A stretch of 64,000 nucleotides of DNA from BD2-11 clade cluster bacterium bin43. Lineage in GTDB: Bacteria; Gemmatimonadota; Gemmatimonadetes; Longimicrobiales; Gaopeijiaceae. This document shows positions 1 through 64,000 of this stretch, one piece after another; positions within the stretch are counted from its first letter, which is position 1; the number at the start of each line of letters is the position of its first letter. The stretch lies in NCBI GenBank assembly GCA_002238605.1, contig MPMR01000020.1, positions 1 to 64,000 on the forward strand, in the 5' to 3' direction. Position numbers and translations under genes: made by a program. The notes below the pieces were generated by a model. That model ran no database searches, was not told where the DNA came from, and was given only the letters and a program-made list of their open reading frames with translations.

Positions 1-1463
1 GTCACCTCAATGTTCTGGCTGACCCCCAGGCCTTCCGGATCGGTAGCGGTGAACGTCACGATAGCTCTCCCCGGCGCTACGGCGAGAATCTCCAACTCGT
101 CCCCGGATACCGAGGCCTGGACTACGGTCGCGTCGGTCGTGCCGGCCGTCAGCATCAACCGGTCGCCGTCTGGATCGGCGAAGTACTCGGATCCGGCCCA
201 CGAGCGCGTGTCTCCGACCGTCAGGATCTGCGGAGGAATCGTGTCCGTGACTTCCGGCGCTCGATTCGGCACCGTGACAGCGAAGCTCTGCGGGGCCGAG
301 AGGCCGCCCCCGTCCGTGGCCGTCACGGTCACCGCGGCCGCGCCCGCCGCCACGCCGGTGATGGTCAGGACGCTGCCGGACATGGTCACCCTCGCACGGG
401 TCGTATCCGACGAAGCGGCCCCGAACTCCAATTCGTCCCCGTCCGGATCCGCGAAGTACCCGGCGACATCCAGCTCCGCCACGCTGTCCACAGCGATCTC
501 CAGATCGGCGATCTCGCCCACCGCCTCCGGCGCCCGGTTCGGCACTGTGACGGCGAAGCTCTGCTGGGCCGAGAGGCCGCCCCCGTCCGTTGCTGTCACG
601 GTCACCGCAGCGGAGCCCGCCGCCACGCCGGTGATCGTCATTACGCTGCCCGACACGGCCACCCTCGCACGGGTCGTATCCGACGAAGCGGCCCCGAACC
701 CCAGTGCGTCCCCGTCCGGATCCGCGAAGTACCCGGCGACATCCAGCTCCGCCGCGCTGTCCACAGCGATCTCCAGATCGGCGATCTCGCCCACCGCCTC
801 CGGCGCCCGGTTCGGCACCGTGACGGCGAAGCTCTGCTGGGCCGAGAGGCCGCCCCCGTCCGTTGCTGTCACGGTCACCGCAGCGGAGCCCGCCGCCACG
901 CCGGTGATCGTCATTACGCTGCCCGACACGGCCACCCTCGCACGGGTCGTATCCGACGAAGCGGCCCCGAACTCCAGTTCGTCCCCGTCCGGATCCGCGA
1001 AGTACCCGGCGACATCCAGCTCCGCCACGCTGTCCACAGCGATCTCCAGATCCCCGATCTCGCCCACCGCTTCGGGCGCCCGGTTCGGCACCGTGACAGC
1101 AAAGCTCTGCTGGGCCGAGAGGCCGCCCCCGTCCGTGGCCGTCACGGTCACCGTGGCGGCGCCCGCCGCCACGCCGGTGATGGTCAGGACGCTGCCGGAC
1201 ACGGCCACGGACGCGATCGTGACATCGGAGCTGGTTGCGCCGTAGGTCAGAGCGTCTCCGTCGGGATCGGTGAAATAGCCGGCCAGGTTGACCATGGCCG
1301 TTTCCGCGACGCCAACTGTCTGAGCCGGAATGGAGGAGCCGCTAGGCACCGGCGCTCGGTTCGGAGTTGGTGCAGGCTCCGTACTGCCGTCGCCGCAGGC
1401 TGTGGTCGACAGCGCGACCAATGCCGTGGCAAAGAGGACCAAGCGAGCGCATGGGGGCGGCAT
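1..1463 (-). CDS. Partial lipoprotein with tandem DPDGD (cadherin/Ig-like) repeats
   Basis: The frame opens with ATG at 1463 and stays open to base 1, so the C-terminus lies outside the window. The N-terminus is a short hydrophobic signal ending STTAC-GDG, with Cys23 as the probable lipidation site; the lipobox is imperfect, and no good ribosome site is visible. After a Thr/Pro linker come repeats of 91 residues, each with a DPDGD calcium-loop-like motif, a TITGVAAG strand and the ending TVTATDGGGLS. This is the cadherin-like or Ig-like fold of large bacterial surface proteins. It starts 31 bp after the stop of the poly-serine lipoprotein, so the two are probably co-transcribed. The repeats are nearly identical in DNA, which points to recent duplication or gene conversion. 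The likely role is a surface or adhesion scaffold; no catalytic motif is seen. Confidence 0.85.
   Translation of the reverse strand, partial: MPPPCARLVLFATALVALSTTACGDGSTEPAPTPNRAPVPSGSSIPAQTVGVAETAMVNLAGYFTDPDGDALTYGATSSDVTIASVAVSGSVLTITGVAAGAATVTVTATDGGGLSAQQSFAVTVPNRAPEAVGEIGDLEIAVDSVAELDVAGYFADPDGDELEFGAASSDTTRARVAVSGSVMTITGVAAGSAAVTVTATDGGGLSAQQSFAVTVPNRAPEAVGEIADLEIAVDSAAELDVAGYFADPDGDALGFGAASSDTTRARVAVSGSVMTITGVAAGSAAVTVTATDGGGLSAQQSFAVTVPNRAPEAVGEIADLEIAVDSVAELDVAGYFADPDGDELEFGAASSDTTRARVTMSGSVLTITGVAAGAAAVTVTATDGGGLSAPQSFAVTVPNRAPEVTDTIPPQILTVGDTRSWAGSEYFADPDGDRLMLTAGTTDATVVQASVSGDELEILAVAPGRAIVTFTATDPEGLGVSQNIEV
263..1081 (-). repeat. Three 273-bp tandem repeats within the DPDGD lipoprotein gene
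   Basis: The same landmark (ggttcggcac or a close variant) recurs at 263, 536, 809 and 1082, exactly 273 bp or 91 codons apart. The units at 536 and 809 are almost identical in DNA; a more diverged unit follows 1082. Confidence 0.9.
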
Positions 1464-1494
1464 CTGCTTGGTTGGGTTGCCGGTTGGCTGCGCG

Positions 1495-2172
1495 TCAGCC
1501 CGAAGACGAACTGCTCGAACCCGTCGACGACGAGCTGCCGCTCGAACTCGACGAGGAACCACCGGCTGCCTGACCCCCACCCCAGCCGCCGCTGCTCGAA
1601 CTCGACGACGAGCTGCTCGAACTCTCCGACGAACCGCCGGACGCTTGGCCCCCACCCTGACCGCTGTTGCTCGATGAACTGCTCGAACTCGAATTGGACG
1701 AGGAGGAACTCGACGATGAACTGCTGCTGGAACTCGATGAGGAACTGCTCGAACTCGAACTGGAGGAGGAGCTACTCGATGACGACGAACTGCTCGAACT
1801 CGAACTGGACGAAGAGCTACTCGACGACGAACTGCTGCTGGAACTCGATGAGGACGACGACGAACTGCTCGAACTCGAACTGGACGAAGAGCTACTCGAC
1901 GACGAACTGCTGCTGGAACTCGATGAGGACGACGACGAACTGCTCGAACTCGAACTGGACGAAGAGCTACCCGACGACGAACTGCTGCTGGAACTCGACG
2001 AGGAAAAACTGCTGTATCCATCGTTGGCAGGACCAACGAGATCAGCGCCGGCATACGTGCAGGCTGCCAGTTGCGTCATCCCGGCACCCAACACTCCACC
2101 CGCCAGCAGTCGAAGGAATGCCCGTCGGTCCTCGTGGTGGCCGACCTCGGAACCTGAGGTACGGTTCGTCAT
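1495..2172 (-). CDS. Tat-type lipoprotein with a long poly-serine C-terminal tract
   Basis: A 225-residue protein. The start at 2172 is supported by AGGAG about 13 bases upstream. The N-terminus has a twin-arginine stretch (DRRAFLRLLAGG) and a lipobox-like TQLAAC, so it is probably Tat-exported and lipidated. After about 50 residues nearly everything is serine, broken by a few Gly, Asn and Gly-Gln segments (GQGGGQASGG, GGWGGGQAAGG). The serine codons are mixed (AGC, AGT, TCC, TCG), so this is not simple trinucleotide slippage; selection for serine is plausible. No enzymatic domain is present. Poly-serine runs usually act as flexible linkers or spacers in surface and secreted proteins, but here the run is the terminal two thirds of the protein. 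The DPDGD lipoprotein follows in the same direction. Function unknown. Confidence 0.75.
   Translation of the reverse strand: MTNRTSGSEVGHHEDRRAFLRLLAGGVLGAGMTQLAACTYAGADLVGPANDGYSSFSSSSSSSSSSSGSSSSSSSSSSSSSSSSSSSSSSSSSSSSSSSSSSSSSSSSSSSSSSSSSSSSSSSSSSSSSSSSSSSSSSSSSSSSSSSSSSSSSSSSSSSNSSSSSSSSNSGQGGGQASGGSSESSSSSSSSSSSGGWGGGQAAGGSSSSSSGSSSSTGSSSSSSG
1804..2028 (-). repeat. 75-bp tandem repeats coding poly-serine
   Basis: The landmark actggacgaagagctac recurs at 1804, 1879 and 1954, so the serine tract was partly built by duplicating a 25-codon unit. Confidence 0.85.
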
Positions 2173-2537
2173 GGATTCCTCTTACACTCCTTTCAATTGG
2201 TCGCTCCACCCAAGATAACAGTGAGGCTCTTCCAACGGCAAACGAACGGGAGATCGGTTTCCAGCGGGGGATGAGCCTGAAGTCGGGTGCTAATCTAAGA
2301 GATCATTGGAGGATGATCGTGACACTTCGCACCGCACAGATTCGCACTCTTGACCAGGTCCGGCGAGGGTCGGGGAACGAGCGTCAGACGCCCGTTTCGA
2401 CCCGTTGCGACTCCCGCCATTCAACCCCGGTTTCCCCGCTCTTGCGGCCCGGTCCAGCAAGATCCAATCCAACGGCAGGAAGCGCAGATCGTGCAGCCCT
2501 GTATGTAGTTGGAAGATCTCCTGCCGTGATTCAGACC
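2173..2537. other. Intergenic stretch between two lipoprotein genes
   Basis: These 365 bp hold no convincing gene. The half next to the poly-serine gene contains its ribosome site and a candidate promoter. The rest shows no RNA gene or strong hairpin that I can recognise. Confidence 0.5.
2213..2241 (-). promoter_or_regulatory. Candidate sigma-70-like promoter of the poly-serine lipoprotein
   Basis: On the minus strand TTGCCG (2241-2236) and TTATCT (2218-2213) are 17 bp apart, about 40 bp upstream of the start codon. Matched by eye only; the consensus is imperfect. Confidence 0.3.
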
Positions 2538-4430
2538 TCAGGCGATCCGCTGGCCCAGCTCGGGCGGAATGGAACCTGTCAACCCTCTGTCCGAAGTCGG
2601 CAGATGAAGGACCTGAAGGTTCGACAAACCACCGAGCTCGGGCGGCACAACACCGTGCAGGCCGTTAAACCCCAGGTCCAGACGACTTACGCGTCCACCG
2701 GAATTGGTCGTTACGCCGTACCACTGGTTGAGGGGTGCCTCGCTGAGCCAGTTGGTGTTGTTCTCCCAGTTCGGCCCGTCGGTGGCTTCGTACAGCCGCA
2801 CCAGAATCTCGCGATCCGTGAGCGGAGCGCATTCCACGCCGGTACCCGCGTGGGACGCGATTCCGCCGAGCCAGTCACGGAACGTGTCGTAGGGCGGGAC
2901 GCACAACCCGGTGTCGGCGTAGTGGAACTCTTCAAGCGGCAACTCCAGCAGCGACCGGGGAAGCGCGCCGGAGAGCAGGTTGCCGCCGACCCTGAGCGAC
3001 CTCAGGTCTGTGGCGCCCGCGAGTTCAGGGGGAAGCGGGCCGTTGAGCTGGTTGTGGTCGAAGTGCAGGTACCGCAGTCGATCGATGTCGCCGACATCGG
3101 GTGGAATCCAGCCCGTGAGGTTGTTGTTGGCGAGCGCCAACCCGATCACACGGCCCTCCGTATCGACCTCGACGCCGTGCCATTCGCCGACCGGGGCGCT
3201 GGTGAGCCAGTTGGTGGCGTTTGTCCAGTCTGGTCCCAGGGTCGTCTCGTAGAACGCTTCCAGAGCGGGCCGGTCCGGCGAATCCGAGGCTGCGGCGACG
3301 GTAACTTCGGATGTACCCGAGGCGGCGCCCGCCGAAGCCGTGATGGTCGCGGTGCCGTTGCCCGCGGCGGTGACCAGGCCGGATGTGTCCACCGTCGCCA
3401 CCGCAACGTTTCTCGACTCCCATGAGAACTGCGCGTCGGCCACCGCGACCCCGTTCGCGTCGAACGCTTCGGCTGCCAGCCTGAGTGTGTCTCCCAGGGC
3501 TGTAAGGGCCGCTTCGGCCGGCGAGACGACCACGGAGTTGGCCGCCTGCGTGACCGTCACTGCGGCCGTTCCCGAGGCGGCGCCCGCCGAAGCCGTGATC
3601 GTGGCGGCGCCGTTGCCTGCGGCGGTGACCAGGCCGGATGTGTCCACCGTCGCCACCGCCGAGTCGCTCGACTCCCATGAGAACTGCACGTCGGCCACCG
3701 CGACCCCGTTCGCGTCGAACGCTTCAGCTGCCAGCCTGACGGTGTCTCCCAAGGCTGTAAGGGTCGCTTCAGCCGGCGAGACGACCACGGAGTTGGCCGC
3801 CTGCGTGACCGTCACTGCGGACGTTCCCGAGGCGGCGCCCGCCGAAGCCGTGATGGTCGCGGTGCCGTTGGCCGCGGCGGTGACCAGGCCGGATGTGTCC
3901 ACCGTCGCCACCGCCGAGTCGCTCGACTCCCATGAGAACTGCACGTCGGCCACCGCGACCCCGTTCGCGTCGAACGCTTCGGCTGCCAGCCTGAGTGTGT
4001 CTCCCAGGACTGTAAGGGTCGCTTCAGCCGGCGAGACGACCACGGAACTGGCCGCCTGCATGACCGTCACTGCGGCCGTTCCCGACGCGCTTCCCGCCGA
4101 AGCCGTGATCGTGGCGGCGCCGTTCCCTGCGGCGGTGACCAGACCCGCGCCGTCCACCGTCGCCACTGCCGCCGCGCTCGATGCCCACGTCACCGCGGCT
4201 CCTGCAATCGCCTGACCGTTCTGGTCGAGCACGGTGGCCGTCAGCTGTACCGTCGCGCCCAATGCGGTCAGCCGGGACGTGGCCGGGCTCACTGTCACGG
4301 TTGTGGGCCGGGGAGGATCGGGCGGTGGTTGGGGCGGCGGCTCCGTGGCACCGTCGCCACAGCCGGCGGCCCAAGCCAGGACTGCGAGTACAGCGAACGG
4401 AAGGACGGGGATCCGACCGTGGCTCATCAT
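2538..4430 (-). CDS. Lipoprotein with BID_2-type Ig-like repeats and leucine-rich repeats
   Basis: A 630-residue exported protein. The signal ends WAAGC-GDG (Cys24), which predicts lipidation. A Pro-rich linker leads to four Ig-like units of about 85 residues (VVVSPAEATLTALGD..., W.SSDSAVATVD.SGLV.A.GNG.ATITAS), typical of bacterial Ig-like group 2 domains. From about residue 395 the protein switches to plant-type leucine-rich repeats (NNLTGWIPPDVG, LNGPLPPELA, GLTGSIPPELG), interrupted by two ALxxFYxxT/LYEATDGPNW caps. This layout is common in surface proteins that bind proteins or glycans. The protein stops abruptly inside an LRR (SIPPELGQRIA), so a shortened C-terminus is possible. It is a separate unit from the poly-serine gene, 365 bp downstream. 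Confidence 0.88.
   Translation of the reverse strand: MMSHGRIPVLPFAVLAVLAWAAGCGDGATEPPPQPPPDPPRPTTVTVSPATSRLTALGATVQLTATVLDQNGQAIAGAAVTWASSAAAVATVDGAGLVTAAGNGAATITASAGSASGTAAVTVMQAASSVVVSPAEATLTVLGDTLRLAAEAFDANGVAVADVQFSWESSDSAVATVDTSGLVTAAANGTATITASAGAASGTSAVTVTQAANSVVVSPAEATLTALGDTVRLAAEAFDANGVAVADVQFSWESSDSAVATVDTSGLVTAAGNGAATITASAGAASGTAAVTVTQAANSVVVSPAEAALTALGDTLRLAAEAFDANGVAVADAQFSWESRNVAVATVDTSGLVTAAGNGTATITASAGAASGTSEVTVAAASDSPDRPALEAFYETTLGPDWTNATNWLTSAPVGEWHGVEVDTEGRVIGLALANNNLTGWIPPDVGDIDRLRYLHFDHNQLNGPLPPELAGATDLRSLRVGGNLLSGALPRSLLELPLEEFHYADTGLCVPPYDTFRDWLGGIASHAGTGVECAPLTDREILVRLYEATDGPNWENNTNWLSEAPLNQWYGVTTNSGGRVSRLDLGFNGLHGVVPPELGGLSNLQVLHLPTSDRGLTGSIPPELGQRIA
3316..4080 (-). 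repeat. 255-bp tandem repeats coding Ig-like units
   Basis: The landmark cccgaggcggcgcccgccga or a close variant recurs at 3316, 3571, 3826 and 4081, a period of 255 bp (85 codons). The units are near-identical in DNA, so they are recently homogenised. Confidence 0.9.
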
Positions 4431-4660
4431 GACATGCTCCCGCGCATAGCTCCGACTCCTCGGACAACCACTGAAGGCGTTGGCTCCCGGAAGCTGTTAA
4501 GCCTTTTGGGTAAAATACCTTAGCACAGGTAGAGCTGGGGACCGATGCCGACGCAGTGTACACAGCCCACGTTCACACTGCAAGCCTGTGGGGGCTGCGG
4601 GATGTCGTACCGGTTTTGGAAACGTCCTCCTTTTTCGATATATAGATGTCCTCTTTCGGA

Positions 4661-6757
4661 TCATATTCGGTCAACCTTCTCATCCCCCGGCGCCTCCTCC
4701 CATTCGTATTCGCGGTCGTGCACCCAGCGCTCGAACCAGTCCAGGTGCACGTTGGCCTTGAAGAGCTGGTGCCTGAGCTCGGTCCATCCGTGTCCGGCGC
4801 GCGGCGCCACGTAGAGATGCGTGGGGACGCCGTTGTGCTTGAGCCCGCGGTACATCTCCACCGACTGGGGCATGGGCACGCGGGCGTCCTCCTCGCCCAC
4901 GAGGAAGATCGTCGGCGTGTTCACCCGCCACACCTCGCGCAGCGGCGAGTCCTGCCAGTACTGGTCGACGGGCGCGTCCTCCTCCCAGGGCGTGCCGCCG
5001 AACCACGGCGTCCGGTAGACGCGGATATCGCTCTGCGCGTACATCGACACCCAGTTGGCGGCGCCCGCCCCCGAGGCGGCGGCCCTGAAGCGGCCGGTAT
5101 GGGTGATGATCTTGTTGGTCATGTGCCCGCCGGCGCTCCAGCCCATCTTGGCCATGCGCCCGCCGTCCACCAGGCCCAGATCGATGAGGTGGTCGACCCC
5201 CGTCATCACGTCCAGGTGCGCCTGGTCGAAGTAGTTGCCCACCATGTTGCGCAGGAAGTCGTCGCCGTACCCGGTGCTCCCCCGGTAGTTGGGCTTGAAG
5301 ACGAAGTACCCCATCCCGTTCAGCACCTGCACGAAGTTGCCGGCGGTGGAGAACTGGAACTTGTCGGACGAGGCCGGCCCGCCGTGGGTCTGCACCACAA
5401 GCGGATACCGGGTGCCCTCCTCATACTCGAGCGGATAGAAGAGCAGGCCCTCGACCTCGACGCCGTCCTCCCCCTGCCACCGGACGGCCTCCTGGCGCGG
5501 CTGCGCGAAGTCCTCCGTCAGGTAGTCGAAGACGTGGGTCACGCGCTCGGGCGCGCCGTCGCCGCGCATCAGCCACAGGTCGCCCCGGTTGTCCGCCCGG
5601 TTCAACCCGAACACGTGCGTGTCCAGCGCGGGCGCGTACTGCCAGTTGATGACCTGGTGGTCGCCCTCCGTCAGCTGCGTCAGGCGCTCCCCCTCGATGT
5701 CCACGCGCATCAGCTCTTCGCGCACGCCCGTGTTGGCGCGGAAGAAGATGGCCTCTCCGCCGCCCGACCACGCGATGGCGTCGACGCCATGCGGCATGTC
5801 CGGGAGCAGCATGCGCGCCTCTCCGTCTCCGGATGCCGGGACGACAAAGAGATTGTCGTTGTAGTAGAAGTCGAAGTCCTCGTTCGAGTCCGCGTGGAAG
5901 GCCACCCACTGGTTGTCCGGAGACAGGCGCGCATTGTATTCCGGCACCGAGTTGCGGGTCAGCTGGCGGGCGTCGCTCCCGTCCGAGCGCATCACCCAAA
6001 CCTCGCGCCGGTCCACGCCCTCGAAGAGCGGCGACTCCCCGCGGTGGAAGGCGATGTGGGTTCCGTCCCGCGACAGCGAATACCCGGTCACGGAATAGTC
6101 CCCCTCGGTGACCCGGCTCGCCTCGCCGTCGTCGAGGTTCACGCGCCAGATGTGGCTCTGCTGGTAGTTCTCGTCGAAGGCGTAGACGTCGTCGCCGGCC
6201 TCGCGCCGGGCCTTCTCCTCTTCCGCGAGCTCGTCCGCGGCGACGAAATAGATGCCGCTCCCATCCGGCGCCCAGGTGATGCTCGAGACCGCGGTCGGGT
6301 GCCGGGTGAGGGCGTTCGCCTCGCCGCCCATGGCGTTCAGCAGGTAGACCTGGGTGTGCTCGTCCTCGCCGCGGCGGGCCAGGAAAGCGATGCGGCTGCC
6401 GTCGGGCGACCAGCGCGGGCTCGTCTCCCCATTCTCGCCGTTGGTGACCTGGATGAGGTTGCTTCCGTCCGTGTCCACCCTCCAGATGTGGGCGGCGGTC
6501 CCGTTCTCCTCCCAGTCGGCGTCGCGGCGCACGAAGAGCAGCCGGGTTCCGTCCGGAGAGACGCGCGGGTCGCCGAGGGTCGGCACCTCGATCAGGTCGA
6601 CGATGGTCATCGGGCGCGGCGCGGCATCCGCGTCCTGCGCCCACAGGCCCTGCGCCAGGCCCGAGAAGGCGAGAAGCGCGGCCAGCGCCGCGGCTGCCGG
6701 CCAGTCCGGAGCGTTCCGTCCCGCCCTCGGGATCCAGGAGTTGCCGTGTACGATCAT
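4661..6757 (-). CDS. S9 family prolyl oligopeptidase-type serine peptidase, exported
   Basis: A 698-residue protein with a good ribosome site (GGAGG) and an N-terminal signal ending near GLWAQDADA. Residues 50-400 carry PD40/WD40-like propeller strands (SPDGTRLLFV, WSPDGSRIAFLARR, WAPDGSGIYF). The C-terminal third is an alpha/beta hydrolase with the nucleophile in GWSAGG (Ser541), the acid in GEEDARVP (Asp624) and the base in RAGHGW (His656). This matches acylaminoacyl-peptidase or dipeptidyl-peptidase members of family S9, which cut short peptides in the periplasm. The neighbour upstream, thyX, is 27 bp away in the same direction but unrelated in function. With the S46, S41 and M16 peptidases nearby it suggests a peptide-degrading lifestyle (inference). 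Confidence 0.93.
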   Translation of the reverse strand: MIVHGNSWIPRAGRNAPDWPAAAALAALLAFSGLAQGLWAQDADAAPRPMTIVDLIEVPTLGDPRVSPDGTRLLFVRRDADWEENGTAAHIWRVDTDGSNLIQVTNGENGETSPRWSPDGSRIAFLARRGEDEHTQVYLLNAMGGEANALTRHPTAVSSITWAPDGSGIYFVAADELAEEEKARREAGDDVYAFDENYQQSHIWRVNLDDGEASRVTEGDYSVTGYSLSRDGTHIAFHRGESPLFEGVDRREVWVMRSDGSDARQLTRNSVPEYNARLSPDNQWVAFHADSNEDFDFYYNDNLFVVPASGDGEARMLLPDMPHGVDAIAWSGGGEAIFFRANTGVREELMRVDIEGERLTQLTEGDHQVINWQYAPALDTHVFGLNRADNRGDLWLMRGDGAPERVTHVFDYLTEDFAQPRQEAVRWQGEDGVEVEGLLFYPLEYEEGTRYPLVVQTHGGPASSDKFQFSTAGNFVQVLNGMGYFVFKPNYRGSTGYGDDFLRNMVGNYFDQAHLDVMTGVDHLIDLGLVDGGRMAKMGWSAGGHMTNKIITHTGRFRAAASGAGAANWVSMYAQSDIRVYRTPWFGGTPWEEDAPVDQYWQDSPLREVWRVNTPTIFLVGEEDARVPMPQSVEMYRGLKHNGVPTHLYVAPRAGHGWTELRHQLFKANVHLDWFERWVHDREYEWEEAPGDEKVDRI

Positions 6758-6784
6758 TCTCTTCCTCCAGGCCTGATTCTCTTT

Positions 6785-8917
6785 CTATTCGAAGTTCCCG
6801 GGCACCGCTTCGTGCATCTCCGCGGCCACGTCCTCGGCGGACCGGAAGCGCGACATGTCCAGATCGAAGTCCGGCGGCGTGCGGCGCCGGATCTTGGCGA
6901 CCAGCTCGCGGACCTCGCGGGGCGCCATCCCCAGCCCGCGCAGATCCTCGAAGCCGAGGTTGGCGCGGTCTCCACGTACCGCCAGCCCGCCGTCCGGCGT
7001 CGCTTCCAGCAACCTCGCCAGCGCGTCGATCTCCATCCGGCTCAGCTTGTCGCCGCACACCTGATAGTCGATCCACGCCTCGAAGCTCATCGGGGCCACG
7101 CGCTTGAGCATCCCGGCCATCACCCGCCCGAACTCCTGGATCTCCCACTGGGCGTGATCGTCCACGCGCAGCGTGAGAAAGTGCAGGAGGTTGTGCAGGT
7201 CGATCTTCCAGTACCACTGCGTGTAGGTCGAGAGCGGCAGGTCGATACGGGCCAGCTCGCGGGCGACATCCTCCTGGACCATCCAGGTGTAGGCCCGGGA
7301 AGCGGAGGCCCGCACATCCTCCCATCGTTGGATGGCATCCTCGTACAGGCGCTCCGAGGCGGCATCCTCCTCCCTGCCCTGATTGTTGGCGCTGCTCTGC
7401 AGCGAGAAGTGGCCGGGATCCGGGCTGTAGAAAAGGAGCGGCATCAGGCTATACCGGCCCGAGTATTCGTTAATGGAGTTGTGGGTGACGATGCCGTTTG
7501 CCACAAAGTTGTGGTATGGCCCCTCGACTTCGAGGTCGTATGTCTCCCGCTCGCCCACGAACTCGAAACGCCTGATCCGCACGAGCTTGGCTTTGTCGAG
7601 GCGGTTCCAGGGAATCCGGGGGCGCGGTACCCACTCGGACTTTACCGGCGGACCGCCAAGCCGCTCCACGAAATCGAGCTCCCGGCCGGCAATCGAGCGG
7701 TGGCAGTCCCCGCATAGCGTTGTAAGGTTGTTGGGATCGCGGGCTCGGTCGAGGTCCGCCCACACGGGTACGATGTGATGGCAGTGGAGCTCCGATCGCC
7801 TCTCCTCGCAGAGCTGGCAGGTCCATCCATTGCCTGCATGAATCCTCGCGGCGATCTGAGTCGTCCATCGGCCGATCGATGCCCGGTCGTCGGATCTTCC
7901 GCCGCGCCAGAAGTTGGACGCGGGACCGCTGCGGGCGGTCCGGATCGCGGCGAGAAACCGCTTTGACGGTTCCCGCGGCCCCAGCTGGTAGGTTGTTCCG
8001 CGATTCCAGGGCCTCGCTCCCTTTTCGAAGCAACCTCGCCCGGGCTCTGTGAGACGGTAGTGCCTTAGCCACTTGCGGATCGTATGCACCGTCACGCCAC
8101 ACGCCTGCGCCAGGTCGGCCAACGACCGCCAGTCCCCGCGGTATTCGCGCTGCAGCCAGATCGGATCGCGGTAGAATGCGGGGCGCTCTTCGGCTGCGCC
8201 GTTGACATATGCGAAATGGTCGCCGGGCCGCCATACAGCGCGCCCGCCAACCTCCCGCAATCCGGTCGCTCGCCGAAGCGTCTGCCAGCCGGTGGCGAAC
8301 AGGAATCGGTGATCAGATGTGGCTTCGATCGACTTGCCGTCGTCCAGAACCATCCTGAACACCGGCTTCCGACCGTTCCGGTACACGCCCAGAACGCGGG
8401 TGTGCTGGAACGCCAGAGTGTCCTCGTTGACTTGCCTTAGCTTCATCCCGCGCACGCGATCGCGGCGAAAAAACCGGTTCCGCTGCTTGTCGGGACGAGT
8501 TCGATTCCGAGTGGGTTGAAAGCGTCGCCAGATCTCTTCGATGGGTAGCTTGTAGAGCTGGCGACGCCCCCTCGCTTCCGCGCCCGGCAGGTCGAAGAAG
8601 ACCTCGGTGCCCTCCGCCAGACACGCCGTCCGGTGCCGCACCCACTGGCGCGCCACGAACATCGGCATGGCGCAGTGGAACTTGAGTTCGACCATCTCGC
8701 TGGGCGTGGTGTGCAGATGGCGGCGCAGGTAGCGGATGAGCCCACGGGTGGCGCTGCGCTTGCGGGTGCCGTAGCCGTAGCTGACCCGCGCGGCGTGCTC
8801 GATGCTCTCGTCGCTCCCCATGTAGTCGACCAGCGAGACGAATCCGTGGTCGAGCACGGGGTAATAGAGTCCGAGGATCTCCTCGGCTTCGGGAGTAGTG
8901 GGACGTCTTGTTTCCAT
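6785..8917 (-). CDS. thyX: FAD-dependent thymidylate synthase ThyX interrupted by an intein
   Basis: ThyX makes dTMP from dUMP using methylene-tetrahydrofolate and FAD. The extein begins METRRPTTPEAEE, continues with PVLDHGFVSLVDYMGSDESI and an ARVSYG segment, and ends in the usual C-terminal domain (SGRYSLMPLLFYSPD). The family signature RHRxxS is split: RHRTA is at residues 94-98 and its Ser is residue 481, with a 382-residue intein between. The spliced protein would be about 328 residues. The frame is open upstream to an earlier ATG at 9043, but homology to ThyX starts near 8917, so that start was chosen although no good ribosome site precedes it. Divergent from the aldehyde dehydrogenase gene. 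An organism depending on this gene for dTMP would need the intein to splice (inference). Confidence 0.93.
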   Translation of the reverse strand: METRRPTTPEAEEILGLYYPVLDHGFVSLVDYMGSDESIEHAARVSYGYGTRKRSATRGLIRYLRRHLHTTPSEMVELKFHCAMPMFVARQWVRHRTACLAEGTEVFFDLPGAEARGRRQLYKLPIEEIWRRFQPTRNRTRPDKQRNRFFRRDRVRGMKLRQVNEDTLAFQHTRVLGVYRNGRKPVFRMVLDDGKSIEATSDHRFLFATGWQTLRRATGLREVGGRAVWRPGDHFAYVNGAAEERPAFYRDPIWLQREYRGDWRSLADLAQACGVTVHTIRKWLRHYRLTEPGRGCFEKGARPWNRGTTYQLGPREPSKRFLAAIRTARSGPASNFWRGGRSDDRASIGRWTTQIAARIHAGNGWTCQLCEERRSELHCHHIVPVWADLDRARDPNNLTTLCGDCHRSIAGRELDFVERLGGPPVKSEWVPRPRIPWNRLDKAKLVRIRRFEFVGERETYDLEVEGPYHNFVANGIVTHNSINEYSGRYSLMPLLFYSPDPGHFSLQSSANNQGREEDAASERLYEDAIQRWEDVRASASRAYTWMVQEDVARELARIDLPLSTYTQWYWKIDLHNLLHFLTLRVDDHAQWEIQEFGRVMAGMLKRVAPMSFEAWIDYQVCGDKLSRMEIDALARLLEATPDGGLAVRGDRANLGFEDLRGLGMAPREVRELVAKIRRRTPPDFDLDMSRFRSAEDVAAEMHEAVPGNFE
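7478..8623 (-). other. Intein in ThyX with HTH and HNH homing-endonuclease segments
   Basis: Starts at Cys99 of the precursor (block A CLAEGTEV) and ends VANGIVTHN, followed by the +1 Ser that belongs to the host RHRxxS motif. Block B is ATSDHRF (Thr and His spaced TxxH). Block F/G is ETYDLEVEG...THN. In the middle, about intein residues 168-190 form a helix-turn-helix-like stretch (SLADLAQACGVTVHTIRKWL). Residues 269-308 form an HNH nuclease: CxxC, HH (282-283), NN (298-299), CxxCH (304-308). All splice residues appear intact, so splicing is predicted. HNH inteins move by cutting intein-free alleles (established for homing endonucleases). Confidence 0.92.
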
Positions 8918-9057
8918 GCGTGATCCGGCTACGCTTTCGTGGGGATGGACGACACTGCCATGAGTTGCTTCCTCGTCTCGAATTGCTTCCTTGTCTCGGA
9001 ACGCTTCGTTGTAGGTTGAATCCCGAGCCACTTCGCTCCGCATGGAGGTTACATCCG

Positions 9058-10425
9058 ATGCCGTTCACTGCGATAGATCCCGCGACCGGCCGGCGCATCC
9101 GGGACTACCCGGAGATGTCTTCCGGGGATTACGCCCGCGCCGTGGCAGGCTGCCAGAACGCCTTTCGGGCCTGGCGCGGCACCCCCATGGAGGAGCGGTC
9201 GCGGCTGGTGGGAAGCCTGGCGGCCATCCTCTGCCAGCGGCGCGAAGAGTTCGCCGAACTCATGACCCGCGAAATGGGGAAGCCCGTGCGCGAGGCGCGC
9301 GCGGAGATCGAAAAATGCGCGACGGTGTGCGAGTTCTACGCCGGGCAGGCCCCCGGCTATCTGGCTCCGCAACCGGTCGAAACCGATGCCCGCCAGAGCT
9401 TCATCACCTTTCAGCCGATCGGCATCGTCTTCGCCATCATGCCGTGGAACTACCCCTTCTGGCAGGTCTTCAGGTTCGCCGCGCCCAACCTGATGGCGGG
9501 GAACGGGACGCTGCTCAAGCACGCGCCCAACGTCCCGGGGTGCGCGCTTGCCATCGAGGGCGTCTTCCGCGAAGCCGGCTTCCCCGACGACCTCTTCCGG
9601 GCCCTGCTCATCGACCACGAGCGCGCCGCCGAACTGATCGCCGACCCGCGCGTGCGCGCCGTGACGCTCACGGGGAGCACGGTCGCCGGGAAGACGGTGG
9701 CCGCGACCGCCGCCGCCCACGTCAAGAAGTCGGTGCTGGAGCTGGGCGGCAACGACCCGTGCATCGTGCTCGAGGACGCCGACCTGGAGCTCGCCACCCG
9801 CCAGTGCGTGACCAGCCGCCTGATCAACGCCGGGCAGAGCTGCATCGCCGCCAAGCGCTGCATCGTGGTGGAGCCCGTGCTCGCGGAGCTGCGCGAGCGG
9901 GTCGTGGAGGCGATGGGCGGGGCGACCTTCGGCGATCCCTTCGACGAGGCCAACCGCATCGGGCCGCTGGCGCGCGAGGACCTGCGCGACCGCCTGCACG
10001 CCCAGGTGCGGGCAAGCGTCGAGGCGGGCGCAGCGCTGCTGGTGGGCGGCGAGGTGCCCGACCGGCCGGGCTGGTTCTATCCGCCCACGGTTCTGGGCGG
10101 CGTGGCCCCGGGAATGCCCGCCTACGAGGAGGAGCTGTTCGGCCCGGTCGTGTCCATCGTGCCGGTGGCGGACGAGCGCGAGGCCATCGCGGCCGCCAAC
10201 GACACCCGCTATGGGCTGGGCGCCTCGGTCTTCACGCGCGACCTGGAGCGCGGGCGGCGCATCGCGGCCGAGGAGATCGATGCCGGCAACTGCTTCGTGA
10301 ACGCCTTCGTGCGCTCCGACCCGCAGCTCCCCTTCGGCGGGGTCAAGGAAAGCGGCTACGGGCGCGAGCTCTCCCTCTTCGGCATCCACGAGTTCGTGAA
10401 CGTGAAGTCGGTGTGGGTGGATTGA
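9058..10425 (+). CDS. NAD(P)-dependent aldehyde dehydrogenase (succinate-semialdehyde type)
   Basis: A 455-residue protein of the aldehyde dehydrogenase superfamily. The start at 9058 has GGAGG nine bases upstream, and the residues after it match the family N-terminus (AIDPATG). The catalytic pair is Glu228 in VLELGG and Cys262 in NAGQSCIAAKR; the PWNYPFWQ and FGGVKESGYGRE signatures are also seen. The short N-terminus and the CIAAKR context resemble the succinate-semialdehyde dehydrogenase branch, which oxidises succinic semialdehyde to succinate, but other aldehydes are possible. It is cytoplasmic and sits just upstream of a periplasmic aldehyde oxidoreductase-type operon, so the two may deal with related aldehydes in two compartments (inference). 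Confidence 0.93.
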   Translation: MPFTAIDPATGRRIRDYPEMSSGDYARAVAGCQNAFRAWRGTPMEERSRLVGSLAAILCQRREEFAELMTREMGKPVREARAEIEKCATVCEFYAGQAPGYLAPQPVETDARQSFITFQPIGIVFAIMPWNYPFWQVFRFAAPNLMAGNGTLLKHAPNVPGCALAIEGVFREAGFPDDLFRALLIDHERAAELIADPRVRAVTLTGSTVAGKTVAATAAAHVKKSVLELGGNDPCIVLEDADLELATRQCVTSRLINAGQSCIAAKRCIVVEPVLAELRERVVEAMGGATFGDPFDEANRIGPLAREDLRDRLHAQVRASVEAGAALLVGGEVPDRPGWFYPPTVLGGVAPGMPAYEEELFGPVVSIVPVADEREAIAAANDTRYGLGASVFTRDLERGRRIAAEEIDAGNCFVNAFVRSDPQLPFGGVKESGYGRELSLFGIHEFVNVKSVWVD

Positions 10426-10471
10426 TTCCACCCTCCAGCCACTCGCATCTCCGGGGGTTGCTCCGTATCTT

Positions 10472-10492
10472 GGCACGTTGTGAAAGCGTGCC
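10472..10492. promoter_or_regulatory. Inverted repeat ahead of the molybdenum oxidoreductase operon
   Basis: GGCACG (10472-10477) and CGTGCC (10487-10492) are separated by 9 bp. They lie between the aldehyde dehydrogenase stop and the start of the 2Fe-2S subunit. They could be an operator or a weak terminator. Confidence 0.3.
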
Positions 10493-10534
10493 GGGCTCTC
10501 TCCGGCCAGCGACGCCACGAAGGAGGTGATGACC

Positions 10535-11170
10535 GTGACCGAAGTCGAGATCATCCGCGACCGCGGTCCCCGCAACTACTCCCGCCGCAAGTTCATCAAG
10601 GGCGTGATCGCGGCGGGCGCGACCGTCTCCGCATCCAGCTACCTCTTCCGGGGCCCGGGGGTGTTGACCGCCGGCCAGGCCCGGGGCGGGGTGGAAAGGC
10701 TGATGACGCTCACCGTCAACGGCCAGCAGCGGCGGGTGGACGTGCTCCCGTACGAGACGCTCGCCATGACCCTGCGCTACAAGCTGGGACTGACCGGGAC
10801 CAAGCTGGGGTGCGACCGCGCCGAGTGCGGGGCCTGCACCGTCCACATCGACGGGGTGCCGCACTATTCCTGCTCGATGCTGACCCACCAGGTGCGCGGC
10901 CGTGAGATTCGCAGCATCGAGGGGCTCGAGAGCCCTGACGGGGAGCTTCATCCCGTGCAACAGGCGGTCATGGACGAGGGCGGCTTCCAGTGCGCCTTCT
11001 GCGCCCCCGGCTTCATCATGAGCATGGCGGCTTTCGTGGAGGAGAATCCCGGTGCCAACCGCGCCCAGTGCGCGCAAGCGCTCTCCGGCAACCTCTGCCG
11101 CTGCGGCGACTACAACAAGATCCTCGATTCGGCGGAGCGAGCCGTCGAGTTGATGGGCCAGCGCGCCTGA
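10535..11170 (+). CDS. 2Fe-2S subunit of a periplasmic xanthine dehydrogenase-family oxidoreductase, Tat-exported
   Basis: About 211 residues. AGGAGG at 10521-10526 lies eight bases before GTG 10535; GTG 10526 and ATG 10529 overlap or crowd that site, so 10535 is preferred. The N-terminus carries a Tat signal (SRRKFIKGVIAAGA). Then come a plant-type ferredoxin cluster (CDRAECGAC...C) and a second helical 2Fe-2S domain (CAFCAPG, CRCGDY). This is the small subunit of molybdenum hydroxylases such as PaoA. Because only this subunit has a Tat signal, the partner subunits are probably co-exported as a folded complex, as known for PaoABC. First gene of a five-gene plus-strand run. Confidence 0.92.
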   Translation: MTEVEIIRDRGPRNYSRRKFIKGVIAAGATVSASSYLFRGPGVLTAGQARGGVERLMTLTVNGQQRRVDVLPYETLAMTLRYKLGLTGTKLGCDRAECGACTVHIDGVPHYSCSMLTHQVRGREIRSIEGLESPDGELHPVQQAVMDEGGFQCAFCAPGFIMSMAAFVEENPGANRAQCAQALSGNLCRCGDYNKILDSAERAVELMGQRA

Positions 11171-11198
11171 CGGACGGCGTTTTACGGAGGAGGATGAA

Positions 11199-13616
11199 AT
11201 GGCCGAGAAGGCTATTGGACGAGACATCGCGCCGCCGGATCTGCGAGCCAAGATCACCGGCCGGGCCAGGTACGCCGAGGACTTCCGCGCGGAGGGCATG
11301 CTGTTCGCCAAGCTGCTGCTGTCGCCCATGCCCCACTGCAGCGTGCGCCGCATCGACGCGAGCGCGGCGCTGGCGATGGAGGGGGTGGTCGACATCCTGA
11401 CCGCCGACGACCCGATGATGCCCGAGATCACCGGGGTGGGCGCGGAGGCGGCCCTGACCAACGAACCGCTCTACGAGGGCGAGCCCGTTCTGGCGGTGGC
11501 CGCGGTCGACGAGACCACGGCGGCGAACGCCATCGAGGCGATCCGGGTCGACTTCGAGCCTCTGCCCTTCGTGGTGGACCCGCTCGACAGCCTGCGCCCG
11601 GGCGGCCCCAACGCCCGCCTGGACGGCAACATCCAGTGGCGCGAGGGCCAGACCCGCGAGATCCGCGAGTTCAAGTGGACCGACGCCGACTTCGATGCGG
11701 CAGGCCCGGATCGCCTTCCCATGGGCGAGCCGCAGGTCGAGTGGAACGTGGGCGACGTCGGGGACGGGTTCGCGGACGCGGATCTGGTGCTCGAGGAGAC
11801 GATCCTGCACCAGTCGCTCTCGCATCACCCGATGGAACCGCGCACCTGCATGGCGTACTGGCAGAACGACAAGCTGTACCTGCACGCCTCCACCCAGAGC
11901 ACCGCGCGCACCCATGCCGCCCTGGCCAATCGCCTGGGCCTCGACCAGTCCCAGGTCGTGCTGGTGGCGGAGTACTGCGGAGGGGGCTTCGGCAGCAAGA
12001 TCTCCGGAGCGCCCATCAACGACGTGGCCGCGATCCTCTCGCGCAAGACCGGACGCCCGGTCATGCTGCGCATCAACCGCTACGAGGAGACCTACATCGG
12101 CCGCGCGCGTCCCGGGTTCCAGTCGTTCGCGAAGATGGGCTTCAGGAACGACGGGCGGGTCACCGCCATCGATCTCTATATCGTGCAGGACGCCGGCTCC
12201 TACGGCAGCTCGGGCGACTTCAACACCGCCGGGACGGTGGCGTCGCTCTCCTACCAGCCCGAGAGCATGCGTTTCCGCGCGGTGTCGGTGTACACCAACA
12301 CGCCTCCGCGTTCGGCGCAGCGGGCTCCGGGCGGCGCCCAGATCGTGGCCATGCTCGAGCCCATCATGGACAAGGCCGCGCGCGAACTGGGAGTCGACCG
12401 CCTGGCGATTCGGCGCGTCAACGCCCCCGGGCCCGATGGTTGGCTGGGCGCGAACCAGGGATCCCTCTCAAGTTGCTTCGCGCGCGAGGCGCTGGACATC
12501 GGCGCCGAGGTCTTCGGCTGGGAGGAGAAGACGCAACTGAGTGGAACCCGGCGGGGAACGAAATCCATCGGCGTCGGCATCGGCGTGAGCCCCTTCGTGG
12601 GCGGCAGCCGGGGAATGGACGGCCTGCTGGTGATCCGCCCCGACGGGAAGCTCTACATCCATCAGGGCATCGGCAATCTGGGCACGCACTCGATCGCCGA
12701 CACTGCGCGCGCCGCCGCGGATGTCCTGGGGATGGACTGGAACGACTGCGAGGTGGTGTGGGGCGACACTTCCCGCAACCTGCCCTGGAGCTCGAGCCAG
12801 TCCGGGAGCCAGACCACGCACGCCCATACCCGCGCCAACCACGCGGCGGCCCTGGACGCCAAGGCCAAGCTGCAAGAGATCGCGGCCGGCGCGCTGGGCG
12901 GGTCTCCCGACGCCTACGACTGCGCGGACGGACGCGTCTTCCAGAGTTCCAATCCCGGGCGCGGAATGAGCTTCGCCGACGCCGCCCGGCGGGCGATCGA
13001 GATGGGCGGCCGGTACAGCGGACAGGAACTGCCCGACGACCTCAACCCGATGACGGTGGCCTCCGCGACCAACCTGGCCGGCGAGGGTCTGATGGGTGTC
13101 GCCCGCGACAACTACGGGGGCGACGGCAGCATCTGGTCATGGGTGATGGGATTCGCCCAGGTCGAGGTGGATGTCGAGACCGGCCAGGTCGACCTGACCG
13201 AGTACACCGGCGTGACCGACTGCGGCACGGTGCTGCACCCGCGCAGCCTGGGGGCGCAGATCCACGGCGGTTCGGTGCAGGGCTTCGGACAGGCGCGCAG
13301 CCAGAAGTGGGTCTTCGACCCGCAATGGGGCGTGGCCTTCGCCAAGCGCTTCTACACGGCCCGTCCGCCCGGCATTCTGGACGTTCCGCTGGAGATGAAA
13401 TGGGCCGCCGTCGACCTTCCCGATCCGCAGACGCCGGTGGGCGCCAAGGGCATCGGCGAACCGCCCGTCGGGGCGGGGGCGGCCGCGGTCGCGTCGGCGG
13501 TCGCAGACGCTCTCGGCGGCCAATGCCTGTGCCGGACGCCGCTCACCACGGACGTGGTGCTCGCGGCGCTTACGGGCACCGAGCAGCCGTACCGCCCACT
13601 CGAAACACACGTGTAA
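11199..13616 (+). CDS. Molybdopterin-binding large subunit of xanthine dehydrogenase-family aldehyde oxidoreductase
   Basis: An 805-residue catalytic subunit with a good ribosome site (GGAGG). It has the aldehyde oxidase/xanthine dehydrogenase a/b hammerhead at the N-terminus (ITGRARYAEDF) and the molybdopterin-binding domain after it. GGGFGSK, RAPGGAQ and the C-terminal AKGIGEPP, whose Glu is the usual base near the Mo centre, are visible. It has no signal of its own; export is expected through the Tat signal of the preceding subunit. The substrate cannot be read from the sequence: aldehydes or N-heterocycles are the normal choices. The closest architectural match is periplasmic PaoC or isoquinoline-oxidoreductase-like proteins. 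Confidence 0.93.
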   Translation: MAEKAIGRDIAPPDLRAKITGRARYAEDFRAEGMLFAKLLLSPMPHCSVRRIDASAALAMEGVVDILTADDPMMPEITGVGAEAALTNEPLYEGEPVLAVAAVDETTAANAIEAIRVDFEPLPFVVDPLDSLRPGGPNARLDGNIQWREGQTREIREFKWTDADFDAAGPDRLPMGEPQVEWNVGDVGDGFADADLVLEETILHQSLSHHPMEPRTCMAYWQNDKLYLHASTQSTARTHAALANRLGLDQSQVVLVAEYCGGGFGSKISGAPINDVAAILSRKTGRPVMLRINRYEETYIGRARPGFQSFAKMGFRNDGRVTAIDLYIVQDAGSYGSSGDFNTAGTVASLSYQPESMRFRAVSVYTNTPPRSAQRAPGGAQIVAMLEPIMDKAARELGVDRLAIRRVNAPGPDGWLGANQGSLSSCFAREALDIGAEVFGWEEKTQLSGTRRGTKSIGVGIGVSPFVGGSRGMDGLLVIRPDGKLYIHQGIGNLGTHSIADTARAAADVLGMDWNDCEVVWGDTSRNLPWSSSQSGSQTTHAHTRANHAAALDAKAKLQEIAAGALGGSPDAYDCADGRVFQSSNPGRGMSFADAARRAIEMGGRYSGQELPDDLNPMTVASATNLAGEGLMGVARDNYGGDGSIWSWVMGFAQVEVDVETGQVDLTEYTGVTDCGTVLHPRSLGAQIHGGSVQGFGQARSQKWVFDPQWGVAFAKRFYTARPPGILDVPLEMKWAAVDLPDPQTPVGAKGIGEPPVGAGAAAVASAVADALGGQCLCRTPLTTDVVLAALTGTEQPYRPLETHV

Positions 13617-13631
13617 CCGGAGGCTCCGACC

Positions 13632-14630
13632 ATGGCCGTCATTCGCGACATGATCCCGCCGTGCGAGCTTTTCCAGCCGGCGAGCATCGGCGACGCACTC
13701 AACCTTCTCGACCAGTACGGGGACGACTCCTGGGTTCTGGCGGGCGGACTGGACAGCTTCGACTGGTTCAAGGACCGCATCAAGCGGCCGGAAGCCATCG
13801 TGGACCTCGGGGGCATCGAGGAGCTCACGGGCATCCGCGCCGACGGTGACGGGCTCGTCATCGGCCCGATGACCTCCCTGACCGAGGTGGCGACCCACCC
13901 CGACATCGTCGGCCGCTTCGGGCTCCTGGCCCAGGCCGCCGCGGAAGTGGCCACGCCCCAGATCCGCAACCAGGGCACCCTGGGCGGCAACCTCGCCCAG
14001 GACACCCGCTGCTGGTACTACCGCGGCGGATGGCCCTGCTACCGGGCAGGCGGAAACATCTGTTACGCCTCGGCGCCCAAGGCCATGAACGCCGAGCACT
14101 GCGTCTTCGGCGCCAGCCGCTGCGTCGCAGTCAATCCATCGGATACCGCGCCCGCCACGATCGCGCTGGATGCGCAGATGGTGGTCACGAATTCGTCCGG
14201 CGAGACCGTGTACGACGCCGAGGACTTCTTCATCGGCCCCGGCATCGACATCGAGCGCATGACGGTCATGGAGCCCGGCGACCTGCTCACCTCGATCCGC
14301 ATTCCGGGCACCTGGGCCGGCGCGGACTTCTACTTCGAGAAAATCCGTGACCGCCAGTCGTGGGACTTCTCGCTGGTGACCGTCGCTTCGGCGATCCGCG
14401 CCTCGGGCGGCACGATCCAGGACGCGCGCATCTCGGTAAACGGGGTCGCGCCCTACCCGATGCGGCTGGACGAGGCCGAGCGGGCGGTCATCGGCCAGGC
14501 GGCGAGCGACGACACCGGCATCGCAGCCGGGGACATCGCCATCCGGCGCGCGCAACCACTCCGCCACAACGCGTACAAGCTCCCGCTCATGAAGAATCTG
14601 GTGCGGCGAGCCGTGCGCGCGGAGGTGTAG
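13632..14630 (+). CDS. FAD-binding subunit with an additional Cys-rich (4Fe-4S) insertion
   Basis: A 332-residue medium subunit of the molybdenum hydroxylase family. The FAD-binding segments are near residues 35-50 (VLAGGLDSFDWFK) and in ATPQIRNQGTLGGNLAQ. Between them and the C-terminal CO-dehydrogenase flavoprotein domain lies a cysteine-rich loop (CWYYRGGWPC, GGNIC, EHCVFG, RCVAVNPSD). A loop of this kind binds an extra 4Fe-4S cluster in PaoB and 4-hydroxybenzoyl-CoA reductase. It begins 15 bp after the Mo subunit and ends just before the cytochrome b start. The extra cluster suits electron transfer onward to the cytochrome rather than to NAD (inference). Confidence 0.92.
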   Translation: MAVIRDMIPPCELFQPASIGDALNLLDQYGDDSWVLAGGLDSFDWFKDRIKRPEAIVDLGGIEELTGIRADGDGLVIGPMTSLTEVATHPDIVGRFGLLAQAAAEVATPQIRNQGTLGGNLAQDTRCWYYRGGWPCYRAGGNICYASAPKAMNAEHCVFGASRCVAVNPSDTAPATIALDAQMVVTNSSGETVYDAEDFFIGPGIDIERMTVMEPGDLLTSIRIPGTWAGADFYFEKIRDRQSWDFSLVTVASAIRASGGTIQDARISVNGVAPYPMRLDEAERAVIGQAASDDTGIAAGDIAIRRAQPLRHNAYKLPLMKNLVRRAVRAEV

Positions 14631-14632
14631 AG

Positions 14633-15469
14633 GTGGAGCTCTGGCGCAGGGCCGCCAATCCATGGAATCAGGACGTCCTCATCGGGATCTCCTTCGACCT
14701 GATGTGGGCCGCGCTGATCGCGGGCGTTGTCTTCGTGACCGCGCACGCCCTCTGGGTGCGCCGCCTGGCGACCGCCAACGGTCACGGCGATGACGCCCCG
14801 GCTCCCCCGGGGCTGCCGATGCGCATCCTGCGCCACACTTTTTCGGCGCGGGCGTTCCACTGGCTGATGGCGATCGCCATGTTCGCGCTGCTCGTCACCG
14901 CGTTCTTCCCGTGGGCGGGCATCCAGTTTCCGTGGGTGACCATCCACTGGCTGGCAGGGGTGCTGCTGATCCTGACGGTCATCTACCACATCATCCACTC
15001 CACCTTCTGGCAGGACTTCTGGTCGATGTGGGTGGGGAAGGAGGACGTCGAGACGGCCAAGCGCGAGGTGAAGCGGTTCTTCGGCAAGGAGCAGCCCGAG
15101 GGCCCCAAGGCGGCCAAGTACCCGCTGGACCACAAGATGTACCACCACGTCATCGTGGTCGTGACCTTCGCGGCCGTGTTGACGGGCGTGCTCATGATGT
15201 TCCGGGTCGACACCTGGTTCTGGGAGCGCAATCCCTACATCCTCTCCGACGCGATGTGGGGCGTGGTCTACGTGGTGCACGGGCTGAGCGGCGTGGCGCT
15301 GATCTCGCTGGTCATCGCGCACATCTACTTCGCGATTCGGCCCGAGAAGTTGTGGATCACGAAGTCGATGTTCAGCGGCTTCGTGAACCGGAAGGACTAC
15401 CTCGAGCACCACGACCCCGAGCGCTGGGCGGGCGACAGCCCCCGGGGGCAGCTCCCGGAACAGACTTGA
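14633..15469 (+). CDS. Membrane cytochrome b (formate dehydrogenase gamma-like), probable electron acceptor
   Basis: About 278 residues, starting at GTG 14633 directly after the FAD subunit stop (ribosome site GGAGG in its tail). At least four to five transmembrane helices carry histidines suited to haem b: HTFSARAFHWLM, TIHWLAGVLL with YHIIH, MYHHVIVVVT, and VHGLSGVALISLVIAHIYF. The layout matches the di-haem cytochrome b/b561 family seen with formate dehydrogenases and hydrogenases. Placed after the three Mo-enzyme genes, it most likely passes their electrons to the quinone pool. That would make the complex respiratory instead of oxygen-reducing; this is an inference from gene order. Confidence 0.88.
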   Translation: MELWRRAANPWNQDVLIGISFDLMWAALIAGVVFVTAHALWVRRLATANGHGDDAPAPPGLPMRILRHTFSARAFHWLMAIAMFALLVTAFFPWAGIQFPWVTIHWLAGVLLILTVIYHIIHSTFWQDFWSMWVGKEDVETAKREVKRFFGKEQPEGPKAAKYPLDHKMYHHVIVVVTFAAVLTGVLMMFRVDTWFWERNPYILSDAMWGVVYVVHGLSGVALISLVIAHIYFAIRPEKLWITKSMFSGFVNRKDYLEHHDPERWAGDSPRGQLPEQT

Positions 15470-15900
15470 CGCGGAGCGAGTTGCGCGCCCGCATCGAGGC
15501 GATCGAGGAAAGCTACGAGTTCTTCCTGGCCTACGCGGCCCAGGGAGCTTCCGGTTCCGGGTCAGGTGCTTCAAGTGGCCAGGTGCGGCAGTTCCTGGCC
15601 AGGACGGAGGAAGCCCTCGCAGGGCTGGGCGAGGGGGTTGCGGAACTGGCGGAAACGGCGGGGCTGACCCCGGCTTCGGCATATCGCGGGATGGCCGGGG
15701 TGCTGGCCCGGGATGCCGAAAGCACCCTGGCGGCCGTGCAGCTCGTCTCCGCCCAGAGGTGGGTCAGCTCCCAGCTGATCGACAACCTGAACGCCTCCAT
15801 CCACTTCCGGGCGCTTCTCACCGACCTCTTCCTGATCGACGAGATCCTCGATATCCAGGACGCCGCCCGGGGAGGCAACACCCCTCCCGCAGACGGGTAG
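15466..15900 (+). CDS. Small helical protein of unknown function at the end of the oxidoreductase operon
   Basis: I do not recognise the family. The frame is open after the cytochrome b stop, and TTG 15466 overlaps that stop (TTGA), so translation is probably coupled; TTG 15481 is an alternative. About 144 residues, mostly alpha-helical and Ala/Glu/Leu-rich (EAIEESYEFFLAYAAQG, ELAETAGLTPASAY, IDNLNASIHFRALLTDLF), with a Ser/Gly linker near residues 30-40. No signal peptide or cofactor motif is present. The position suggests a maturation or stability factor for the Mo enzyme, but nothing in the sequence proves this. Confidence 0.65.
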   Translation: MTRSELRARIEAIEESYEFFLAYAAQGASGSGSGASSGQVRQFLARTEEALAGLGEGVAELAETAGLTPASAYRGMAGVLARDAESTLAAVQLVSAQRWVSSQLIDNLNASIHFRALLTDLFLIDEILDIQDAARGGNTPPADG

Positions 15901-15983
15901 GCACCGCAGTCAAATAGTGTACCGGCCCGGGAGAGGTCCCGAGGCCGGGGTTTCGATGCAATCCCATAGGTGAGGCCGGACCC

Positions 15984-18248
15984 TTGAGAATACGACACAG
16001 CCATGCCCTGTTGGGCCTGATCGCGCTCGCGTGCGGCGGCGGTGCCGCTCCCATGCCTCCGGTGGCCACCGACCCGCCCGGGCCGGAAAGGGAGCCCGTC
16101 GAGCTCGCGGACGCGCCGGCGCCCCCCGCAGAAGCGGCAGCTCCCGCGCCCCCGGCGCCGCCCGCTGCCGCTGTCGCCCCACCGCAGGTCGCCGGCCTCG
16201 ACACCGTGCGCGCCGGACGTTTCGACAACGGGCGCATGTGGACCTTCGAGAACCCGCCCTCCGACTACCTGCGCGGCACCTACGGCATCGACGCGGACTC
16301 GGTCTGGTTCCGCCGCGCCCGGCTGGGCGCGCTGCGCATCCCCGGATGTTCGGCCTCCTTCGTGTCCGGCGAAGGGCTGGTGCTGACCAACCATCACTGC
16401 GCGCGCGAGCACATCTCCGCGGTGTCCCGGGAGGGAGAGAGCCTGCTGGACGACGGGTTCTACGCGGAGAGCATGGAAGAAGAGCGGACGATCGCGGAAT
16501 TCGAGGCCGACCGGCTCATCGCGATCCGCGACGTGACGGCGGAGATGGACGCCGCGCTCGAGGGCATCAACGAGCCCCAGGCCCGCTCGCAGGCGCGCGA
16601 GTCGGCCGAGGAGGAGATCGCGGCCGGCATCTCCGAGGAATACGGGGGCGAGGACGCCGGCTTTGAAGTGGAGATGGTCTCGCTCTACAACGGCGGACGC
16701 ACCTCGGCCTACATCTTCCGGCGCTACACCGACGTGCGCATGGTGATGGCGCCCGAGCTGTCCGTCGGCTATTTCGGCGGTGACCCGGACAACTTCACCT
16801 ATCCGCGCTACGCCCTCGACTTCAGCTTCCTGCGCGTCTACGAGGACGGCGATCCACTCGACACGAGCGAGAACTTCTTCCGCTGGAGCGAGACCGGGGT
16901 GGAGCGCGGCGATGCCGTGTTCATGATCGGCAATCCCGGCTCCACCAGCCGCATCCAGACCGTCGCGGAGCTCGAATTCCGGCGCGACGTCTCCGACAAG
17001 GGGCTGCTGGCCTTCGTCAACAACCGCATCGACGCGCTCGAAGCCTTCTACGAAATGGACCCGGAGGCGGGCGAGGCGATGGACCTGCGCAACTCCATCT
17101 TCTCGCTGATCAACACGCAGGAGGCCTACGGGGGAATCCTGCGCGGGCTGCACGACCCGGTGATCCTGGCGAAGCGCCGCGACCAGGAGCGGGCGTTCCA
17201 GGAGGCCCTGGAGGCCGACCCGGAACTCGACGCGGAGTACGGCGGGCTGATCGCTCGGATGGCCGAGTTGCAGGAACAGAAGGCCGGGCAGGCCGGTGGT
17301 TTCGGGTCCTTCCTGGCCTTCGCCAGCCCCGACTACGAGAGCGCGGCGCTGTCACGCGCGCTGTTCGCCTTCCAGTACGCCAACGGATCGCGCGCGGGAG
17401 CGCCCGCCGAGGCGCTCGAGGGGGTGATGGAATCGCTGAGGGAAGTGCCGGATCAGCCGCCGGCGCTGCAGGAGTTGCTGCTGGCCGCCCGCCTGCGCGA
17501 CATCGAGGCGAGCTACGGGGCCGATTCCCCGCTTGCCACCAGCCTGCTCGGCGGACGCAGTGCCGAGGATGTCGCCGCCTCCATCGTGGCCGAAAGCGTG
17601 CTCGCGGACTCGGCGCGGGCGGTCGAGGCCGTCCCGAGCGGTGGCGTGGGAATGGGTGACCCGGCCATGCAGCTGTTCGGCACCCTCATCTCCGGCATCG
17701 GCCCCTTCCAGCAGGCGCTCGGGCCCATCTCCGCCCAGGAGGAGCAGATCGCGGCGGCACTGGGGCGGGCGCGCTTCGAGGTCTACGGGACCGACGTCCC
17801 GCCCGACGCCACCTTCTCGCTGCGCATCTCCGACGGCGTGGTCTCCGAGTACGAGTACAACGGCACCTTCGCCCCGGTGGTGACCACCTTCTACGGCCTC
17901 TACGACCGGCACTACTCCCATGTCTCCGGGGGGACGGGGGACGGGGAGTGGGACCTGCCCGGGCGCTGGCTCGACCCGCCGGGAGATCCTGATCTGTCCA
18001 CGCCGATGAACTTCGTGTCCACCAACGACATCATCGGCGGAAACTCGGGCTCGCCCCTGGTCAACGCGGACCTGGAACTGGTGGGCCTGGCCTTCGACAG
18101 CAACACCGAGGGCCTCTCCGGCGAGTACATCTTCCTGACCGACCGCGCGCGCGCCGTTTCGGTGGACGTGCGCGGCATCCTCGAGGCGCTCGAGGAGGTC
18201 TACCTGGCCGAGCGCATCGTGGAGGAGCTGCGGGGCGAAGGGAGCTGA
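15984..18248 (+). CDS. S46 family dipeptidyl-peptidase, lipoprotein form
   Basis: A 754-residue protein. TTG 15984 is the only start that keeps the signal; the signal ends LIALAC-GGG, a lipobox at Cys17. An Ala/Pro-rich linker follows. The enzyme core has the chymotrypsin-like His in LTNHHC (137-138) and the nucleophile Ser688 in GGNSGSPLV, the signatures of family S46 (DPP7/DPP11 type). These enzymes remove dipeptides from oligopeptides in the periplasm of asaccharolytic Gram-negatives. The long helical insertion between the two barrels (MAELQEQKAG...) is also as in the family. Transcribed alone, convergent with the aminotransferase-like gene 4 bp away. Confidence 0.92.
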   Translation: MRIRHSHALLGLIALACGGGAAPMPPVATDPPGPEREPVELADAPAPPAEAAAPAPPAPPAAAVAPPQVAGLDTVRAGRFDNGRMWTFENPPSDYLRGTYGIDADSVWFRRARLGALRIPGCSASFVSGEGLVLTNHHCAREHISAVSREGESLLDDGFYAESMEEERTIAEFEADRLIAIRDVTAEMDAALEGINEPQARSQARESAEEEIAAGISEEYGGEDAGFEVEMVSLYNGGRTSAYIFRRYTDVRMVMAPELSVGYFGGDPDNFTYPRYALDFSFLRVYEDGDPLDTSENFFRWSETGVERGDAVFMIGNPGSTSRIQTVAELEFRRDVSDKGLLAFVNNRIDALEAFYEMDPEAGEAMDLRNSIFSLINTQEAYGGILRGLHDPVILAKRRDQERAFQEALEADPELDAEYGGLIARMAELQEQKAGQAGGFGSFLAFASPDYESAALSRALFAFQYANGSRAGAPAEALEGVMESLREVPDQPPALQELLLAARLRDIEASYGADSPLATSLLGGRSAEDVAASIVAESVLADSARAVEAVPSGGVGMGDPAMQLFGTLISGIGPFQQALGPISAQEEQIAAALGRARFEVYGTDVPPDATFSLRISDGVVSEYEYNGTFAPVVTTFYGLYDRHYSHVSGGTGDGEWDLPGRWLDPPGDPDLSTPMNFVSTNDIIGGNSGSPLVNADLELVGLAFDSNTEGLSGEYIFLTDRARAVSVDVRGILEALEEVYLAERIVEELRGEGS

Positions 18249-18252
18249 GGGG

Positions 18253-19545
18253 CTACAGCCCCGTGCGCAGATAACCCCGGATCGCCGACACCGCCCGCTC
18301 CACGTCCGTGTGCGCGTTGTAGAAGTGGGGCGAGAGGCGCACGCCGGTGCGGTCGCTGCCCCCGCGCGCCGCGGCCACGATGCCGTCGTTCTCCAGGGCG
18401 GCCACCACGGCCCCGGGTGAGAGTTCGCCCGGGCGGAAGGTGACCACGGCCGCGCGCCTCGAGGGCTCCTGCGAGGTCCACATGTGCACGCCGTCCAGGG
18501 CGGAGACCTCTTCGACCAGCGCGGTCGCGAGCTCGCGGCTGCGGGCCTCCACTTCGGCCATCGTGATCTCCTGCAGGAACTCGATCTGGGCACCGAAGGC
18601 GCGGATGGCGGGCTCGTCGCGCTGGCCCAGGCCCTCGTGGGTGCGGGCGAGGCCCCGCGATCCGCTGTAGGCGCTGTACATGGTCGGCCAGAAGCGGTCG
18701 TGGACGCGGGCGTTCACGTACAGCACCCCCGTCTCCTTGGGACCGCAGGGCCACTTGTGCGCGCTTCCGGTATAGAAGTCGGGCTGCACTTCGGAGAGGT
18801 CGATGTCGAAGAGGCCGAAGGACTGCGCCCCGTCGACGACCGAGAAGATGCCGTGCTCGCGCGCCAGGGCGCACAATTCACGTACCGGGAAGAGGTCGCC
18901 GGCGGTGTTGGTAAGGTGGGTGAAGGCGATGACCCGGGTGCTCGGCGTAATCGCCTCCCTGAATGCCTGCACGTAGTAGTCGGCTCCGGGATGCGGGCTC
19001 GCGGGCTCGATCTCGCGCACCGTGTAGCCGAAGCGTTGCCCCTTGGCCTTCCAGGCGAGGTTGTTGCTGGGATGGTTGTCGCGCACGATGACCACTTCGT
19101 CGCCCTGGCCCAGCTGGAGGCCGGTCGACACCCAGTTGTTCGCCTCGCTGGTGTTGCGGGTGATGAGGATCTCCTCCGGGGTGACACCCAGGAATTCGGC
19201 CAGGCGGTCGCGCGTGGGCTCCTTCACGCCGTGCATCTCGCCGCGGAAGCTCGGCACCGGCTCGCGGTCCATGCGCTCCGTGTAGTCGTACACCGCCTGC
19301 AGGGTGCTCGCGGGCGACGGGCACAGGTTGGCCGCGTTCATGACCGACAGCTCGGGCGGCATGAGGAAGCGGGCGCGCACTTCATCCCAGTCCACAACCC
19401 GGGCCGGGCCGCTGCTGCGCGCTACCGGCGCGGAAGCGGACCGGCGCGCGAGGCCCTCGAGCGCGGGATGACCGAGGAGGGCCGCCGATCCTCCGGCGGC
19501 GAAGAGGCGCGCGAAATCGCGGCGGTTCATGGACGATGCAGGCAT
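18253..19545 (-). CDS. Tat-exported class V aminotransferase-fold protein
   Basis: 430 residues from ATG 19545, which has GAGGA upstream; the frame continues farther up to 19647 but without homology. The N-terminus NRRDFARLFAAGGSAALLG is a Tat signal. The rest is a fold-type I PLP enzyme of class V. It has the substrate and phosphate loop TRNTSEANNWV, the Asp in VVDGAQSFG that contacts the pyridine nitrogen, and the Schiff-base Lys in GSAHKWPCGPKETG. Relatives include isopenicillin-N epimerase-like and cysteine desulfurase-like proteins, several of which carry Tat signals. The reaction cannot be assigned. Tat export fits a protein folded with its cofactor before transport. Confidence 0.9.
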   Translation of the reverse strand: MPASSMNRRDFARLFAAGGSAALLGHPALEGLARRSASAPVARSSGPARVVDWDEVRARFLMPPELSVMNAANLCPSPASTLQAVYDYTERMDREPVPSFRGEMHGVKEPTRDRLAEFLGVTPEEILITRNTSEANNWVSTGLQLGQGDEVVIVRDNHPSNNLAWKAKGQRFGYTVREIEPASPHPGADYYVQAFREAITPSTRVIAFTHLTNTAGDLFPVRELCALAREHGIFSVVDGAQSFGLFDIDLSEVQPDFYTGSAHKWPCGPKETGVLYVNARVHDRFWPTMYSAYSGSRGLARTHEGLGQRDEPAIRAFGAQIEFLQEITMAEVEARSRELATALVEEVSALDGVHMWTSQEPSRRAAVVTFRPGELSPGAVVAALENDGIVAAARGGSDRTGVRLSPHFYNAHTDVERAVSAIRGYLRTGL

Positions 19546-19704
19546 GTGGTCCTCGCGGTCCCGGGGATCAGTGGCGTCTGCGCTGAAAAGTATGCCCGGC
19601 CCGCCCTGCGCGCGATTGCCGACCAGCGCGCCACCTGAGGGCAGCACGACGGGCCGGAGCCCTGCGACCCCGGCCCGTCGGCTCGCCGTCCCCGCTGATG
19701 TCCC

Positions 19705-22470
19705 CTACGGGATCAGCTTGTTCGCGAAGTCACCCGCGCGGAAGATGGAGATGTTCTCCAGCGACACGTAGTCGCGCAGCGCGGAGTTGACCTCCTGCAG
19801 CGTCAGCACTGCGACGTCCGCTTCCTGAGCGGCGACGAACTCCATCGTCCGATTCGTGAACAGGTTGTTGCTGAGCCCGCTGGCGAGGGCACGGTCGTTG
19901 GAGCGGCCGTTCTGCTGCGCGTCCAGGTACCCGCTCTTCGCAGCGTCCAGCTCCTCCTGGGTAAACCCTTCCTCGAGCGCCTTGCGCATCTCGTCGCGGA
20001 ACGCCTCGACCACCCGGTCGCCATTTTCGGGCGCGAAGATGGCGTAGGTCAGAAACAGCCCGCCGTCGTCGACCGGAGGCACCGCCAACTGGGAGCCCAC
20101 TCCGTAGGAGAGCCCCTCCTCCTGCCGGATCCGGGTCGCCAGCCGGGAGTTCAGGAACCCCCCGCCCAGCATGTAGTCGGCCATGCGCAGCGCCGGGTAC
20201 CGGGGATCGTCGTCACGCATGCGGAAGGTGGTGACGGCCACCATCCACGCGTTCGCCTTGTCCGGGGTCTCGATGTCCACGCTGACGGTCTGCGCCTCGA
20301 CATACGGATCGGCGACGCGCTCATAGGGCTCGGGCGCCTCCCAGTCGCCGAACACTTCTTCCAGCACCGCGAGCGTCTCGTCCGGATCGAAGTCCCCGAC
20401 GACGGCGATGGTGCCGCCCTCGGCTCCGTAGAACGCGGACCAGAACGCCCTCGCCTCATCGACCGTCGCCGCGTTCAGGCGCTCGATGTCCTCCTCGAAG
20501 GTGGTCGAGTAGCGCGGGTGATCCTCGGGATACTGGTTCAGGTGCCGATTGAAGGCCTGGAAGACCAGGGCCTGGGGCTCTGACTGCTGCTGCTCGATCG
20601 CCGCCAGCCTTTCTTCGCGCAGCAGGTCGAACTCATCGGGATCGAAGGCGGGCTCGCGCAGCACCTCGCCGGCCAGCCGGAGGACGGCCGACAGGTTTTC
20701 GCGGACGGTGGTGAAGGACCCGCCGGCCGAAAGCGCCGACCCGTTCACGCTTCCCTGCGCCCTCAGGCGGTCCAGCTCGTCGCTGATCTCCTGGCGCGAG
20801 CGCCGGGTCGTGCCGCGCATCAGCATCGAGCCCGCCAGCGATCCGGCCGTGGCCCGTCCCATGAGGGCGGCCTCGGTGCCGTGACGGAAGGAGAGCTGCA
20901 CGTTGACCGCGTCGCCGCGGTTCTCCTTGGGCATGAGCGCGACCTCTGCGCCGTTGGACAGCGTCGCGGTCACCGTGCGCTCGTCGATGTTGGCCGGCGT
21001 CGGGTCGAAGGCCTCGCCCTCGGCCACGGCCTCGCGGCCGGTGTAGCCCGCGACCAGCGCCTCCACGTCCGGCGGCTCCGGGATCTCGGCGCGCGCCGGC
21101 GCCTCCTCCGTCGGGTAGAAGTAGCCGATGGTGCGGTTGGAGGGCTTCAGGTAGGCCTGCGCCACCTGGTGCACTGCGGTCGGCGTTACCTGCTCGAGCC
21201 GGTCGCGGTGCAGGAAGAACAGGCGCCAGTCACCCATCGACGCCCATTCGCTCAGCTGGAGCGCGATGCCCTGCGGGTTGTTGAAGGCCAGCTCGATGCT
21301 CGACAGGTAGTCGGTCCGCGCGCGCTCCACCTCCTCTTCGGTGGGGGGCGCCTCGACCATCTCGTCGACCGTGGCGAGCAGGGCGGCCCCGGCTTCCTCC
21401 AGCGAATCCTCCTGGCGCACCTGCGCGGCGGCCATCAGCACCCCCGGCTCGTTCAGCTGGTAGCCGAAGGCGAACGCGTTCGCCGCCAGCCCCGGCTCCA
21501 CCAGGTTCTGGTAGAGGCGCCCGGCCGGCCGGGTCGCGAGGACGTGGGTGAGCACGTCCACCGCCGCGTACTGCTCGTGGGACCCGGGCGGAACGTGGTA
21601 GGCGGCCATCACCAGCTGCACGTCGCCCACGCGCCGCAGGGTCACGGTGCGCTCGCCGTCCTGGGCGGGCTCGGCCGTGTAGGTGTCGAACAGCTCGTTC
21701 GCCCCGGTCCGATCGGGACGCGGGATGGCGCCGAACTCGTCGGCCACCAGCCGGATGGCGTAGTCCGGCTCGAAGCGCCCGGCGATCACGACAAGCGCGT
21801 TGTCGGGCTGATAGTACTTGCGGTAGAAGGCCTGCAGGCGCTCTATGGGCACGTTCTCCAGGTCGGCGCGCGCGCCGATGGTGGAGTTGCCGTAGTTGTG
21901 CCAGTCGTAGGCCGCCGACATGACGCGCTTCTGCAGCACCGCCATGGGCTGGTTCTCGCCCGATTCCCATTCGTTGCGCACCACGGTCATCTCGGACTCG
22001 AGATCCTCCGCCGCGATGAACGAGTTGACCATGCGGTCGGCCTCGAGGTCGATGGCCCAGGCGAGGTTCTCCTCCGAGGCCGGGAAGGTCTCGAAGTAGT
22101 TGGTGCGGTCGAACCAGGTGGTGCCGTTCGGGAAGGCGCCGCGCTCGGTCAGCTCGTCGGGAATATTCGGGTGGTCGGGCGTCCCCTTGAAGACCAGGTG
22201 CTCGAGCAGGTGCGCCATCCCGGTCTCGCCGTACCCTTCGTGCCGCGATCCGACCATGTAGGTCACGTTGACCGTGATCTGCTGCTTGCTCTGGTCGGGG
22301 AACAGGAGAAACCGCAGGCCGTTGTCCAGCTGGTACTCCGTGATTCCCTCGACGGACGCCACTTCCGTGACGCCCTCCGGCAGCTCCTGCGCCGCCATGG
22401 TCTGGACCGCCGCGCCCCACAGAGCCAGGGCGGGGGCCCATCGGGGAACACGCTTCGTTCTCAGCTTCAT
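19705..22470 (-). CDS. M16 family zinc metallopeptidase, double-length, exported
   Basis: 921 residues from ATG 22470 with a GGAGA site. A signal peptide (ALALWGAAVQTMAAQ) is followed by two pitrilysin-like halves. The first half has the zinc site HLLEH (His87, Glu90, His91) and the distal Glu in the EMTVVRNEWESGEN region. The second half lacks HxxEH, as expected for the inactive half of M16 clam-shell peptidases. These enzymes degrade peptides in the periplasm. Open reading continues upstream in the same frame into the von Willebrand gene, but that part is non-coding by composition. The gene follows the von Willebrand A gene by 119 bp. Confidence 0.93.
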   Translation of the reverse strand: MKLRTKRVPRWAPALALWGAAVQTMAAQELPEGVTEVASVEGITEYQLDNGLRFLLFPDQSKQQITVNVTYMVGSRHEGYGETGMAHLLEHLVFKGTPDHPNIPDELTERGAFPNGTTWFDRTNYFETFPASEENLAWAIDLEADRMVNSFIAAEDLESEMTVVRNEWESGENQPMAVLQKRVMSAAYDWHNYGNSTIGARADLENVPIERLQAFYRKYYQPDNALVVIAGRFEPDYAIRLVADEFGAIPRPDRTGANELFDTYTAEPAQDGERTVTLRRVGDVQLVMAAYHVPPGSHEQYAAVDVLTHVLATRPAGRLYQNLVEPGLAANAFAFGYQLNEPGVLMAAAQVRQEDSLEEAGAALLATVDEMVEAPPTEEEVERARTDYLSSIELAFNNPQGIALQLSEWASMGDWRLFFLHRDRLEQVTPTAVHQVAQAYLKPSNRTIGYFYPTEEAPARAEIPEPPDVEALVAGYTGREAVAEGEAFDPTPANIDERTVTATLSNGAEVALMPKENRGDAVNVQLSFRHGTEAALMGRATAGSLAGSMLMRGTTRRSRQEISDELDRLRAQGSVNGSALSAGGSFTTVRENLSAVLRLAGEVLREPAFDPDEFDLLREERLAAIEQQQSEPQALVFQAFNRHLNQYPEDHPRYSTTFEEDIERLNAATVDEARAFWSAFYGAEGGTIAVVGDFDPDETLAVLEEVFGDWEAPEPYERVADPYVEAQTVSVDIETPDKANAWMVAVTTFRMRDDDPRYPALRMADYMLGGGFLNSRLATRIRQEEGLSYGVGSQLAVPPVDDGGLFLTYAIFAPENGDRVVEAFRDEMRKALEEGFTQEELDAAKSGYLDAQQNGRSNDRALASGLSNNLFTNRTMEFVAAQEADVAVLTLQEVNSALRDYVSLENISIFRAGDFANKLIP

Positions 22471-22589
22471 CAGTCTCTTCTCCAGAATGCGCCGAGGTGA
22501 CTCTCGTGACTCCGAAATACCAGGACGCCGGCGCAGGGCGCACTGGTTCGACTTCGATTCCCGGGATCGTCCGGTTTCGATTGTGGGGA

Positions 22590-24539
22590 TCAGCGCTCCA
22601 GCAACCGTTGCGCGCGGGCCTCGCGTACCAGGCTGACGAACTCCCGCCTGTAGCCCTCGTCGTCGTCGCCCAGCGATCCCCGCGCAAGCTCCAGCACAGC
22701 GCCGAGCGAAAAGTCGCCAACATGCTCGGATCCGCGCAACAGCATGCCGAAGGCGGCCACCGACGCGGCGAAACGCACGTCGCGGGAGCCATCGCCGCCT
22801 CTGTCGAGGAAGGCCTGCTGCACGAGAACGCTCCCTGAATCCTCCGGCCGCTTGTAGCGAAGCTGGACGAACCCGAGTTCCCCGGATGCCGCCCGGCCGG
22901 TGACGTTCGCCGGGTCGCGATAGCGCAACGGCGGCACCTCCGGCACGTCCGCGCCCTCGACGCCGACCGGCACGATCTCGTAAAGGGCGGTCACGGTATG
23001 GCCCGCGCCCAGCTCGCCGGCGTCCTTTCGATCGTCCGCGAAGTCCTCGGGCCTCAGCGCGCGGTTCTCGTAGCCGATGAGCCGGTAGGCCCGCACCACC
23101 CCGGGGTTGAACTCGACCTGCACCTTCACGTCCTTCGCGATCGTGAAGAGCGTGCCGGCGAACTCGCTCACCAGCACCTTCGCCGCCTCCCGTTCGCTGT
23201 CGATGTAGGCGTAGCTGCCGTTCCCGTGGTTGGCCAGCTGCTCCATCTTCGAGTCCTTCAGGTTGCCGGTGCCGAAGCCGAGCACGGAGAGCAGGACGCC
23301 TGACTCGCGCTCCTTTTCGATGAGGCGAATCATCTCGGAGTCGCTCGACGGCCCCACGTTGAAGTCGCCGTCGCTGGCGAGGATCACCCTGTTGTTCGCG
23401 TCTTCGCTGAAGTTCTCGCGCGCCACCTCGTAGGCCAGTCGCAGGCCGGCGCCTCCCGCCGTGGAGCCGCCCGCCTCCAGCCTGTCGATCGCGAAGAGGA
23501 TCTCGCCCCTGTCCTTCCCCGACGTGGGAGGGAGCGCGAGCCCGGCCTGGCCGGAGTAGACCACGATCGCGACCCGGTCCTCGGGCCTCATCTGCGCGAC
23601 CAGCAGGCGCAGCGACGACTTGAGCAGGGGCAGCTTGTCGGGCGGCTGCATCGATCCGGACACGTCGACCAGGAAGACCAGGTTGCTTGCGGGCAGGTCT
23701 TCGGAGGCGATGTCCCGGCCGCGGATGCCGATACGCACCAGCCTGTGCGCGTGCTGCCATGGCGCCGTGCCGACTTCGGTGGTGATGGAGAAGGGATGGG
23801 CGCCCCGGGGCGCGGGATCGTCGTAGGTGAAGTAGTTGACGAGCTCTTCGATGCGGATGGCGTCGACGGGGGGACGCATCGCCCGGGTGATGAAACGGCG
23901 CATGTTGGAGTACGACGCCCGGTCGACATCGATTGCGAAGGTGGAGAGCGGATTGTCTTCAACGCCGAGGAAGCCGGATTCCTCGATGTGGGCGTAGGAT
24001 TCGGTGTTGAAGTCGGGTCGGGGACGTCTCCCGATGCCTCCGCTCGCCGACACCGGTGCTCGGGCGGCCACGGAAACCCGTCTCGCCCCGTCGATCCGGT
24101 CCACCGCCTCCACCTGCGGCCGGCCCGCGGGAGGTGGCGGAGCGGGCGTCCCGTACTGTGCCCGGAGCGCCGCCTCCACCATTGTCAGGTCGGCGCCCGG
24201 GGTCATCACCAGGTCGACCCGGGTGGTCGCGCCGGACAGACGGACGGTGCGCACGATGCCCTGATACCCCGTCAGCTCGGCGCGCACCTCTACTTCGCGT
24301 CCGTCCCAGCCGTCGCCCGGAAGGATGAAGGTGTACTCGCCCGCGTCGCCCGAGAGAACCGAGGTCGTCTGCCCGGAGATGAACACCTGGGCGCCGGTCA
24401 GAGCCTCGCCGGTGTCGGCGTCGGTGACCCGGCCCGACACGGTCGCGCGTGCGAAATGAGACGGAGCAAGGTCGACATCCGCGGGAGCTGAAAACCACAA
24501 GCTTGCGGCGAGAACCCAGGCGAGGGCTGGAATAGGCAT
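22590..24539 (-). CDS. von Willebrand factor A domain protein (YfbK-like) with carboxypeptidase-regulatory N-terminus
   Basis: 649 residues with a clean ribosome site (GGGAGG). A signal peptide precedes a CarboxypepD-regulatory-like beta sandwich (residues 33-110, SGRVTDADTGEALTGAQVF). Then come the von Willebrand-associated N-terminal segment (YAHIEESGFLGVEDNPLSTF), a VWA domain with the MIDAS motif DVSGSMQ and later TAGGAG and SDGDFN, and a C-terminal DUF3520-like domain. This architecture is the YfbK family, found in the envelope of many bacteria and of unknown precise role; protein-protein contact through metal is likely. Divergent from the DNA glycosylase gene. Confidence 0.9.
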   Translation of the reverse strand: MPIPALAWVLAASLWFSAPADVDLAPSHFARATVSGRVTDADTGEALTGAQVFISGQTTSVLSGDAGEYTFILPGDGWDGREVEVRAELTGYQGIVRTVRLSGATTRVDLVMTPGADLTMVEAALRAQYGTPAPPPPAGRPQVEAVDRIDGARRVSVAARAPVSASGGIGRRPRPDFNTESYAHIEESGFLGVEDNPLSTFAIDVDRASYSNMRRFITRAMRPPVDAIRIEELVNYFTYDDPAPRGAHPFSITTEVGTAPWQHAHRLVRIGIRGRDIASEDLPASNLVFLVDVSGSMQPPDKLPLLKSSLRLLVAQMRPEDRVAIVVYSGQAGLALPPTSGKDRGEILFAIDRLEAGGSTAGGAGLRLAYEVARENFSEDANNRVILASDGDFNVGPSSDSEMIRLIEKERESGVLLSVLGFGTGNLKDSKMEQLANHGNGSYAYIDSEREAAKVLVSEFAGTLFTIAKDVKVQVEFNPGVVRAYRLIGYENRALRPEDFADDRKDAGELGAGHTVTALYEIVPVGVEGADVPEVPPLRYRDPANVTGRAASGELGFVQLRYKRPEDSGSVLVQQAFLDRGGDGSRDVRFAASVAAFGMLLRGSEHVGDFSLGAVLELARGSLGDDDEGYRREFVSLVREARAQRLLER

Positions 24540-24693
24540 GACACCTCCCGATCCGGAAACGGCTGGCTGCGGGTTCGTTTCCTACTCTCGACCGGGCGAT
24601 TGTGGTCCGCCCGGAAGGCGTCCCGCCGTGCCGGCCGCGTTACCTTGGAGCACGCCGAACCCCTCCCTCCCCTCCAACCGCCGCCTCACACCC

Positions 24694-25320
24694 TTGCACC
24701 CCACCTCAGAGCAGCTGGCACGTCTCGCCGAGGCCGACCCCCGCCTGGGGACCGCCATGGCGCAGGTGCCCGAGTTTCCGGATTTCTCCAGGACCGCCCG
24801 CCGCTTCTCCGCCTTCCACTACCTGTGCCGGTCGATCGTCTACCAGCAGCTCGCCGGCGCCGCCGCGAAGACCATCTACGGACGCGTGCGCGCCCTCACG
24901 CCCGGACGCAACTTCCCCACGCCCGCGGAACTGCTGGCCCTGCCGGAAGAGGAGCTGAGGGGCGCGGGGCTGTCGCGCAACAAGATGCTCGCGCTCAAGG
25001 ATCTGGCGCGGCGGGTGGAGTCCCGATCGCTCCGCCTGCGCGGCATCGGGCGGCTACCGGACGAGGCGATCGTCGAGCGGCTGATCGAGGTGCGCGGCAT
25101 CGGCGTCTGGACCGCGCAGATGTTCCTGCTCTTCAAGCTGGGACGGCTGGACGTGATGCCGGCCACCGACCTCGGGGTGCGGGAGGGCCTGCGCCGGCTG
25201 GACGAACTCGAGGAACGGCCCACGCCGAAGGCCGTTCTGGAGCGCTCGGAGGTGTGGAGGCCGCTGCGGTCCGTGGCGAGCTGGGTGCTCTGGCGCCTGA
25301 CCGATGCGCCGGCCCCCTGA
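24694..25320 (+). CDS. DNA-3-methyladenine glycosylase, HhH-GPD (AlkA-like)
   Basis: About 208 residues if TTG 24694 is used; ATG 24538 is in frame but the extra residues look non-coding, and ATG 24757 is also possible. The helix-hairpin-helix is IEVRGIGVWTAQMFLLF, followed by the catalytic Asp in DVMPATDLGVREG. The upstream YLCRSIVYQQLAGAAAKTI matches AlkA proteins that remove 3-methyladenine and other alkylated bases. Repair of alkylation damage in the cytoplasm is the family role. The neighbours are not functionally linked. Confidence 0.85.
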   Translation: MHPTSEQLARLAEADPRLGTAMAQVPEFPDFSRTARRFSAFHYLCRSIVYQQLAGAAAKTIYGRVRALTPGRNFPTPAELLALPEEELRGAGLSRNKMLALKDLARRVESRSLRLRGIGRLPDEAIVERLIEVRGIGVWTAQMFLLFKLGRLDVMPATDLGVREGLRRLDELEERPTPKAVLERSEVWRPLRSVASWVLWRLTDAPAP

Positions 25321-25491
25321 GGGCGTGACCCGCATCCGCATCGGGAGACCGCGGAGCGTCGTCCGCGCGAGGTTCCCGGGGGCGGTGATACCCGCGGTGA
25401 CGGCCCCTGCCGCGGAGACCTGTTGCCGTGCCGCCGGGTCTTGTCGGAATATGTGTCGCACATCCCCATCATCTGCCGGGAACCGAACCAC

Positions 25492-26298
25492 ATGCCCGTC
25501 TATCTTCAGTACTACTTCTGGCTGATCGCCGTCTCGCTGTTCTGTTTCCTCCTCGAGAGGCTCTGGCCCTGGCGCAGGGAGCAGCGGGCGCTGCGGCGCG
25601 GCATCTGGCAGGACCTCTTCTGGCTGGTGTTCAACGGGCACTATCTCGGAGTTCTGCTGGCGATGGTGACGGGGCGGCTGGTGCAGTCGTTCAACGGAAT
25701 GCTGTTCGAGATGGGGATGCCGGTGCCCGAGTCGCTGGCGCTGGTCTCGTCGCAGCCGCTCTGGCTCCAGTTCGTGGTGTTCTTCGTGGTGAAGGATTTC
25801 GTGGAGTGGAACATCCATCGGCTGCTGCACCTGACGCCATGGCTGTGGGAGTTCCACAAGCTGCATCACAGCATCGAGGAGCTGGACTGGATCGGAAACT
25901 TCCGCTTCCACTGGGGCGAGGTAGTGGTCTACAAGACGCTCTCGTACCTGCCGCTGGTGGTGCTGGGCGTGGATGGGACGGTGATCCTGCTGATGGCCAT
26001 CGTGAGCACGCTCATGCAGGACCTCAACCACTCCAACCTGCGCATCGACTGGGGGCCGCTCCGGTACCTGTTCAACTCGGCGAAGATGCACGTGTGGCAT
26101 CACGACGTGGTGCAGCACGGCAGGGGAGGGCAGAACTTCGGCATCGTGCTGAGCGTGTGGGACTGGATCTTCCGCACCGCCTACTGGCCGTCGGACCAGG
26201 AGCAGCCCGACCGGCTCGGCTTCGAGGGGATGGAGGAGACGTATCCGCGCTCGCTGGCGGCGCGGCTGGTGTACCCGTTCGTGAAGTGGCGCCGCTGA
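25492..26298 (+). CDS. Sterol desaturase/fatty-acid hydroxylase superfamily membrane protein
   Basis: 268 residues from ATG 25492. Several transmembrane helices are seen (YLQYYFWLIAVSLFCFLLE, WLQFVVFFVVKDF, VVVLGVDGTVILLMAIVS). The di-iron histidine clusters of this superfamily are present: HRLLH, HKLHH and HVWHHD, with a further HxxxH-type site around HHSIEELDWIGNFRFHW. Such enzymes hydroxylate or desaturate lipids at the membrane. The substrate cannot be inferred; bacterial members act on fatty acids, carotenoids or sterol-like lipids. It ends 26 bp before the AddB-like gene, so co-transcription is possible though no functional link is known. Confidence 0.88.
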   Translation: MPVYLQYYFWLIAVSLFCFLLERLWPWRREQRALRRGIWQDLFWLVFNGHYLGVLLAMVTGRLVQSFNGMLFEMGMPVPESLALVSSQPLWLQFVVFFVVKDFVEWNIHRLLHLTPWLWEFHKLHHSIEELDWIGNFRFHWGEVVVYKTLSYLPLVVLGVDGTVILLMAIVSTLMQDLNHSNLRIDWGPLRYLFNSAKMHVWHHDVVQHGRGGQNFGIVLSVWDWIFRTAYWPSDQEQPDRLGFEGMEETYPRSLAARLVYPFVKWRR

Positions 26299-26324
26299 TG
26301 CGCGACGGACGATAGCGCCTGCGG

Positions 26325-29300
26325 ATGGCCACGGGACGGCAGGAAGGACAGTTCTCGTTCGACCTGGAAGGGGACCGGGCGGACACCCCGACTCGCGACG
26401 AGGCTGATCTTCGCTCCGAGGGTCACCCCGTCCGCCCCGACCTCACCGGCACCTCCGCGCTGGTGCGGTCGCTCGCCCGCATCGCCGCCCGGCACCCCCT
26501 CGGCCGCAAGGTGATCGTGTGCCGGACCGGGGGCGAGGGCCGCGAACTCCTGCGTCAGCTCGCGCTCCGCGCGGGCTCGTGGGTGGGGTTCGAGGCCACC
26601 ACGACCCGCACGCTGGCGATCGCCGTGGCCGGGCCCGCCCTGGCCGCGCGCGCGATCCGGTTCACGGACGCCTTCGACGAGGAGGGGCTGCTCGACGAGG
26701 CCATCGACGAGGTGCTGCTCGGAGGCGCGGAGGACGAACACGCCCGGCTGGCCAGAGGGGTGGGGATGAGGCGGGCGCTCGCGCGCGCGGTCACCACCCT
26801 GCGGCTGGCCGGAGTGCGGGCCGGAAGGCTCCGCGACGTGGCGCTCGCCGACCCCGCCAAGGCGCGCATCCTCTCCCGCGTGCTGGGCGCCTACGAGGGC
26901 CGGTTGCGACAACGCGACCTGACGGATACGGCCGGCGTCTACCGGGCGGCGACGTGGTCGCTGCGGTCGGGCGAGGAAGCCGATCGGGCGGGTGCGCTCG
27001 CGGGTCAGCGCGTCTACCTGGCGCCCGGGATCGAGCGGCGGGGCCTTGCCGGCCGCTTCCTGTCCGCGCTCCGCCGGCGGGGAGCGGAGGTGCTGGAGGC
27101 GGATCCGGTGCGGGGGCTGGCGGTGCCCGGTTCCATGGTGTGGCGCGCGGCCCGGGAGGGCGCCGGGCGCCTTTCGTGGTTGCACGACGTGGAGGGGGCG
27201 CCGGCCGTGCTGGAAGGAGCCTCAATCCCCGCGAGAGGAGTCCCGTCCGCCGCAAGAGGAATCCCGGCCCCCGCGGGAGGAGTCCCGTCCGGCAACGCCC
27301 GGGACGCGGGCGCCACACTGGACATCTTCGTGGCCAACAGCGTCGAGGCCGAGCTGCGCGAGGTGATGCGGCGGGCGCGTGAGCGCGGCCTGGGGTGGGA
27401 CGAGGTCGAGATCGTGGCCACGGAGCCCGCCGTGTACGGCTCCGCCCTGCACGCGCTCGCGGAGCGGATGGGCGTCCCGGTGACCTTCGCCACGGGGCTG
27501 CCGGTGGAGCGGACGCGACCCGGCCGGGTCGCGACGGCGTACTTCCGCTGGATCGAGGGCGGCTTCGACGCCGGGGTGGTGCGCACGCTCCTCTACGCGG
27601 GCGACCTCGCCGCCCCCCGGCCCGACCAATGGATCCGCGGAGCCACCCTGGCCCGACGACTGCGCTCGCTGCGCATCGGATGGGGGCGCGACCGCTACGT
27701 CCCCGCGATCGAGCGGGCGCTGGCGGAGGTCGACGAGTATCGGGCCGGCAAGTACGAGTCGGAAGAGCAGCTCGAGCGCCGCAGGCAGCGAGCCCGCCGC
27801 GAGCTTCGGGGGCTTCGCGGCATGCTGGCTCCCGTGCTCGCCGCCACCCCCGCGGTTTCCATGGACCCCGGAGCCGGCGGCGCCCCGGTGTCGCCGTCGC
27901 AGGTGGCCCGCGGGCTGCGCCGCTTCCTGGCCCGCACCTCGCCGGGGAGCTCCGTCGACGACACCGCCATCGAGCGCACGACCCACGCTCTGGAGCGCAT
28001 CGAGGCGGCCCTCGTCCGCAAGACCGACTACCGCGCCGCCGCTGCCATCGTGCGCGGCCACCTTGCCTTTCCCGTCCCCGCCCCGCGCGCGGAAGGGAGC
28101 GCGCCGTGGAGTTCGGCGGGAGGAGCGCTCTACCTGACCGACATCGGCGCCGGTGGCCGGACGGGTCGCCGGGCCACCTTCGTCGTCGGCCTGGACGCCC
28201 ACCGGCTGGGCGGCTCGGCCACCCAGGACCCCTACCTCCTCGACCGCGACCGCATGCAGCTGGCCGGGTCCGACCTGCCGCTCTCCACCGACCGCATCCG
28301 CGAGCGCCGCTTCCAGCTGGCGGCCCTGCTTGCGCGGCTCAAGGGTTCGGTCTGCCTGAGCTACGCCGCCTGGGATCCCGCGGAGGCGCGCGCGGTATCG
28401 CCGTCCGCGGAGCTCCTGCAGGCCTTCCGGCTGATGCGGGACGATCCGGCGGCCACCTTCGAGGACCTGGATGCGCACATCCGCCGCCGCGCGGGCCTGG
28501 TCCCGCGCCGCGCGGTGCGTCTCGACTCCACCGACGTCTGGATGGCGTCGCTCGAGAGGGATGGCCGACTGCTGGACGGCGAGGAGGTGGTCCGGGAGGC
28601 GTTCCCCCGCCTCGGGGCGGGATGGCGCGCGCGCGATGCGCTCGCTGGTGACGCAATCACCGTCTTCCACGGCCAGATCTCCCCTCGTCCCGAGCTCGAC
28701 CCGCGCCGGAATACCGAACGCGCGGTATCGGCCAGCGCCCTGGCAACGCTGGGCGCCTGCGCGAAGCGCTACCTCTATCGGTACGTGCTGCGCGTGAGGC
28801 CTCCCGACGATCCGGCCTACGACCCCGAGGGCTGGCTGGACGCCCTCGGGCGCGGGAGAATCCTGCACCATGTCTACGAACGCGCCCTGATCGAGGCCCG
28901 CGACCAGGACATCGGTTACGGCGAACCGGCGTTCGACCGCCTGGTCGCGGCGATCCTGGACGAGGAGGTGGGCCGCGCGGTGCGCGAGGTGCCCGCTCCC
29001 AGCGATGCCGTGCGCGCGCGGGAGCTGGAGGCGCTTGCGGGCGACGCGGCATCGTTCGTCGACATGATTCGGCGGAATCCGCCGGCCTGGATCGCAACCG
29101 AGCAGGCCTTCGGGATCAGGGGCGAACCCGCGCTTCCCTTCCCCACGCCTTCCGGCGACGTGATGGTGCTCGGCGCCATCGACCGCATCGACAGGCTTCC
29201 GTCCGGATTGCGGGTGGTGGACTACAAGACCGGCGGGACCTTCAGCTTCGCCGGCAGGAAGGGTATCTGGGACGGCGGGAGGCGGCTGCAGCATGTCATC

Positions 29301-29699
29301 TACTCGGCGGTCGCAAGCCAACTGCACGCCGCACGGACCGTGGCCATGGAATACCACTTCCCCACGCGCAAGGGGGAGAACCAGACCCGGGGGTTTCCCG
29401 CCGGCGACCTGATCGCGGGGCCTGAACTCGTCGCCCGTCTCCTCGACCGGGTCGCCGACGGCCATTTTCTCCCCACCAACGACGCCGCCGACTGCCGCTT
29501 CTGCGACTACCAGGCGATATGCCGGGTGCGCGAGACCGACTTCGGCGTCATCTCCCCGCTGGCGGAGTGGGTGAAGGAGCGCATCGCCGACGCGCCCGAG
29601 CTCGAGGGACTGCGCGCCATCCGCAACTGGGACCAGGAGGGAGCCGGTTTCCTGCACGCGCTCGAAGCCCACTCCGGCCCCGGGGATGCGCACTCGTGA
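26325..29699 (+). CDS. addB: AddB-like PD-(D/E)XK nuclease subunit of a helicase-nuclease
   Basis: 1124 residues. The N-terminal part is helicase-like but lacks a Walker A motif (RTGGEGRELLRQ in its place), as in AddB. The C-terminal nuclease domain has GAIDRIDRLPSGLRVVDYKTGG, the RecB-family D..E/D-x-K motif. It also has a 4Fe-4S cluster set: one Cys near ATLGACAKRYLYRY and three in CRFCDYQAIC, as known for AddB and Cas4. The protein should process double-strand DNA ends with its partner. Its stop overlaps the GTG of the AddA-like gene (GTGA), indicating a tight operon. The symbol is given by architecture and gene order; divergent RecB-type exonuclease is the alternative. Confidence 0.87.
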   Translation: MATGRQEGQFSFDLEGDRADTPTRDEADLRSEGHPVRPDLTGTSALVRSLARIAARHPLGRKVIVCRTGGEGRELLRQLALRAGSWVGFEATTTRTLAIAVAGPALAARAIRFTDAFDEEGLLDEAIDEVLLGGAEDEHARLARGVGMRRALARAVTTLRLAGVRAGRLRDVALADPAKARILSRVLGAYEGRLRQRDLTDTAGVYRAATWSLRSGEEADRAGALAGQRVYLAPGIERRGLAGRFLSALRRRGAEVLEADPVRGLAVPGSMVWRAAREGAGRLSWLHDVEGAPAVLEGASIPARGVPSAARGIPAPAGGVPSGNARDAGATLDIFVANSVEAELREVMRRARERGLGWDEVEIVATEPAVYGSALHALAERMGVPVTFATGLPVERTRPGRVATAYFRWIEGGFDAGVVRTLLYAGDLAAPRPDQWIRGATLARRLRSLRIGWGRDRYVPAIERALAEVDEYRAGKYESEEQLERRRQRARRELRGLRGMLAPVLAATPAVSMDPGAGGAPVSPSQVARGLRRFLARTSPGSSVDDTAIERTTHALERIEAALVRKTDYRAAAAIVRGHLAFPVPAPRAEGSAPWSSAGGALYLTDIGAGGRTGRRATFVVGLDAHRLGGSATQDPYLLDRDRMQLAGSDLPLSTDRIRERRFQLAALLARLKGSVCLSYAAWDPAEARAVSPSAELLQAFRLMRDDPAATFEDLDAHIRRRAGLVPRRAVRLDSTDVWMASLERDGRLLDGEEVVREAFPRLGAGWRARDALAGDAITVFHGQISPRPELDPRRNTERAVSASALATLGACAKRYLYRYVLRVRPPDDPAYDPEGWLDALGRGRILHHVYERALIEARDQDIGYGEPAFDRLVAAILDEEVGRAVREVPAPSDAVRARELEALAGDAASFVDMIRRNPPAWIATEQAFGIRGEPALPFPTPSGDVMVLGAIDRIDRLPSGLRVVDYKTGGTFSFAGRKGIWDGGRRLQHVIYSAVASQLHAARTVAMEYHFPTRKGENQTRGFPAGDLIAGPELVARLLDRVADGHFLPTNDAADCRFCDYQAICRVRETDFGVISPLAEWVKERIADAPELEGLRAIRNWDQEGAGFLHALEAHSGPGDAHS

Positions 29700-32600
29700 G
29701 CGCGCCCATCGTCGAGGAGCGCCCGGCACGCGATCGCGCGCACCGGACCGATCCCGAACCGCGGCCGCCGCCGGTCGACGAGGCCGAGCGCCAACGCGTG
29801 CGGACCGAACTCCGCACCAGCTTCCTGGTCGAGGCCGGCGCCGGATCGGGCAAGACCACCCTGCTCGTGGACCGCATGGTGGCGCTGGTCGAGAGCGGTG
29901 CGGACGTCGCCGGAATCGCAGCCGTCACCTTCACGCGCAAGGCGGCGGCGGAGCTCCGGGAACGGTTTCAGGTGGCGCTGGAGCGGCGGTATCGCGAGGC
30001 GCGCGCGGAACCGGAGGAAGCGGAAAAGACGACCGTGCTGCGGGAGGCCATCGACCGCATCGACCGTGCGTTCCTCGGCACCATCCACGCCTTCTGCGCG
30101 CGCCTGCTCCGCGAGCGCCCCATCGAAGCCGGCCTCGATCCGGAATTCCAGGAAGCGCAGGAGGCGGAAGCCCAGCTCCTCCAGGAACGCTTCTGGACGA
30201 GCTTCGTCGAGCGCATCATCTCCGACTCGGATCCCCTGGTTGAGCAGCTGGCGCGGGCGGGACTCCGGGTGGATCAGCTGCGCAAGGCGTTCGACCAGAT
30301 GGTGGAAAACCTCGATGTCGAGTATCCCGCGGAGCCCGTCGCCGCGCCAGGGCCCGAGGAGGCGGACGTGGTACGCGGCGTGCTCGAGGAGCTGCTCGAC
30401 CGGGCGCTAGCGCTGATCCCCGACGACGAGCCTGAACGCGGATGGGATCCGACCCAGCTGATGGTGCGATCCCTCCGCTACACGCGCCGTTTCCGGGGAT
30501 GGGACGACCTCGCGGCGCTGTTTGACGCGGCCGGCCAGATGGCTTCGAGGAAGGGCTTCACGCTCAACCGCTGGCCGCAGCCTACCCGGGAAGGGAAGGC
30601 CGAAGTCAAGCGGCTGAGGGACGATCTGGCGGCTCTGGGAGAGGACGAGAGCCCGATTCGCCGGCATCTCGACCGCTGGCTGGCGCACCGCTACGCGATG
30701 GCGATCCGGCTGGTGCGGCGCGCGGCCCTCGAGTTCGCCGAAGAGCGCCTGCGCATCGGGCTGCTCAGCTTCCACGACCTGCTGATGCTGACGGCGAAGC
30801 TGCTGCGCGGCCATCCCGACGTGCGCCGGGATCTGGGGGAACGGTACCGCTACGTCCTCATCGACGAGTTTCAGGATACCGACCCCATCCAGGCGGAGCT
30901 GCTCTTCCTGCTCGCATCCGAGCCCGAGCCGCGGGCGGCGGATGCCGGACCTCGGCCGGACGACGACGGGCAGCCGGCGGGCCATGAGCGACCGCAGGCG
31001 GACGACATCCCTCATCCGGACGACTGGCGCACCGTGATTCCGCGTCCCGGCGCACTCTTCGTGGTCGGGGACCCGAAGCAGAGCATCTATCGCTTCCGGC
31101 GCGCCGACATCGCCGTCTACAACCAGGTGCGGGCCCGCTTCAGGGAGTTCGGCGCGGTCCTCCGGCTCATCACCAATTTCCGCTCGCGCCAGACCGTCGC
31201 CGACCTGGTCAACGAGGTCTTCGACCAGCCCGACCGCTTCCCCCGCGAGGAAACCGACCGCCAGGCCTGCTTCGCGCCCATGGTGCCCTACCCGCGACCG
31301 TCCAACGGGCCCGAGGGCGTGTTCGATTACTTCGCGCCCAAGGCCCGGCGCAATGCGGACGCGGCGCGCCTCGAAGCGGCGATGCTCGCGAGCTGGATCC
31401 GGGCGCGCATCGACAGCGGAGAGCGCGCGGCGGGCGACTTCCTGGTGCTCACCCGCAAGAAATCCCATCTCGACCTCTATGCGCGCGCATTGGAGGAACG
31501 CAACGTTACCATCGATGTGTCCGGGGCGCAGGCGGGGCCCGAAGAGGAGCTGCGCGAGCTCGTGCTGCTGCTCGAGACCCTGATCGACCCGGGCAATCCG
31601 GTGAACGTCGTTGCCGTCCTCACCGGGCTCTTCTTCGGCATCGATCACGAGCAGCTGGCGCAGTACGCGCTCGCCGGAGGCAGGTTCGACTTCACCTCCA
31701 GGCCGCGTGACTGGGGCCAGGAAGGCGGGGACGCTCCCGGCGGCATGCCGCCCGACTCGGAGGCGGCGGAGGCGCTCAACACGCTGCACGAGTGGTGGAA
31801 GGAGAGCCGCCGGGAACCCGCCGACGTCGTCATCGGTCGCCTGGTGGACCGTCTGGGGCTCATGCCCTTCGTCGCGAGCAGCACGCTCGGGACGCTGCGC
31901 GCCGGCATCCTGGCCTACGCGCTGGACTCGGTGCGGGCGGAGGCGCTGCGCGGCAACGCGTCGCTCGCGGGGGCGGCCGAGGCGCTGGAGGCGGCGCTGG
32001 AATGGGAGGACGCGGAAGCACCCTTCGATCCCGGCCACGGCGACGCCGTACGGGTGATGAACCTGCACAAGGCCAAGGGCCTGCAAGGCACCGTGGTGGT
32101 TCTCGCCAACCCCGTGCAGAGCGTCTCGCACACTCGATACCTGGATGCCCATACGCGCCGCACGGCGGGGGGGGGAGCGGAAGCGTTTGCCGTCGTCACC
32201 GCGCCGGCGGGTCCCTACCGTTCCCTGACGCTGGCGCAGCCACGCAACTGGTCCGCACTCGCCGAGGAGGAGGTGCGGTTCCTGGAGGCAGAGGAACGGC
32301 GCATCCTGTACGTGGCCTGCACCCGCGCGCGGGAGGAACTGGTCGTGGCGCGAAAGGGCGGCAAGTCCTGCTGGGGCATCTTCGACGCCTGGCTGGACCG
32401 GAACGCCGTGACCCTGCAGCTCACCGCCGACCAGCCGCAGTCGCGGGAGAAGATGGCTCGAGGCGTCGGGGAGCTGCTGGCGGAGACGGCAGCGACCGAG
32501 GCCGGGTTGGCCGAGGCAGCCCGCCCGTCGTACGAGTTCGCGTCCATCACCGGGCTGGCGAAGGGCGACGAAACGGATGCACGCGAGGACGACGGCGCGC

Positions 32601-33157
32601 GGTCGGCGCAGCCGGATGACCCCGTCACTCCGTCGGTACCGGATCGCACGACACTCCGGGGCTACGAGTGGGGCAGCGCCGTGCACGGGACCCTGGCGGC
32701 GGCGGCACAGGGGGTCGAAGGCAAGGCGCTCGAGCTGGTGGCCCGGGCGCTTCTGGTCGAACACGAGCGTCCGCTCGACGAACACGGGGCGCCCGCCGAG
32801 CTGGGTGAACTCATGTCGCTGGTCGCGGGGGTGCGGGAATCGGAACTCTGGCGCCGTGCCGAGCAGGCCGACATGCGCCAGCCCGAAGTGCCCTTCGCCC
32901 TCGAGCGCCCCGCCGACAACGGCGGGATCCCCCGGGTGGTGGAAGGGGTCATCGACCTGGCCTTCCGCGAGGCCGGCGGCTGGGTGATCGTGGACTACAA
33001 GACCGACGTGGGCGACGATCCCGACTTCCCGCGCCGGCGGCGCGCCTATCGGCGCCAGGTGGACCTGTACGCGGAATGCTGGGAAGAGATCACCGGCGAG
33101 CCCGTCAAGGAAAGGGTGCTTCTGTTCACGACAATGGACGAGGAGGAGAGTTGGTGA
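29696..33157 (+). CDS. addA: AddA-like UvrD-family helicase with C-terminal RecB nuclease
   Basis: 1153 residues from GTG 29696, overlapping the stop of the previous gene. SF1A helicase motifs are complete: Walker A VEAGAGSGKTTLL, motif Ia AVTFTRKAAAELRER, Walker B LIDEFQDTDP, GDPKQSIYRFRRAD, and VMNLHKAKGLQG with VACTRAREEL near the end. The C-terminus has a RecB nuclease core (GVIDLAFREAGGWVIVDYKTD). Together with the upstream AddB-like subunit it forms the AddAB type of end-resection machine for recombinational repair and degradation of foreign linear DNA. A low-complexity acidic linker lies near residue 415. It overlaps the following MBL gene by GTGA. Confidence 0.92.
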   Translation: MSAPIVEERPARDRAHRTDPEPRPPPVDEAERQRVRTELRTSFLVEAGAGSGKTTLLVDRMVALVESGADVAGIAAVTFTRKAAAELRERFQVALERRYREARAEPEEAEKTTVLREAIDRIDRAFLGTIHAFCARLLRERPIEAGLDPEFQEAQEAEAQLLQERFWTSFVERIISDSDPLVEQLARAGLRVDQLRKAFDQMVENLDVEYPAEPVAAPGPEEADVVRGVLEELLDRALALIPDDEPERGWDPTQLMVRSLRYTRRFRGWDDLAALFDAAGQMASRKGFTLNRWPQPTREGKAEVKRLRDDLAALGEDESPIRRHLDRWLAHRYAMAIRLVRRAALEFAEERLRIGLLSFHDLLMLTAKLLRGHPDVRRDLGERYRYVLIDEFQDTDPIQAELLFLLASEPEPRAADAGPRPDDDGQPAGHERPQADDIPHPDDWRTVIPRPGALFVVGDPKQSIYRFRRADIAVYNQVRARFREFGAVLRLITNFRSRQTVADLVNEVFDQPDRFPREETDRQACFAPMVPYPRPSNGPEGVFDYFAPKARRNADAARLEAAMLASWIRARIDSGERAAGDFLVLTRKKSHLDLYARALEERNVTIDVSGAQAGPEEELRELVLLLETLIDPGNPVNVVAVLTGLFFGIDHEQLAQYALAGGRFDFTSRPRDWGQEGGDAPGGMPPDSEAAEALNTLHEWWKESRREPADVVIGRLVDRLGLMPFVASSTLGTLRAGILAYALDSVRAEALRGNASLAGAAEALEAALEWEDAEAPFDPGHGDAVRVMNLHKAKGLQGTVVVLANPVQSVSHTRYLDAHTRRTAGGGAEAFAVVTAPAGPYRSLTLAQPRNWSALAEEEVRFLEAEERRILYVACTRAREELVVARKGGKSCWGIFDAWLDRNAVTLQLTADQPQSREKMARGVGELLAETAATEAGLAEAARPSYEFASITGLAKGDETDAREDDGARSAQPDDPVTPSVPDRTTLRGYEWGSAVHGTLAAAAQGVEGKALELVARALLVEHERPLDEHGAPAELGELMSLVAGVRESELWRRAEQADMRQPEVPFALERPADNGGIPRVVEGVIDLAFREAGGWVIVDYKTDVGDDPDFPRRRRAYRRQVDLYAECWEEITGEPVKERVLLFTTMDEEESW

Positions 33158-34011
33158 GCCAACAGACGGACGTAGGCGCCCGCGCGGCGTCGGATGCCGC
33201 GGATCGACGGGATCGCGCGGCGGCTTCGGGCGCGGATGGAGAGGCCGCGCCCGGTCGTGATTCCCTCCGCATCCGCATCATCGGCTGCGGCGACGCGTTC
33301 GGCAGCGGCGGACGGCTCCAGACCTGCCTGTGCGTGGAGTCCGACACCCGCCGCTTCCTGATCGACTGCGGCGCCTCGGCGCTGGTCGGGCTCAGGAAGT
33401 TCGGCGTGGATCCGAACGCCATCGACACCGTGCTCGTGACCCACATGCACGGCGACCACTACGCGGGCATCCCCTGGCTGGCGCTCCAGCGGGCGGCCGC
33501 CGGGGTGCGGCGGCCCCTTGCGGTCTTCGGGCCGAAGGGCATCTCCCGCCGCCTGCCCGGGCTGGCGGACCATCTCTTTCCGAGCGCGTCCCCGCGTCCG
33601 GACCGCTTCAACCTCGACATTCGCGAATACGCATCCTTTCGCCCCACGGCCCTGGCGAGAGGCTGGCCCGGCGGCGTGACCGTGACCGGCTACCCGGTCA
33701 CCCACGTGCCTGCGACCAACCCCCACGCGCTGCGCATCGAGGCCGCGGGCAAGGTCATCGCCTTCTCGGGCGACACGGCCTGGGATGACCGCCTGATCGA
33801 CGCGGCCGCCGGGGCCGATATCTTCATCTGCGAGGCCTGGAGCCTGCGGCCTGCCGCACCCGTCCACCTGGACATCGAGACGTTGCGCGCGCGCCGCGCG
33901 GACCTGGACTGCGCGCGCATCATGCTCACACACATGGGCGACGATGTGCTGGCGGCTCTGCCCATCGAGGGCTTCGAGGCCGCCGAAGACGGGATGGTGG
34001 TCGAGGTCTGA
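33154..34011 (+). CDS. Metallo-beta-lactamase fold hydrolase coupled to addAB
   Basis: 285 residues from GTG 33154, with AGGAGG seven bases upstream inside the addA tail. After about 35 polar residues the MBL core begins (IRIIGCGDAFGSGGRLQT). The metal site HMHGDHYAG is followed by ASP/His ligands in GYPVTHV, FSGDTAWDD and LTHMGDD. The fold is close to RNase Z and related phosphodiesterases, but the tRNase exosite is not evident. Translational overlap with addA suggests a linked function in nucleic-acid metabolism; that is an inference, and many MBL proteins act on other esters. Confidence 0.88.
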   Translation: MSQQTDVGARAASDAADRRDRAAASGADGEAAPGRDSLRIRIIGCGDAFGSGGRLQTCLCVESDTRRFLIDCGASALVGLRKFGVDPNAIDTVLVTHMHGDHYAGIPWLALQRAAAGVRRPLAVFGPKGISRRLPGLADHLFPSASPRPDRFNLDIREYASFRPTALARGWPGGVTVTGYPVTHVPATNPHALRIEAAGKVIAFSGDTAWDDRLIDAAAGADIFICEAWSLRPAAPVHLDIETLRARRADLDCARIMLTHMGDDVLAALPIEGFEAAEDGMVVEV

Positions 34012-34037
34012 TCATCACCGCAGCCGTCGCGCCGGGT

Positions 34038-34054
34038 GCCGTTCTGGTACCGGG
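34038..34054. repeat. 17-bp direct repeat, left copy
   Basis: GCCGTTCTGGTACCGGG, 26 bp after the stop of the MBL hydrolase gene. It overlaps a short hairpin (GGTGCC-GTTCT-GGTACC). Identical to the copy at 35954-35970. Confidence 0.8.
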
Positions 34055-34098
34055 ACCCTCATCCAGCGGCCACCGGGACGCTGCCGAGGCCCATGGCG

Positions 34099-34419
34099 TT
34101 ACCGCGGGACCGCATCGCGCGCCCGAATGTCCTCCCGCCATCCGCGTTCCCTTCGCGCTCGCGCAAGCTCGTAGCTCGCCTGCATCCGCATCCAGTGATC
34201 GGCGGTACCCCAGCCGAGGGCCTCCAGCGCCAGCGCCATGTTCGCCGAGACGCCGGTCTTGCCATTCAGCAGTCGCGACAGGGTCCCCCGCTCGCACCCA
34301 AGGTGCGTCGCCGTCTCGGTGACGTTCCATCCGACCTCGTCCATGCTCTCACGGATCAGTTCGCCCAAGTGCGGGGGATTCAGCATCGCACCCACGCGCT
34401 CGCCACCTGTGCCGTTCAT
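34099..34419 (-). CDS. higA: HigA-type antitoxin, XRE-family helix-turn-helix
   Basis: 106 residues, GGAGG seven bases before ATG 34419. The family core is clear: PPHLGELIRESMDEVGWNVTETATHLGCERGTLSRLLNGKTGVSANMALALEALGWG, with the DNA-binding helix at ERGTLSRLLNG. The C-terminal WMRMQASYELARARR is also typical of HigA. It neutralises HigB by direct binding and represses the operon. It follows the toxin gene by 18 bp, the toxin-first order characteristic of higBA. Confidence 0.93.
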   Translation of the reverse strand: MNGTGGERVGAMLNPPHLGELIRESMDEVGWNVTETATHLGCERGTLSRLLNGKTGVSANMALALEALGWGTADHWMRMQASYELARARRERGWREDIRARDAVPR

Positions 34420-34437
34420 GATCTGTCCTCCTTCCCT

Positions 34438-34710
34438 TCAGTGGTAATCTACCAGATCCACGTCGACGGCCTCGCCGTCCTCGAAGCGGAACACCACGCG
34501 CCAGTTGCCCGACACGCGCACGCTCCATTGGCCTGCCCGGTCTCCCTTCAGCGGATGCAGCCGGAAACCGGGCGCGTCCGCGCTCCTGGGATGCGTCGCT
34601 TCCTGCAACCGGAACAGGATGCGCCGGAGGCGCGGCACCAGTTGCGCTGGGAGCCGAGCCCGGGCATCCCTCTCATGGAGTGCCCGGAGTCCCTTGTGTC
34701 TGATCTTCAT
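34438..34710 (-). CDS. higB: HigB-type toxin, RelE superfamily mRNA interferase
   Basis: 90 residues. The family segments are IRHKGLRALHE at the start, RLRRILFRLQEATHP in the middle, and HPLKGDRAGQWSVRVSGNWRVVFRFEDGEAVDVDLVDYH at the end. HigB cleaves mRNA on the ribosome when free of HigA (family knowledge). The gene starts just after a strong inverted repeat. No clear ribosome site precedes the ATG, so the message may be short-leadered. First gene of the higBA pair within the repeat-flanked island. Confidence 0.93.
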   Translation of the reverse strand: MKIRHKGLRALHERDARARLPAQLVPRLRRILFRLQEATHPRSADAPGFRLHPLKGDRAGQWSVRVSGNWRVVFRFEDGEAVDVDLVDYH

Positions 34711-34717
34711 GGGTTAC

Positions 34718-34736
34718 TGTAGCGCGTCGCGCTACA
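34718..34736. promoter_or_regulatory. Perfect inverted repeat, probable HigA operator
   Basis: TGTAGCGC-GTC-GCGCTACA, an 8-bp perfect inverted repeat 7 bp ahead of the higB start. A 12-bp palindrome GCCGCTAGCGGC follows at 34738-34749. HigA proteins bind such palindromes to autoregulate. Confidence 0.6.
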
Positions 34737-34775
34737 CGCCGCTAGCGGCTACTCGACGACAGACGGAGCCGCACG

Positions 34776-35888
34776 GTGGACATTGAAGGACGCTGTGCTG
34801 ACTGCTGGGGTCCAATCCTCGGACTGATCGACGGGGATGGCGTTGGGATCCGTTTAGGGTGTCAGATCTGCGGGCGGCGCGTTGACGGAGAGGACGCTCA
34901 ACGTGAAACGAACAGGATGGCGCTCGAGGCGGAGCGCAACCTGCCGAGCGTCCGCGTCGGTCGTGGAGCCGAGTACGACGAGAAGGCCAAATTCGTGCTG
35001 AAGATTTTGCCAGACATGGACCGGAACAAGGCAGAATTCGAGCAACGTATCGACGCCGCGAAGCGGGGAGCCCAACCAAGGGGACAGCTGACCCGGCGCA
35101 AGTTTGAAGAACCGGGAACCGCTGGGTATCTGTACCTTCAGGCGTCCGCACTTGTGAGCGGATTGGGCGCCCTTCCTCGCGATAGGTCGGCGGTCTCACT
35201 TTCGGACCTCGACTTCGAGAATCCAAGCGACCTCAAAGGGCCGAAGGTGGGTGAGGCGGGTGACGTGCAGATGTCGGTGCAGGTACCGCAGAAACCCTCA
35301 AGCAGCGGACGGCTGTTGGAAAGGATGGGCACGGCGCTGATCGCTGGATTCGCGGCAGCGTTTGCGTGTGAGGTCGGGATGAAGGCCATCCTCATGACGC
35401 GGCTTGACGGGTTCGAGATGACGCACGACCTGATGAAGCTATTTGAGTCGCTGCCGGAGGATTGTCGTGAGAGACTCCAAGGGGACTTCACTGGAATCGT
35501 CGAGATCTTGGGGAAGTATAGACATGTGTTTGATAAGACGGGCCGCTACTTCGAACCTGGCACTGACCAAGACGCGTTCTTGGCGCTTGTTGACACGGAT
35601 CGGATATGGGGGCTTGGAAAAGCGGCACGACCTGACGACCTCGACGAGGGTCAGGGTGGGAGTCGTAGGCCACGAATCGGCGATCCCCTGGGATGCGATC
35701 CTGTCGAGTTGATCGAGTTCACGGAACAGGAGACCCGAAAGGTGCTCGAACAAGGGTACCTCCGGCGGTTTCCCGCGTTCGTCGCGAGCCGTGCTATACA
35801 GACTCTCGAAGGCTACCCCAGGTTTACCTCCGTTCTCGACCAGGGAGAGCCAACAGAATCCGTCCTGGCTCGGCGGAAAAAATGGTAG
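34776..35888 (+). CDS. Unknown protein with zinc ribbon and HEPN-like region
   Basis: Not a family I can name. 370 residues from GTG 34776 (GGAG seven bases upstream), divergent from higB with only 65 bp between. Cys7/Cys10 and Cys29/Cys32 form a CxxC...CxxC zinc-ribbon. The middle is charged and probably helical (residues 40-110). Residues about 178-262 (LIAGFAAAFACEVGMKAIL, EMTHDLMKLFESLPEDC, KYRHVFDKTGRYFEPG) resemble a HEPN four-helix domain. HEPN proteins are often RNases or nucleotidyltransferase partners in abortive defence; a catalytic RxxxxH is not certain here. Base use is less GC-rich than in its neighbours, so transfer is likely. A role in defence next to higBA is inference. Confidence 0.75.
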   Translation: MDIEGRCADCWGPILGLIDGDGVGIRLGCQICGRRVDGEDAQRETNRMALEAERNLPSVRVGRGAEYDEKAKFVLKILPDMDRNKAEFEQRIDAAKRGAQPRGQLTRRKFEEPGTAGYLYLQASALVSGLGALPRDRSAVSLSDLDFENPSDLKGPKVGEAGDVQMSVQVPQKPSSSGRLLERMGTALIAGFAAAFACEVGMKAILMTRLDGFEMTHDLMKLFESLPEDCRERLQGDFTGIVEILGKYRHVFDKTGRYFEPGTDQDAFLALVDTDRIWGLGKAARPDDLDEGQGGSRRPRIGDPLGCDPVELIEFTEQETRKVLEQGYLRRFPAFVASRAIQTLEGYPRFTSVLDQGEPTESVLARRKKW

Positions 35889-35935
35889 GGACCTCAGCAC
35901 CGATGATCCCGTAACCTATTTCCAGTAAATAGTTT

Positions 35936-36124
35936 ATGATGCACGGTAGGTTAGCCGTTCTGGTACCGGGCCAGCGCGCGATGCGGCAGGAGATGGGCAA
36001 GCTCGGAGACCGCATGAGTCGGCTCGAAGAGCGAATGGCCCGGCTCGAAGGCTGGTTTGGTGGTTTTCTCCAGGGGAAGCGGGAGGCGGACGTCCAGCAG
36101 CTAGAACGGCGCGAATCCCGGTGA
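35936..36124 (+). CDS. Short coiled-coil ORF overlapping the right direct repeat
   Basis: 62 residues, no known family. The first third is encoded across the 17-bp repeat (LAVLVPGQRA). The rest is a heptad coiled coil (MGKLGDRMSRLEERMARLEG). It overlaps the end of the convergent oxidase gene by 24 bp. It may be the remnant of a larger coiled-coil gene cut by the island, or a genuine small protein; evidence for expression is weak. Confidence 0.4.
   Translation: MMHGRLAVLVPGQRAMRQEMGKLGDRMSRLEERMARLEGWFGGFLQGKREADVQQLERRESR
35954..35970. repeat. 17-bp direct repeat, right copy
   Basis: GCCGTTCTGGTACCGGG, identical to 34038-34054. Confidence 0.8.
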
Positions 36125-37738
36125 CCCGAAGCGCTCCATCGAGAGGTGCTCGGCGATCGGCCACGCGTAGGCCGCGATGACGAGGATGGCGGCGACGGTG
36201 AACCACAGGCCGAACCGGTCGAGGATGGGCGCCCTGCCGTTCTCGCCCTGGAGCGGTTCAGCGAACTCGATGGGTTCGGGATCGATCCTCCTTCCCGCCA
36301 GGCCGGTCCCGAGCATCACCGCCACGTAGCACGCGGCGCTGATGAACAGCAGGATGCCGCCGACCGCGGAGATGCCGGTGCCGGCAACCCACTGCTGGGC
36401 GATCTCGCTGCCTCCGTAGCTGGCGTCGTACACGCGCCGCGGCATGCCGGCCAGCCCCGTCAGGTGGTTGGCGATGGAGAAGAGCAGCATCCCGCCGAAC
36501 CACAGGTAGGGCTGGATGCGCGCCAGGAGCGACAGCTCGAGCTCGCGGCCCGTCAGCCGGGGCATGAGGTAGTACGACGTGCCCATGAAGGTCAGCGCGA
36601 CCGCGGTCCCCACCGTCAGGTGGAAGTGTCCCTGGATCCAGGCGGTGTTGTGCACCATGGCGTTCATGCCGTACGCCGCGTTGATGGCGCCGCCGAAGCC
36701 GCCCACGGCGAACATCAGCATGGCCAGCGCGACGCTGGAGAACGCCGGATCGCCCCAGGGAAGCTCCTCGAGCCAGTTGAGCAGGCCCCTGGCGCCCTTC
36801 ATGCGGCCCGCGATCTCGAACGACGCGATGACGGTGAAGGCGGTGACGAAGCTCGGGAAGAGAATCAGCTGCGTGTTGAAGGTGTGGAAGAGCTTCCAGC
36901 CGGCCTGCACGCCGGGATCCAAGAGCTGATGGTGAAAGCCCACGGGCGTGGACAGCAGGATGAACAGCACGAACGCCAGCCGCGCCAGCGGATCGCTGAA
37001 AAGCTTCCCGCCCGCGATCCTCGGCGTGATGGTGTACCAGATGACGTAGGCCGGCAGCAGCCAGAAGTAGACCAGCGGGTGGCCGAACCACCAGAAGAGG
37101 ATGCGCGCCAGCAGGGGGTCGATGGTGTCGACGATGCCCAGCGACCACGGAATCAGCAGGATCAGCACCTCCGCCGCCACGCCGATGGTGGCCAGCACCC
37201 AGACGATGATCGTGGCGAGCATGCCGTGCACGGGGAGCGGCGTGCGCACCCCCGGATTCTCCTTCTTCCAGACCATCCAGGTGCGCGCCATCACCCAGCA
37301 CCAGCCCCACGAACCGACGACCAGGAGCGCGCCGCCGATGTAGAACAGGGGGTGGGCCATCAGCGGAGGATAGAAGGTGTAGAGCACCGACGCCTCGCCC
37401 CACAGGATGGTCCAGGCGGACATCGCGGTGCCGGCGAGCGCCACCCACCAGGAAGCCCAGGCCAGCTTCCTCGGGACGCTGGGCCGGCCCAGCGCGCGCT
37501 CGGCCACCACATAGCCGAAACCCATGATGAAGAAGGTGGTGAACACGAGCGCCATCAGGACGCCGTGCGCCGTCACCGACATGTAGTAGACGCCCGCGCT
37601 GCGGAACGGCAGGTCGAGGTTGGCCCGCGAAAGCGACTGCATGAACGCCATCCCGGAGGCCGCCGCAAAGGCCGCGATGGCGACCCACAGATTCGCGAGC
37701 GCGAGCTTCCGGGCCGCATGCTTCCCGCCCCCGGTCAT
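36101..37738 (-). CDS. cbaA: ba3-type cytochrome c oxidase subunit I
   Basis: 545 residues with about 13 membrane helices. Haem and copper ligands are visible: the low-spin haem His in MSVTAHGVLMALVFTTFF, the CuB His and cross-linked Tyr in WFGHPLVYFWLLPAY, the CuB pair in PVGFHHQLLDPG, and the two haem His in IQGHFHLTVGT. The GHPLVYFWLLPAY form is that of B-family ba3 oxidases, which have high oxygen affinity. It reduces oxygen to water while pumping protons in the inner membrane. The start overlaps the stop of subunit II (ATGA). Confidence 0.95.
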   Translation of the reverse strand: MTGGGKHAARKLALANLWVAIAAFAAASGMAFMQSLSRANLDLPFRSAGVYYMSVTAHGVLMALVFTTFFIMGFGYVVAERALGRPSVPRKLAWASWWVALAGTAMSAWTILWGEASVLYTFYPPLMAHPLFYIGGALLVVGSWGWCWVMARTWMVWKKENPGVRTPLPVHGMLATIIVWVLATIGVAAEVLILLIPWSLGIVDTIDPLLARILFWWFGHPLVYFWLLPAYVIWYTITPRIAGGKLFSDPLARLAFVLFILLSTPVGFHHQLLDPGVQAGWKLFHTFNTQLILFPSFVTAFTVIASFEIAGRMKGARGLLNWLEELPWGDPAFSSVALAMLMFAVGGFGGAINAAYGMNAMVHNTAWIQGHFHLTVGTAVALTFMGTSYYLMPRLTGRELELSLLARIQPYLWFGGMLLFSIANHLTGLAGMPRRVYDASYGGSEIAQQWVAGTGISAVGGILLFISAACYVAVMLGTGLAGRRIDPEPIEFAEPLQGENGRAPILDRFGLWFTVAAILVIAAYAWPIAEHLSMERFGSPGFAPF

Positions 37739-38271
37739 CGGTCACCTTCCGTCCCGCCCGGCGCCCCCTCGGTCTCGTCCGGCGCCCCCGACGGCCCCGG
37801 CATGTCCTCGACGATGAGCGTCGCCGACATCACGTGATGGCCGACCCCGCAGTACTCGTTGCACACGATGAGGTACTCGCCGGCCCGGTCGAACCGGGTC
37901 GTGAACTGGCTCACGTAGCCGGGCACGACCATCGTGTTGCCGTTCGTCTGCACGATCTGGAACCCGTGGATCACGTCGGGGCTCGTCATGCGAAACGTGA
38001 TGTCCCGTCCGCGCGGCACCCGGATCTCCAGGGGCAGGAACGCGAACATGAAGGCCTGGATCACGACCGTCGCGGTGCCGTCCTCATGCAGCGTAACGCC
38101 CGGGCTGCCGAACTCCTCGTCGGTGCGCACCGACGCCGGATCGATGGTCTCGACGTGGCTGGGCGGCTGCATGGCGCGCCCGACCGTCGTGTAGCCCATC
38201 GCCGCCAGGAAGACGACGATGATCCCTGCCGCGGCGTACATCCAGATCTTCTCGTACAGATCCACGTGCAT
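37735..38271 (-). CDS. cbaB: ba3-type cytochrome c oxidase subunit II (CuA)
   Basis: 178 residues: one N-terminal membrane helix (WMYAAAGIIVVFLAAMGY) and a periplasmic cupredoxin. The CuA ligands are His in DVIHGFQ and the CNEYCGVGHHVM loop (two Cys, His, Met). It accepts electrons from cytochrome c and passes them to subunit I. The C-terminus is a disordered Gly/Pro/Glu tail. Overlaps subunit I and lies 7 bp after the small subunit. Confidence 0.95.
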   Translation of the reverse strand: MHVDLYEKIWMYAAAGIIVVFLAAMGYTTVGRAMQPPSHVETIDPASVRTDEEFGSPGVTLHEDGTATVVIQAFMFAFLPLEIRVPRGRDITFRMTSPDVIHGFQIVQTNGNTMVVPGYVSQFTTRFDRAGEYLIVCNEYCGVGHHVMSATLIVEDMPGPSGAPDETEGAPGGTEGDR

Positions 38272-38278
38272 GGCCGCC

Positions 38279-38464
38279 TCACTCGGTAAGGGGACCCCGG
38301 GGCACGAACACCCCGAAGTACATGATCAGCCAGCCGATAACGAACAGCAGCCCGTAGATGCCGACGATGGCGAGGGTGCCTCTGGGGTGCCCCCCGACAT
38401 CGACGGGCTCGTCGAGTGAACGATCGGGTTGATCGTCCGAACGATTCGGTCGATCGTCGCTCAT
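38279..38464 (-). CDS. Small membrane subunit of the ba3 oxidase (subunit IIa-like)
   Basis: 61 residues from ATG 38464, chosen because GGAGG stands just upstream. A polar N-terminus leads into one membrane helix (IVGIYGLLFVIGWLIMYFGVF) and a short FVPRGPLTE tail. The size, single helix and place at the head of the ba3 operon match subunit IIa of ba3 oxidases, which fills the position of the second helix missing from subunit II. Confidence 0.82.
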   Translation of the reverse strand: MSDDRPNRSDDQPDRSLDEPVDVGGHPRGTLAIVGIYGLLFVIGWLIMYFGVFVPRGPLTE

Positions 38465-38591
38465 GGATCCTCCGAGTCCCGCGGACGGTTCGGGAAGCGT
38501 GAAGTGGCCTGCTCCCACACGGTACGGATTAATACAACTCGTCAACCGAGCCGGGTCCCTGTCCGGGAGACGGCCATGGTCAACCGCCCCT

Positions 38592-41500
38592 CTAGAACCT
38601 CATCCTCGCCCCCACCTGCGCCCTCCGCGTGTCCCCGAGGCCGCTCCTGATCGAGCCGTCGAAGTTGAAGAGCAGGGAGCCGTGGGCGGTGTCGAGGAAG
38701 TTGTCCTGGTTGGTGGCGTTGAAGACCTCGAACACCGGCTCGAGCACCATTCCGCCGCCCAGCACGAACTCCCGGGAGACGCGGAAATCCCAGGTGAAGA
38801 AGGCGTTGTCGCGGCGCAGGGTGTTGCGCTGGAGCACGGATCCGTCGGCGCAGATGCGGTCGGCGGGTTCGGCAGCGCGTTCGCCCGGACTCGCGCACTT
38901 CGCCGAGACAGGTGACGCGCTCAGCAGCCGGAACATGTGGGACGCGTTGACGCCGCCCGGGAGCGAGAACACGAAGTAGCCGTTGAACTGGTGGCGCCGG
39001 TCGCGGTCCGACCAGCCGTACTCGGCGTCCAGGTTGCGCGGATCGGCGTAGCGGTAGGTGAACGGATCGCGCTCGTTGTCGTCGTCGGAGCGGTCGAAGC
39101 CCAGGGTATAGTTCACGTCGTATGCGAAGCCGCTGGCTTCGTCCTGGCCGCGCAGCCCGAGCGTCAGCCCGTGATAGCGTGAGCGCGCGCTCGACTCACC
39201 GACGGTCAGCGCGTTGATGCCCCCGCCCGACGGGTGCGTGCCGATCCCGAACGGCGACCCCAGCGCGGCGGCGTTCCGGTCGACGAAGCGGAAAAGGCCG
39301 TCGGTGCGTGCGTGCTGCCAGGACACGCTCGCCGTCACGACGGAGGTGAGCGCCCGCGTCGCCTCCGCCCCGAACGACCAGGTGCGCGGCAGCTCCAGAT
39401 TCCTGTCCGCGACCTGGATGTCGGGCAGGAAGGGCGCGGCCGCGGACCCGTCGATCTGCTCGTCGATGGCGGGCACCGGCCCCAGCACGGCCGCGTCGGC
39501 GCTGCTGCGGAAGAGGATCTGCTGGAAGGCCCCGTTGGTGGTGCGGTACTGGGCGAAGACGAGCCCGGGGATGCGCGCGTTGTAGGCCCCCGCGTTGAGC
39601 CGCACCACGGTTCGCCCGCCGTCCACGTCCCACGCGAGCCCGAAGCGGGGCTGGACGTTGTCGAGATCGTCGGGGATGGTCCCGTCCGAAGGGAATCTCG
39701 GGTCGCTCAGGTACGGCGCGTAGAAGGTCTCCTCGGGCCGGATGAAGACGTCGGGATGCCAGGCTCCCTCCCAGCGCACGCCCAGGTTCACCGTCAGGCG
39801 GTCGCTGGGCTTCCAGGTGTCCTGGAGAAAGAACGCCAGCTCGTGCGTGAGCATGCTCTGGAGGCCCAGTTCGTCGGCGGGCACGCCGGGGACGGTTGCC
39901 GACTGGAGGTAGAGGAGCACCGGCCCCGTGACCGAGCTGTCCGCCGGGCACGCGCCGGACGTGCTGGCCGAGCCGTCCGAGCAGGTCACGTAGCTGCTGC
40001 CGTGGGTCGCGAAGCCGATGAAGCCATCCACGGAATCGAAGATGTAGCGGCTGTTGGCGAAGCCGATGAACTGCTGCTCCACGGAGGTGCGGTTGTATTC
40101 GAGGCCGGCCTTGAAGAGATGGGCGCCCGACAGCCAGGAGACGTTGTCGACCAGTTGCAGGCGCGTGTCGTACCCCGGGTCGATGGGCAGGAAGAAGGGG
40201 AGGCCGATGCGGAAGCCATCGGCGAAGTCCATGCCGATGTCGGGAAACGGGCGCCCCCCGAGCCGCGCGAACTGGGGTGGCCCGGGAAGGCGTGCCCCGG
40301 GGATGAGCGGCCCCCCGTACCAGCGCGGCCGGTCCTCGCCGGCCCATTGGAAGCGGAACTCGTTGGAGACCGTGTTGCCCAGCAGCGAACGCAGGCTCGC
40401 GTTGACCGCGTGCGAGTAGTCGCGCTCGATGCCGTTGGACGAAAGCCCCCACGAATCCACATCGAAGGTGCCGTTCACCTGTTCCGACCAGGTGTAGTTG
40501 TACTTGAAGGACGCCTGATGCCGCTCGCCTGCGCTGACGTCCAGCTTGGCGATGAGCGCGCGCGCGTCGTCGGTGCGCTCGACGGGGCCGAATTCATCAT
40601 CGAAGAGCCCCGGCCAGCGCGACTGCAGGAAGCCGTCCAGCCTGCGCAGGTTGGCTTCGCTGTTGACCAGCCGCTGCTGCTGCTTGGTCTCGCTGGAGCT
40701 CTGCTGATCGTAGGCGATGAAGAAAAAGGCCCGGTCGCGCACGATCGGCCCGCCCACGGTGAACCCGAACTGCCCCCGGCCGAAGTCCGGCTTGGCGCCC
40801 CCGCGGGCCTCCGGATACGCAGCCGAAATCGCGTCCCACTGGCCGTAGTAGTGGGCCGTGCCGGTGAAATCGTTGGTGCCCGACCGGGTGACGACGTTCA
40901 CAAATCCGCCCGCCGAGCGCCCGAACTCCGCGGTGGCGCCCTGGTTCACCACAACCATCTCCTCGATGGCGTCCTGGTTGAAGGTGAAGGCGGGACGCTG
41001 GCCGCCCCTCTGCTCGCCGAAGAAGGCGTTGTTGAAGTCGGCGCCGTCGACGATGAAGTTGTTGAAGATCCCGCGCTGCCCGCTGACGTTCAGCTCGTCG
41101 CCGTCCGGGCCCTGCGAGATCGACACGCCGGGGGTCAGCAGGGTGAAGTCGAGGAAGTTGCGGCCGTTCGAGGGCAGCCCGTCCACGACCTCCTCCGAGA
41201 AGCGCTGCGAGCTGGTGACGTCTTCGGTGTCGAGGAGCACATCGCGCTCGCGGATGACGGTGATGCCCTGGAGCTCCACCGGCGCGAACCCAAGCGAGAG
41301 CAGGAGTGTCTCGCCGACCCGGAGCACCAGCCCTTCCCGGCGATCGGTCCCGAACCCGTCGGGTGCGGTTGCGGTCACGTCGTAGGTGCCGAGCGGGAGC
41401 AGGGTGCGGGCGAAGGTGCCCTCGGCGGTGGTCTCCACCGTGGTGCGGAACCCGGTCTCCCGGTGCTCGATGAGAACCACGGCGCCCGCGACGGGGGTGC

Positions 41501-41627
41501 CGGCGGGATCGCGGACCGTGCCGCGCACGACTCCGGTGGTGGCCTCGGCCTGGGCGGATGCCGTGGCGGGAGAGAGCGCGGCGGCGAGGGCGAGTGCGAT
41601 GGTGAAGATCCGCGGGGCAGGCAGCAC
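38592..41627 (-). CDS. TonB-dependent outer-membrane receptor with carboxypeptidase-regulatory domain
   Basis: 1011 residues from GTG 41627 (GGAGG seven bases upstream), with a signal peptide ending PATASAQ. A CarboxypepD-regulatory beta sandwich (residues 35-110, VRGTVRDPAGTPVAGAVVLI) is followed by a plug domain (LPSNGRNFLDFTLLTPGV, NNFIVDGADFNNAFFGE) and a long beta barrel ending in aromatic RAQVGARMRF. Such receptors import siderophores, peptides or glycans; the substrate is unknown. It follows the MFS transporter gene with no gap, so outer- and inner-membrane steps of one uptake route are plausible (inference). Confidence 0.92.
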   Translation of the reverse strand: MLPAPRIFTIALALAAALSPATASAQAEATTGVVRGTVRDPAGTPVAGAVVLIEHRETGFRTTVETTAEGTFARTLLPLGTYDVTATAPDGFGTDRREGLVLRVGETLLLSLGFAPVELQGITVIRERDVLLDTEDVTSSQRFSEEVVDGLPSNGRNFLDFTLLTPGVSISQGPDGDELNVSGQRGIFNNFIVDGADFNNAFFGEQRGGQRPAFTFNQDAIEEMVVVNQGATAEFGRSAGGFVNVVTRSGTNDFTGTAHYYGQWDAISAAYPEARGGAKPDFGRGQFGFTVGGPIVRDRAFFFIAYDQQSSSETKQQQRLVNSEANLRRLDGFLQSRWPGLFDDEFGPVERTDDARALIAKLDVSAGERHQASFKYNYTWSEQVNGTFDVDSWGLSSNGIERDYSHAVNASLRSLLGNTVSNEFRFQWAGEDRPRWYGGPLIPGARLPGPPQFARLGGRPFPDIGMDFADGFRIGLPFFLPIDPGYDTRLQLVDNVSWLSGAHLFKAGLEYNRTSVEQQFIGFANSRYIFDSVDGFIGFATHGSSYVTCSDGSASTSGACPADSSVTGPVLLYLQSATVPGVPADELGLQSMLTHELAFFLQDTWKPSDRLTVNLGVRWEGAWHPDVFIRPEETFYAPYLSDPRFPSDGTIPDDLDNVQPRFGLAWDVDGGRTVVRLNAGAYNARIPGLVFAQYRTTNGAFQQILFRSSADAAVLGPVPAIDEQIDGSAAAPFLPDIQVADRNLELPRTWSFGAEATRALTSVVTASVSWQHARTDGLFRFVDRNAAALGSPFGIGTHPSGGGINALTVGESSARSRYHGLTLGLRGQDEASGFAYDVNYTLGFDRSDDDNERDPFTYRYADPRNLDAEYGWSDRDRRHQFNGYFVFSLPGGVNASHMFRLLSASPVSAKCASPGERAAEPADRICADGSVLQRNTLRRDNAFFTWDFRVSREFVLGGGMVLEPVFEVFNATNQDNFLDTAHGSLLFNFDGSIRSGLGDTRRAQVGARMRF

Positions 41628-42929
41628 TCACGAACCTCCATGCACCAGCGGATCCGGAACGCGGCGGAGCAGCAGGAGCCCGGTCAGCATCAGTGCGGTG
41701 AGCACGAGGAAGCCGGGGCGCTGGTTGCCGGCCGCCAGGAAGGTGGCCCAGCCGAAGAGCACCGGTCCCAATACCGAGGACGTCTTTCCGCAGAAGGCGT
41801 AGAACCCGAACATCTCGGCTTCCCTTCCCTGCGGGATCAGTAGTGTCAGGTAGGCCCGGCTCGCCGACTGCACCGAACCCAGGCCGAGTCCGGCCACGAC
41901 GGCCAGACCGTAGAAGACCGCCGTCGACTGTACGAAGTAGGCGGCGACCCCGGCGACCACCCACATGATCAGCACGCCGGTGAGGATTCTCCGGGGACCG
42001 AGCCGATCGGTCGGTTTGGCGAGCGTAAGGGCCCCCGCCATTGCCGAGAACTGTACCACGAGGAAAAGGATGATGGCTTCCGTCTGATTGAAGCCAAAGG
42101 TCTCGGTGGCGATGACGGCGGCCATGACGATGACGGTGTTTATGCCATCGATATAGAAGAAATACGAGGTGAGGAAGCGGCGGAGGTCGCGGAGCGCCCA
42201 GACCTCCCGCAGGGTCGCGAGAAAGCCTCGTGTGCCCAGCACCGCCGCTTCGCCCACGCTCACGTCGCTTCCCCGGTCGGGCGGCAGATGGCGGAACGCG
42301 GGGATGGAGAAGACCAGGAAGAAGCCCACCACCAGCAGCCAGACGGGTTCGATCTGGTCGACGAAGAGCGCTTGCAGGAATACCAGCGCCAGAATCAGCC
42401 CCAGAGCCGACCCCAGGTATCCCCAGCCGAAGCCGTAGCCCGATACCGCGCCTCGCTCCTCGGGCGGAGTGATGTCCGAAAGGTACGCGTTGTAGAAGAC
42501 GAGCCCTCCTTCGAAGCCGATGTTGGCGACCACGAAGAAGGCGAAGCCGGCGAACACCATCCCCGGCCCGACCGTGGTGAGCAGCGACACTCCGACGAGA
42601 CAGACCGCCACGTAGACGGCCAGGAAGCGTTTGCGCAGCCCGCACCGGTCCGCGATTCCACCGAGCAGGGGCGCGGAAAGCGCCACCATCAGCACCGAGA
42701 GCGAGACGGCCGAACCCCACCACAGCTCCCCCTCGCCCCCTTCGCCCCCCACCACCGTGGAGACGTAAAACACCGGGAAGACCGCCGTGGTCATCACCGC
42801 CGGATAGATGGAGTTGGCGAAATCGAACATCACCCACGAGCGGACCTGACGGCGGCGCGTGGTTTCCGCCTCGTCCCTTTCGGTGCGGCCCGCGGGCGGC
42901 GGGGATCCGGAGCCTGCCTCCTCGCTCAC
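41628..42929 (-). CDS. MFS transporter, UMF1 family
   Basis: 433 residues with 12 membrane helices. The N-terminal RSWVMFDFANSIYPAVMTTAVFPVFY and GGIADRCGLRKRFL are the UMF1/Atg22-like signatures. ATG 42929 overlaps the stop of the tricorn-type peptidase (ATGA), and its own stop abuts the TonB receptor start. Atg22-like relatives export amino acids from vacuoles. In this operon it could move the peptidase products; that is inference from order. Confidence 0.92.
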   Translation of the reverse strand: MSEEAGSGSPPPAGRTERDEAETTRRRQVRSWVMFDFANSIYPAVMTTAVFPVFYVSTVVGGEGGEGELWWGSAVSLSVLMVALSAPLLGGIADRCGLRKRFLAVYVAVCLVGVSLLTTVGPGMVFAGFAFFVVANIGFEGGLVFYNAYLSDITPPEERGAVSGYGFGWGYLGSALGLILALVFLQALFVDQIEPVWLLVVGFFLVFSIPAFRHLPPDRGSDVSVGEAAVLGTRGFLATLREVWALRDLRRFLTSYFFYIDGINTVIVMAAVIATETFGFNQTEAIILFLVVQFSAMAGALTLAKPTDRLGPRRILTGVLIMWVVAGVAAYFVQSTAVFYGLAVVAGLGLGSVQSASRAYLTLLIPQGREAEMFGFYAFCGKTSSVLGPVLFGWATFLAAGNQRPGFLVLTALMLTGLLLLRRVPDPLVHGGS

Positions 42930-45900
42930 TGCCCGCCTCCCGGCCTCCGGTAGCGCACCGGCGGCGGGGGCTCGTCCTCGAAGGTGACCCTCTGCGTCTC
43001 GAGCAGGCGGAGGGCTTCATGCACGGCCGCTTCCAGCTGCGGGTCGCCGCCGGCGATCACGGGGGCGGGGTCGTTGCGCACCTCGATGTCGGGCGCGACC
43101 CCCTCGGCCTCCACGGCCCACTCCCCGTTGACGTCGAAGAAACCGCCCCGGGGGGCCACGAAGCCGCCCCCGTCGATGAGGGGAGGGGTGTCCCAGGTTC
43201 CCACAAGACCGCCCCACGTCTTGGTGCCCACCAGCGGGCCGACGCCCTTGAAACGGAACAGGTAGGGCAGCAGGTCGCCGCCCGACCCCGCGCGCTCGTT
43301 GATCACCATGACCTTGGGGCCGAACAGCCCGGCCATCGGCTGGGTCCACGGCTTGCGGTCGCCCGCGCGCGAGTTGAAGTAGCCGGTGAGTTCGCGGTCG
43401 AGCATGTCCACGATGTAGTCGGCCGCCGAGCCGCCGCCGTTGTTCCGCTCGTCGATGACCGCTCCCTCGCGATCCTGCTGGGCGTAGTACATGCGGTTGA
43501 AGTACTGGTATCCGCCCTGCCCCGTGTTGGGGAGCCACACGTATGCGAGCCGGCCGCCGCTCACCTCGTCCACGCGGGCCTGGTTTTCCGCCACCCACGC
43601 CCACCGGCGCAGAATGCCCTCGTTCGCGATGGGCTCCACGATGATCTCGCGGGTCTCATCCATGGAAGGCGAGGGTCCCACCGTCAGGGTGATGGTGCGT
43701 CCCACGGTGCCCTCCAGCAGCTCGTAGGGGTTGGTGGGCGCCAGCAGCTCGGCCCCGTCCACCGCCAGCAGGTAGTCGCCCTCGGACACGTCCATCCCGG
43801 GAATGGAGAGCGGACCGGCGGTCCCCGGCGTCCAGTCCCCACCGTCGTAGATGCGGGTGATGCGGTAATAGCCGCCGTCCTCCTCCAGGTCCGCGCCCAG
43901 CAGGCCGGTGCGAGGATTGTCGAGCTCGGGATAGTCGCCCCCGCGCACATACGAGTGCCCGACCGCGATCTCGCCCGAGAGCATGTCCAGGAGCTGGTTG
44001 AAGTCCGACCGGTGGCGCACGTCCGGGAGCCAGGCCGAGTACCAGTCCCAGACATCGTCCCACGGCGCCCCGTGCTGGTTGTCGACGTAGAGGAAGTCGC
44101 GCATGAAGCGCCAGCCGTCGCGCAGCATCTGCGCGTACTCGGCCGTCGGCTCGACGCGCACCCGCATCCCGTCGAGGTCGAGGCGGCCGTCGTTTCCGCC
44201 GGGCGCGCCCGCGGTGCCCACCACCCGCCAGTTGCCGCCGGTCCGGAAGAGCAGGTGCTCGCGGTCGTGGGACACGGTGACCGCGGTCGCCTGCTCGACG
44301 AAGTCCTCGGCCTCCCGGTCTTCGACGGAGTACTTGAGCAGCTCCCCGCCCCCGAAGCCCCCGCCTGCCATCACGAACACCGTCCCCTCGGGTCCGGGCG
44401 CGAGTCCCGCGTAGTCTTCCAGAGGAAGGCCGGGCGCGTCGATGATACGGCGGGCGATGCCATCGAAATCGATCGAGACGGCGGTGGGCGCGTCCTGGTC
44501 GGAACGGGACGCACCGCCCCCGGCACCACTTCCGTCCCCGCCCGAGCCCCGGCCGCCGGACGCGGCGCCACCCTCTTCGCCTTCTTCCTCATCCTCCCCC
44601 TCCTCGTCGCTCCGCGGCAGGAACGGCGAGGGCTCGTCCTCATCCAGCAGCGCCAGGTACAGGGCGCGCGTCACCGGCCGGTCGTAGGAGGTCATGTCGA
44701 GCCAGCCGGTGTTCAGGCCGTAGTCGGTGGAGGCGAGGAAGTAGAGGTACTTCCCGGATTCATCCCACACCGGGGTGATCGCGTCGGACATGCCGTCGGT
44801 GAGCTGGTGCGTCTCGCCCGAGTCCGTGTCGTGCACGAAGATGGCGCGCAACTGGTTGTCGAGCCGGCGCGCGTAGGCGAGCCAGCGCGAATCGGGCGAC
44901 CACACGGGGTTCATGGTGCGCTGCGGATGGGCGAAGCGGTCGGTGTCCACGTGCTCCACCTCGCCCGACTCCACATCCAGCACCAGCACGCGGTAGTGCG
45001 TGTCGGTGAAGGCCAGCTTGCTGCCGTCCGGCGACCATTCGGGCCTGAAGTAGAACGACGGCTCCGTGATTTCGATGCGGCGCGGATTGGCCCCGTCCTG
45101 CTCGGCGATCACGAGCCCGTATTCGTCGGCCGCGTCGTTGAACCAGGCAATGCGCGACCCGTCGGGGGACCAGGCCGGGTGCCGGTCGGCCACCCCCGGC
45201 GTGCGGGTGAGGTTGCGCCACGAGCCCTCCTCCGCCGGCACGCTGAAGATCTCGCCGCGCCACTCGAAGAGCGCCCGCTTGCCGGTCGGGGAGAGCCGGG
45301 CGTCGCGCATCTGCTGGGGCGGCACCTGCTCCCAGCGCGCCCGCGACCAGTTCATGTCGCCGGTCACGTGGATCTCGAGCGCGCGCGTGCGCCCGGACGC
45401 CGGATCCAATTCATGCAGGTAGCCCGCCTGCTCGTAGACCACGACGCCGTCCCCGGCCCCGAGCGACTTCACGTCGAAGTCCGCGTGCCGCGTCAGCTGC
45501 CGCTCCGCCCCCGTGCGCGGATCGAACGACCACACGTTGCTGGCCCAGTCCCGTTCGGACATGTAGTAGACAATGCCGCCCATCCACACCGGGTCCATGT
45601 GTCGCTCGCCTTCCCAGGAGGGCGTGGTTCGCTCCCAGTCGGCGGTCGCCACGATGCCGATCGGCTGCGCCTGCCCGCCCCGGTAGTTGCGCCACTCCGG
45701 GTCCCAGTAGCCGATCTCCTGGTAGGCGATGTACGCCCCGTCCGCCGACATCCCGCCCAGGTACGCCTGCGGCAGCGCGAGCGGCTCCGGCAGCCCGCCC
45801 GCCGGCGGCACCGTGTAGAACTTCCACAGCCGGGTGGGCACCGCGTCCCGGCCCGACTGGAAGATGATCTCACCGGCAGGCGTCCACCCCTGCACCACGT

Positions 45901-46264
45901 CTGCCGCCGGATGCCAGGTGAGCCGCCGCGGCTGTCCGCCCGTGGCCGGCATCAGGTAGACGTCGGTGTTGCCCCCGTACTGTCCCGAAAACGCGATCCA
46001 CTGCCCGTCCGCGCTGAAGGCCGGGTCGGTCTCCGCGCCCTCGGAGCTGGTGAGCCGCATGGCGTCGCCCCCGTCGCGGCCCGTGAGCCACAGGTCGTTG
46101 GCGTGCACGAAGACGATGTGCGTCGCGCTCACATCGGGCTGGTGCAGGAAGCGGGTGCCCTGGGCCTGGGCAGAGCCGGGGATGCCGGCGGCGGCGATGG
46201 TGGCCGACCCCACCAGCGCGAGGACGAGGACGAGACGGGACCGGGAATGCACAGGACGCGACAT
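42926..46264 (-). CDS. Tricorn-type S41 serine peptidase, exported
   Basis: 1112 residues from ATG 46264 (GGAG nine bases upstream); reading is open farther upstream but non-coding. Signal peptide ends AGIPGSAQAQG. The first 550 residues are two propellers built from PD40 units (TSSEGAETDPAFSADGQW, WSPDGSRIAWF). An acidic/Gly linker follows (EEGEDEEEGEEGG). Then come the tricorn C1 and PDZ-like region (GDYLLAVDGAELLAP) and the peptidase domain with the nucleophile Ser994 in NERAGSGGD. The enzyme degrades oligopeptides. Divergent from soxC. Confidence 0.94.
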   Translation of the reverse strand: MSRPVHSRSRLVLVLALVGSATIAAAGIPGSAQAQGTRFLHQPDVSATHIVFVHANDLWLTGRDGGDAMRLTSSEGAETDPAFSADGQWIAFSGQYGGNTDVYLMPATGGQPRRLTWHPAADVVQGWTPAGEIIFQSGRDAVPTRLWKFYTVPPAGGLPEPLALPQAYLGGMSADGAYIAYQEIGYWDPEWRNYRGGQAQPIGIVATADWERTTPSWEGERHMDPVWMGGIVYYMSERDWASNVWSFDPRTGAERQLTRHADFDVKSLGAGDGVVVYEQAGYLHELDPASGRTRALEIHVTGDMNWSRARWEQVPPQQMRDARLSPTGKRALFEWRGEIFSVPAEEGSWRNLTRTPGVADRHPAWSPDGSRIAWFNDAADEYGLVIAEQDGANPRRIEITEPSFYFRPEWSPDGSKLAFTDTHYRVLVLDVESGEVEHVDTDRFAHPQRTMNPVWSPDSRWLAYARRLDNQLRAIFVHDTDSGETHQLTDGMSDAITPVWDESGKYLYFLASTDYGLNTGWLDMTSYDRPVTRALYLALLDEDEPSPFLPRSDEEGEDEEEGEEGGAASGGRGSGGDGSGAGGGASRSDQDAPTAVSIDFDGIARRIIDAPGLPLEDYAGLAPGPEGTVFVMAGGGFGGGELLKYSVEDREAEDFVEQATAVTVSHDREHLLFRTGGNWRVVGTAGAPGGNDGRLDLDGMRVRVEPTAEYAQMLRDGWRFMRDFLYVDNQHGAPWDDVWDWYSAWLPDVRHRSDFNQLLDMLSGEIAVGHSYVRGGDYPELDNPRTGLLGADLEEDGGYYRITRIYDGGDWTPGTAGPLSIPGMDVSEGDYLLAVDGAELLAPTNPYELLEGTVGRTITLTVGPSPSMDETREIIVEPIANEGILRRWAWVAENQARVDEVSGGRLAYVWLPNTGQGGYQYFNRMYYAQQDREGAVIDERNNGGGSAADYIVDMLDRELTGYFNSRAGDRKPWTQPMAGLFGPKVMVINERAGSGGDLLPYLFRFKGVGPLVGTKTWGGLVGTWDTPPLIDGGGFVAPRGGFFDVNGEWAVEAEGVAPDIEVRNDPAPVIAGGDPQLEAAVHEALRLLETQRVTFEDEPPPPVRYRRPGGGQ

Positions 46265-46447
46265 CGGCTTGGACTCCGTGGGCGGGGCACGTGAAGGCGA
46301 TGATTGGGAAGCTGACGCTTGGGGGCGAAGGCGCAAGGAGGAGTGCGGCCGAGTGGCGGCAGGTTCGCGCTTGCTCGCACGGCATTTGCGCCATAGGCTG
46401 GCTACGAGGTTCTGTCGCTTCGCATCCACCTTCGAAGGAAACCCGAG

Positions 46448-47713
46448 ATGGCATCGAACAGCCGCTCCCGCATCTCTCGCCGCACCTGGATCGCCGCTAC
46501 TTCCGGGGCCGTGGCCGCGGGCCTGATCAAGACCCAGGCCGACGCCGTCAAGCTGGTGGCGCAGGAGGCCCCGACACCGCCCGACGACCCCACCAGGGTC
46601 CCGGGCCGCTTCACCTCCGAGGTGGGCGTGCGCGCGCCCGAGGAACGCCCGCGGCGGCTCACCCGCTCGCAGACGCTCTCCAGTTCCTCGCGCACCCCGC
46701 TGCAGGAGCTGCAGGGCACCATCACGCCCGCGGACCTGCACTTCGAGCGCCATCACGCCGGCATCCCCGACATCCGCGCGGGCCGCCACGAGCTGCTGGT
46801 GCACGGCATGGTCGAGCGCCCGATGGTCTTCTCAATGGCCGACCTGAAACGCTACCCGTCGGTGGCGCGCACCTACTTCCTCGAGTGCTCCGGAAACGGG
46901 GGCGGGGCCTACAATCGCGAGCGCATGCCGGTCGAGATCAGCCCCCAGGCCCTCGACGGGCTCCTCAGCACCAGCGAGTGGGTGGGCGTCCCGGTCAGGA
47001 CCATCCTGAACGAGGTGGGCGCCGACCCGGCCGCGACCTGGATCCTGGCGGAAGGCGCCGATGCCGCGGTCATGTCGCGCAGCGTACCGATGGAAAAGAT
47101 CATGGACGACGCGCTCCTCGCCTACGGGCAGAACGGCGAGGCCATCCGTCCCGAGCAGGGCTACCCGCTGCGCCTGCTCTTGCCCGGCTGGGAGGGCAAC
47201 GCCAGCGTCAAGTGGCTGCGGCGCATCGAGGTAACCGACCGCCCGACGATGACCCGCGACGAGACCTCGCGCTACACCGATCCGCTCAAGGGCGGCCTGT
47301 CGCGCCAGTTCAGCTTCTTCATGGACGCCAAGTCCACCATCACCTTCCCCGCGTACCCGTATACGCTCCCGGAGCCGGGATGGTGGGAGGTCCAGGGGCT
47401 CGCGTGGACGGGACGCGGGCGTATTACACGCGTCGACATCAGCACCGATGGCGGCGAAAGCTGGACCGAAGCCGAGCTGCAGCAGCCCATCCTGCCCAAG
47501 TCGACGGTCCGCTTCCGGCATCTCTGGAACTGGGACGGCAGCGAAAGCCTGCTGATCAGCCGCGCGGTCGACGAGACGGGCTACGTGCAGCCGACGGTGC
47601 AGCAGCTCTGGGAGGCGCGCGGCGAGCGCACCGCGTACCACAACAACCAGCAGAGGGTGTGGAAGGTCGGGGCGAACGGCGCCGTCACCTTCGGCCTGGG
47701 AGACCTGGTATGA
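46448..47713 (+). CDS. soxC: SoxC-like sulfite dehydrogenase, molybdenum subunit, Tat-exported
   Basis: 421 residues, AAGGA before the ATG. N-terminal Tat signal SRISRRTWIAATSGAVAAG. The sulfite-oxidase fold follows, with the Mo-coordinating Cys in FLECSGNGGG, the molybdopterin-binding GWEGNASVKWLRRIEV, and the C-terminal dimerisation domain (RITRVDISTDGGESWTEA). It oxidises sulfite-level sulfur in the periplasm. The ATGA overlap with a cytochrome c gene matches the SoxCD pair. No soxAXYZB lies in the window, so a complete Sox pathway cannot be claimed; the pair could act as a stand-alone sulfite dehydrogenase. Confidence 0.9.
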   Translation: MASNSRSRISRRTWIAATSGAVAAGLIKTQADAVKLVAQEAPTPPDDPTRVPGRFTSEVGVRAPEERPRRLTRSQTLSSSSRTPLQELQGTITPADLHFERHHAGIPDIRAGRHELLVHGMVERPMVFSMADLKRYPSVARTYFLECSGNGGGAYNRERMPVEISPQALDGLLSTSEWVGVPVRTILNEVGADPAATWILAEGADAAVMSRSVPMEKIMDDALLAYGQNGEAIRPEQGYPLRLLLPGWEGNASVKWLRRIEVTDRPTMTRDETSRYTDPLKGGLSRQFSFFMDAKSTITFPAYPYTLPEPGWWEVQGLAWTGRGRITRVDISTDGGESWTEAELQQPILPKSTVRFRHLWNWDGSESLLISRAVDETGYVQPTVQQLWEARGERTAYHNNQQRVWKVGANGAVTFGLGDLV

Positions 47714-48291
47714 GGCGCACCGCGCTGGCCGTCATCGCGCTCGCGCTCGCTTGCTCGCCCTCGGGTTCCGATGGCGGAGGCGCGTCGGGCGCAAGCTCCG
47801 CGGACGGCGCCGAGCCCCCGGAGCGCTTCGGCTTCGGGAGTGCCGCGTCCGTCGAGCGCGTCGCCATGTGGGACATCGACGTGAAGCCCGACGGGGAGGG
47901 GCTGCCACCCGGCAGCGGCACCGTCGCCGAGGGCGAACAGGTCTATCTCATGCAATGCATCGCCTGCCACGGTCCCACCGGCACCGAGGGGCCCAACGAT
48001 GTCCTGGTGACCCGCGAGCCCTGGGAGGAGTGGCCGGCCGGCCGCACCGTCGGCGGCTACTGGCCCTACGCCACGACGCTCTACGACTACATCGTGAAGG
48101 CGATGCCGCAGCTGACCCCGGGCACCATGACGGCCGACGAGACCTACGCCGTGATCGCGTACATCCTCTACCTGAACGACCTCGTGCCCGAGGACGCGGT
48201 GATGAACGCCGAGACCCTGCCGGGCATCGAGATGCCGTACCGGGACCGCTTCGTGCCCGATGACCGGACGGGGGGCAGCGTTATCAGGTAG
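47710..48291 (+). CDS. Cytochrome c lipoprotein, SoxD-like electron acceptor
   Basis: 193 residues starting ATG 47710, overlapping the soxC stop. Signal with lipobox LALAC-SPSG, a Gly/Ser linker, then one class I cytochrome c domain: haem attachment CIACHG, and candidate Met ligands in KAMPQLTPGTM. The phrase PPGSGTVAEGEQVYLMQCIACHGPTG is typical of SoxD-like cytochromes. It takes electrons from the Mo subunit and could pass them on to the ba3 oxidase 8 kb away (inference). Confidence 0.9.
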   Translation: MRRTALAVIALALACSPSGSDGGGASGASSADGAEPPERFGFGSAASVERVAMWDIDVKPDGEGLPPGSGTVAEGEQVYLMQCIACHGPTGTEGPNDVLVTREPWEEWPAGRTVGGYWPYATTLYDYIVKAMPQLTPGTMTADETYAVIAYILYLNDLVPEDAVMNAETLPGIEMPYRDRFVPDDRTGGSVIR

Positions 48292-48330
48292 CCGGAGCGC
48301 TCGCCGGGCAGCGGATCGCAGGAGGCGCCG

Positions 48331-48591
48331 TCACGCGCCCGCCGCCGGCACCAGCAGCTTGTCGCGCAACTGGCGGACGTCCTCGCGGATGTCCTGAATG
48401 TCGATCCTGAGTGCGTCGATGTCGTGGCGGACGTCCTCCCGCAGGACGTTCATCTCGCCGCGCATCTCTTCGCGCAAATCTTCGCGCAATTCGCTCATCT
48501 CGGTGCGCATGGTGACGAAGAGAGTGACCTGGAGGCCTGTCAGCGTTACGCCGACGGCAAGAATGGCGATCAGTTCCTGGCTCAGCTTCAT
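48331..48591 (-). CDS. Membrane-anchored coiled-coil microprotein, copy 1
   Basis: 86 residues. N-terminal helix QELIAILAVGVTLTGLQV anchors it; the remainder is a charged heptad coiled coil (MRTEMSELREDLREEMRGEM) ending in the shared DIDALRIDIQDIREDVRQLR and LLVPAAGA. Good AGGAG ribosome site. Family unknown. First of four tandem paralogues reading in the same direction; ends and N-termini are almost identical, the middle differs by heptad units. Confidence 0.78.
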   Translation of the reverse strand: MKLSQELIAILAVGVTLTGLQVTLFVTMRTEMSELREDLREEMRGEMNVLREDVRHDIDALRIDIQDIREDVRQLRDKLLVPAAGA

Positions 48592-48709
48592 GCGTTCTCC
48601 TCTTTCGAGTCACGGATGGAGTCACGCAGGTGCTCAAAACCTTGATCGCCGATCGGGAGAGCCAGCCCGATTCAATGCCTGGTGCGCGGCACCTCGTATT
48701 CAATACTAA

Positions 48710-48979
48710 TCACGCGCCCGCCGCCGGGACCAGCAGTTTGTCGCGCAGCTGGCGGACGTCCTCCCGGATGTCCTGAATGTCGATCCGGAGCGCGTCGATG
48801 TCGTGGCGGATGTCCTCCCGCAGGACGTTCATCTCGCCACGCACCACGCCGATCTCGCCACGCAAGCGCGTTTCCATCCTCCCCATCTCGCTGCGCATGC
48901 TGACGAACAGAGTGACTTGGAGGCCCACCAGCGTTACGCCGACGGCAAGAATGGCGATCAATTCCTGGCTCAGCTTCAT
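48710..48979 (-). CDS. Membrane-anchored coiled-coil microprotein, copy 2
   Basis: 89 residues, same anchor and C-terminus as copy 1. The middle is the most diverged of the four (SEMGRMETRLRGEIGVVRGEM), so this copy is probably the oldest. Preceded by the same ribosome site and spacer hairpin. Unknown function. Confidence 0.78.
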   Translation of the reverse strand: MKLSQELIAILAVGVTLVGLQVTLFVSMRSEMGRMETRLRGEIGVVRGEMNVLREDIRHDIDALRIDIQDIREDVRQLRDKLLVPAAGA

Positions 48980-49097
48980 GCGTTCTCCTCTTTCGAGTCA
49001 CGGATGGAGTCACGCAGGTGCTCAGAACCTTGATCGCCGATCGGGAGAGCCAGCCCGATTCAATGCCTTGTGCGCGGCACCTCGTATTCAATAATAA

Positions 49098-49400
49098 TCA
49101 CGCGCCCGCCGCCGGGACCAGCAGTTTGTCGCGCAGCTGGCGGACGTCCTCCCGGATGTCCTGAATGTCGATCCGGACCGCGTCGATGTCGTGGCGGACG
49201 TCTTCCCGCAGGACGTTCATCTCGCCGCGCATCTCTTCGCGCAATTCGCTCATCTCGGTGCGCATCTCGCTGCGCAGTTCACTCATCTCGCTGCGTAGTT
49301 CACTCATTTCGCCGCGCATGGTGACGAACAGGGTGACCTGGAGGCCTGTCAGCGTTACGCCGACGGCGAGAATGGCGATCAGTTCCTGGCTCAGCTTCAT
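49098..49400 (-). CDS. Membrane-anchored coiled-coil microprotein, copy 3
   Basis: 100 residues, the longest copy. It has one extra SEMSELR heptad relative to copy 4 (GEMSELRSEMSELRSEMRTEM). Anchor and tail as in the other copies. The 21-bp difference keeps the coiled-coil register. Confidence 0.8.
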   Translation of the reverse strand: MKLSQELIAILAVGVTLTGLQVTLFVTMRGEMSELRSEMSELRSEMRTEMSELREEMRGEMNVLREDVRHDIDAVRIDIQDIREDVRQLRDKLLVPAAGA

Positions 49401-49638
49401 GCGTTCTCCTCTTTCGAGTCACGGATGGAGTCACGCAGGTGCTCAGAACCTTGATCGCCGATCGGGAGAGCCAGCCCGATTCAATGCCTTGTGCGCGGCA
49501 CCTCGCTTTCAATAGTGGCACCGGGGCGCGGGCGGCGCCATGGGAGAATGGGATGATGGGGGCCGGCGCAGCACCTCGCTTCTGCCCAGGAAAAAGCAGC
49601 CCCTGGACTTGAGGTCGAGCGTCAGGCAGCGATCATAA

Positions 49639-49920
49639 TCACGCGCCCGCCGCCGGGACCAGCAGTTTGTCGCGCAACTGGCGGACGTCCTCGCGGATGT
49701 CCTGAATGTCGATCCGGAGCGCGTCGATGTCGTGGCGGACGTCCTCCCGCAGGACGTTCATCTCGCCGCGCATCTCTTCGCGCAATTCGCTCATCTCGGT
49801 GCGCATCTCGCTGCGTAGTTCACTCATTTCGCCGCGCATGGTGACGAACAGGGTGACCTGGAGGCCTGTCAACGTTACGCCGACGGCGAGAATGGCGATC
49901 AGTTCCTGGCTCAGCTTCAT
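49639..49920 (-). CDS. Membrane-anchored coiled-coil microprotein, copy 4
   Basis: 93 residues. Differs from copy 3 by loss of one heptad and little else. The upstream site reads GGGGAG instead of AGGAG. It follows the stop of the large repeat protein (50093) by about 170 bp, so the array may be transcribed from that operon or from a promoter inside the spacer. Confidence 0.8.
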   Translation of the reverse strand: MKLSQELIAILAVGVTLTGLQVTLFVTMRGEMSELRSEMRTEMSELREEMRGEMNVLREDVRHDIDALRIDIQDIREDVRQLRDKLLVPAAGA

Positions 49921-50092
49921 GCGTTCTCCCCTTTCGAGTCACGGATGGAGTCACGCAGGTGCTCTAAAACCTTGATCGCCGATCGGGAGAGCCAGCCCGA
50001 TTCAATGCCTTGTGCGCGGCACCTCGTATTCAATAGTGGCACCGGGGCGCGGGCGGCGCCATGGGAGAATGGGATGATGGGGGGCAGGGTGC

Positions 50093-51043
50093 TCAGGGCG
50101 AGATGAGGGCGGAATAGCCCGTCGGATCTTTGACGGCATAGTCGTCGCCCGATATCTGCAACAGTCGTACGCGGTATTGGGCGCGGAAGGAGCGGTGGGG
50201 CACCCAGAACTCGAGAACGGGACCCGCGGAGAGGAGCCCGGCGATGATGACCTGGGTGGGAGCGGTGGCGCGGGAGCGGTACAGTTCGTAATCCGCGGCG
50301 CGCAGCGAGTCGATGGTCGGGCCTTCGATTCCCGGGATGTCGATGGGCCCTTCGATGCTGAGATGGGCGCCGATGTCGCGGGCGCCGGGAGGCAGGGTCA
50401 GTGCGACTTTGAGATAGCCGGGGTCGAGTTCCACTGAGTAGTCCTGCGCGGCGACAAAGCCGCCGACGTCGACCTCGATGCGGACCTGTCCCGGCCCGGC
50501 GGTGCGCACCCATCCGTCGGGGTCGATGGTGGCGATGGCCGGGTCGCTGGTGGTCCAGGCGATGCGGGCCGGGGCGACGCGATGTCCGTTCGGGTCGTTG
50601 GCGACCGGGAGGGTCACCTGTACCGAGTCGCCGAAGAGGAGGCGGGGGCCGCCCCAGTCGACCTCGACCACCGCGCCGCGCTGCGCGACGACGACGGAGG
50701 CGGCCGCGGTGGCGTTCCCGCTCGTGGCGGCGACCTGGGCGCGGCCGTTGCCGACCGAGACGGCCGTGCCGGTCGGGTCCACCGTTACGACCGACGGGTC
50801 GCTGGTCGACCAGGTGACGGGCGCGGCCGGCATGACCTGTCCGTTCTGGTCGTGGATAGTCGCCTGGAAACCGACCCGTTCCCGCAGCGCGACCAGGTTC
50901 ACGGCGGCGGGGACCACCACAGCGCTGGTCGCGACGGGCGGCTCCACCACGTCGTCCGCGCCACACCCCAGGGCGAGGGCGGCAGCGAGCAGGAGCGTAA
51001 GACGGTATTGGGTTCGATATTGCAAATATAAGCGTGCTGTCAC
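50093..51043 (-). CDS. Alternative reading: independent lipoprotein with Ig-like domains
   Basis: If GTG 51043 or a nearby codon is used, a product of about 316 residues results. It has a lipobox (LALGC), DDVVEPP linker, two Ig-like units (VTWSTSDPSVVTVDPTG, ARIAWTTSDPAIATIDPDG) and a unique C-terminal domain (YSVELDPGYLKVALTLPPG). The preceding DNA from about 51020 to 51090 is much richer in A and T than its surroundings. No strong ribosome site was found, so this is the less certain of the two readings of this frame. Confidence 0.5.
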   Translation of the reverse strand: MTARLYLQYRTQYRLTLLLAAALALGCGADDVVEPPVATSAVVVPAAVNLVALRERVGFQATIHDQNGQVMPAAPVTWSTSDPSVVTVDPTGTAVSVGNGRAQVAATSGNATAAASVVVAQRGAVVEVDWGGPRLLFGDSVQVTLPVANDPNGHRVAPARIAWTTSDPAIATIDPDGWVRTAGPGQVRIEVDVGGFVAAQDYSVELDPGYLKVALTLPPGARDIGAHLSIEGPIDIPGIEGPTIDSLRAADYELYRSRATAPTQVIIAGLLSAGPVLEFWVPHRSFRAQYRVRLLQISGDDYAVKDPTGYSALISP

Positions 51044-54000
51044 GCGATATGGTTTTTGTAAGTGATTTGTCGATCGATACCCATTTCCTCTTGCGATTGG
51101 GGGAACGAACCCGCACGCGTCATACCGCCGCCGGTGCCGCGGGCGAGGGCGGCGTGCGCGGACGGTCGAGGGGAGTGCGGGAGCCGGGTGAGGGACGGCG
51201 TCGGGTGACGGAGCAGGAACGGCGGGTTCCGGGGCGGTTGGAAGGAAGATGGCGGCGTGCGGAATGGCCGGAGGCAAGGCGAGCTCATCGCCGGAGGCTG
51301 CCTTCGCGGCCGAGGCGCCAGCCGTACCTCCGGCCGGGGCGCTACCCCCCACCCCACACCGCCCCTCCCCGCGGCCGCAGCGGGCGACCCAGGAGAGCGC
51401 GTCGCCCAGGTCGTAGGTGCGGTCACGGTTTCCGAGGCGGTCGAGGGCCAGGGCCTGCACCGCGTCCAGTTCGTGTTCGCCGAACACGGCCGATATGGCC
51501 GCCTCGACCGGCAGGTCCTCCCCGACCAGCAGGCTGTCGACCACCACGACCGACCGGGGGGTCGCACCACCTTCCACCCGGATGTGAATCGTGTCCACGT
51601 AGGTGCCCGGGCCGAGGTCGCCGGGGGTGCGGCGCACCACCACCCCGCCCCCCGCCACCCCACGCGCCACGACCAGTTCGAGCCACGACGACCCTCCATG
51701 CGCGGCCGTCCAGGTGGCCGCGCGCGACCCGTACCCCCCCACCTCCACGACCAGAGTGTCCACCAGGGGCTGGGTCACCCCCGCCAGGGTGGCCGCCGCC
51801 CCGCCCCGCCCCGCGACCGTCACGGTGGTCGCGGCCGCCACCCGCAGGGAGTCCACCAGCGTGGCGGGAAGCACGTACGGCCCGTCTCCCGCGACCCGGA
51901 TGGTGTCCAGGTACAGTCCGGCCGCGAGGCCGTCCACCCGCCGGGTCCACCGGACCTGGCCCGGGCCCGTTCCGGCCGAGTCGACGAGCTCCAGCCACGC
52001 GGAACCCCCGTGGGTCGCGCGCCACGCCACCTGCGCGGCCGCGGGCCCTGCGACCGCCACCTCGGCGGAGTCGGCCACCGCCCCGGTCGCGCCCACCGGC
52101 ACCTCCGTATACCGGCCCGCCGCGGGGAACGCCAGCGTGTTCACCGCCCGCACCACCAGCCGAACCGGCAGCACCGCCCCGCCCGCGGCCGCGTCCGCCC
52201 CGGCAACCACCACCGTCACCGTGTCCACGTACTCCCCGGGCGCGAGGTCGCCGGGGTCGATCCGCCACGCGATCGAATCGAGGGCGCCGCCCTGCGCGCG
52301 CGTCAGCCCGAGCCATCCCGCCCGGGCGCCGGCCGCGGTCCACCGCGCCTCCGGCCACCCGGTGCCGTAGATGCGAACCGGCGCGCCGCCGTCCACCGGG
52401 TCGCCGCCCCGGGCGACCACCACGCGCCGCTCCCCCCGCGTCTCCGCCACCAGCGGCGCGGCCGCCGGCAGCGCGAACGCGCCCCGGCCGTGGGTCGCGG
52501 CCACCATGACGCCCGCGGCCGGCTCCACCGCCAGGTCGAACACCGCGACCATCGGCAACCCCTCGCCCACGCGGGCCCAGCTCCCGCCGGCCTGAGAAGA
52601 AAACACGCCCAGGTCCGTCCCGATGTAGATCCGGGACAGGTCGGACGGGTCGAGCAGCACCGTGTTGACCGGATGATCGGGCAGGTCGCCGGTGATGTCG
52701 CTCCAGGACGTCCCGTAATCGCGGGTCGCGAACACGTGGCCCGTGCCGAAACCCGAGAACACCGCGTACGCGGTCGCGGGATCGTGCGGATGCACCGCGA
52801 TGTCGCTCACGTAGCGCATCGGCAGCGGCCCCGAGACCGTGCGCCACGACCCGCCGCCGTCCCGGGTCACCACGACATCCGACTCCGAGGTCCCGAAATA
52901 GACCACGCGCGCGTCCGAGCGGCTGGGCGCGATCGCCGAGATCCGCCCCTCGGGGGCCTCCGCGACGGGCTCCCAGCGCCCGCCGCCGTCGACCGTCCGG
53001 TACAGCCGCTCGGTGCCGAAGTAGAGCACGTCCGGGTCGAAGGGATCCATCACCAGCGGAGGAATGAAGAGCGCGTCGTCGCCGAGGTCGATGCCGTAGC
53101 CGCGGAACCGGAAGGACCCGCCGCCGTCGGAGCGCCTCGGCCCCCCGGTCCCGCCCCGCCACTGGGTCTCGGCCCACCTGCGGTCGAAGCGCGGGTCGAG
53201 CGCCGTGAACCCGCCGTCCCCGCCCATCACCTGCGGCCACGACAGATCGCCGTCCCCCTGGACGGTCCCGTTGTCCTGGGTGCCCGCCAGCACCGAGATC
53301 GCCTCCGCGCGCGGATGGATCGAGACCCCGGCGTAGAACTGGGTCAGGGAGAGGTTGGTGTTGAGGCTCTCCCAGGTGTCGCCCCGGTCCGGGCTCCGGT
53401 AGACGCCCCCGTCGTTGCCCGCGAGCAGCATGTCCGGCGCGCGCGCATCCACGGTCAGGACGTGCTGGTCGACGTGGATGTCCACGCGGCCGATGGTCGA
53501 GAAGGTCTCCCCGCCGTCCACGGAGCGATACAGCAGCACGGCCCCGAAGTACACCACGTCGGGGTCGGTGGGATGCACGGCCAGCGACTGGTTGTACCAG
53601 CACTGTCCGCAGCGGACGCCCCCTGCGGACGCCCGGGTCCAGGAATCGCCTCCGTCGGAGCTCCGCGCCATCACCACGCCCCCGGACTCCCCGGCCGAGA
53701 GATAGAGGATGTCCGGACTGGAGCGCGACTGCGCCAACTGCGCGCGCCAGGGCAGGACCCCGAGCCCCACATCCACCTCCCGCCAGGTCAGCCCGCCGTC
53801 GCCGGACCGGTGCAGGGTGGCGTGGCCCGTCTTCTCCTCCCCTTCGGCGAGCGCCGCGAACAGCACCTCGCGGTCGCCGGCGCGCACGAGCACATCCGTG
53901 ACCACGCCGTCGAGCACCTTCGTCCAGCCGCCCCCCGAATCGGTCGAGATGAAGAGCCCGCCCTCGGTCGCAGCGTAAACCGTGGTCGCGTCCAGCGTGC

Positions 54001-54625
54001 CGGCGGTCGCCGAGTCGACCACGATGCGCGAGATGGTTGTCCCGCCCATCGGCCCGGTGAAGACGCCCTCGCCCAGCCGGGTCCAGCTTTCGCCCCCGTC
54101 GGAGGAGCGCAGGACGCCGCAGCCGTAGTAGCTGTCGGCCGAAAAGTGCTGCTCCCCGGTGCCCGCGTAGACGATGTCCGGGTCGACCGGGTCGAGCGCC
54201 AGCGCGCCCATCGCGAGCGAGCACTGCTGGTCGGTGAGCGGCCGCCAGGAGGCTCCGGCGTCCTCCGTGCGCCACACCCCGCCCTGGGCCCCGCCCGCGA
54301 AGATCACGTCCATGTTCGCGGGATGGAGGACTACCGCCGATACCCGCCCCGTGGAGGTGGTGTAGGACTCGATGATCTCGGGTCCGAGCGGCTTCCAGGC
54401 ACCCGGGGTCCCCGCGCGCGCGGCGGCGGCGCCGGGCGGAAGGCGAAGAACCGCGCGCCGGAGGACGCTTTCACGGGCGACCTGGAGCCGCGCGCCCCAT
54501 CCGGGCACGCCGGGGGAGCGGCGCTGCTCGAGGAAGAACTCCCAGCGTCCGCCGGGATCGTCCTGCTGCGCCGAGGCCGCCGACGCCCAGGCAAGGAGCG
54601 CGACGGCGGCCAGGATCCTCGACAA
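50093..54625 (-). CDS. BNR/Asp-box propeller protein fused in frame to an Ig-like lipoprotein
   Basis: One uninterrupted frame of 1510 codons. Signal MSRILAAVALLAWASAASAQ. Residues 90-700 are a beta-propeller of Asp-box units (SSDGGESWTRLG, STDSGGGWTKV, RSVDGGETFSTI, ATRDYGTSWSDI), as in sialidase-like or Ycf48-like exported proteins. Then three Ig-like units of about 90 residues (WTAAGARAGWLGL, DLAPGEYVDTVTV) and a short dockerin-like stretch (ALALDRLGNRDRTYDLGDALSWV). After a Pro/Arg-rich low-complexity stretch a second signal-like segment appears (TLLLAAALALGC-GADD), leading into two BID_2-type Ig domains. The second half is probably a separate gene that shares the frame, because the linking DNA is AT-rich and promoter-like. 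Confidence 0.8.
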   Translation of the reverse strand: MSRILAAVALLAWASAASAQQDDPGGRWEFFLEQRRSPGVPGWGARLQVARESVLRRAVLRLPPGAAAARAGTPGAWKPLGPEIIESYTTSTGRVSAVVLHPANMDVIFAGGAQGGVWRTEDAGASWRPLTDQQCSLAMGALALDPVDPDIVYAGTGEQHFSADSYYGCGVLRSSDGGESWTRLGEGVFTGPMGGTTISRIVVDSATAGTLDATTVYAATEGGLFISTDSGGGWTKVLDGVVTDVLVRAGDREVLFAALAEGEEKTGHATLHRSGDGGLTWREVDVGLGVLPWRAQLAQSRSSPDILYLSAGESGGVVMARSSDGGDSWTRASAGGVRCGQCWYNQSLAVHPTDPDVVYFGAVLLYRSVDGGETFSTIGRVDIHVDQHVLTVDARAPDMLLAGNDGGVYRSPDRGDTWESLNTNLSLTQFYAGVSIHPRAEAISVLAGTQDNGTVQGDGDLSWPQVMGGDGGFTALDPRFDRRWAETQWRGGTGGPRRSDGGGSFRFRGYGIDLGDDALFIPPLVMDPFDPDVLYFGTERLYRTVDGGGRWEPVAEAPEGRISAIAPSRSDARVVYFGTSESDVVVTRDGGGSWRTVSGPLPMRYVSDIAVHPHDPATAYAVFSGFGTGHVFATRDYGTSWSDITGDLPDHPVNTVLLDPSDLSRIYIGTDLGVFSSQAGGSWARVGEGLPMVAVFDLAVEPAAGVMVAATHGRGAFALPAAAPLVAETRGERRVVVARGGDPVDGGAPVRIYGTGWPEARWTAAGARAGWLGLTRAQGGALDSIAWRIDPGDLAPGEYVDTVTVVVAGADAAAGGAVLPVRLVVRAVNTLAFPAAGRYTEVPVGATGAVADSAEVAVAGPAAAQVAWRATHGGSAWLELVDSAGTGPGQVRWTRRVDGLAAGLYLDTIRVAGDGPYVLPATLVDSLRVAAATTVTVAGRGGAAATLAGVTQPLVDTLVVEVGGYGSRAATWTAAHGGSSWLELVVARGVAGGGVVVRRTPGDLGPGTYVDTIHIRVEGGATPRSVVVVDSLLVGEDLPVEAAISAVFGEHELDAVQALALDRLGNRDRTYDLGDALSWVARCGRGEGRCGVGGSAPAGGTAGASAAKAASGDELALPPAIPHAAIFLPTAPEPAVPAPSPDAVPHPAPALPSTVRARRPRPRHRRRYDACGFVPPIARGNGYRSTNHLQKPYRVTARLYLQYRTQYRLTLLLAAALALGCGADDVVEPPVATSAVVVPAAVNLVALRERVGFQATIHDQNGQVMPAAPVTWSTSDPSVVTVDPTGTAVSVGNGRAQVAATSGNATAAASVVVAQRGAVVEVDWGGPRLLFGDSVQVTLPVANDPNGHRVAPARIAWTTSDPAIATIDPDGWVRTAGPGQVRIEVDVGGFVAAQDYSVELDPGYLKVALTLPPGARDIGAHLSIEGPIDIPGIEGPTIDSLRAADYELYRSRATAPTQVIIAGLLSAGPVLEFWVPHRSFRAQYRVRLLQISGDDYAVKDPTGYSALISP

Positions 54626-54632
54626 GAGGGCC

Positions 54633-54905
54633 TCAGGGTGACGAGCACGTCAACCGCTCCGGCGGGCGTGCCCGGCATCGCTCGGCGATGATCATGCCCA
54701 TGGCGTTGCCCCCGCAGACGCTCTCCTGGGCGGCCGAGGCCGCGGCTTCGCGGGTGGGGCCGGCGCCCATGCGGCACACCTCCTCCCCGTCGAAGACCAG
54801 GCAGACCTCGCAGCTGACGGTCGCCGGGGCCACCGACGAGTACATCACGTAGCCGAGGAAGATGAGGACCCCCGCCCCGATGCCCAACGGTACCAGACGC
54901 TTCAT
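54633..54905 (-). CDS. Small cysteine-rich membrane protein of unknown function
   Basis: 90 residues from ATG 54905, with AAGGAG eight bases upstream. One membrane helix near the N-terminus (LVPLGIGAGVLIFLGYVMYSSV), then an exposed segment with six cysteines (SCEVCLVFDGEEVCRMG, ESVCGG, ERCRA, LTC) that could form disulfides or bind metal. I do not recognise the family. It lies 7 bp ahead of the BNR-propeller gene and 18 bp behind the YncE-like gene, so all three are probably co-expressed. Confidence 0.75.
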   Translation of the reverse strand: MKRLVPLGIGAGVLIFLGYVMYSSVAPATVSCEVCLVFDGEEVCRMGAGPTREAAASAAQESVCGGNAMGMIIAERCRARPPERLTCSSP

Positions 54906-54923
54906 CAAGCCAACTCCTTCGCT

Positions 54924-56282
54924 TTACGGGACCGGCGTCGCCCGCCAGAAGTCGATCCCGCCGGGCTGGTAGCGCAGTTCGGCGCTCGCCACCCGCTCGA
55001 GCGCCACAAGATCGAAGACGTCGAGCGTGCCCGGCGTCGCGCCGACGGCCTCGTTGGAGACGAAGGCGTAGCGTCCGTCCGGGCTGGTGACCACTCCGTG
55101 GGTGATCGGCCGGGTGGTCGGAAGCCGGGCCAGCTCCTCGCCCGATTCCAGCGAGATCACCGAGACGGCCTGCTCGCCCTTCAGGGTCGCCACCAGCAGC
55201 GAGCCGTCCGCGGTGACGTCAAGGTTGTAGGGCGCGGTTCCCGTCGGGAAGCGCCGGCGCACCGTCCAGTCCCCGGCATCGATCTCGAGGATCTCGTCGT
55301 TGCGGTTGCAGGCCACGTAGACCACCCGGTCGGCGAGCGCGCCCGCGCCCGGCTCGGCCCAGGTCGGCGAACACACGGCGTCCGACCCGCCCGCCATGCC
55401 CGCCATGCGCCCCATGCTGGTGTCGTCGCGCATGGAGGGCGCCCCGGTGCCCGCCGCGCCCGCGCCGGCACCCGCTCCCGCAGCACCCGCGGCCCCTGCC
55501 GCACCCGCCTGGCCGCCGGCCTCCGCCTCCGCGCCGCTCATGACCATCACATGCCCGCCCATCCCCTGGTCGCGCGCATCGAGCGGACCCTCGCGGCCGG
55601 GCGCCAGCGAGAAGCGCCGGCTCACCTCCAGGGTGGTCAGGTCGAACTCGACCAGCTGGTCGGAGTGCATGCACGCCGAGTACTGGCGCCCGCCGGAGGC
55701 GCTCACCCGGCTGCCGTGGGGCATGAGGCAGGTGGTGACGCGCGACAGCTGGGTCATGGTGGGGGTGTAGACCACCGACAGGTCCGAGGGGACCATGTCG
55801 CCGTGCAGGTTGAAGTTGGCCACCACCAGGAACTGGCCGTTGGGGGTGATCCCCATGGTGGCCGGGAAGAGCCCCAGCTCCGCCCGCGCGACGAGGGTGT
55901 CGACCCCCGTCGCGAACTTCCACACGTACCCGTACGGCGTGCCGTGGGCGATGGTGAGGTACCAGAACGCCCCGTCCGGCGAGACCGTGAGCCCATGCGC
56001 CCCGTCGTTGTCGGCGGGCATGATCCCGACCGGGATCTCCTTCTCCACCTCCGCGCCGGCGCCGGGCCTGAACACCACCCGGCTCACGATGTCGGACGAC
56101 TCGTTGGCCACGTAAAGCCGGTACTCGACGCCCTCCGGGGCGGCCTCCTGCGCGGCGGCCCGCGCGCCGGCATGCACGAAGACCGCGGCCAGCGCCGCAC
56201 ACGCGAACACCGCCCGGCCGCCGCCGAAGCCACGCCCGGCCGACCGCCACCCATGCCGCAGTGAGCGGCCGAGAATGTCCAT
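54924..56282 (-). CDS. YncE-like beta-propeller protein, exported
   Basis: 452 residues from ATG 56282. The signal comprises VFACAALAAVFVHAGARAAAQ. Propeller units repeat the YVTN-type pattern (RLYVANESSDIVSRVVF, PNGQFLVVANFN, DRVVYVACNRNDEILEIDA, DGSLLVATLKGEQAVSVIS, DGRYAFVSNEAVG). Propellers of this type bind ligands or partners and often sit with cytochrome or copper proteins. An Ala/Gly-rich insertion breaks the middle (AGAAGAAGAGAGAGAAG). The gene begins 4 bp after the heptad-repeat gene, in the same operon. Confidence 0.88.
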   Translation of the reverse strand: MDILGRSLRHGWRSAGRGFGGGRAVFACAALAAVFVHAGARAAAQEAAPEGVEYRLYVANESSDIVSRVVFRPGAGAEVEKEIPVGIMPADNDGAHGLTVSPDGAFWYLTIAHGTPYGYVWKFATGVDTLVARAELGLFPATMGITPNGQFLVVANFNLHGDMVPSDLSVVYTPTMTQLSRVTTCLMPHGSRVSASGGRQYSACMHSDQLVEFDLTTLEVSRRFSLAPGREGPLDARDQGMGGHVMVMSGAEAEAGGQAGAAGAAGAAGAGAGAGAAGTGAPSMRDDTSMGRMAGMAGGSDAVCSPTWAEPGAGALADRVVYVACNRNDEILEIDAGDWTVRRRFPTGTAPYNLDVTADGSLLVATLKGEQAVSVISLESGEELARLPTTRPITHGVVTSPDGRYAFVSNEAVGATPGTLDVFDLVALERVASAELRYQPGGIDFWRATPVP

Positions 56283-56286
56283 AAGC

Positions 56287-56619
56287 CTAACCTGGCTCGT
56301 CACCGAGACGACCGCGCATGTAGCCCTCCAGGTGAGCGATGTCCTCGCGAACGCGGGAGATCGCCTCAGCGTTGTGGAAGATCGCCTCAGCGTTGCGGGA
56401 GATCGCTTCAGCGTTGCGGGCGATCGCGTCAGCGTTGCGGCCGATCAGTTCAGCGTTGCGGTCGATCCGGTCTCCCAAACGAGTCTCCATCGCACTCATT
56501 TCGGATCGGATGAACCCGTAGAAGCCTCCAAGCGCCGCCAGCAGCATGATGAACTGTCCCCACTCCTTCATCCATCCCATCGGACCTGACGGCTGCCCCG
56601 CGGTATCGGGATCGATCAT
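56287..56619 (-). CDS. Membrane protein with RNAEAIS heptad repeats
   Basis: 110 residues from ATG 56619, with GGAGG nine bases upstream. A short polar start precedes one membrane helix (EWGQFIMLLAALGGFYGFI), then a coiled coil built of seven-residue units (RNAELIG, RNADAIA, RNAEAIS, RNAEAIF, HNAEAIS). The design, an anchored helix plus heptads, resembles the four-copy array at 48.3-49.9 kb though the sequences differ. Function unknown; such proteins may space or cluster partners at the membrane. Confidence 0.8.
   Translation of the reverse strand: MIDPDTAGQPSGPMGWMKEWGQFIMLLAALGGFYGFIRSEMSAMETRLGDRIDRNAELIGRNADAIARNAEAISRNAEAIFHNAEAISRVREDIAHLEGYMRGRLGDEPG
56366..56470 (-). repeat. Five 21-bp repeats coding heptads
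   Basis: tcagcgttg recurs at 56366, 56387, 56408, 56429 and 56450, exactly 21 bp apart, each unit coding one heptad. Confidence 0.9.
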
Positions 56620-56759
56620 GTGCAATGCCTCCGGTGCGTTCCCCCAAAAATCTGGCGCGCAACGCCCGAAACCGCCACCGTGGTTTTCCTTGACGGACGG
56701 GGGGACGACCCGCTCCGGCGGGCAACCTGCATACGAAGGCGAAAAGAGCGAGGTAGACG

Positions 56760-57107
56760 ATGAAGGACAGTTTCGCGATACAGGAACTTGGTGTCGCGCT
56801 GGCCAAGCTTGAGGGTCGTGTTCTCACCGGGTTCGATCAACTGAACGGACGGATCTCCGCGTTGGAATCGAAGCTGGCCACGCGGATCGAAGACGTGGAG
56901 GCACACGCGGACAAACGGAGCGTAGGGTTCGAGACCAGGGTCGACATGGTGTCGGCCAGGTTCAAGCAGGTTCGATACTCGCTCGACGGGCTGGAGGAGC
57001 GCCTCGGCCAGAAGGTCGAGGGATTGGACACCGAAGTCCGGAAACAGCTCGGCGTTCTGCAAGCCGCGATCGACGCGATCGGCGCGCACTTCGCCAGTTC
57101 GACGTAG
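56760..57107 (+). CDS. Cytosolic coiled-coil protein of unknown function
   Basis: 115 residues with a GAGG ribosome site. It has no membrane helix, unlike the other coiled-coil genes nearby. Heptads run through most of the chain (FDQLNGRISALESKLATRIEDVEAHADKR, LDGLEERLGQKVEGLDTEV). Divergent from the heptad-repeat membrane protein and 91 bp upstream of the integrase. It could belong to an integrated element; nothing in the sequence shows its role. Confidence 0.72.
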   Translation: MKDSFAIQELGVALAKLEGRVLTGFDQLNGRISALESKLATRIEDVEAHADKRSVGFETRVDMVSARFKQVRYSLDGLEERLGQKVEGLDTEVRKQLGVLQAAIDAIGAHFASST

Positions 57108-57198
57108 CCGGGGCTTCCTCCGGTCGAGAGGAAGCTGGCGGCGTGTCCGTCCCCGAATGGTGCAAATCCCAAGACGTGATAACGGACAGGATACCAGG

Positions 57199-58350
57199 AT
57201 GGAGCGACCGAGGAAGCTCAGCGCGAGTTTCGTCAAGACGATCCGGCGGCCCGGCCGATACGGAGACGGACGGGGAGGCTACGGGCTGTCGCTGCTGGTC
57301 AAGCCCACATCGACCGGACGGATCAGCAGGACGTGGGCGCAGCGCCTCTACATCAACGGCAAGGCCGTGAACCTGGGTCTGGGCGCGTATCCGGTGGTGA
57401 CGTTGAAGGAGGCGAGGGCCAAGGCGCTTGAGAATCGGCGAATGCTGGCGCGGGGGATGGACCCCAGGAGCGGCGGCATGCCCACCTTCGCGCGAGCGGC
57501 CGAGAAGGTGATTGCGATCCACAGGGCGAACTGGAAACCGGGTGGTGACACCGAGCAGCAGTGGAGGGCCAGCCTGCGCGATTATGTCCACCCGAAGATC
57601 GGGCACAAGACGGTGAACAAGATCACGACGACGGACGTGATGGCCGTCCTGCTGCCGATCTGGAACGAGAAGCGGGTGACGGCGACGCGCGTGCGCAACA
57701 GGATTTCGGCGGTGATGAGGTGGGCCGTCGCGAAGGAGTACCGGGAGGGGAATCCGGCGGGCGACACCATCGCGGCCGCACTTCCCAAGAACGGGGTCCC
57801 CAAGGTCCACCATCGCGCGCTGCCTCACGCCCAGGTCGCGCAGGCGCTGGCCAGCGTGCGTGCGAGCACGTCACAACCCGCGACGAAACTGGCATTCGAG
57901 TTTCTCGTGCTCACCGCGTCCAGATCGGGCGAGTCCCGGAGTGCGAAATGGACCGACATCGACTTCAGGGCCGCCACATGGACCGTGCCGGGCATACGCA
58001 TGAAGATGGGACGCGAGCATCGGGTGCCGCTGTCTTCACGTGCTCTCGAGGTGCTCGCCCAGGCGCGCCGGCGATGCAACGGATCCGACCTGGTATTCCC
58101 CTCTCCGGCAGGCCGCAAGCTGACCGGCAACACACTCTCTCAGCTCTGCCAACGGCTCGAGATCGCAGCGGTTCCGCACGGCTTCCGCTCCTCGTTCCGC
58201 GACTGGTGCGCCGAGCGCGGCGTACCCCGCGAGGTCGCCGAGTCCGCGCTCGCGCATGCGGTCAAGGGCGTCGAGGGAGCATACCTGCGAACCGACCTCT
58301 TCGAGCGTCGGCGAGAGGTCATGGAAGCATGGGGTGACTACGTGCGGTGA
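57199..58350 (+). CDS. P4-type tyrosine recombinase (integrase)
   Basis: 383 residues if ATG 57199 is used (AGGA seven bases upstream); an earlier ATG at 57157 is in frame. The N-terminal arm-binding DUF4102 region (LYINGKAVNLGLGAYPVVTLKEARAKALE) and the core-binding part precede the catalytic domain. Catalytic residues read Arg242 (LTASRSGE), His327 and Arg330 (HGFR), His353 (LAHAV) and Tyr362 (AYLR), so it appears intact. P4-type integrases insert genomic islands at specific sites, often tRNA genes. Here no tRNA is seen; the DNA downstream is AT-rich with palindromes and then a truncated surface-protein gene. Confidence 0.92.
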   Translation: MERPRKLSASFVKTIRRPGRYGDGRGGYGLSLLVKPTSTGRISRTWAQRLYINGKAVNLGLGAYPVVTLKEARAKALENRRMLARGMDPRSGGMPTFARAAEKVIAIHRANWKPGGDTEQQWRASLRDYVHPKIGHKTVNKITTTDVMAVLLPIWNEKRVTATRVRNRISAVMRWAVAKEYREGNPAGDTIAAALPKNGVPKVHHRALPHAQVAQALASVRASTSQPATKLAFEFLVLTASRSGESRSAKWTDIDFRAATWTVPGIRMKMGREHRVPLSSRALEVLAQARRRCNGSDLVFPSPAGRKLTGNTLSQLCQRLEIAAVPHGFRSSFRDWCAERGVPREVAESALAHAVKGVEGAYLRTDLFERRREVMEAWGDYVR

Positions 58351-58407
58351 CCGTGAGTCATATCCCGTGCGCATAATCATAGTGATAACGAAACCGGCCA
58401 TGCACTC

Positions 58408-58438
58408 ATAACATATTGTTATATTGTGACTTATAAGT
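58408..58438. other. AT-rich palindromes at the integrase-distal junction, possible attachment site
   Basis: ATAACA-TAT-TGTTAT (58408-58422) and the 10-bp palindrome ACTTATAAGT (58429-58438) lie between the integrase stop and the first codons matching the surface-protein repeats. The tract is strikingly AT-rich against its surroundings. An attR core is a plausible reading; the second copy was not found in this window. Confidence 0.4.
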
Positions 58439-58472
58439 AGTTTGTGCCGGGGAGTATATCCGCTCCTCGGCG

Positions 58473-61400
58473 GTGGTGGGCAACGTGGTTGCGGCCGACG
58501 CGATGATGAGCGGCGGCGACGGCCAGCCCGAGACGCTGGCGGGCGTGACGATCACGCTCGGCGGCGATCACGCCATGGGCGAGACCATGGAGACCGGCAT
58601 GGACGGCGGCTTCGCCTTCACCGGGCTCCGGGCCGGGAGCTACACGGTCACGATCTCGGACTTCCCCGAGGACGTCTCCTTCGAGACGGTGATGGTCGAG
58701 GTCGCGGTCGAAGTGGGCGAGGTCGGCAACGCCGACTTCACAGGCCACTTCATCCGCACCTCCGCCATCGAGGGCCAGGTGATCATCGATGACGAGGGAC
58801 TCTCGGACGTAACGGTCAACCTGGCCGGCGGTCCCGCCGACGAGGGCTACACCACGATGACCAACGCCGACGGCATGTACTCCTTCGAGGATCTGCGCCC
58901 CGGCGACTACACGGTCTCGATTGCGGGCTTCGACCCGAGGGACTACGAGTTCGCGTCCGCGTCCCAGGACGTGAGCGTGGATCTGGATGAGACCGCAACG
59001 GTTTCGTTCACGGGTGAACTGCTGCGTACTTCGGGCATCAGCGGCCGGGTGAGCGTCGAAGGCGAGGGCCTCGGCGACGTGACGGTCACACTGGCGGGTG
59101 CCTCGGAAGCCACGACGGCAACCGACGCGAGCGGCCAGTATGCGTTTGCGGGCCTTGCGGCGGGCACGTACGTGGTGAGCATCGCCAACCCCGACGACGT
59201 CGCGTACGTGTTCGAGGACACGGAGGCGACGGTGGCGCTGGAGGACGATCAGTCCGCGATCCAGAACTTCGAGGGCGAGCACACGCGGACGTCGAGCATC
59301 TCCGGGATGCTGTTCCTGGACTCGAACCCGAGCAACGGCAGCTACGACATGGGCTCCGAGGATCCGCTGCCGCACGCGGGGTTCCCCGTGGCGCTGCAGG
59401 GCCCGGGCGTGGGCGAGGTGCGGACGGCCGTGACGGACTCGACCGGCGCGTTCGCGTTCACCGGATTGCGGGCCGGCACCTACCGCGTGGCGGCGTTGAT
59501 CACCGACGAGGTCACTGCGATGCTCACGATGGCCGGGTTGGCCTTTGGCGGCGATCCCACGGGCATCGTCTCGACCGTCGCGGCCAACGGAACCGGCACG
59601 GTCAACCTTCCGATCAACATCGTGCGCCAGACGGTCGCGTTCGCGGCCATGATGGGCAACGGCAAGTCGGGTGAGGCCGCGATGGTGGGCGGCCCGGTCG
59701 CGGGCGTGAAAGTCAACGTCTATGCGAACCTGAACGACGCGGACGCCATCGGTTCGGGTGAGACGGGCCCCACGGGCGTGGCGGCCGTGAGCTTCAAGCG
59801 CGCCGACGATGGCGACAACGTGGTCTTCGCAAGGGTCGACGCCGAGTCGCTGCCGACCGAGAACTTCGCGCTCACGGGCGACGAGACGATCACGGTCACC
59901 TATGGATCCCGAAGCCCGAGCGCACAGGCCGGCACTTCGTTCACGATGGTCAATCGCGAAGCTTCCATCCAGTTCTGGGTGAAGCGTGTCGAGACCGGGC
60001 GCGGCGGCGGCGAGTTCCTGAACGACTGGGAGGCCGAGTACGTGATGGGTGACGATACGACGACCATGGGAATCGGCGCGTCCGGATCTGACGAGGACGG
60101 AGCTGAGACCGAGGACGGCTTGGTCGGCCCATTCATGGTCACGCCCGACGCGGACGACCTGCCGGTCACCTACACGGTCATGCTCGCGGACGACCAGGAT
60201 GAGGCCGAGGGGCAGAAGTATGGCGCCATGCCCGTGGTCCCCGAGGGCCACGTGGGGATGGTCGATGAGGATGGCAAGTATCTGACCTACACCCACACGG
60301 GGCTCGATCAGTCCGGCGACGCTGCCGACCTCGGTGCGTACGAGGTGAAGTTCACGACCCAGAATCTGATCGTTGGCGTGCACTGGGAGCGGGACCACGA
60401 GGAAGGCTTCACGGGTGACGCGCTGGATGAGGACAAGCGGCCAACTGGATCGCGTGGCGACCTCGAGATCTCGCTCGTCCACCGCAACGCCTTCGGTCGT
60501 TACCGGATGGTCGAAGCCGAAGACCTCGGGCTCGACTGCGACGACGAGGATGACGCCGAGCACGACTTCTGCGAGAACGGCAACCCCAGAGGTACCTCGG
60601 GGAACTCCGCTGGCACCTCCGCCTCTCAGGGCCTCGTCACCTTCATGAACCTGCCGGCGGACATGGACTTCGCGGTGCAGTTCGATGCGGGTTCGGGCCG
60701 CAAGGTCGCCGGCGAAGACGAGTACGACACCTTCCGGGACTGGAGCGAGCACGACGTGGGCGCCTTCGGCGAGCACGGCGGGACGCATCCCGAAGTCAAG
60801 ATCTGCCCGTTGGCGTCGGACGACGGCGACTGCTCCACGTTCGCCTACGTTTGGGCGGAGAACACCGTGCAGGGCTTCGTGGGGTCGGATGACTACCTCG
60901 ACGGTGATGTTGGAGATGACGACGCGGAAGACGAAAGTGAGGGCACGAACTACGCGTACGAAACTCAAGCCGACGCGACCGACGACACCGAGGCCGCGGC
61001 TGCTGACGATCCCAGACAGGCGGACAGCGACGGCAGCGGTCTGCCGGACATGTACGCCAACGGCCTCAGGGTCACGCTGCAGTCCACGAGCGACCTGATC
61101 AGCTACCGGAAGACGGTTACGGTTGGGATGCCGAACAGTAGCGGCGTCACCCAGGTGCCCGGCCAGTTCTGGTTCGAGAACGTGCCGGAAGGGCCGTACA
61201 CCCTGAATGTCGAAGGGAACGACGATTGGGCCGGCTTCTCTCGTGCCTCCCGTATTGGAACGTTGACCCAAGACACCGATGCAGCCGACGACGCTGTAGT
61301 GTACATGGACAACGACGTCACGGTCGGGTACCGGAACACCTCGATCTCCGGGACCGTGGCGAACGACTTCGATGACGGCGCCACCAACACGGTACAATCG

Positions 61401-62231
61401 AACGAAACCACGTCCGGCATTACCGTGGAGTTGTACACGAGGTATACCTCTGGGAGTTCGGCGGGCCGGCCGCGCGCGCTCGTTGCCACCGAGACCACGA
61501 ACTCGCGCGGGCAGTACACCTTCGAGAAGGTGACGGAGGGCAGGTACGTAGTGGTCGCGAAGAGCGCCGACCATGTCCTGGCCGCGAACAACGGGATGGT
61601 TGGGAACCGGCGCAACGGGCCGGAGATTTCAGCCACGGTTCGCACGATCGCGCTTGACGCAGGCACGATAACCGGTCTCAGCAACGCGTACGAAAGCGGG
61701 GCTCTCCCCCGCTGGAACTACACCACGTCGAAAGTCGTGAACGACGCCGGCACGGCACTCGGGAATGCTGATGCGGCGGACGCAGGTGGAGACGGCGACA
61801 GCAACTTCGTGGTGCTGTTCAAGGACGGGGTGGCCGAGGGGTCTATCACCCGCAACGACGATGGTGATGTTAGTGATGGCGGCCGGGATGATGACGACAA
61901 CCGCGACCCGGTTGTCGGCGTCACGGTCCGGTTCGACCGCTGCGAGACGACCACCGGCACCACGCCGGACGGCACCACCAATGGTGCTGGCCTAAGTACC
62001 GAAACCTGTACCGCAACGGATGACCGTGCGACCGCAACGACCGACAGCAACGGCGACTATGAGATCACGGGGCTGAGGGAAGGATTCTGGGTGGTATCGG
62101 TCGACCGGCCGGCCGGCCTGAACTACGCCGATCCCCCCGGCGATCAAACTGCGGGCGATGCCGTATACCGGCTCCAAGGCAAGGGCGCCGGGATCACCGT
62201 CGACTTCTGGCTGAACGGTCCGACGAACTAG
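58473..62231 (+). CDS. Large Ig-like/SdrD-B-type repeat surface protein, apparently 5'-truncated
   Basis: 1252 residues from GTG 58473. At least four beta-sandwich units of about 85 residues start the protein (GVTITLGG, DGGFAFTGLRAGSYTVTI, RTSAIEGQVIIDDEGLSDVTV), like SdrD B-type or carboxypeptidase-regulatory domains. Later parts hold an acidic, Ca-loop-like region and more such units (ENVPEGPYTLNVEG, FEKVTEGRYVVVAK). No signal peptide exists. The in-frame codons upstream of the GTG back to the stop at 58434 still read CAGEYIRSSAVVG, which continues the repeat family (compare TGHFIRTSAIEG). The gene therefore looks cut at its 5' end next to the integrase. Expression or export of the remainder is doubtful. 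Confidence 0.85.
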   Translation: MVGNVVAADAMMSGGDGQPETLAGVTITLGGDHAMGETMETGMDGGFAFTGLRAGSYTVTISDFPEDVSFETVMVEVAVEVGEVGNADFTGHFIRTSAIEGQVIIDDEGLSDVTVNLAGGPADEGYTTMTNADGMYSFEDLRPGDYTVSIAGFDPRDYEFASASQDVSVDLDETATVSFTGELLRTSGISGRVSVEGEGLGDVTVTLAGASEATTATDASGQYAFAGLAAGTYVVSIANPDDVAYVFEDTEATVALEDDQSAIQNFEGEHTRTSSISGMLFLDSNPSNGSYDMGSEDPLPHAGFPVALQGPGVGEVRTAVTDSTGAFAFTGLRAGTYRVAALITDEVTAMLTMAGLAFGGDPTGIVSTVAANGTGTVNLPINIVRQTVAFAAMMGNGKSGEAAMVGGPVAGVKVNVYANLNDADAIGSGETGPTGVAAVSFKRADDGDNVVFARVDAESLPTENFALTGDETITVTYGSRSPSAQAGTSFTMVNREASIQFWVKRVETGRGGGEFLNDWEAEYVMGDDTTTMGIGASGSDEDGAETEDGLVGPFMVTPDADDLPVTYTVMLADDQDEAEGQKYGAMPVVPEGHVGMVDEDGKYLTYTHTGLDQSGDAADLGAYEVKFTTQNLIVGVHWERDHEEGFTGDALDEDKRPTGSRGDLEISLVHRNAFGRYRMVEAEDLGLDCDDEDDAEHDFCENGNPRGTSGNSAGTSASQGLVTFMNLPADMDFAVQFDAGSGRKVAGEDEYDTFRDWSEHDVGAFGEHGGTHPEVKICPLASDDGDCSTFAYVWAENTVQGFVGSDDYLDGDVGDDDAEDESEGTNYAYETQADATDDTEAAAADDPRQADSDGSGLPDMYANGLRVTLQSTSDLISYRKTVTVGMPNSSGVTQVPGQFWFENVPEGPYTLNVEGNDDWAGFSRASRIGTLTQDTDAADDAVVYMDNDVTVGYRNTSISGTVANDFDDGATNTVQSNETTSGITVELYTRYTSGSSAGRPRALVATETTNSRGQYTFEKVTEGRYVVVAKSADHVLAANNGMVGNRRNGPEISATVRTIALDAGTITGLSNAYESGALPRWNYTTSKVVNDAGTALGNADAADAGGDGDSNFVVLFKDGVAEGSITRNDDGDVSDGGRDDDDNRDPVVGVTVRFDRCETTTGTTPDGTTNGAGLSTETCTATDDRATATTDSNGDYEITGLREGFWVVSVDRPAGLNYADPPGDQTAGDAVYRLQGKGAGITVDFWLNGPTN

Positions 62232-62291
62232 GCCAACACCTCAACCCCCCATTGCGCAACCGATCGTTTTCGGTGGCTGCGATGGGAACCA

Positions 62292-62323
62292 CTGCCCCCG
62301 CCCGGTCCGCCGGGCGGGGGCAG
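62292..62323 (+). terminator. Strong GC hairpin after the surface-protein gene
   Basis: CTGCCCCCGCCCGG and CCGGGCGGGGGCAG form a perfect 14-bp stem with a 4-nt loop, 60 bp after the stop. There is no T-run, so it may be a weak or factor-dependent terminator, or part of the next gene's leader. Confidence 0.55.
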
Positions 62324-62324
62324 A

Positions 62325-62395
62325 TTGCCCTGCGGCCGAAGGGCAAGTCGCTCGACGCCAAGTCGGGGCGACCGACCTGGGAGGGCGAGGTCGGT
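62325..62395 (+). promoter_or_regulatory. Two further hairpins in the leader of the fibronectin protein
   Basis: TTGCCCT-N8-AGGGCAA (62325-62346) and ACCGACCT-N9-AGGTCGGT (62371-62395) follow the long hairpin and end 23 bp before the ATG. Three successive perfect stems suggest a structured leader; no known riboswitch core was recognised with confidence. Confidence 0.35.
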
Positions 62396-62418
62396 GAAAC
62401 CAACCAGAGGGAGGACAG

Positions 62419-64000
62419 ATGATTCCGAGCCAATCCAAGTCGTTCCGGTCAGTACTGGTTGCCGCGGGGATCTTCGGGAGCGTCGTCTACGCTGCGAGCG
62501 CCGGAGCGCAGCAGAACCCGTTCGACGGTGAGAGCGGCGCATGGGCACCACGCTCAGCGCCCACCACCTCGCGCGCCATCGCGGCCGCGCCTGTGGTTAC
62601 GCGTTGGGAGCTGCTCCAGACGTCCCAGACCGACCGGCCGTGGGAGACGTTCGATGTCCGCATCACATGGTCGGAGATCGTGGAAGATTTCGATGTAGCC
62701 GACATCCGTGTTGACGAGGGAAACGCCACACGCCTTACCGGCAGCGGAGACAGCTACAGACTCACCGTCGAGCCGGATGAGGTGGAAGGGTACGTGACCG
62801 TCACGATCCGTTCGGGACGGGTCCGCAACGTGGATAATGAACGGAACGCGGAAGAGGAGGAGCGCTTCCTGATCGACAACCGGTCGCCGCGATTCGAAGA
62901 TGCGGTTGTCGATGGTGACGAGTTGATCATCACCTACCACGAGGATTTGGAGGAGGCAACCGCATCCGTCCCTCACCCACGGGACTTTACCGTGGAGGCT
63001 GATGGCAGTGATGTGGAGGTGGAGGATGTCGATGTGGACCGCGACGAGGTAACCCTGACACTGGAGTCGTCCGTCCACCCCGACGACGAAGTGCGTGTGA
63101 CCTACGAGCATGGGACTCGGCCACTTCAGGACGAAGCCGGCAACCTGGCCGAGGAGCTGGGCCGCGAGCAGGTGGACAACGACACCGAACAGGGTGCCGG
63201 CGCGCCGGGTCCGCCGCGGACGCTGACGGCGGACGCCGACGGCACGTCGGTGATCGAGCTCGACTGGCGGGTGCCGAGCGATGAAGGCGACGCCGACATC
63301 ACGGGCTACCGGATCGAGTATTCGAGGGACGCGGACGACGATTGGGACATCCTCGAGAGGGACACCGAGGACACGAGAACCAGCTACCGGCATACCCGCC
63401 TCTCGGCGGGCACGACGCGGCGCTACCGGGTCGCGGCGATCAACTCCTACGGCCGGGGCGAGTGGTCGAGGGTCGCCAGCGCCACCACGGCGACGCTGGT
63501 CCCCGGCGCGCCGACGAGCCTGAGGGCTCGGCCCGGAGGCGCGACGAGCATCGAGTTGGACTGGACCGCGCCCGCATCCGGGGAGGGAGGCTCGATCAAC
63601 GGATACCGGATCGAGTGGTCGCGCACCGGCAACAGCCCCTGGTCGGTGGTCGAGGTCGACACGAACTCCAGGAGGACGGAGTACACGGACACGGGCCTGA
63701 CGCCCGGCAGCAGACGTTTCTACCGGGTCAGGGCGATCAACGACGAGGGATTCGGCGACTGGTCGAACGTGGCGAGCGCGACGACGGTTGCGGACGCGCC
63801 GGACGCGCCTACGGGATTGAGCGCGACGCCACCTGGCGGTCCTGGGGGCCGGACGCAGCTGGTTCTGAGGTGGACCCGTCCGACCTCGGACGGCGGGAGT
63901 CCGATCACGGGCTACCGGATCCGGGTGTCGGAGACGGGCGTGACGTGGCGTGTACTCGTGGCCAGCACGGAGACCGCGGGCACGACCTATACGCACATCG
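62419..64000 (+). CDS. Exported Ig/SwmB/fibronectin-III protein, partial
   Basis: The frame runs from ATG 62419 (GGAGG five bases upstream) off the right edge; 527 codons are visible. A signal peptide (SVLVAAGIFGSVVYAASAGAQQ) precedes a bacterial Ig-like unit (WETFDVRITWSEIVEDFDVADIRV) and a SwmB-like unit (FEDAVVDGDELIITYHEDL, VTLTLESSV...DEAGNLAEE). At least three fibronectin type III domains follow (PGPPRTLTADADGTSVIELDW, PTSLRARPGGATSIELDW, PTGLSATPPGG), each ending with YRV.AIN..G.G.WS. Likely a surface or matrix protein; partners unknown. The same direction as the truncated surface protein suggests a local surface-protein cluster. Confidence 0.88.
   Translation, partial: MIPSQSKSFRSVLVAAGIFGSVVYAASAGAQQNPFDGESGAWAPRSAPTTSRAIAAAPVVTRWELLQTSQTDRPWETFDVRITWSEIVEDFDVADIRVDEGNATRLTGSGDSYRLTVEPDEVEGYVTVTIRSGRVRNVDNERNAEEEERFLIDNRSPRFEDAVVDGDELIITYHEDLEEATASVPHPRDFTVEADGSDVEVEDVDVDRDEVTLTLESSVHPDDEVRVTYEHGTRPLQDEAGNLAEELGREQVDNDTEQGAGAPGPPRTLTADADGTSVIELDWRVPSDEGDADITGYRIEYSRDADDDWDILERDTEDTRTSYRHTRLSAGTTRRYRVAAINSYGRGEWSRVASATTATLVPGAPTSLRARPGGATSIELDWTAPASGEGGSINGYRIEWSRTGNSPWSVVEVDTNSRRTEYTDTGLTPGSRRFYRVRAINDEGFGDWSNVASATTVADAPDAPTGLSATPPGGPGGRTQLVLRWTRPTSDGGSPITGYRIRVSETGVTWRVLVASTETAGTTYTHI

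Follow-up and report, generated by a model that had tools for sequence, protein, structure and literature searches.

What could a bacterium gain from four neighbouring copies of a very short gene, each for a membrane anchor followed by a coiled coil whose length changes from copy to copy? The question is raised by four tandem minus-strand ORFs in the window, the 64,000-nucleotide stretch of DNA analysed here. A first-pass annotation had described a four-copy array with products of 86, 89, 100 and 93 residues, and this is confirmed by the ORF list (93, 100, 89 and 86 aa) and by Tandem Repeats Finder, which detects the four genes as a repeat of 388-bp period (score 1699). Copies 2–4 are 89–93% identical to copy 1 along the repeat unit; such identity over hundreds of bases excludes a chance origin. 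The locus comprises the following features (middles are given as unit lengths in residues):

49639..49920, minus strand: copy 1, 93-aa anchored coiled-coil protein, middle 7-4-7-4-7
49098..49400, minus strand: copy 2, 100 aa, middle 7-7-4-7-4-7
49272..49313, minus strand: tandem 21-bp units GEMSELR and SEMSELR in copy 2, one of them absent from copy 1
48710..48979, minus strand: copy 3, 89 aa, middle 11-7-7, the most divergent middle
48331..48591, minus strand: copy 4, 86 aa, middle 7-4-4-7, the last copy, adjoining the convergent cytochrome c gene
49921..50038, minus strand: leader of copy 1, with a conserved ~80-bp core and a ribosome-binding site
49401..49518, minus strand: leader of copy 2
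48980..49097, minus strand: leader of copy 3
48592..48709, minus strand: leader of copy 4
49564..49638, minus strand: 75 bp joining copy 1 to copy 2, with a counterpart only at the copy 1/2 junction of genome G009
46448..47713, plus strand: flanking molybdopterin sulfite-oxidase-like gene (Oxidored_molyb, Mo-co_dimer), convergent, which fixes the syntenic locus
47720..48291, plus strand: flanking cytochrome c gene, convergent with the array, start approximate
50093..54625, minus strand: flank upstream of the array, Sortilin/VPS10-repeat and Ig-like (Big_2) protein region, listed as a single ORF, possibly two genes

Each protein consists, in this order, of an anchor, a variable middle and a constant tail. 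The four copies have in common a 29-residue membrane anchor (MKLSQELIAILAVGVTLTGLQVTLFVTMR in copy 1), a 35-residue tail (EDVRHDIDALRIDIQDIREDVRQLRDKLLVPAAGA) and a leader of ~118 bp that contains a ribosome-binding site. The anchor and tail are thus as constant as first described, whereas the spacers, also taken to be shared, vary (118, 118 and 238 bp), and the array, with the first leader counted in, ends near 50038 rather than at the 50084 originally given for a span starting at 48331. Elsewhere in the window, 6 kb from the array, an unrelated 112-aa anchored heptad-repeat protein (RNAEAIS-like; 56287-56625, minus strand) contains a 21-bp array at 56353-56461 inside its ORF, and its matches in the genus differ in length. 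A 225-aa ORF (1495-2172, minus strand) is mostly serine behind a Tat-like start, and near-identical tandem repeats of 273 bp and 255 bp (253-1208 and 3316-4171) encode repeated Ig-like-looking domains.

The reading frame of the array is under purifying selection. Between genomes, pN/pS in frame is 0.22 in the anchor and 0.14 in the tail; the values are 0.93–4.2 in the shifted sense frames and 1.1–8.0 in the antisense frames, bar one at 0.37–0.54, whose third positions partly coincide with those of the sense frame. Copies within a genome yield 0.15–0.20, and nearly all copies in the arrays of the genus have open frames, with leader or coupled starts retained.

The leader is conserved as well. 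Divergence between genomes is 0.052 in its ~80-bp core versus 0.202 at the ribosome-site end, the core is more conserved than synonymous sites, and it is accompanied by an inverted repeat (ATCGAG-N8-CTCGAT) with one compensated change, from A-T to G-C, only in G000, the genome of the window. Core conservation and inverted repeat are the arguments for regarding the whole repeat as a non-coding regulatory leader element with incidental ORFs. This is scarcely credible: the constraint is specific to the reading frame, the indels are unit-wise and in frame, the leader has no match in Rfam and folds no more stably than shuffled sequences, and some downstream copies in relatives are wholly devoid of it. 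As a part of the array, given the folding result and the empty Rfam search, the leader is as likely to be a promoter or operator as an RNA structure; no sigma-70-like promoter or terminator was found, a negative that says little for this phylum. In G000 it is confined to the array, with chance-level short matches elsewhere in the genome. The leaderless copies of the relatives begin 5 or 23 bp past the previous stop or overlap it, an arrangement that suggests coupled translation.

The variable middles are assembled from three types of unit, with 7 (xEMxxLR), 4 (xEMR) or 11 (GEMGSMETRLR type) residues. Both the 7+4 and the 11 units are hendecads with a core spacing of 3-4-4; a 4-residue stutter that turns a heptad into a hendecad is standard coiled-coil behaviour (PMC4786415). 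Of 25 copies from the genus, 24 have middles that parse wholly into these units, by a grammar composed after inspection of the sequences. The stronger evidence is the hydrophobic core: in 23 of the 25 middles, M, L, I or V recurs every 3 or 4 residues without a break, versus 0.00 expected in residue shuffles. Across the genus, middles have 18, 22, 25, 29, 36, 40, 43, 47 or 69 residues and whole proteins 82–133, with length steps of both 7 and 11 residues; the 133-aa copy of a relative has five hendecads in succession. The earlier proposal that length varies by whole heptads therefore applies in part. Copy 2 departs from copy 1 by a tandem duplication of exactly 21 bp (93 to 100 aa), and the 86- and 93-aa copies differ by a net 7 residues, whereas the 89-aa copy (11+7+7) is 4 residues off the 93-aa copy, which is no heptad step, and hendecads occur alongside heptads. 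The accompanying proposal that the indels keep the coiled-coil register agrees well with the 7- and 11-residue steps and the unbroken cores.

Along the middles, the hydrophobic core is bordered by acidic residues on one side and by basic residues on the other, a pattern that parallel pairing would predict. Could these segments instead be amphipathic 11-mer helices of the apolipoprotein kind, resting on the membrane? Their 11-residue periodicity points that way, as do weak hits to apolipoprotein A in Pfam and PDB. Such helices are nevertheless highly improbable here: the apolar stripe is narrow, its acidic and basic flanks are unlike those of class-A helices, heptads are intermixed, and the matches are of low complexity and far below the curated cut-off.

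A coiled coil is also what the predicted structure suggests. The AlphaFold monomer is a single continuous helix (residues 2–87, mean pLDDT 92), which, together with the continuous 3-4 core in 23 of the 25 middles, fits the coiled-coil structural class; the chain terminates in a low-confidence VPAAGA, and a fold search with the predicted helix gave no match. Residues 8–26 form the only hydrophobic segment. The N-terminal transmembrane anchor would continue as one helix into the C-terminal coiled-coil rod of a single-pass (bitopic) inner-membrane protein. In relatives of the same architecture, K/R residues are absent before the anchor and number 2–5 after it; by the positive-inside rule, these charges on the coil side indicate a cytoplasmic coil. 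The array proteins carry a lysine (K2) N-terminal to the anchor, which makes their own topology ambiguous; judged by their relatives, the rod is probably located on the cytoplasmic rather than the surface side.

The first-pass annotation had been reminded of heptad-repeat surface or anchor proteins; the surface analogy is doubtful, given that the positive charges of the relatives flank the anchor on the coil side. Surface-exposed, length-variable rods, similar to periscope or M proteins, could vary the cell surface towards host or phages; the number of heptads is documented to vary among the coiled-coil proteins of one host-associated bacterium (PMC3472980), and contig titles suggest that the genomes are host-associated MAGs. 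For the relatives, these titles name metagenome-assembled Gemmatimonadetes, some labelled Gammaproteobacteria, and going by sample names the members of the genus are apparently sponge symbionts. Surface rods are nonetheless very unlikely: no cleavable signal or sorting features are seen in the array proteins, a short rod with an inner-membrane anchor would hardly span the envelope, the charge pattern of the relatives favours a cytoplasmic coil, and two near-identical genomes (G003 and G010) have identical arrays.

Ten of the 11 genomes of the genus have an array of 1 to ~6 copies at one syntenic locus, flanked on one side by the VPS10/Ig-like gene and on the other by the cytochrome c and sulfite-oxidase-like genes, which are convergent with it. 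The copy numbers are uncertain, because the genomes seem to be metagenome assemblies, where tandem repeats are prone to collapse or to interrupt contigs. There are four copies in G000, one in G001, two each in G003, G007, G008 and G010, and three in G009; at contig edges, G002 has at least four, including a partial one, and G005 at least two. G004 has two copies on one contig and four on another, ~6 in all, since the two contigs have an overlap of exactly 60 bp within the array. Assembly from short metagenomic reads cannot be relied on in tandem repeats, and several of the arrays are located at the end of a contig. Spacers in the relatives measure 5, 23, ~109, ~236 and 561 bp, in addition to a 1-bp overlap. 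G006 retains a tail remnant alone (L050:723-860), where an apparent deletion of several kb also removed the upstream gene; either this genome can do without the array or its contig has been assembled wrongly. Copy number had been expected to differ between relatives, and between species it does; neither constant copy number nor broken frames were found across species, the loss in G006 aside.

Among 395 genomes sampled from the phylum, no match of comparable strength occurs outside the genus, only distant anchor-plus-coil proteins (E 2e-17 or weaker). In other genera of the family, other genes follow the same sulfite-oxidase gene and no array is found; a literature search returned no paper on such an array in Gemmatimonadota. 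The array is best read as an expansion, specific to the genus, of an anchor-plus-coil family that has no name. Nothing supports an origin from phages or mobile elements: no relatives were found in phages or in viral contigs, and the locus is syntenic.

Within the genus, the copies bear signs of exchange. In trees of the constant parts, all four G000 copies cluster (100/98), as do the three copies of G009 (82/87), and the copies of G007, G008 and G010 intermix between genomes. G000 and G009 share the 75-bp copy 1/2 junction, which is absent from the rest of the arrays; its alignment scores 77, against at most 33 in 1000 shuffles. As the junction is common to both and the genes yet cluster by genome, the duplication appears to predate the split and the genes have been homogenised since, which indicates concerted evolution. 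G003 and G010 are 99.8% identical over 19.7 kb with zero differences in the array, so that no change is visible at this short distance. Diversification of length by recombination, as suggested earlier, is consequently consistent with the unit-wise changes and the signs of exchange, but not seen within a species.

Does this turnover serve a purpose? Neutral tandem duplication, in which recombination grows and shrinks the array without benefit, one copy works and the rest undergo birth and death, is a possible, though considerably less probable, answer than the favoured reading set out below. It accommodates a copy number ranging from a remnant or one to ~6 without obvious pattern, the other genera that lack the array beside the same flanking genes, and the lengths of copies within a genome, which tend to differ, but not significantly so (1 equal pair vs 3.4 expected, P = 0.10). 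It is less compatible with intact copies that keep anchor, tail and core at a within-genome pN/pS of 0.15–0.20, and with almost every copy being open and keeping its leader or coupled start, which gene conversion could also bring about.

The reading that we favour, and consider probable, is that the genes encode short proteins of the inner membrane that pair in parallel as coiled-coil rods of differing length and would act as a membrane-tethered scaffold. Equal helices could pair in parallel by virtue of the constant tail and of the acidic and basic edges beside the core, and the count of 7- and 11-residue units in the middle would set the length of the rod. Units and genes are gained, lost and homogenised, probably by slippage, unequal crossing-over and gene conversion, while selection retains anchor, tail and core during this turnover. 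The oligomeric rod or scaffold could then fix the distance to a partner or to the membrane, with several lengths per cell. As a bolder extension, which we regard as improbable, rod length might be an identity label: because anchor and tail are the same in all copies, pairing in register all the way from membrane to tip would require chains of equal length, and each gene would yield homotypic rods, that is, length-coded spacers. The locus in any case offers a natural series in about ten species, in which coil length shifts by whole heptads or hendecads with anchor and tail fixed. It makes testable whether cells use rod length, how coils of mixed lengths are sorted, and how tandem exchange keeps the coil register.

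The array marks a bacterial anchor-plus-coil family without a name. Pfam and PHROGs searches returned low-complexity coil matches only, and a PDB sequence search weak apolipoprotein and coil matches; membership in the apolipoprotein family PF01442 was rejected (24.9 bits vs a cut-off of 90, different charge distribution). The best Pfam match, in the coil region, is PF07798 (DUF1640/CCDC90; 4.3e-07, 30.4 bits vs a curated cut-off of 33.5). Like DUF1640/CCDC90-MCUR1, which is found in prokaryotes and mitochondria, the array proteins have a membrane-anchored coiled-coil stalk. DUF1640 proteins possess a head domain and carry their anchor at the C-terminal end, in contrast to the headless array proteins with their N-terminal anchor; in the latter, no C-terminal transmembrane anchor follows the coil, the only hydrophobic segment being 8–26. 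A beta-layer motif at the start of the C-terminal stalk, in addition to a transmembrane domain, characterises DUF1640 (PMC4786415, PMC7519068), and this motif ([aliphatic]-A-T-K-[polar]-[DE], PMC4786415) was not seen in 25 aligned array sequences. With a score under the cut-off and a different layout, membership in PF07798 was rejected.

In the same genomes, unnamed anchor-plus-hendecad proteins resemble the array proteins in their anchor motif (DLIAVLAVGVALAGLQ), behind which coiled-coil repeats of 11 residues follow; unlike the array, they are encoded by single, longer genes and have another tail (RFLEERAFLG). One of them is the single-copy paralogue of G000 (C19:93982-94443, L051), whose homologues in other genomes of the genus are open frames of 154–259 aa. 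Length variation through repeats also links the array to group A streptococcal M protein and periscope proteins, for which intragenic recombination between repeats is described in a passage of PMC9704523 that cites Hollingshead 1987. Those proteins are large and surface-located, whereas the array proteins have 82–133 aa, an N-terminal anchor and no distal binding domain.

The closest precedent by behaviour, as an analogy and not by descent, is RepMP1/DUF16 of Mycoplasma pneumoniae. Membership was rejected for want of a sequence match: no DUF16 hit is listed for the array proteins in a Pfam scan with E up to 10, the list for one of them covering the best 25 of 27 matches. The DUF16 genes are present in many copies in one genome and combine a conserved region with a coiled-coil region, in which the count of 21-nt heptad repeats varies from gene to gene and from strain to strain, and copies exchange sequence; the same paper gives no known function (PMC3472980). 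Multiple gene copies with heptad-number variation in the coil are likewise found in the array. The DUF16 genes are dispersed over the chromosome, whereas the array is compact at one locus, where each copy has an N-terminal anchor and varies in hendecads as well as heptads.
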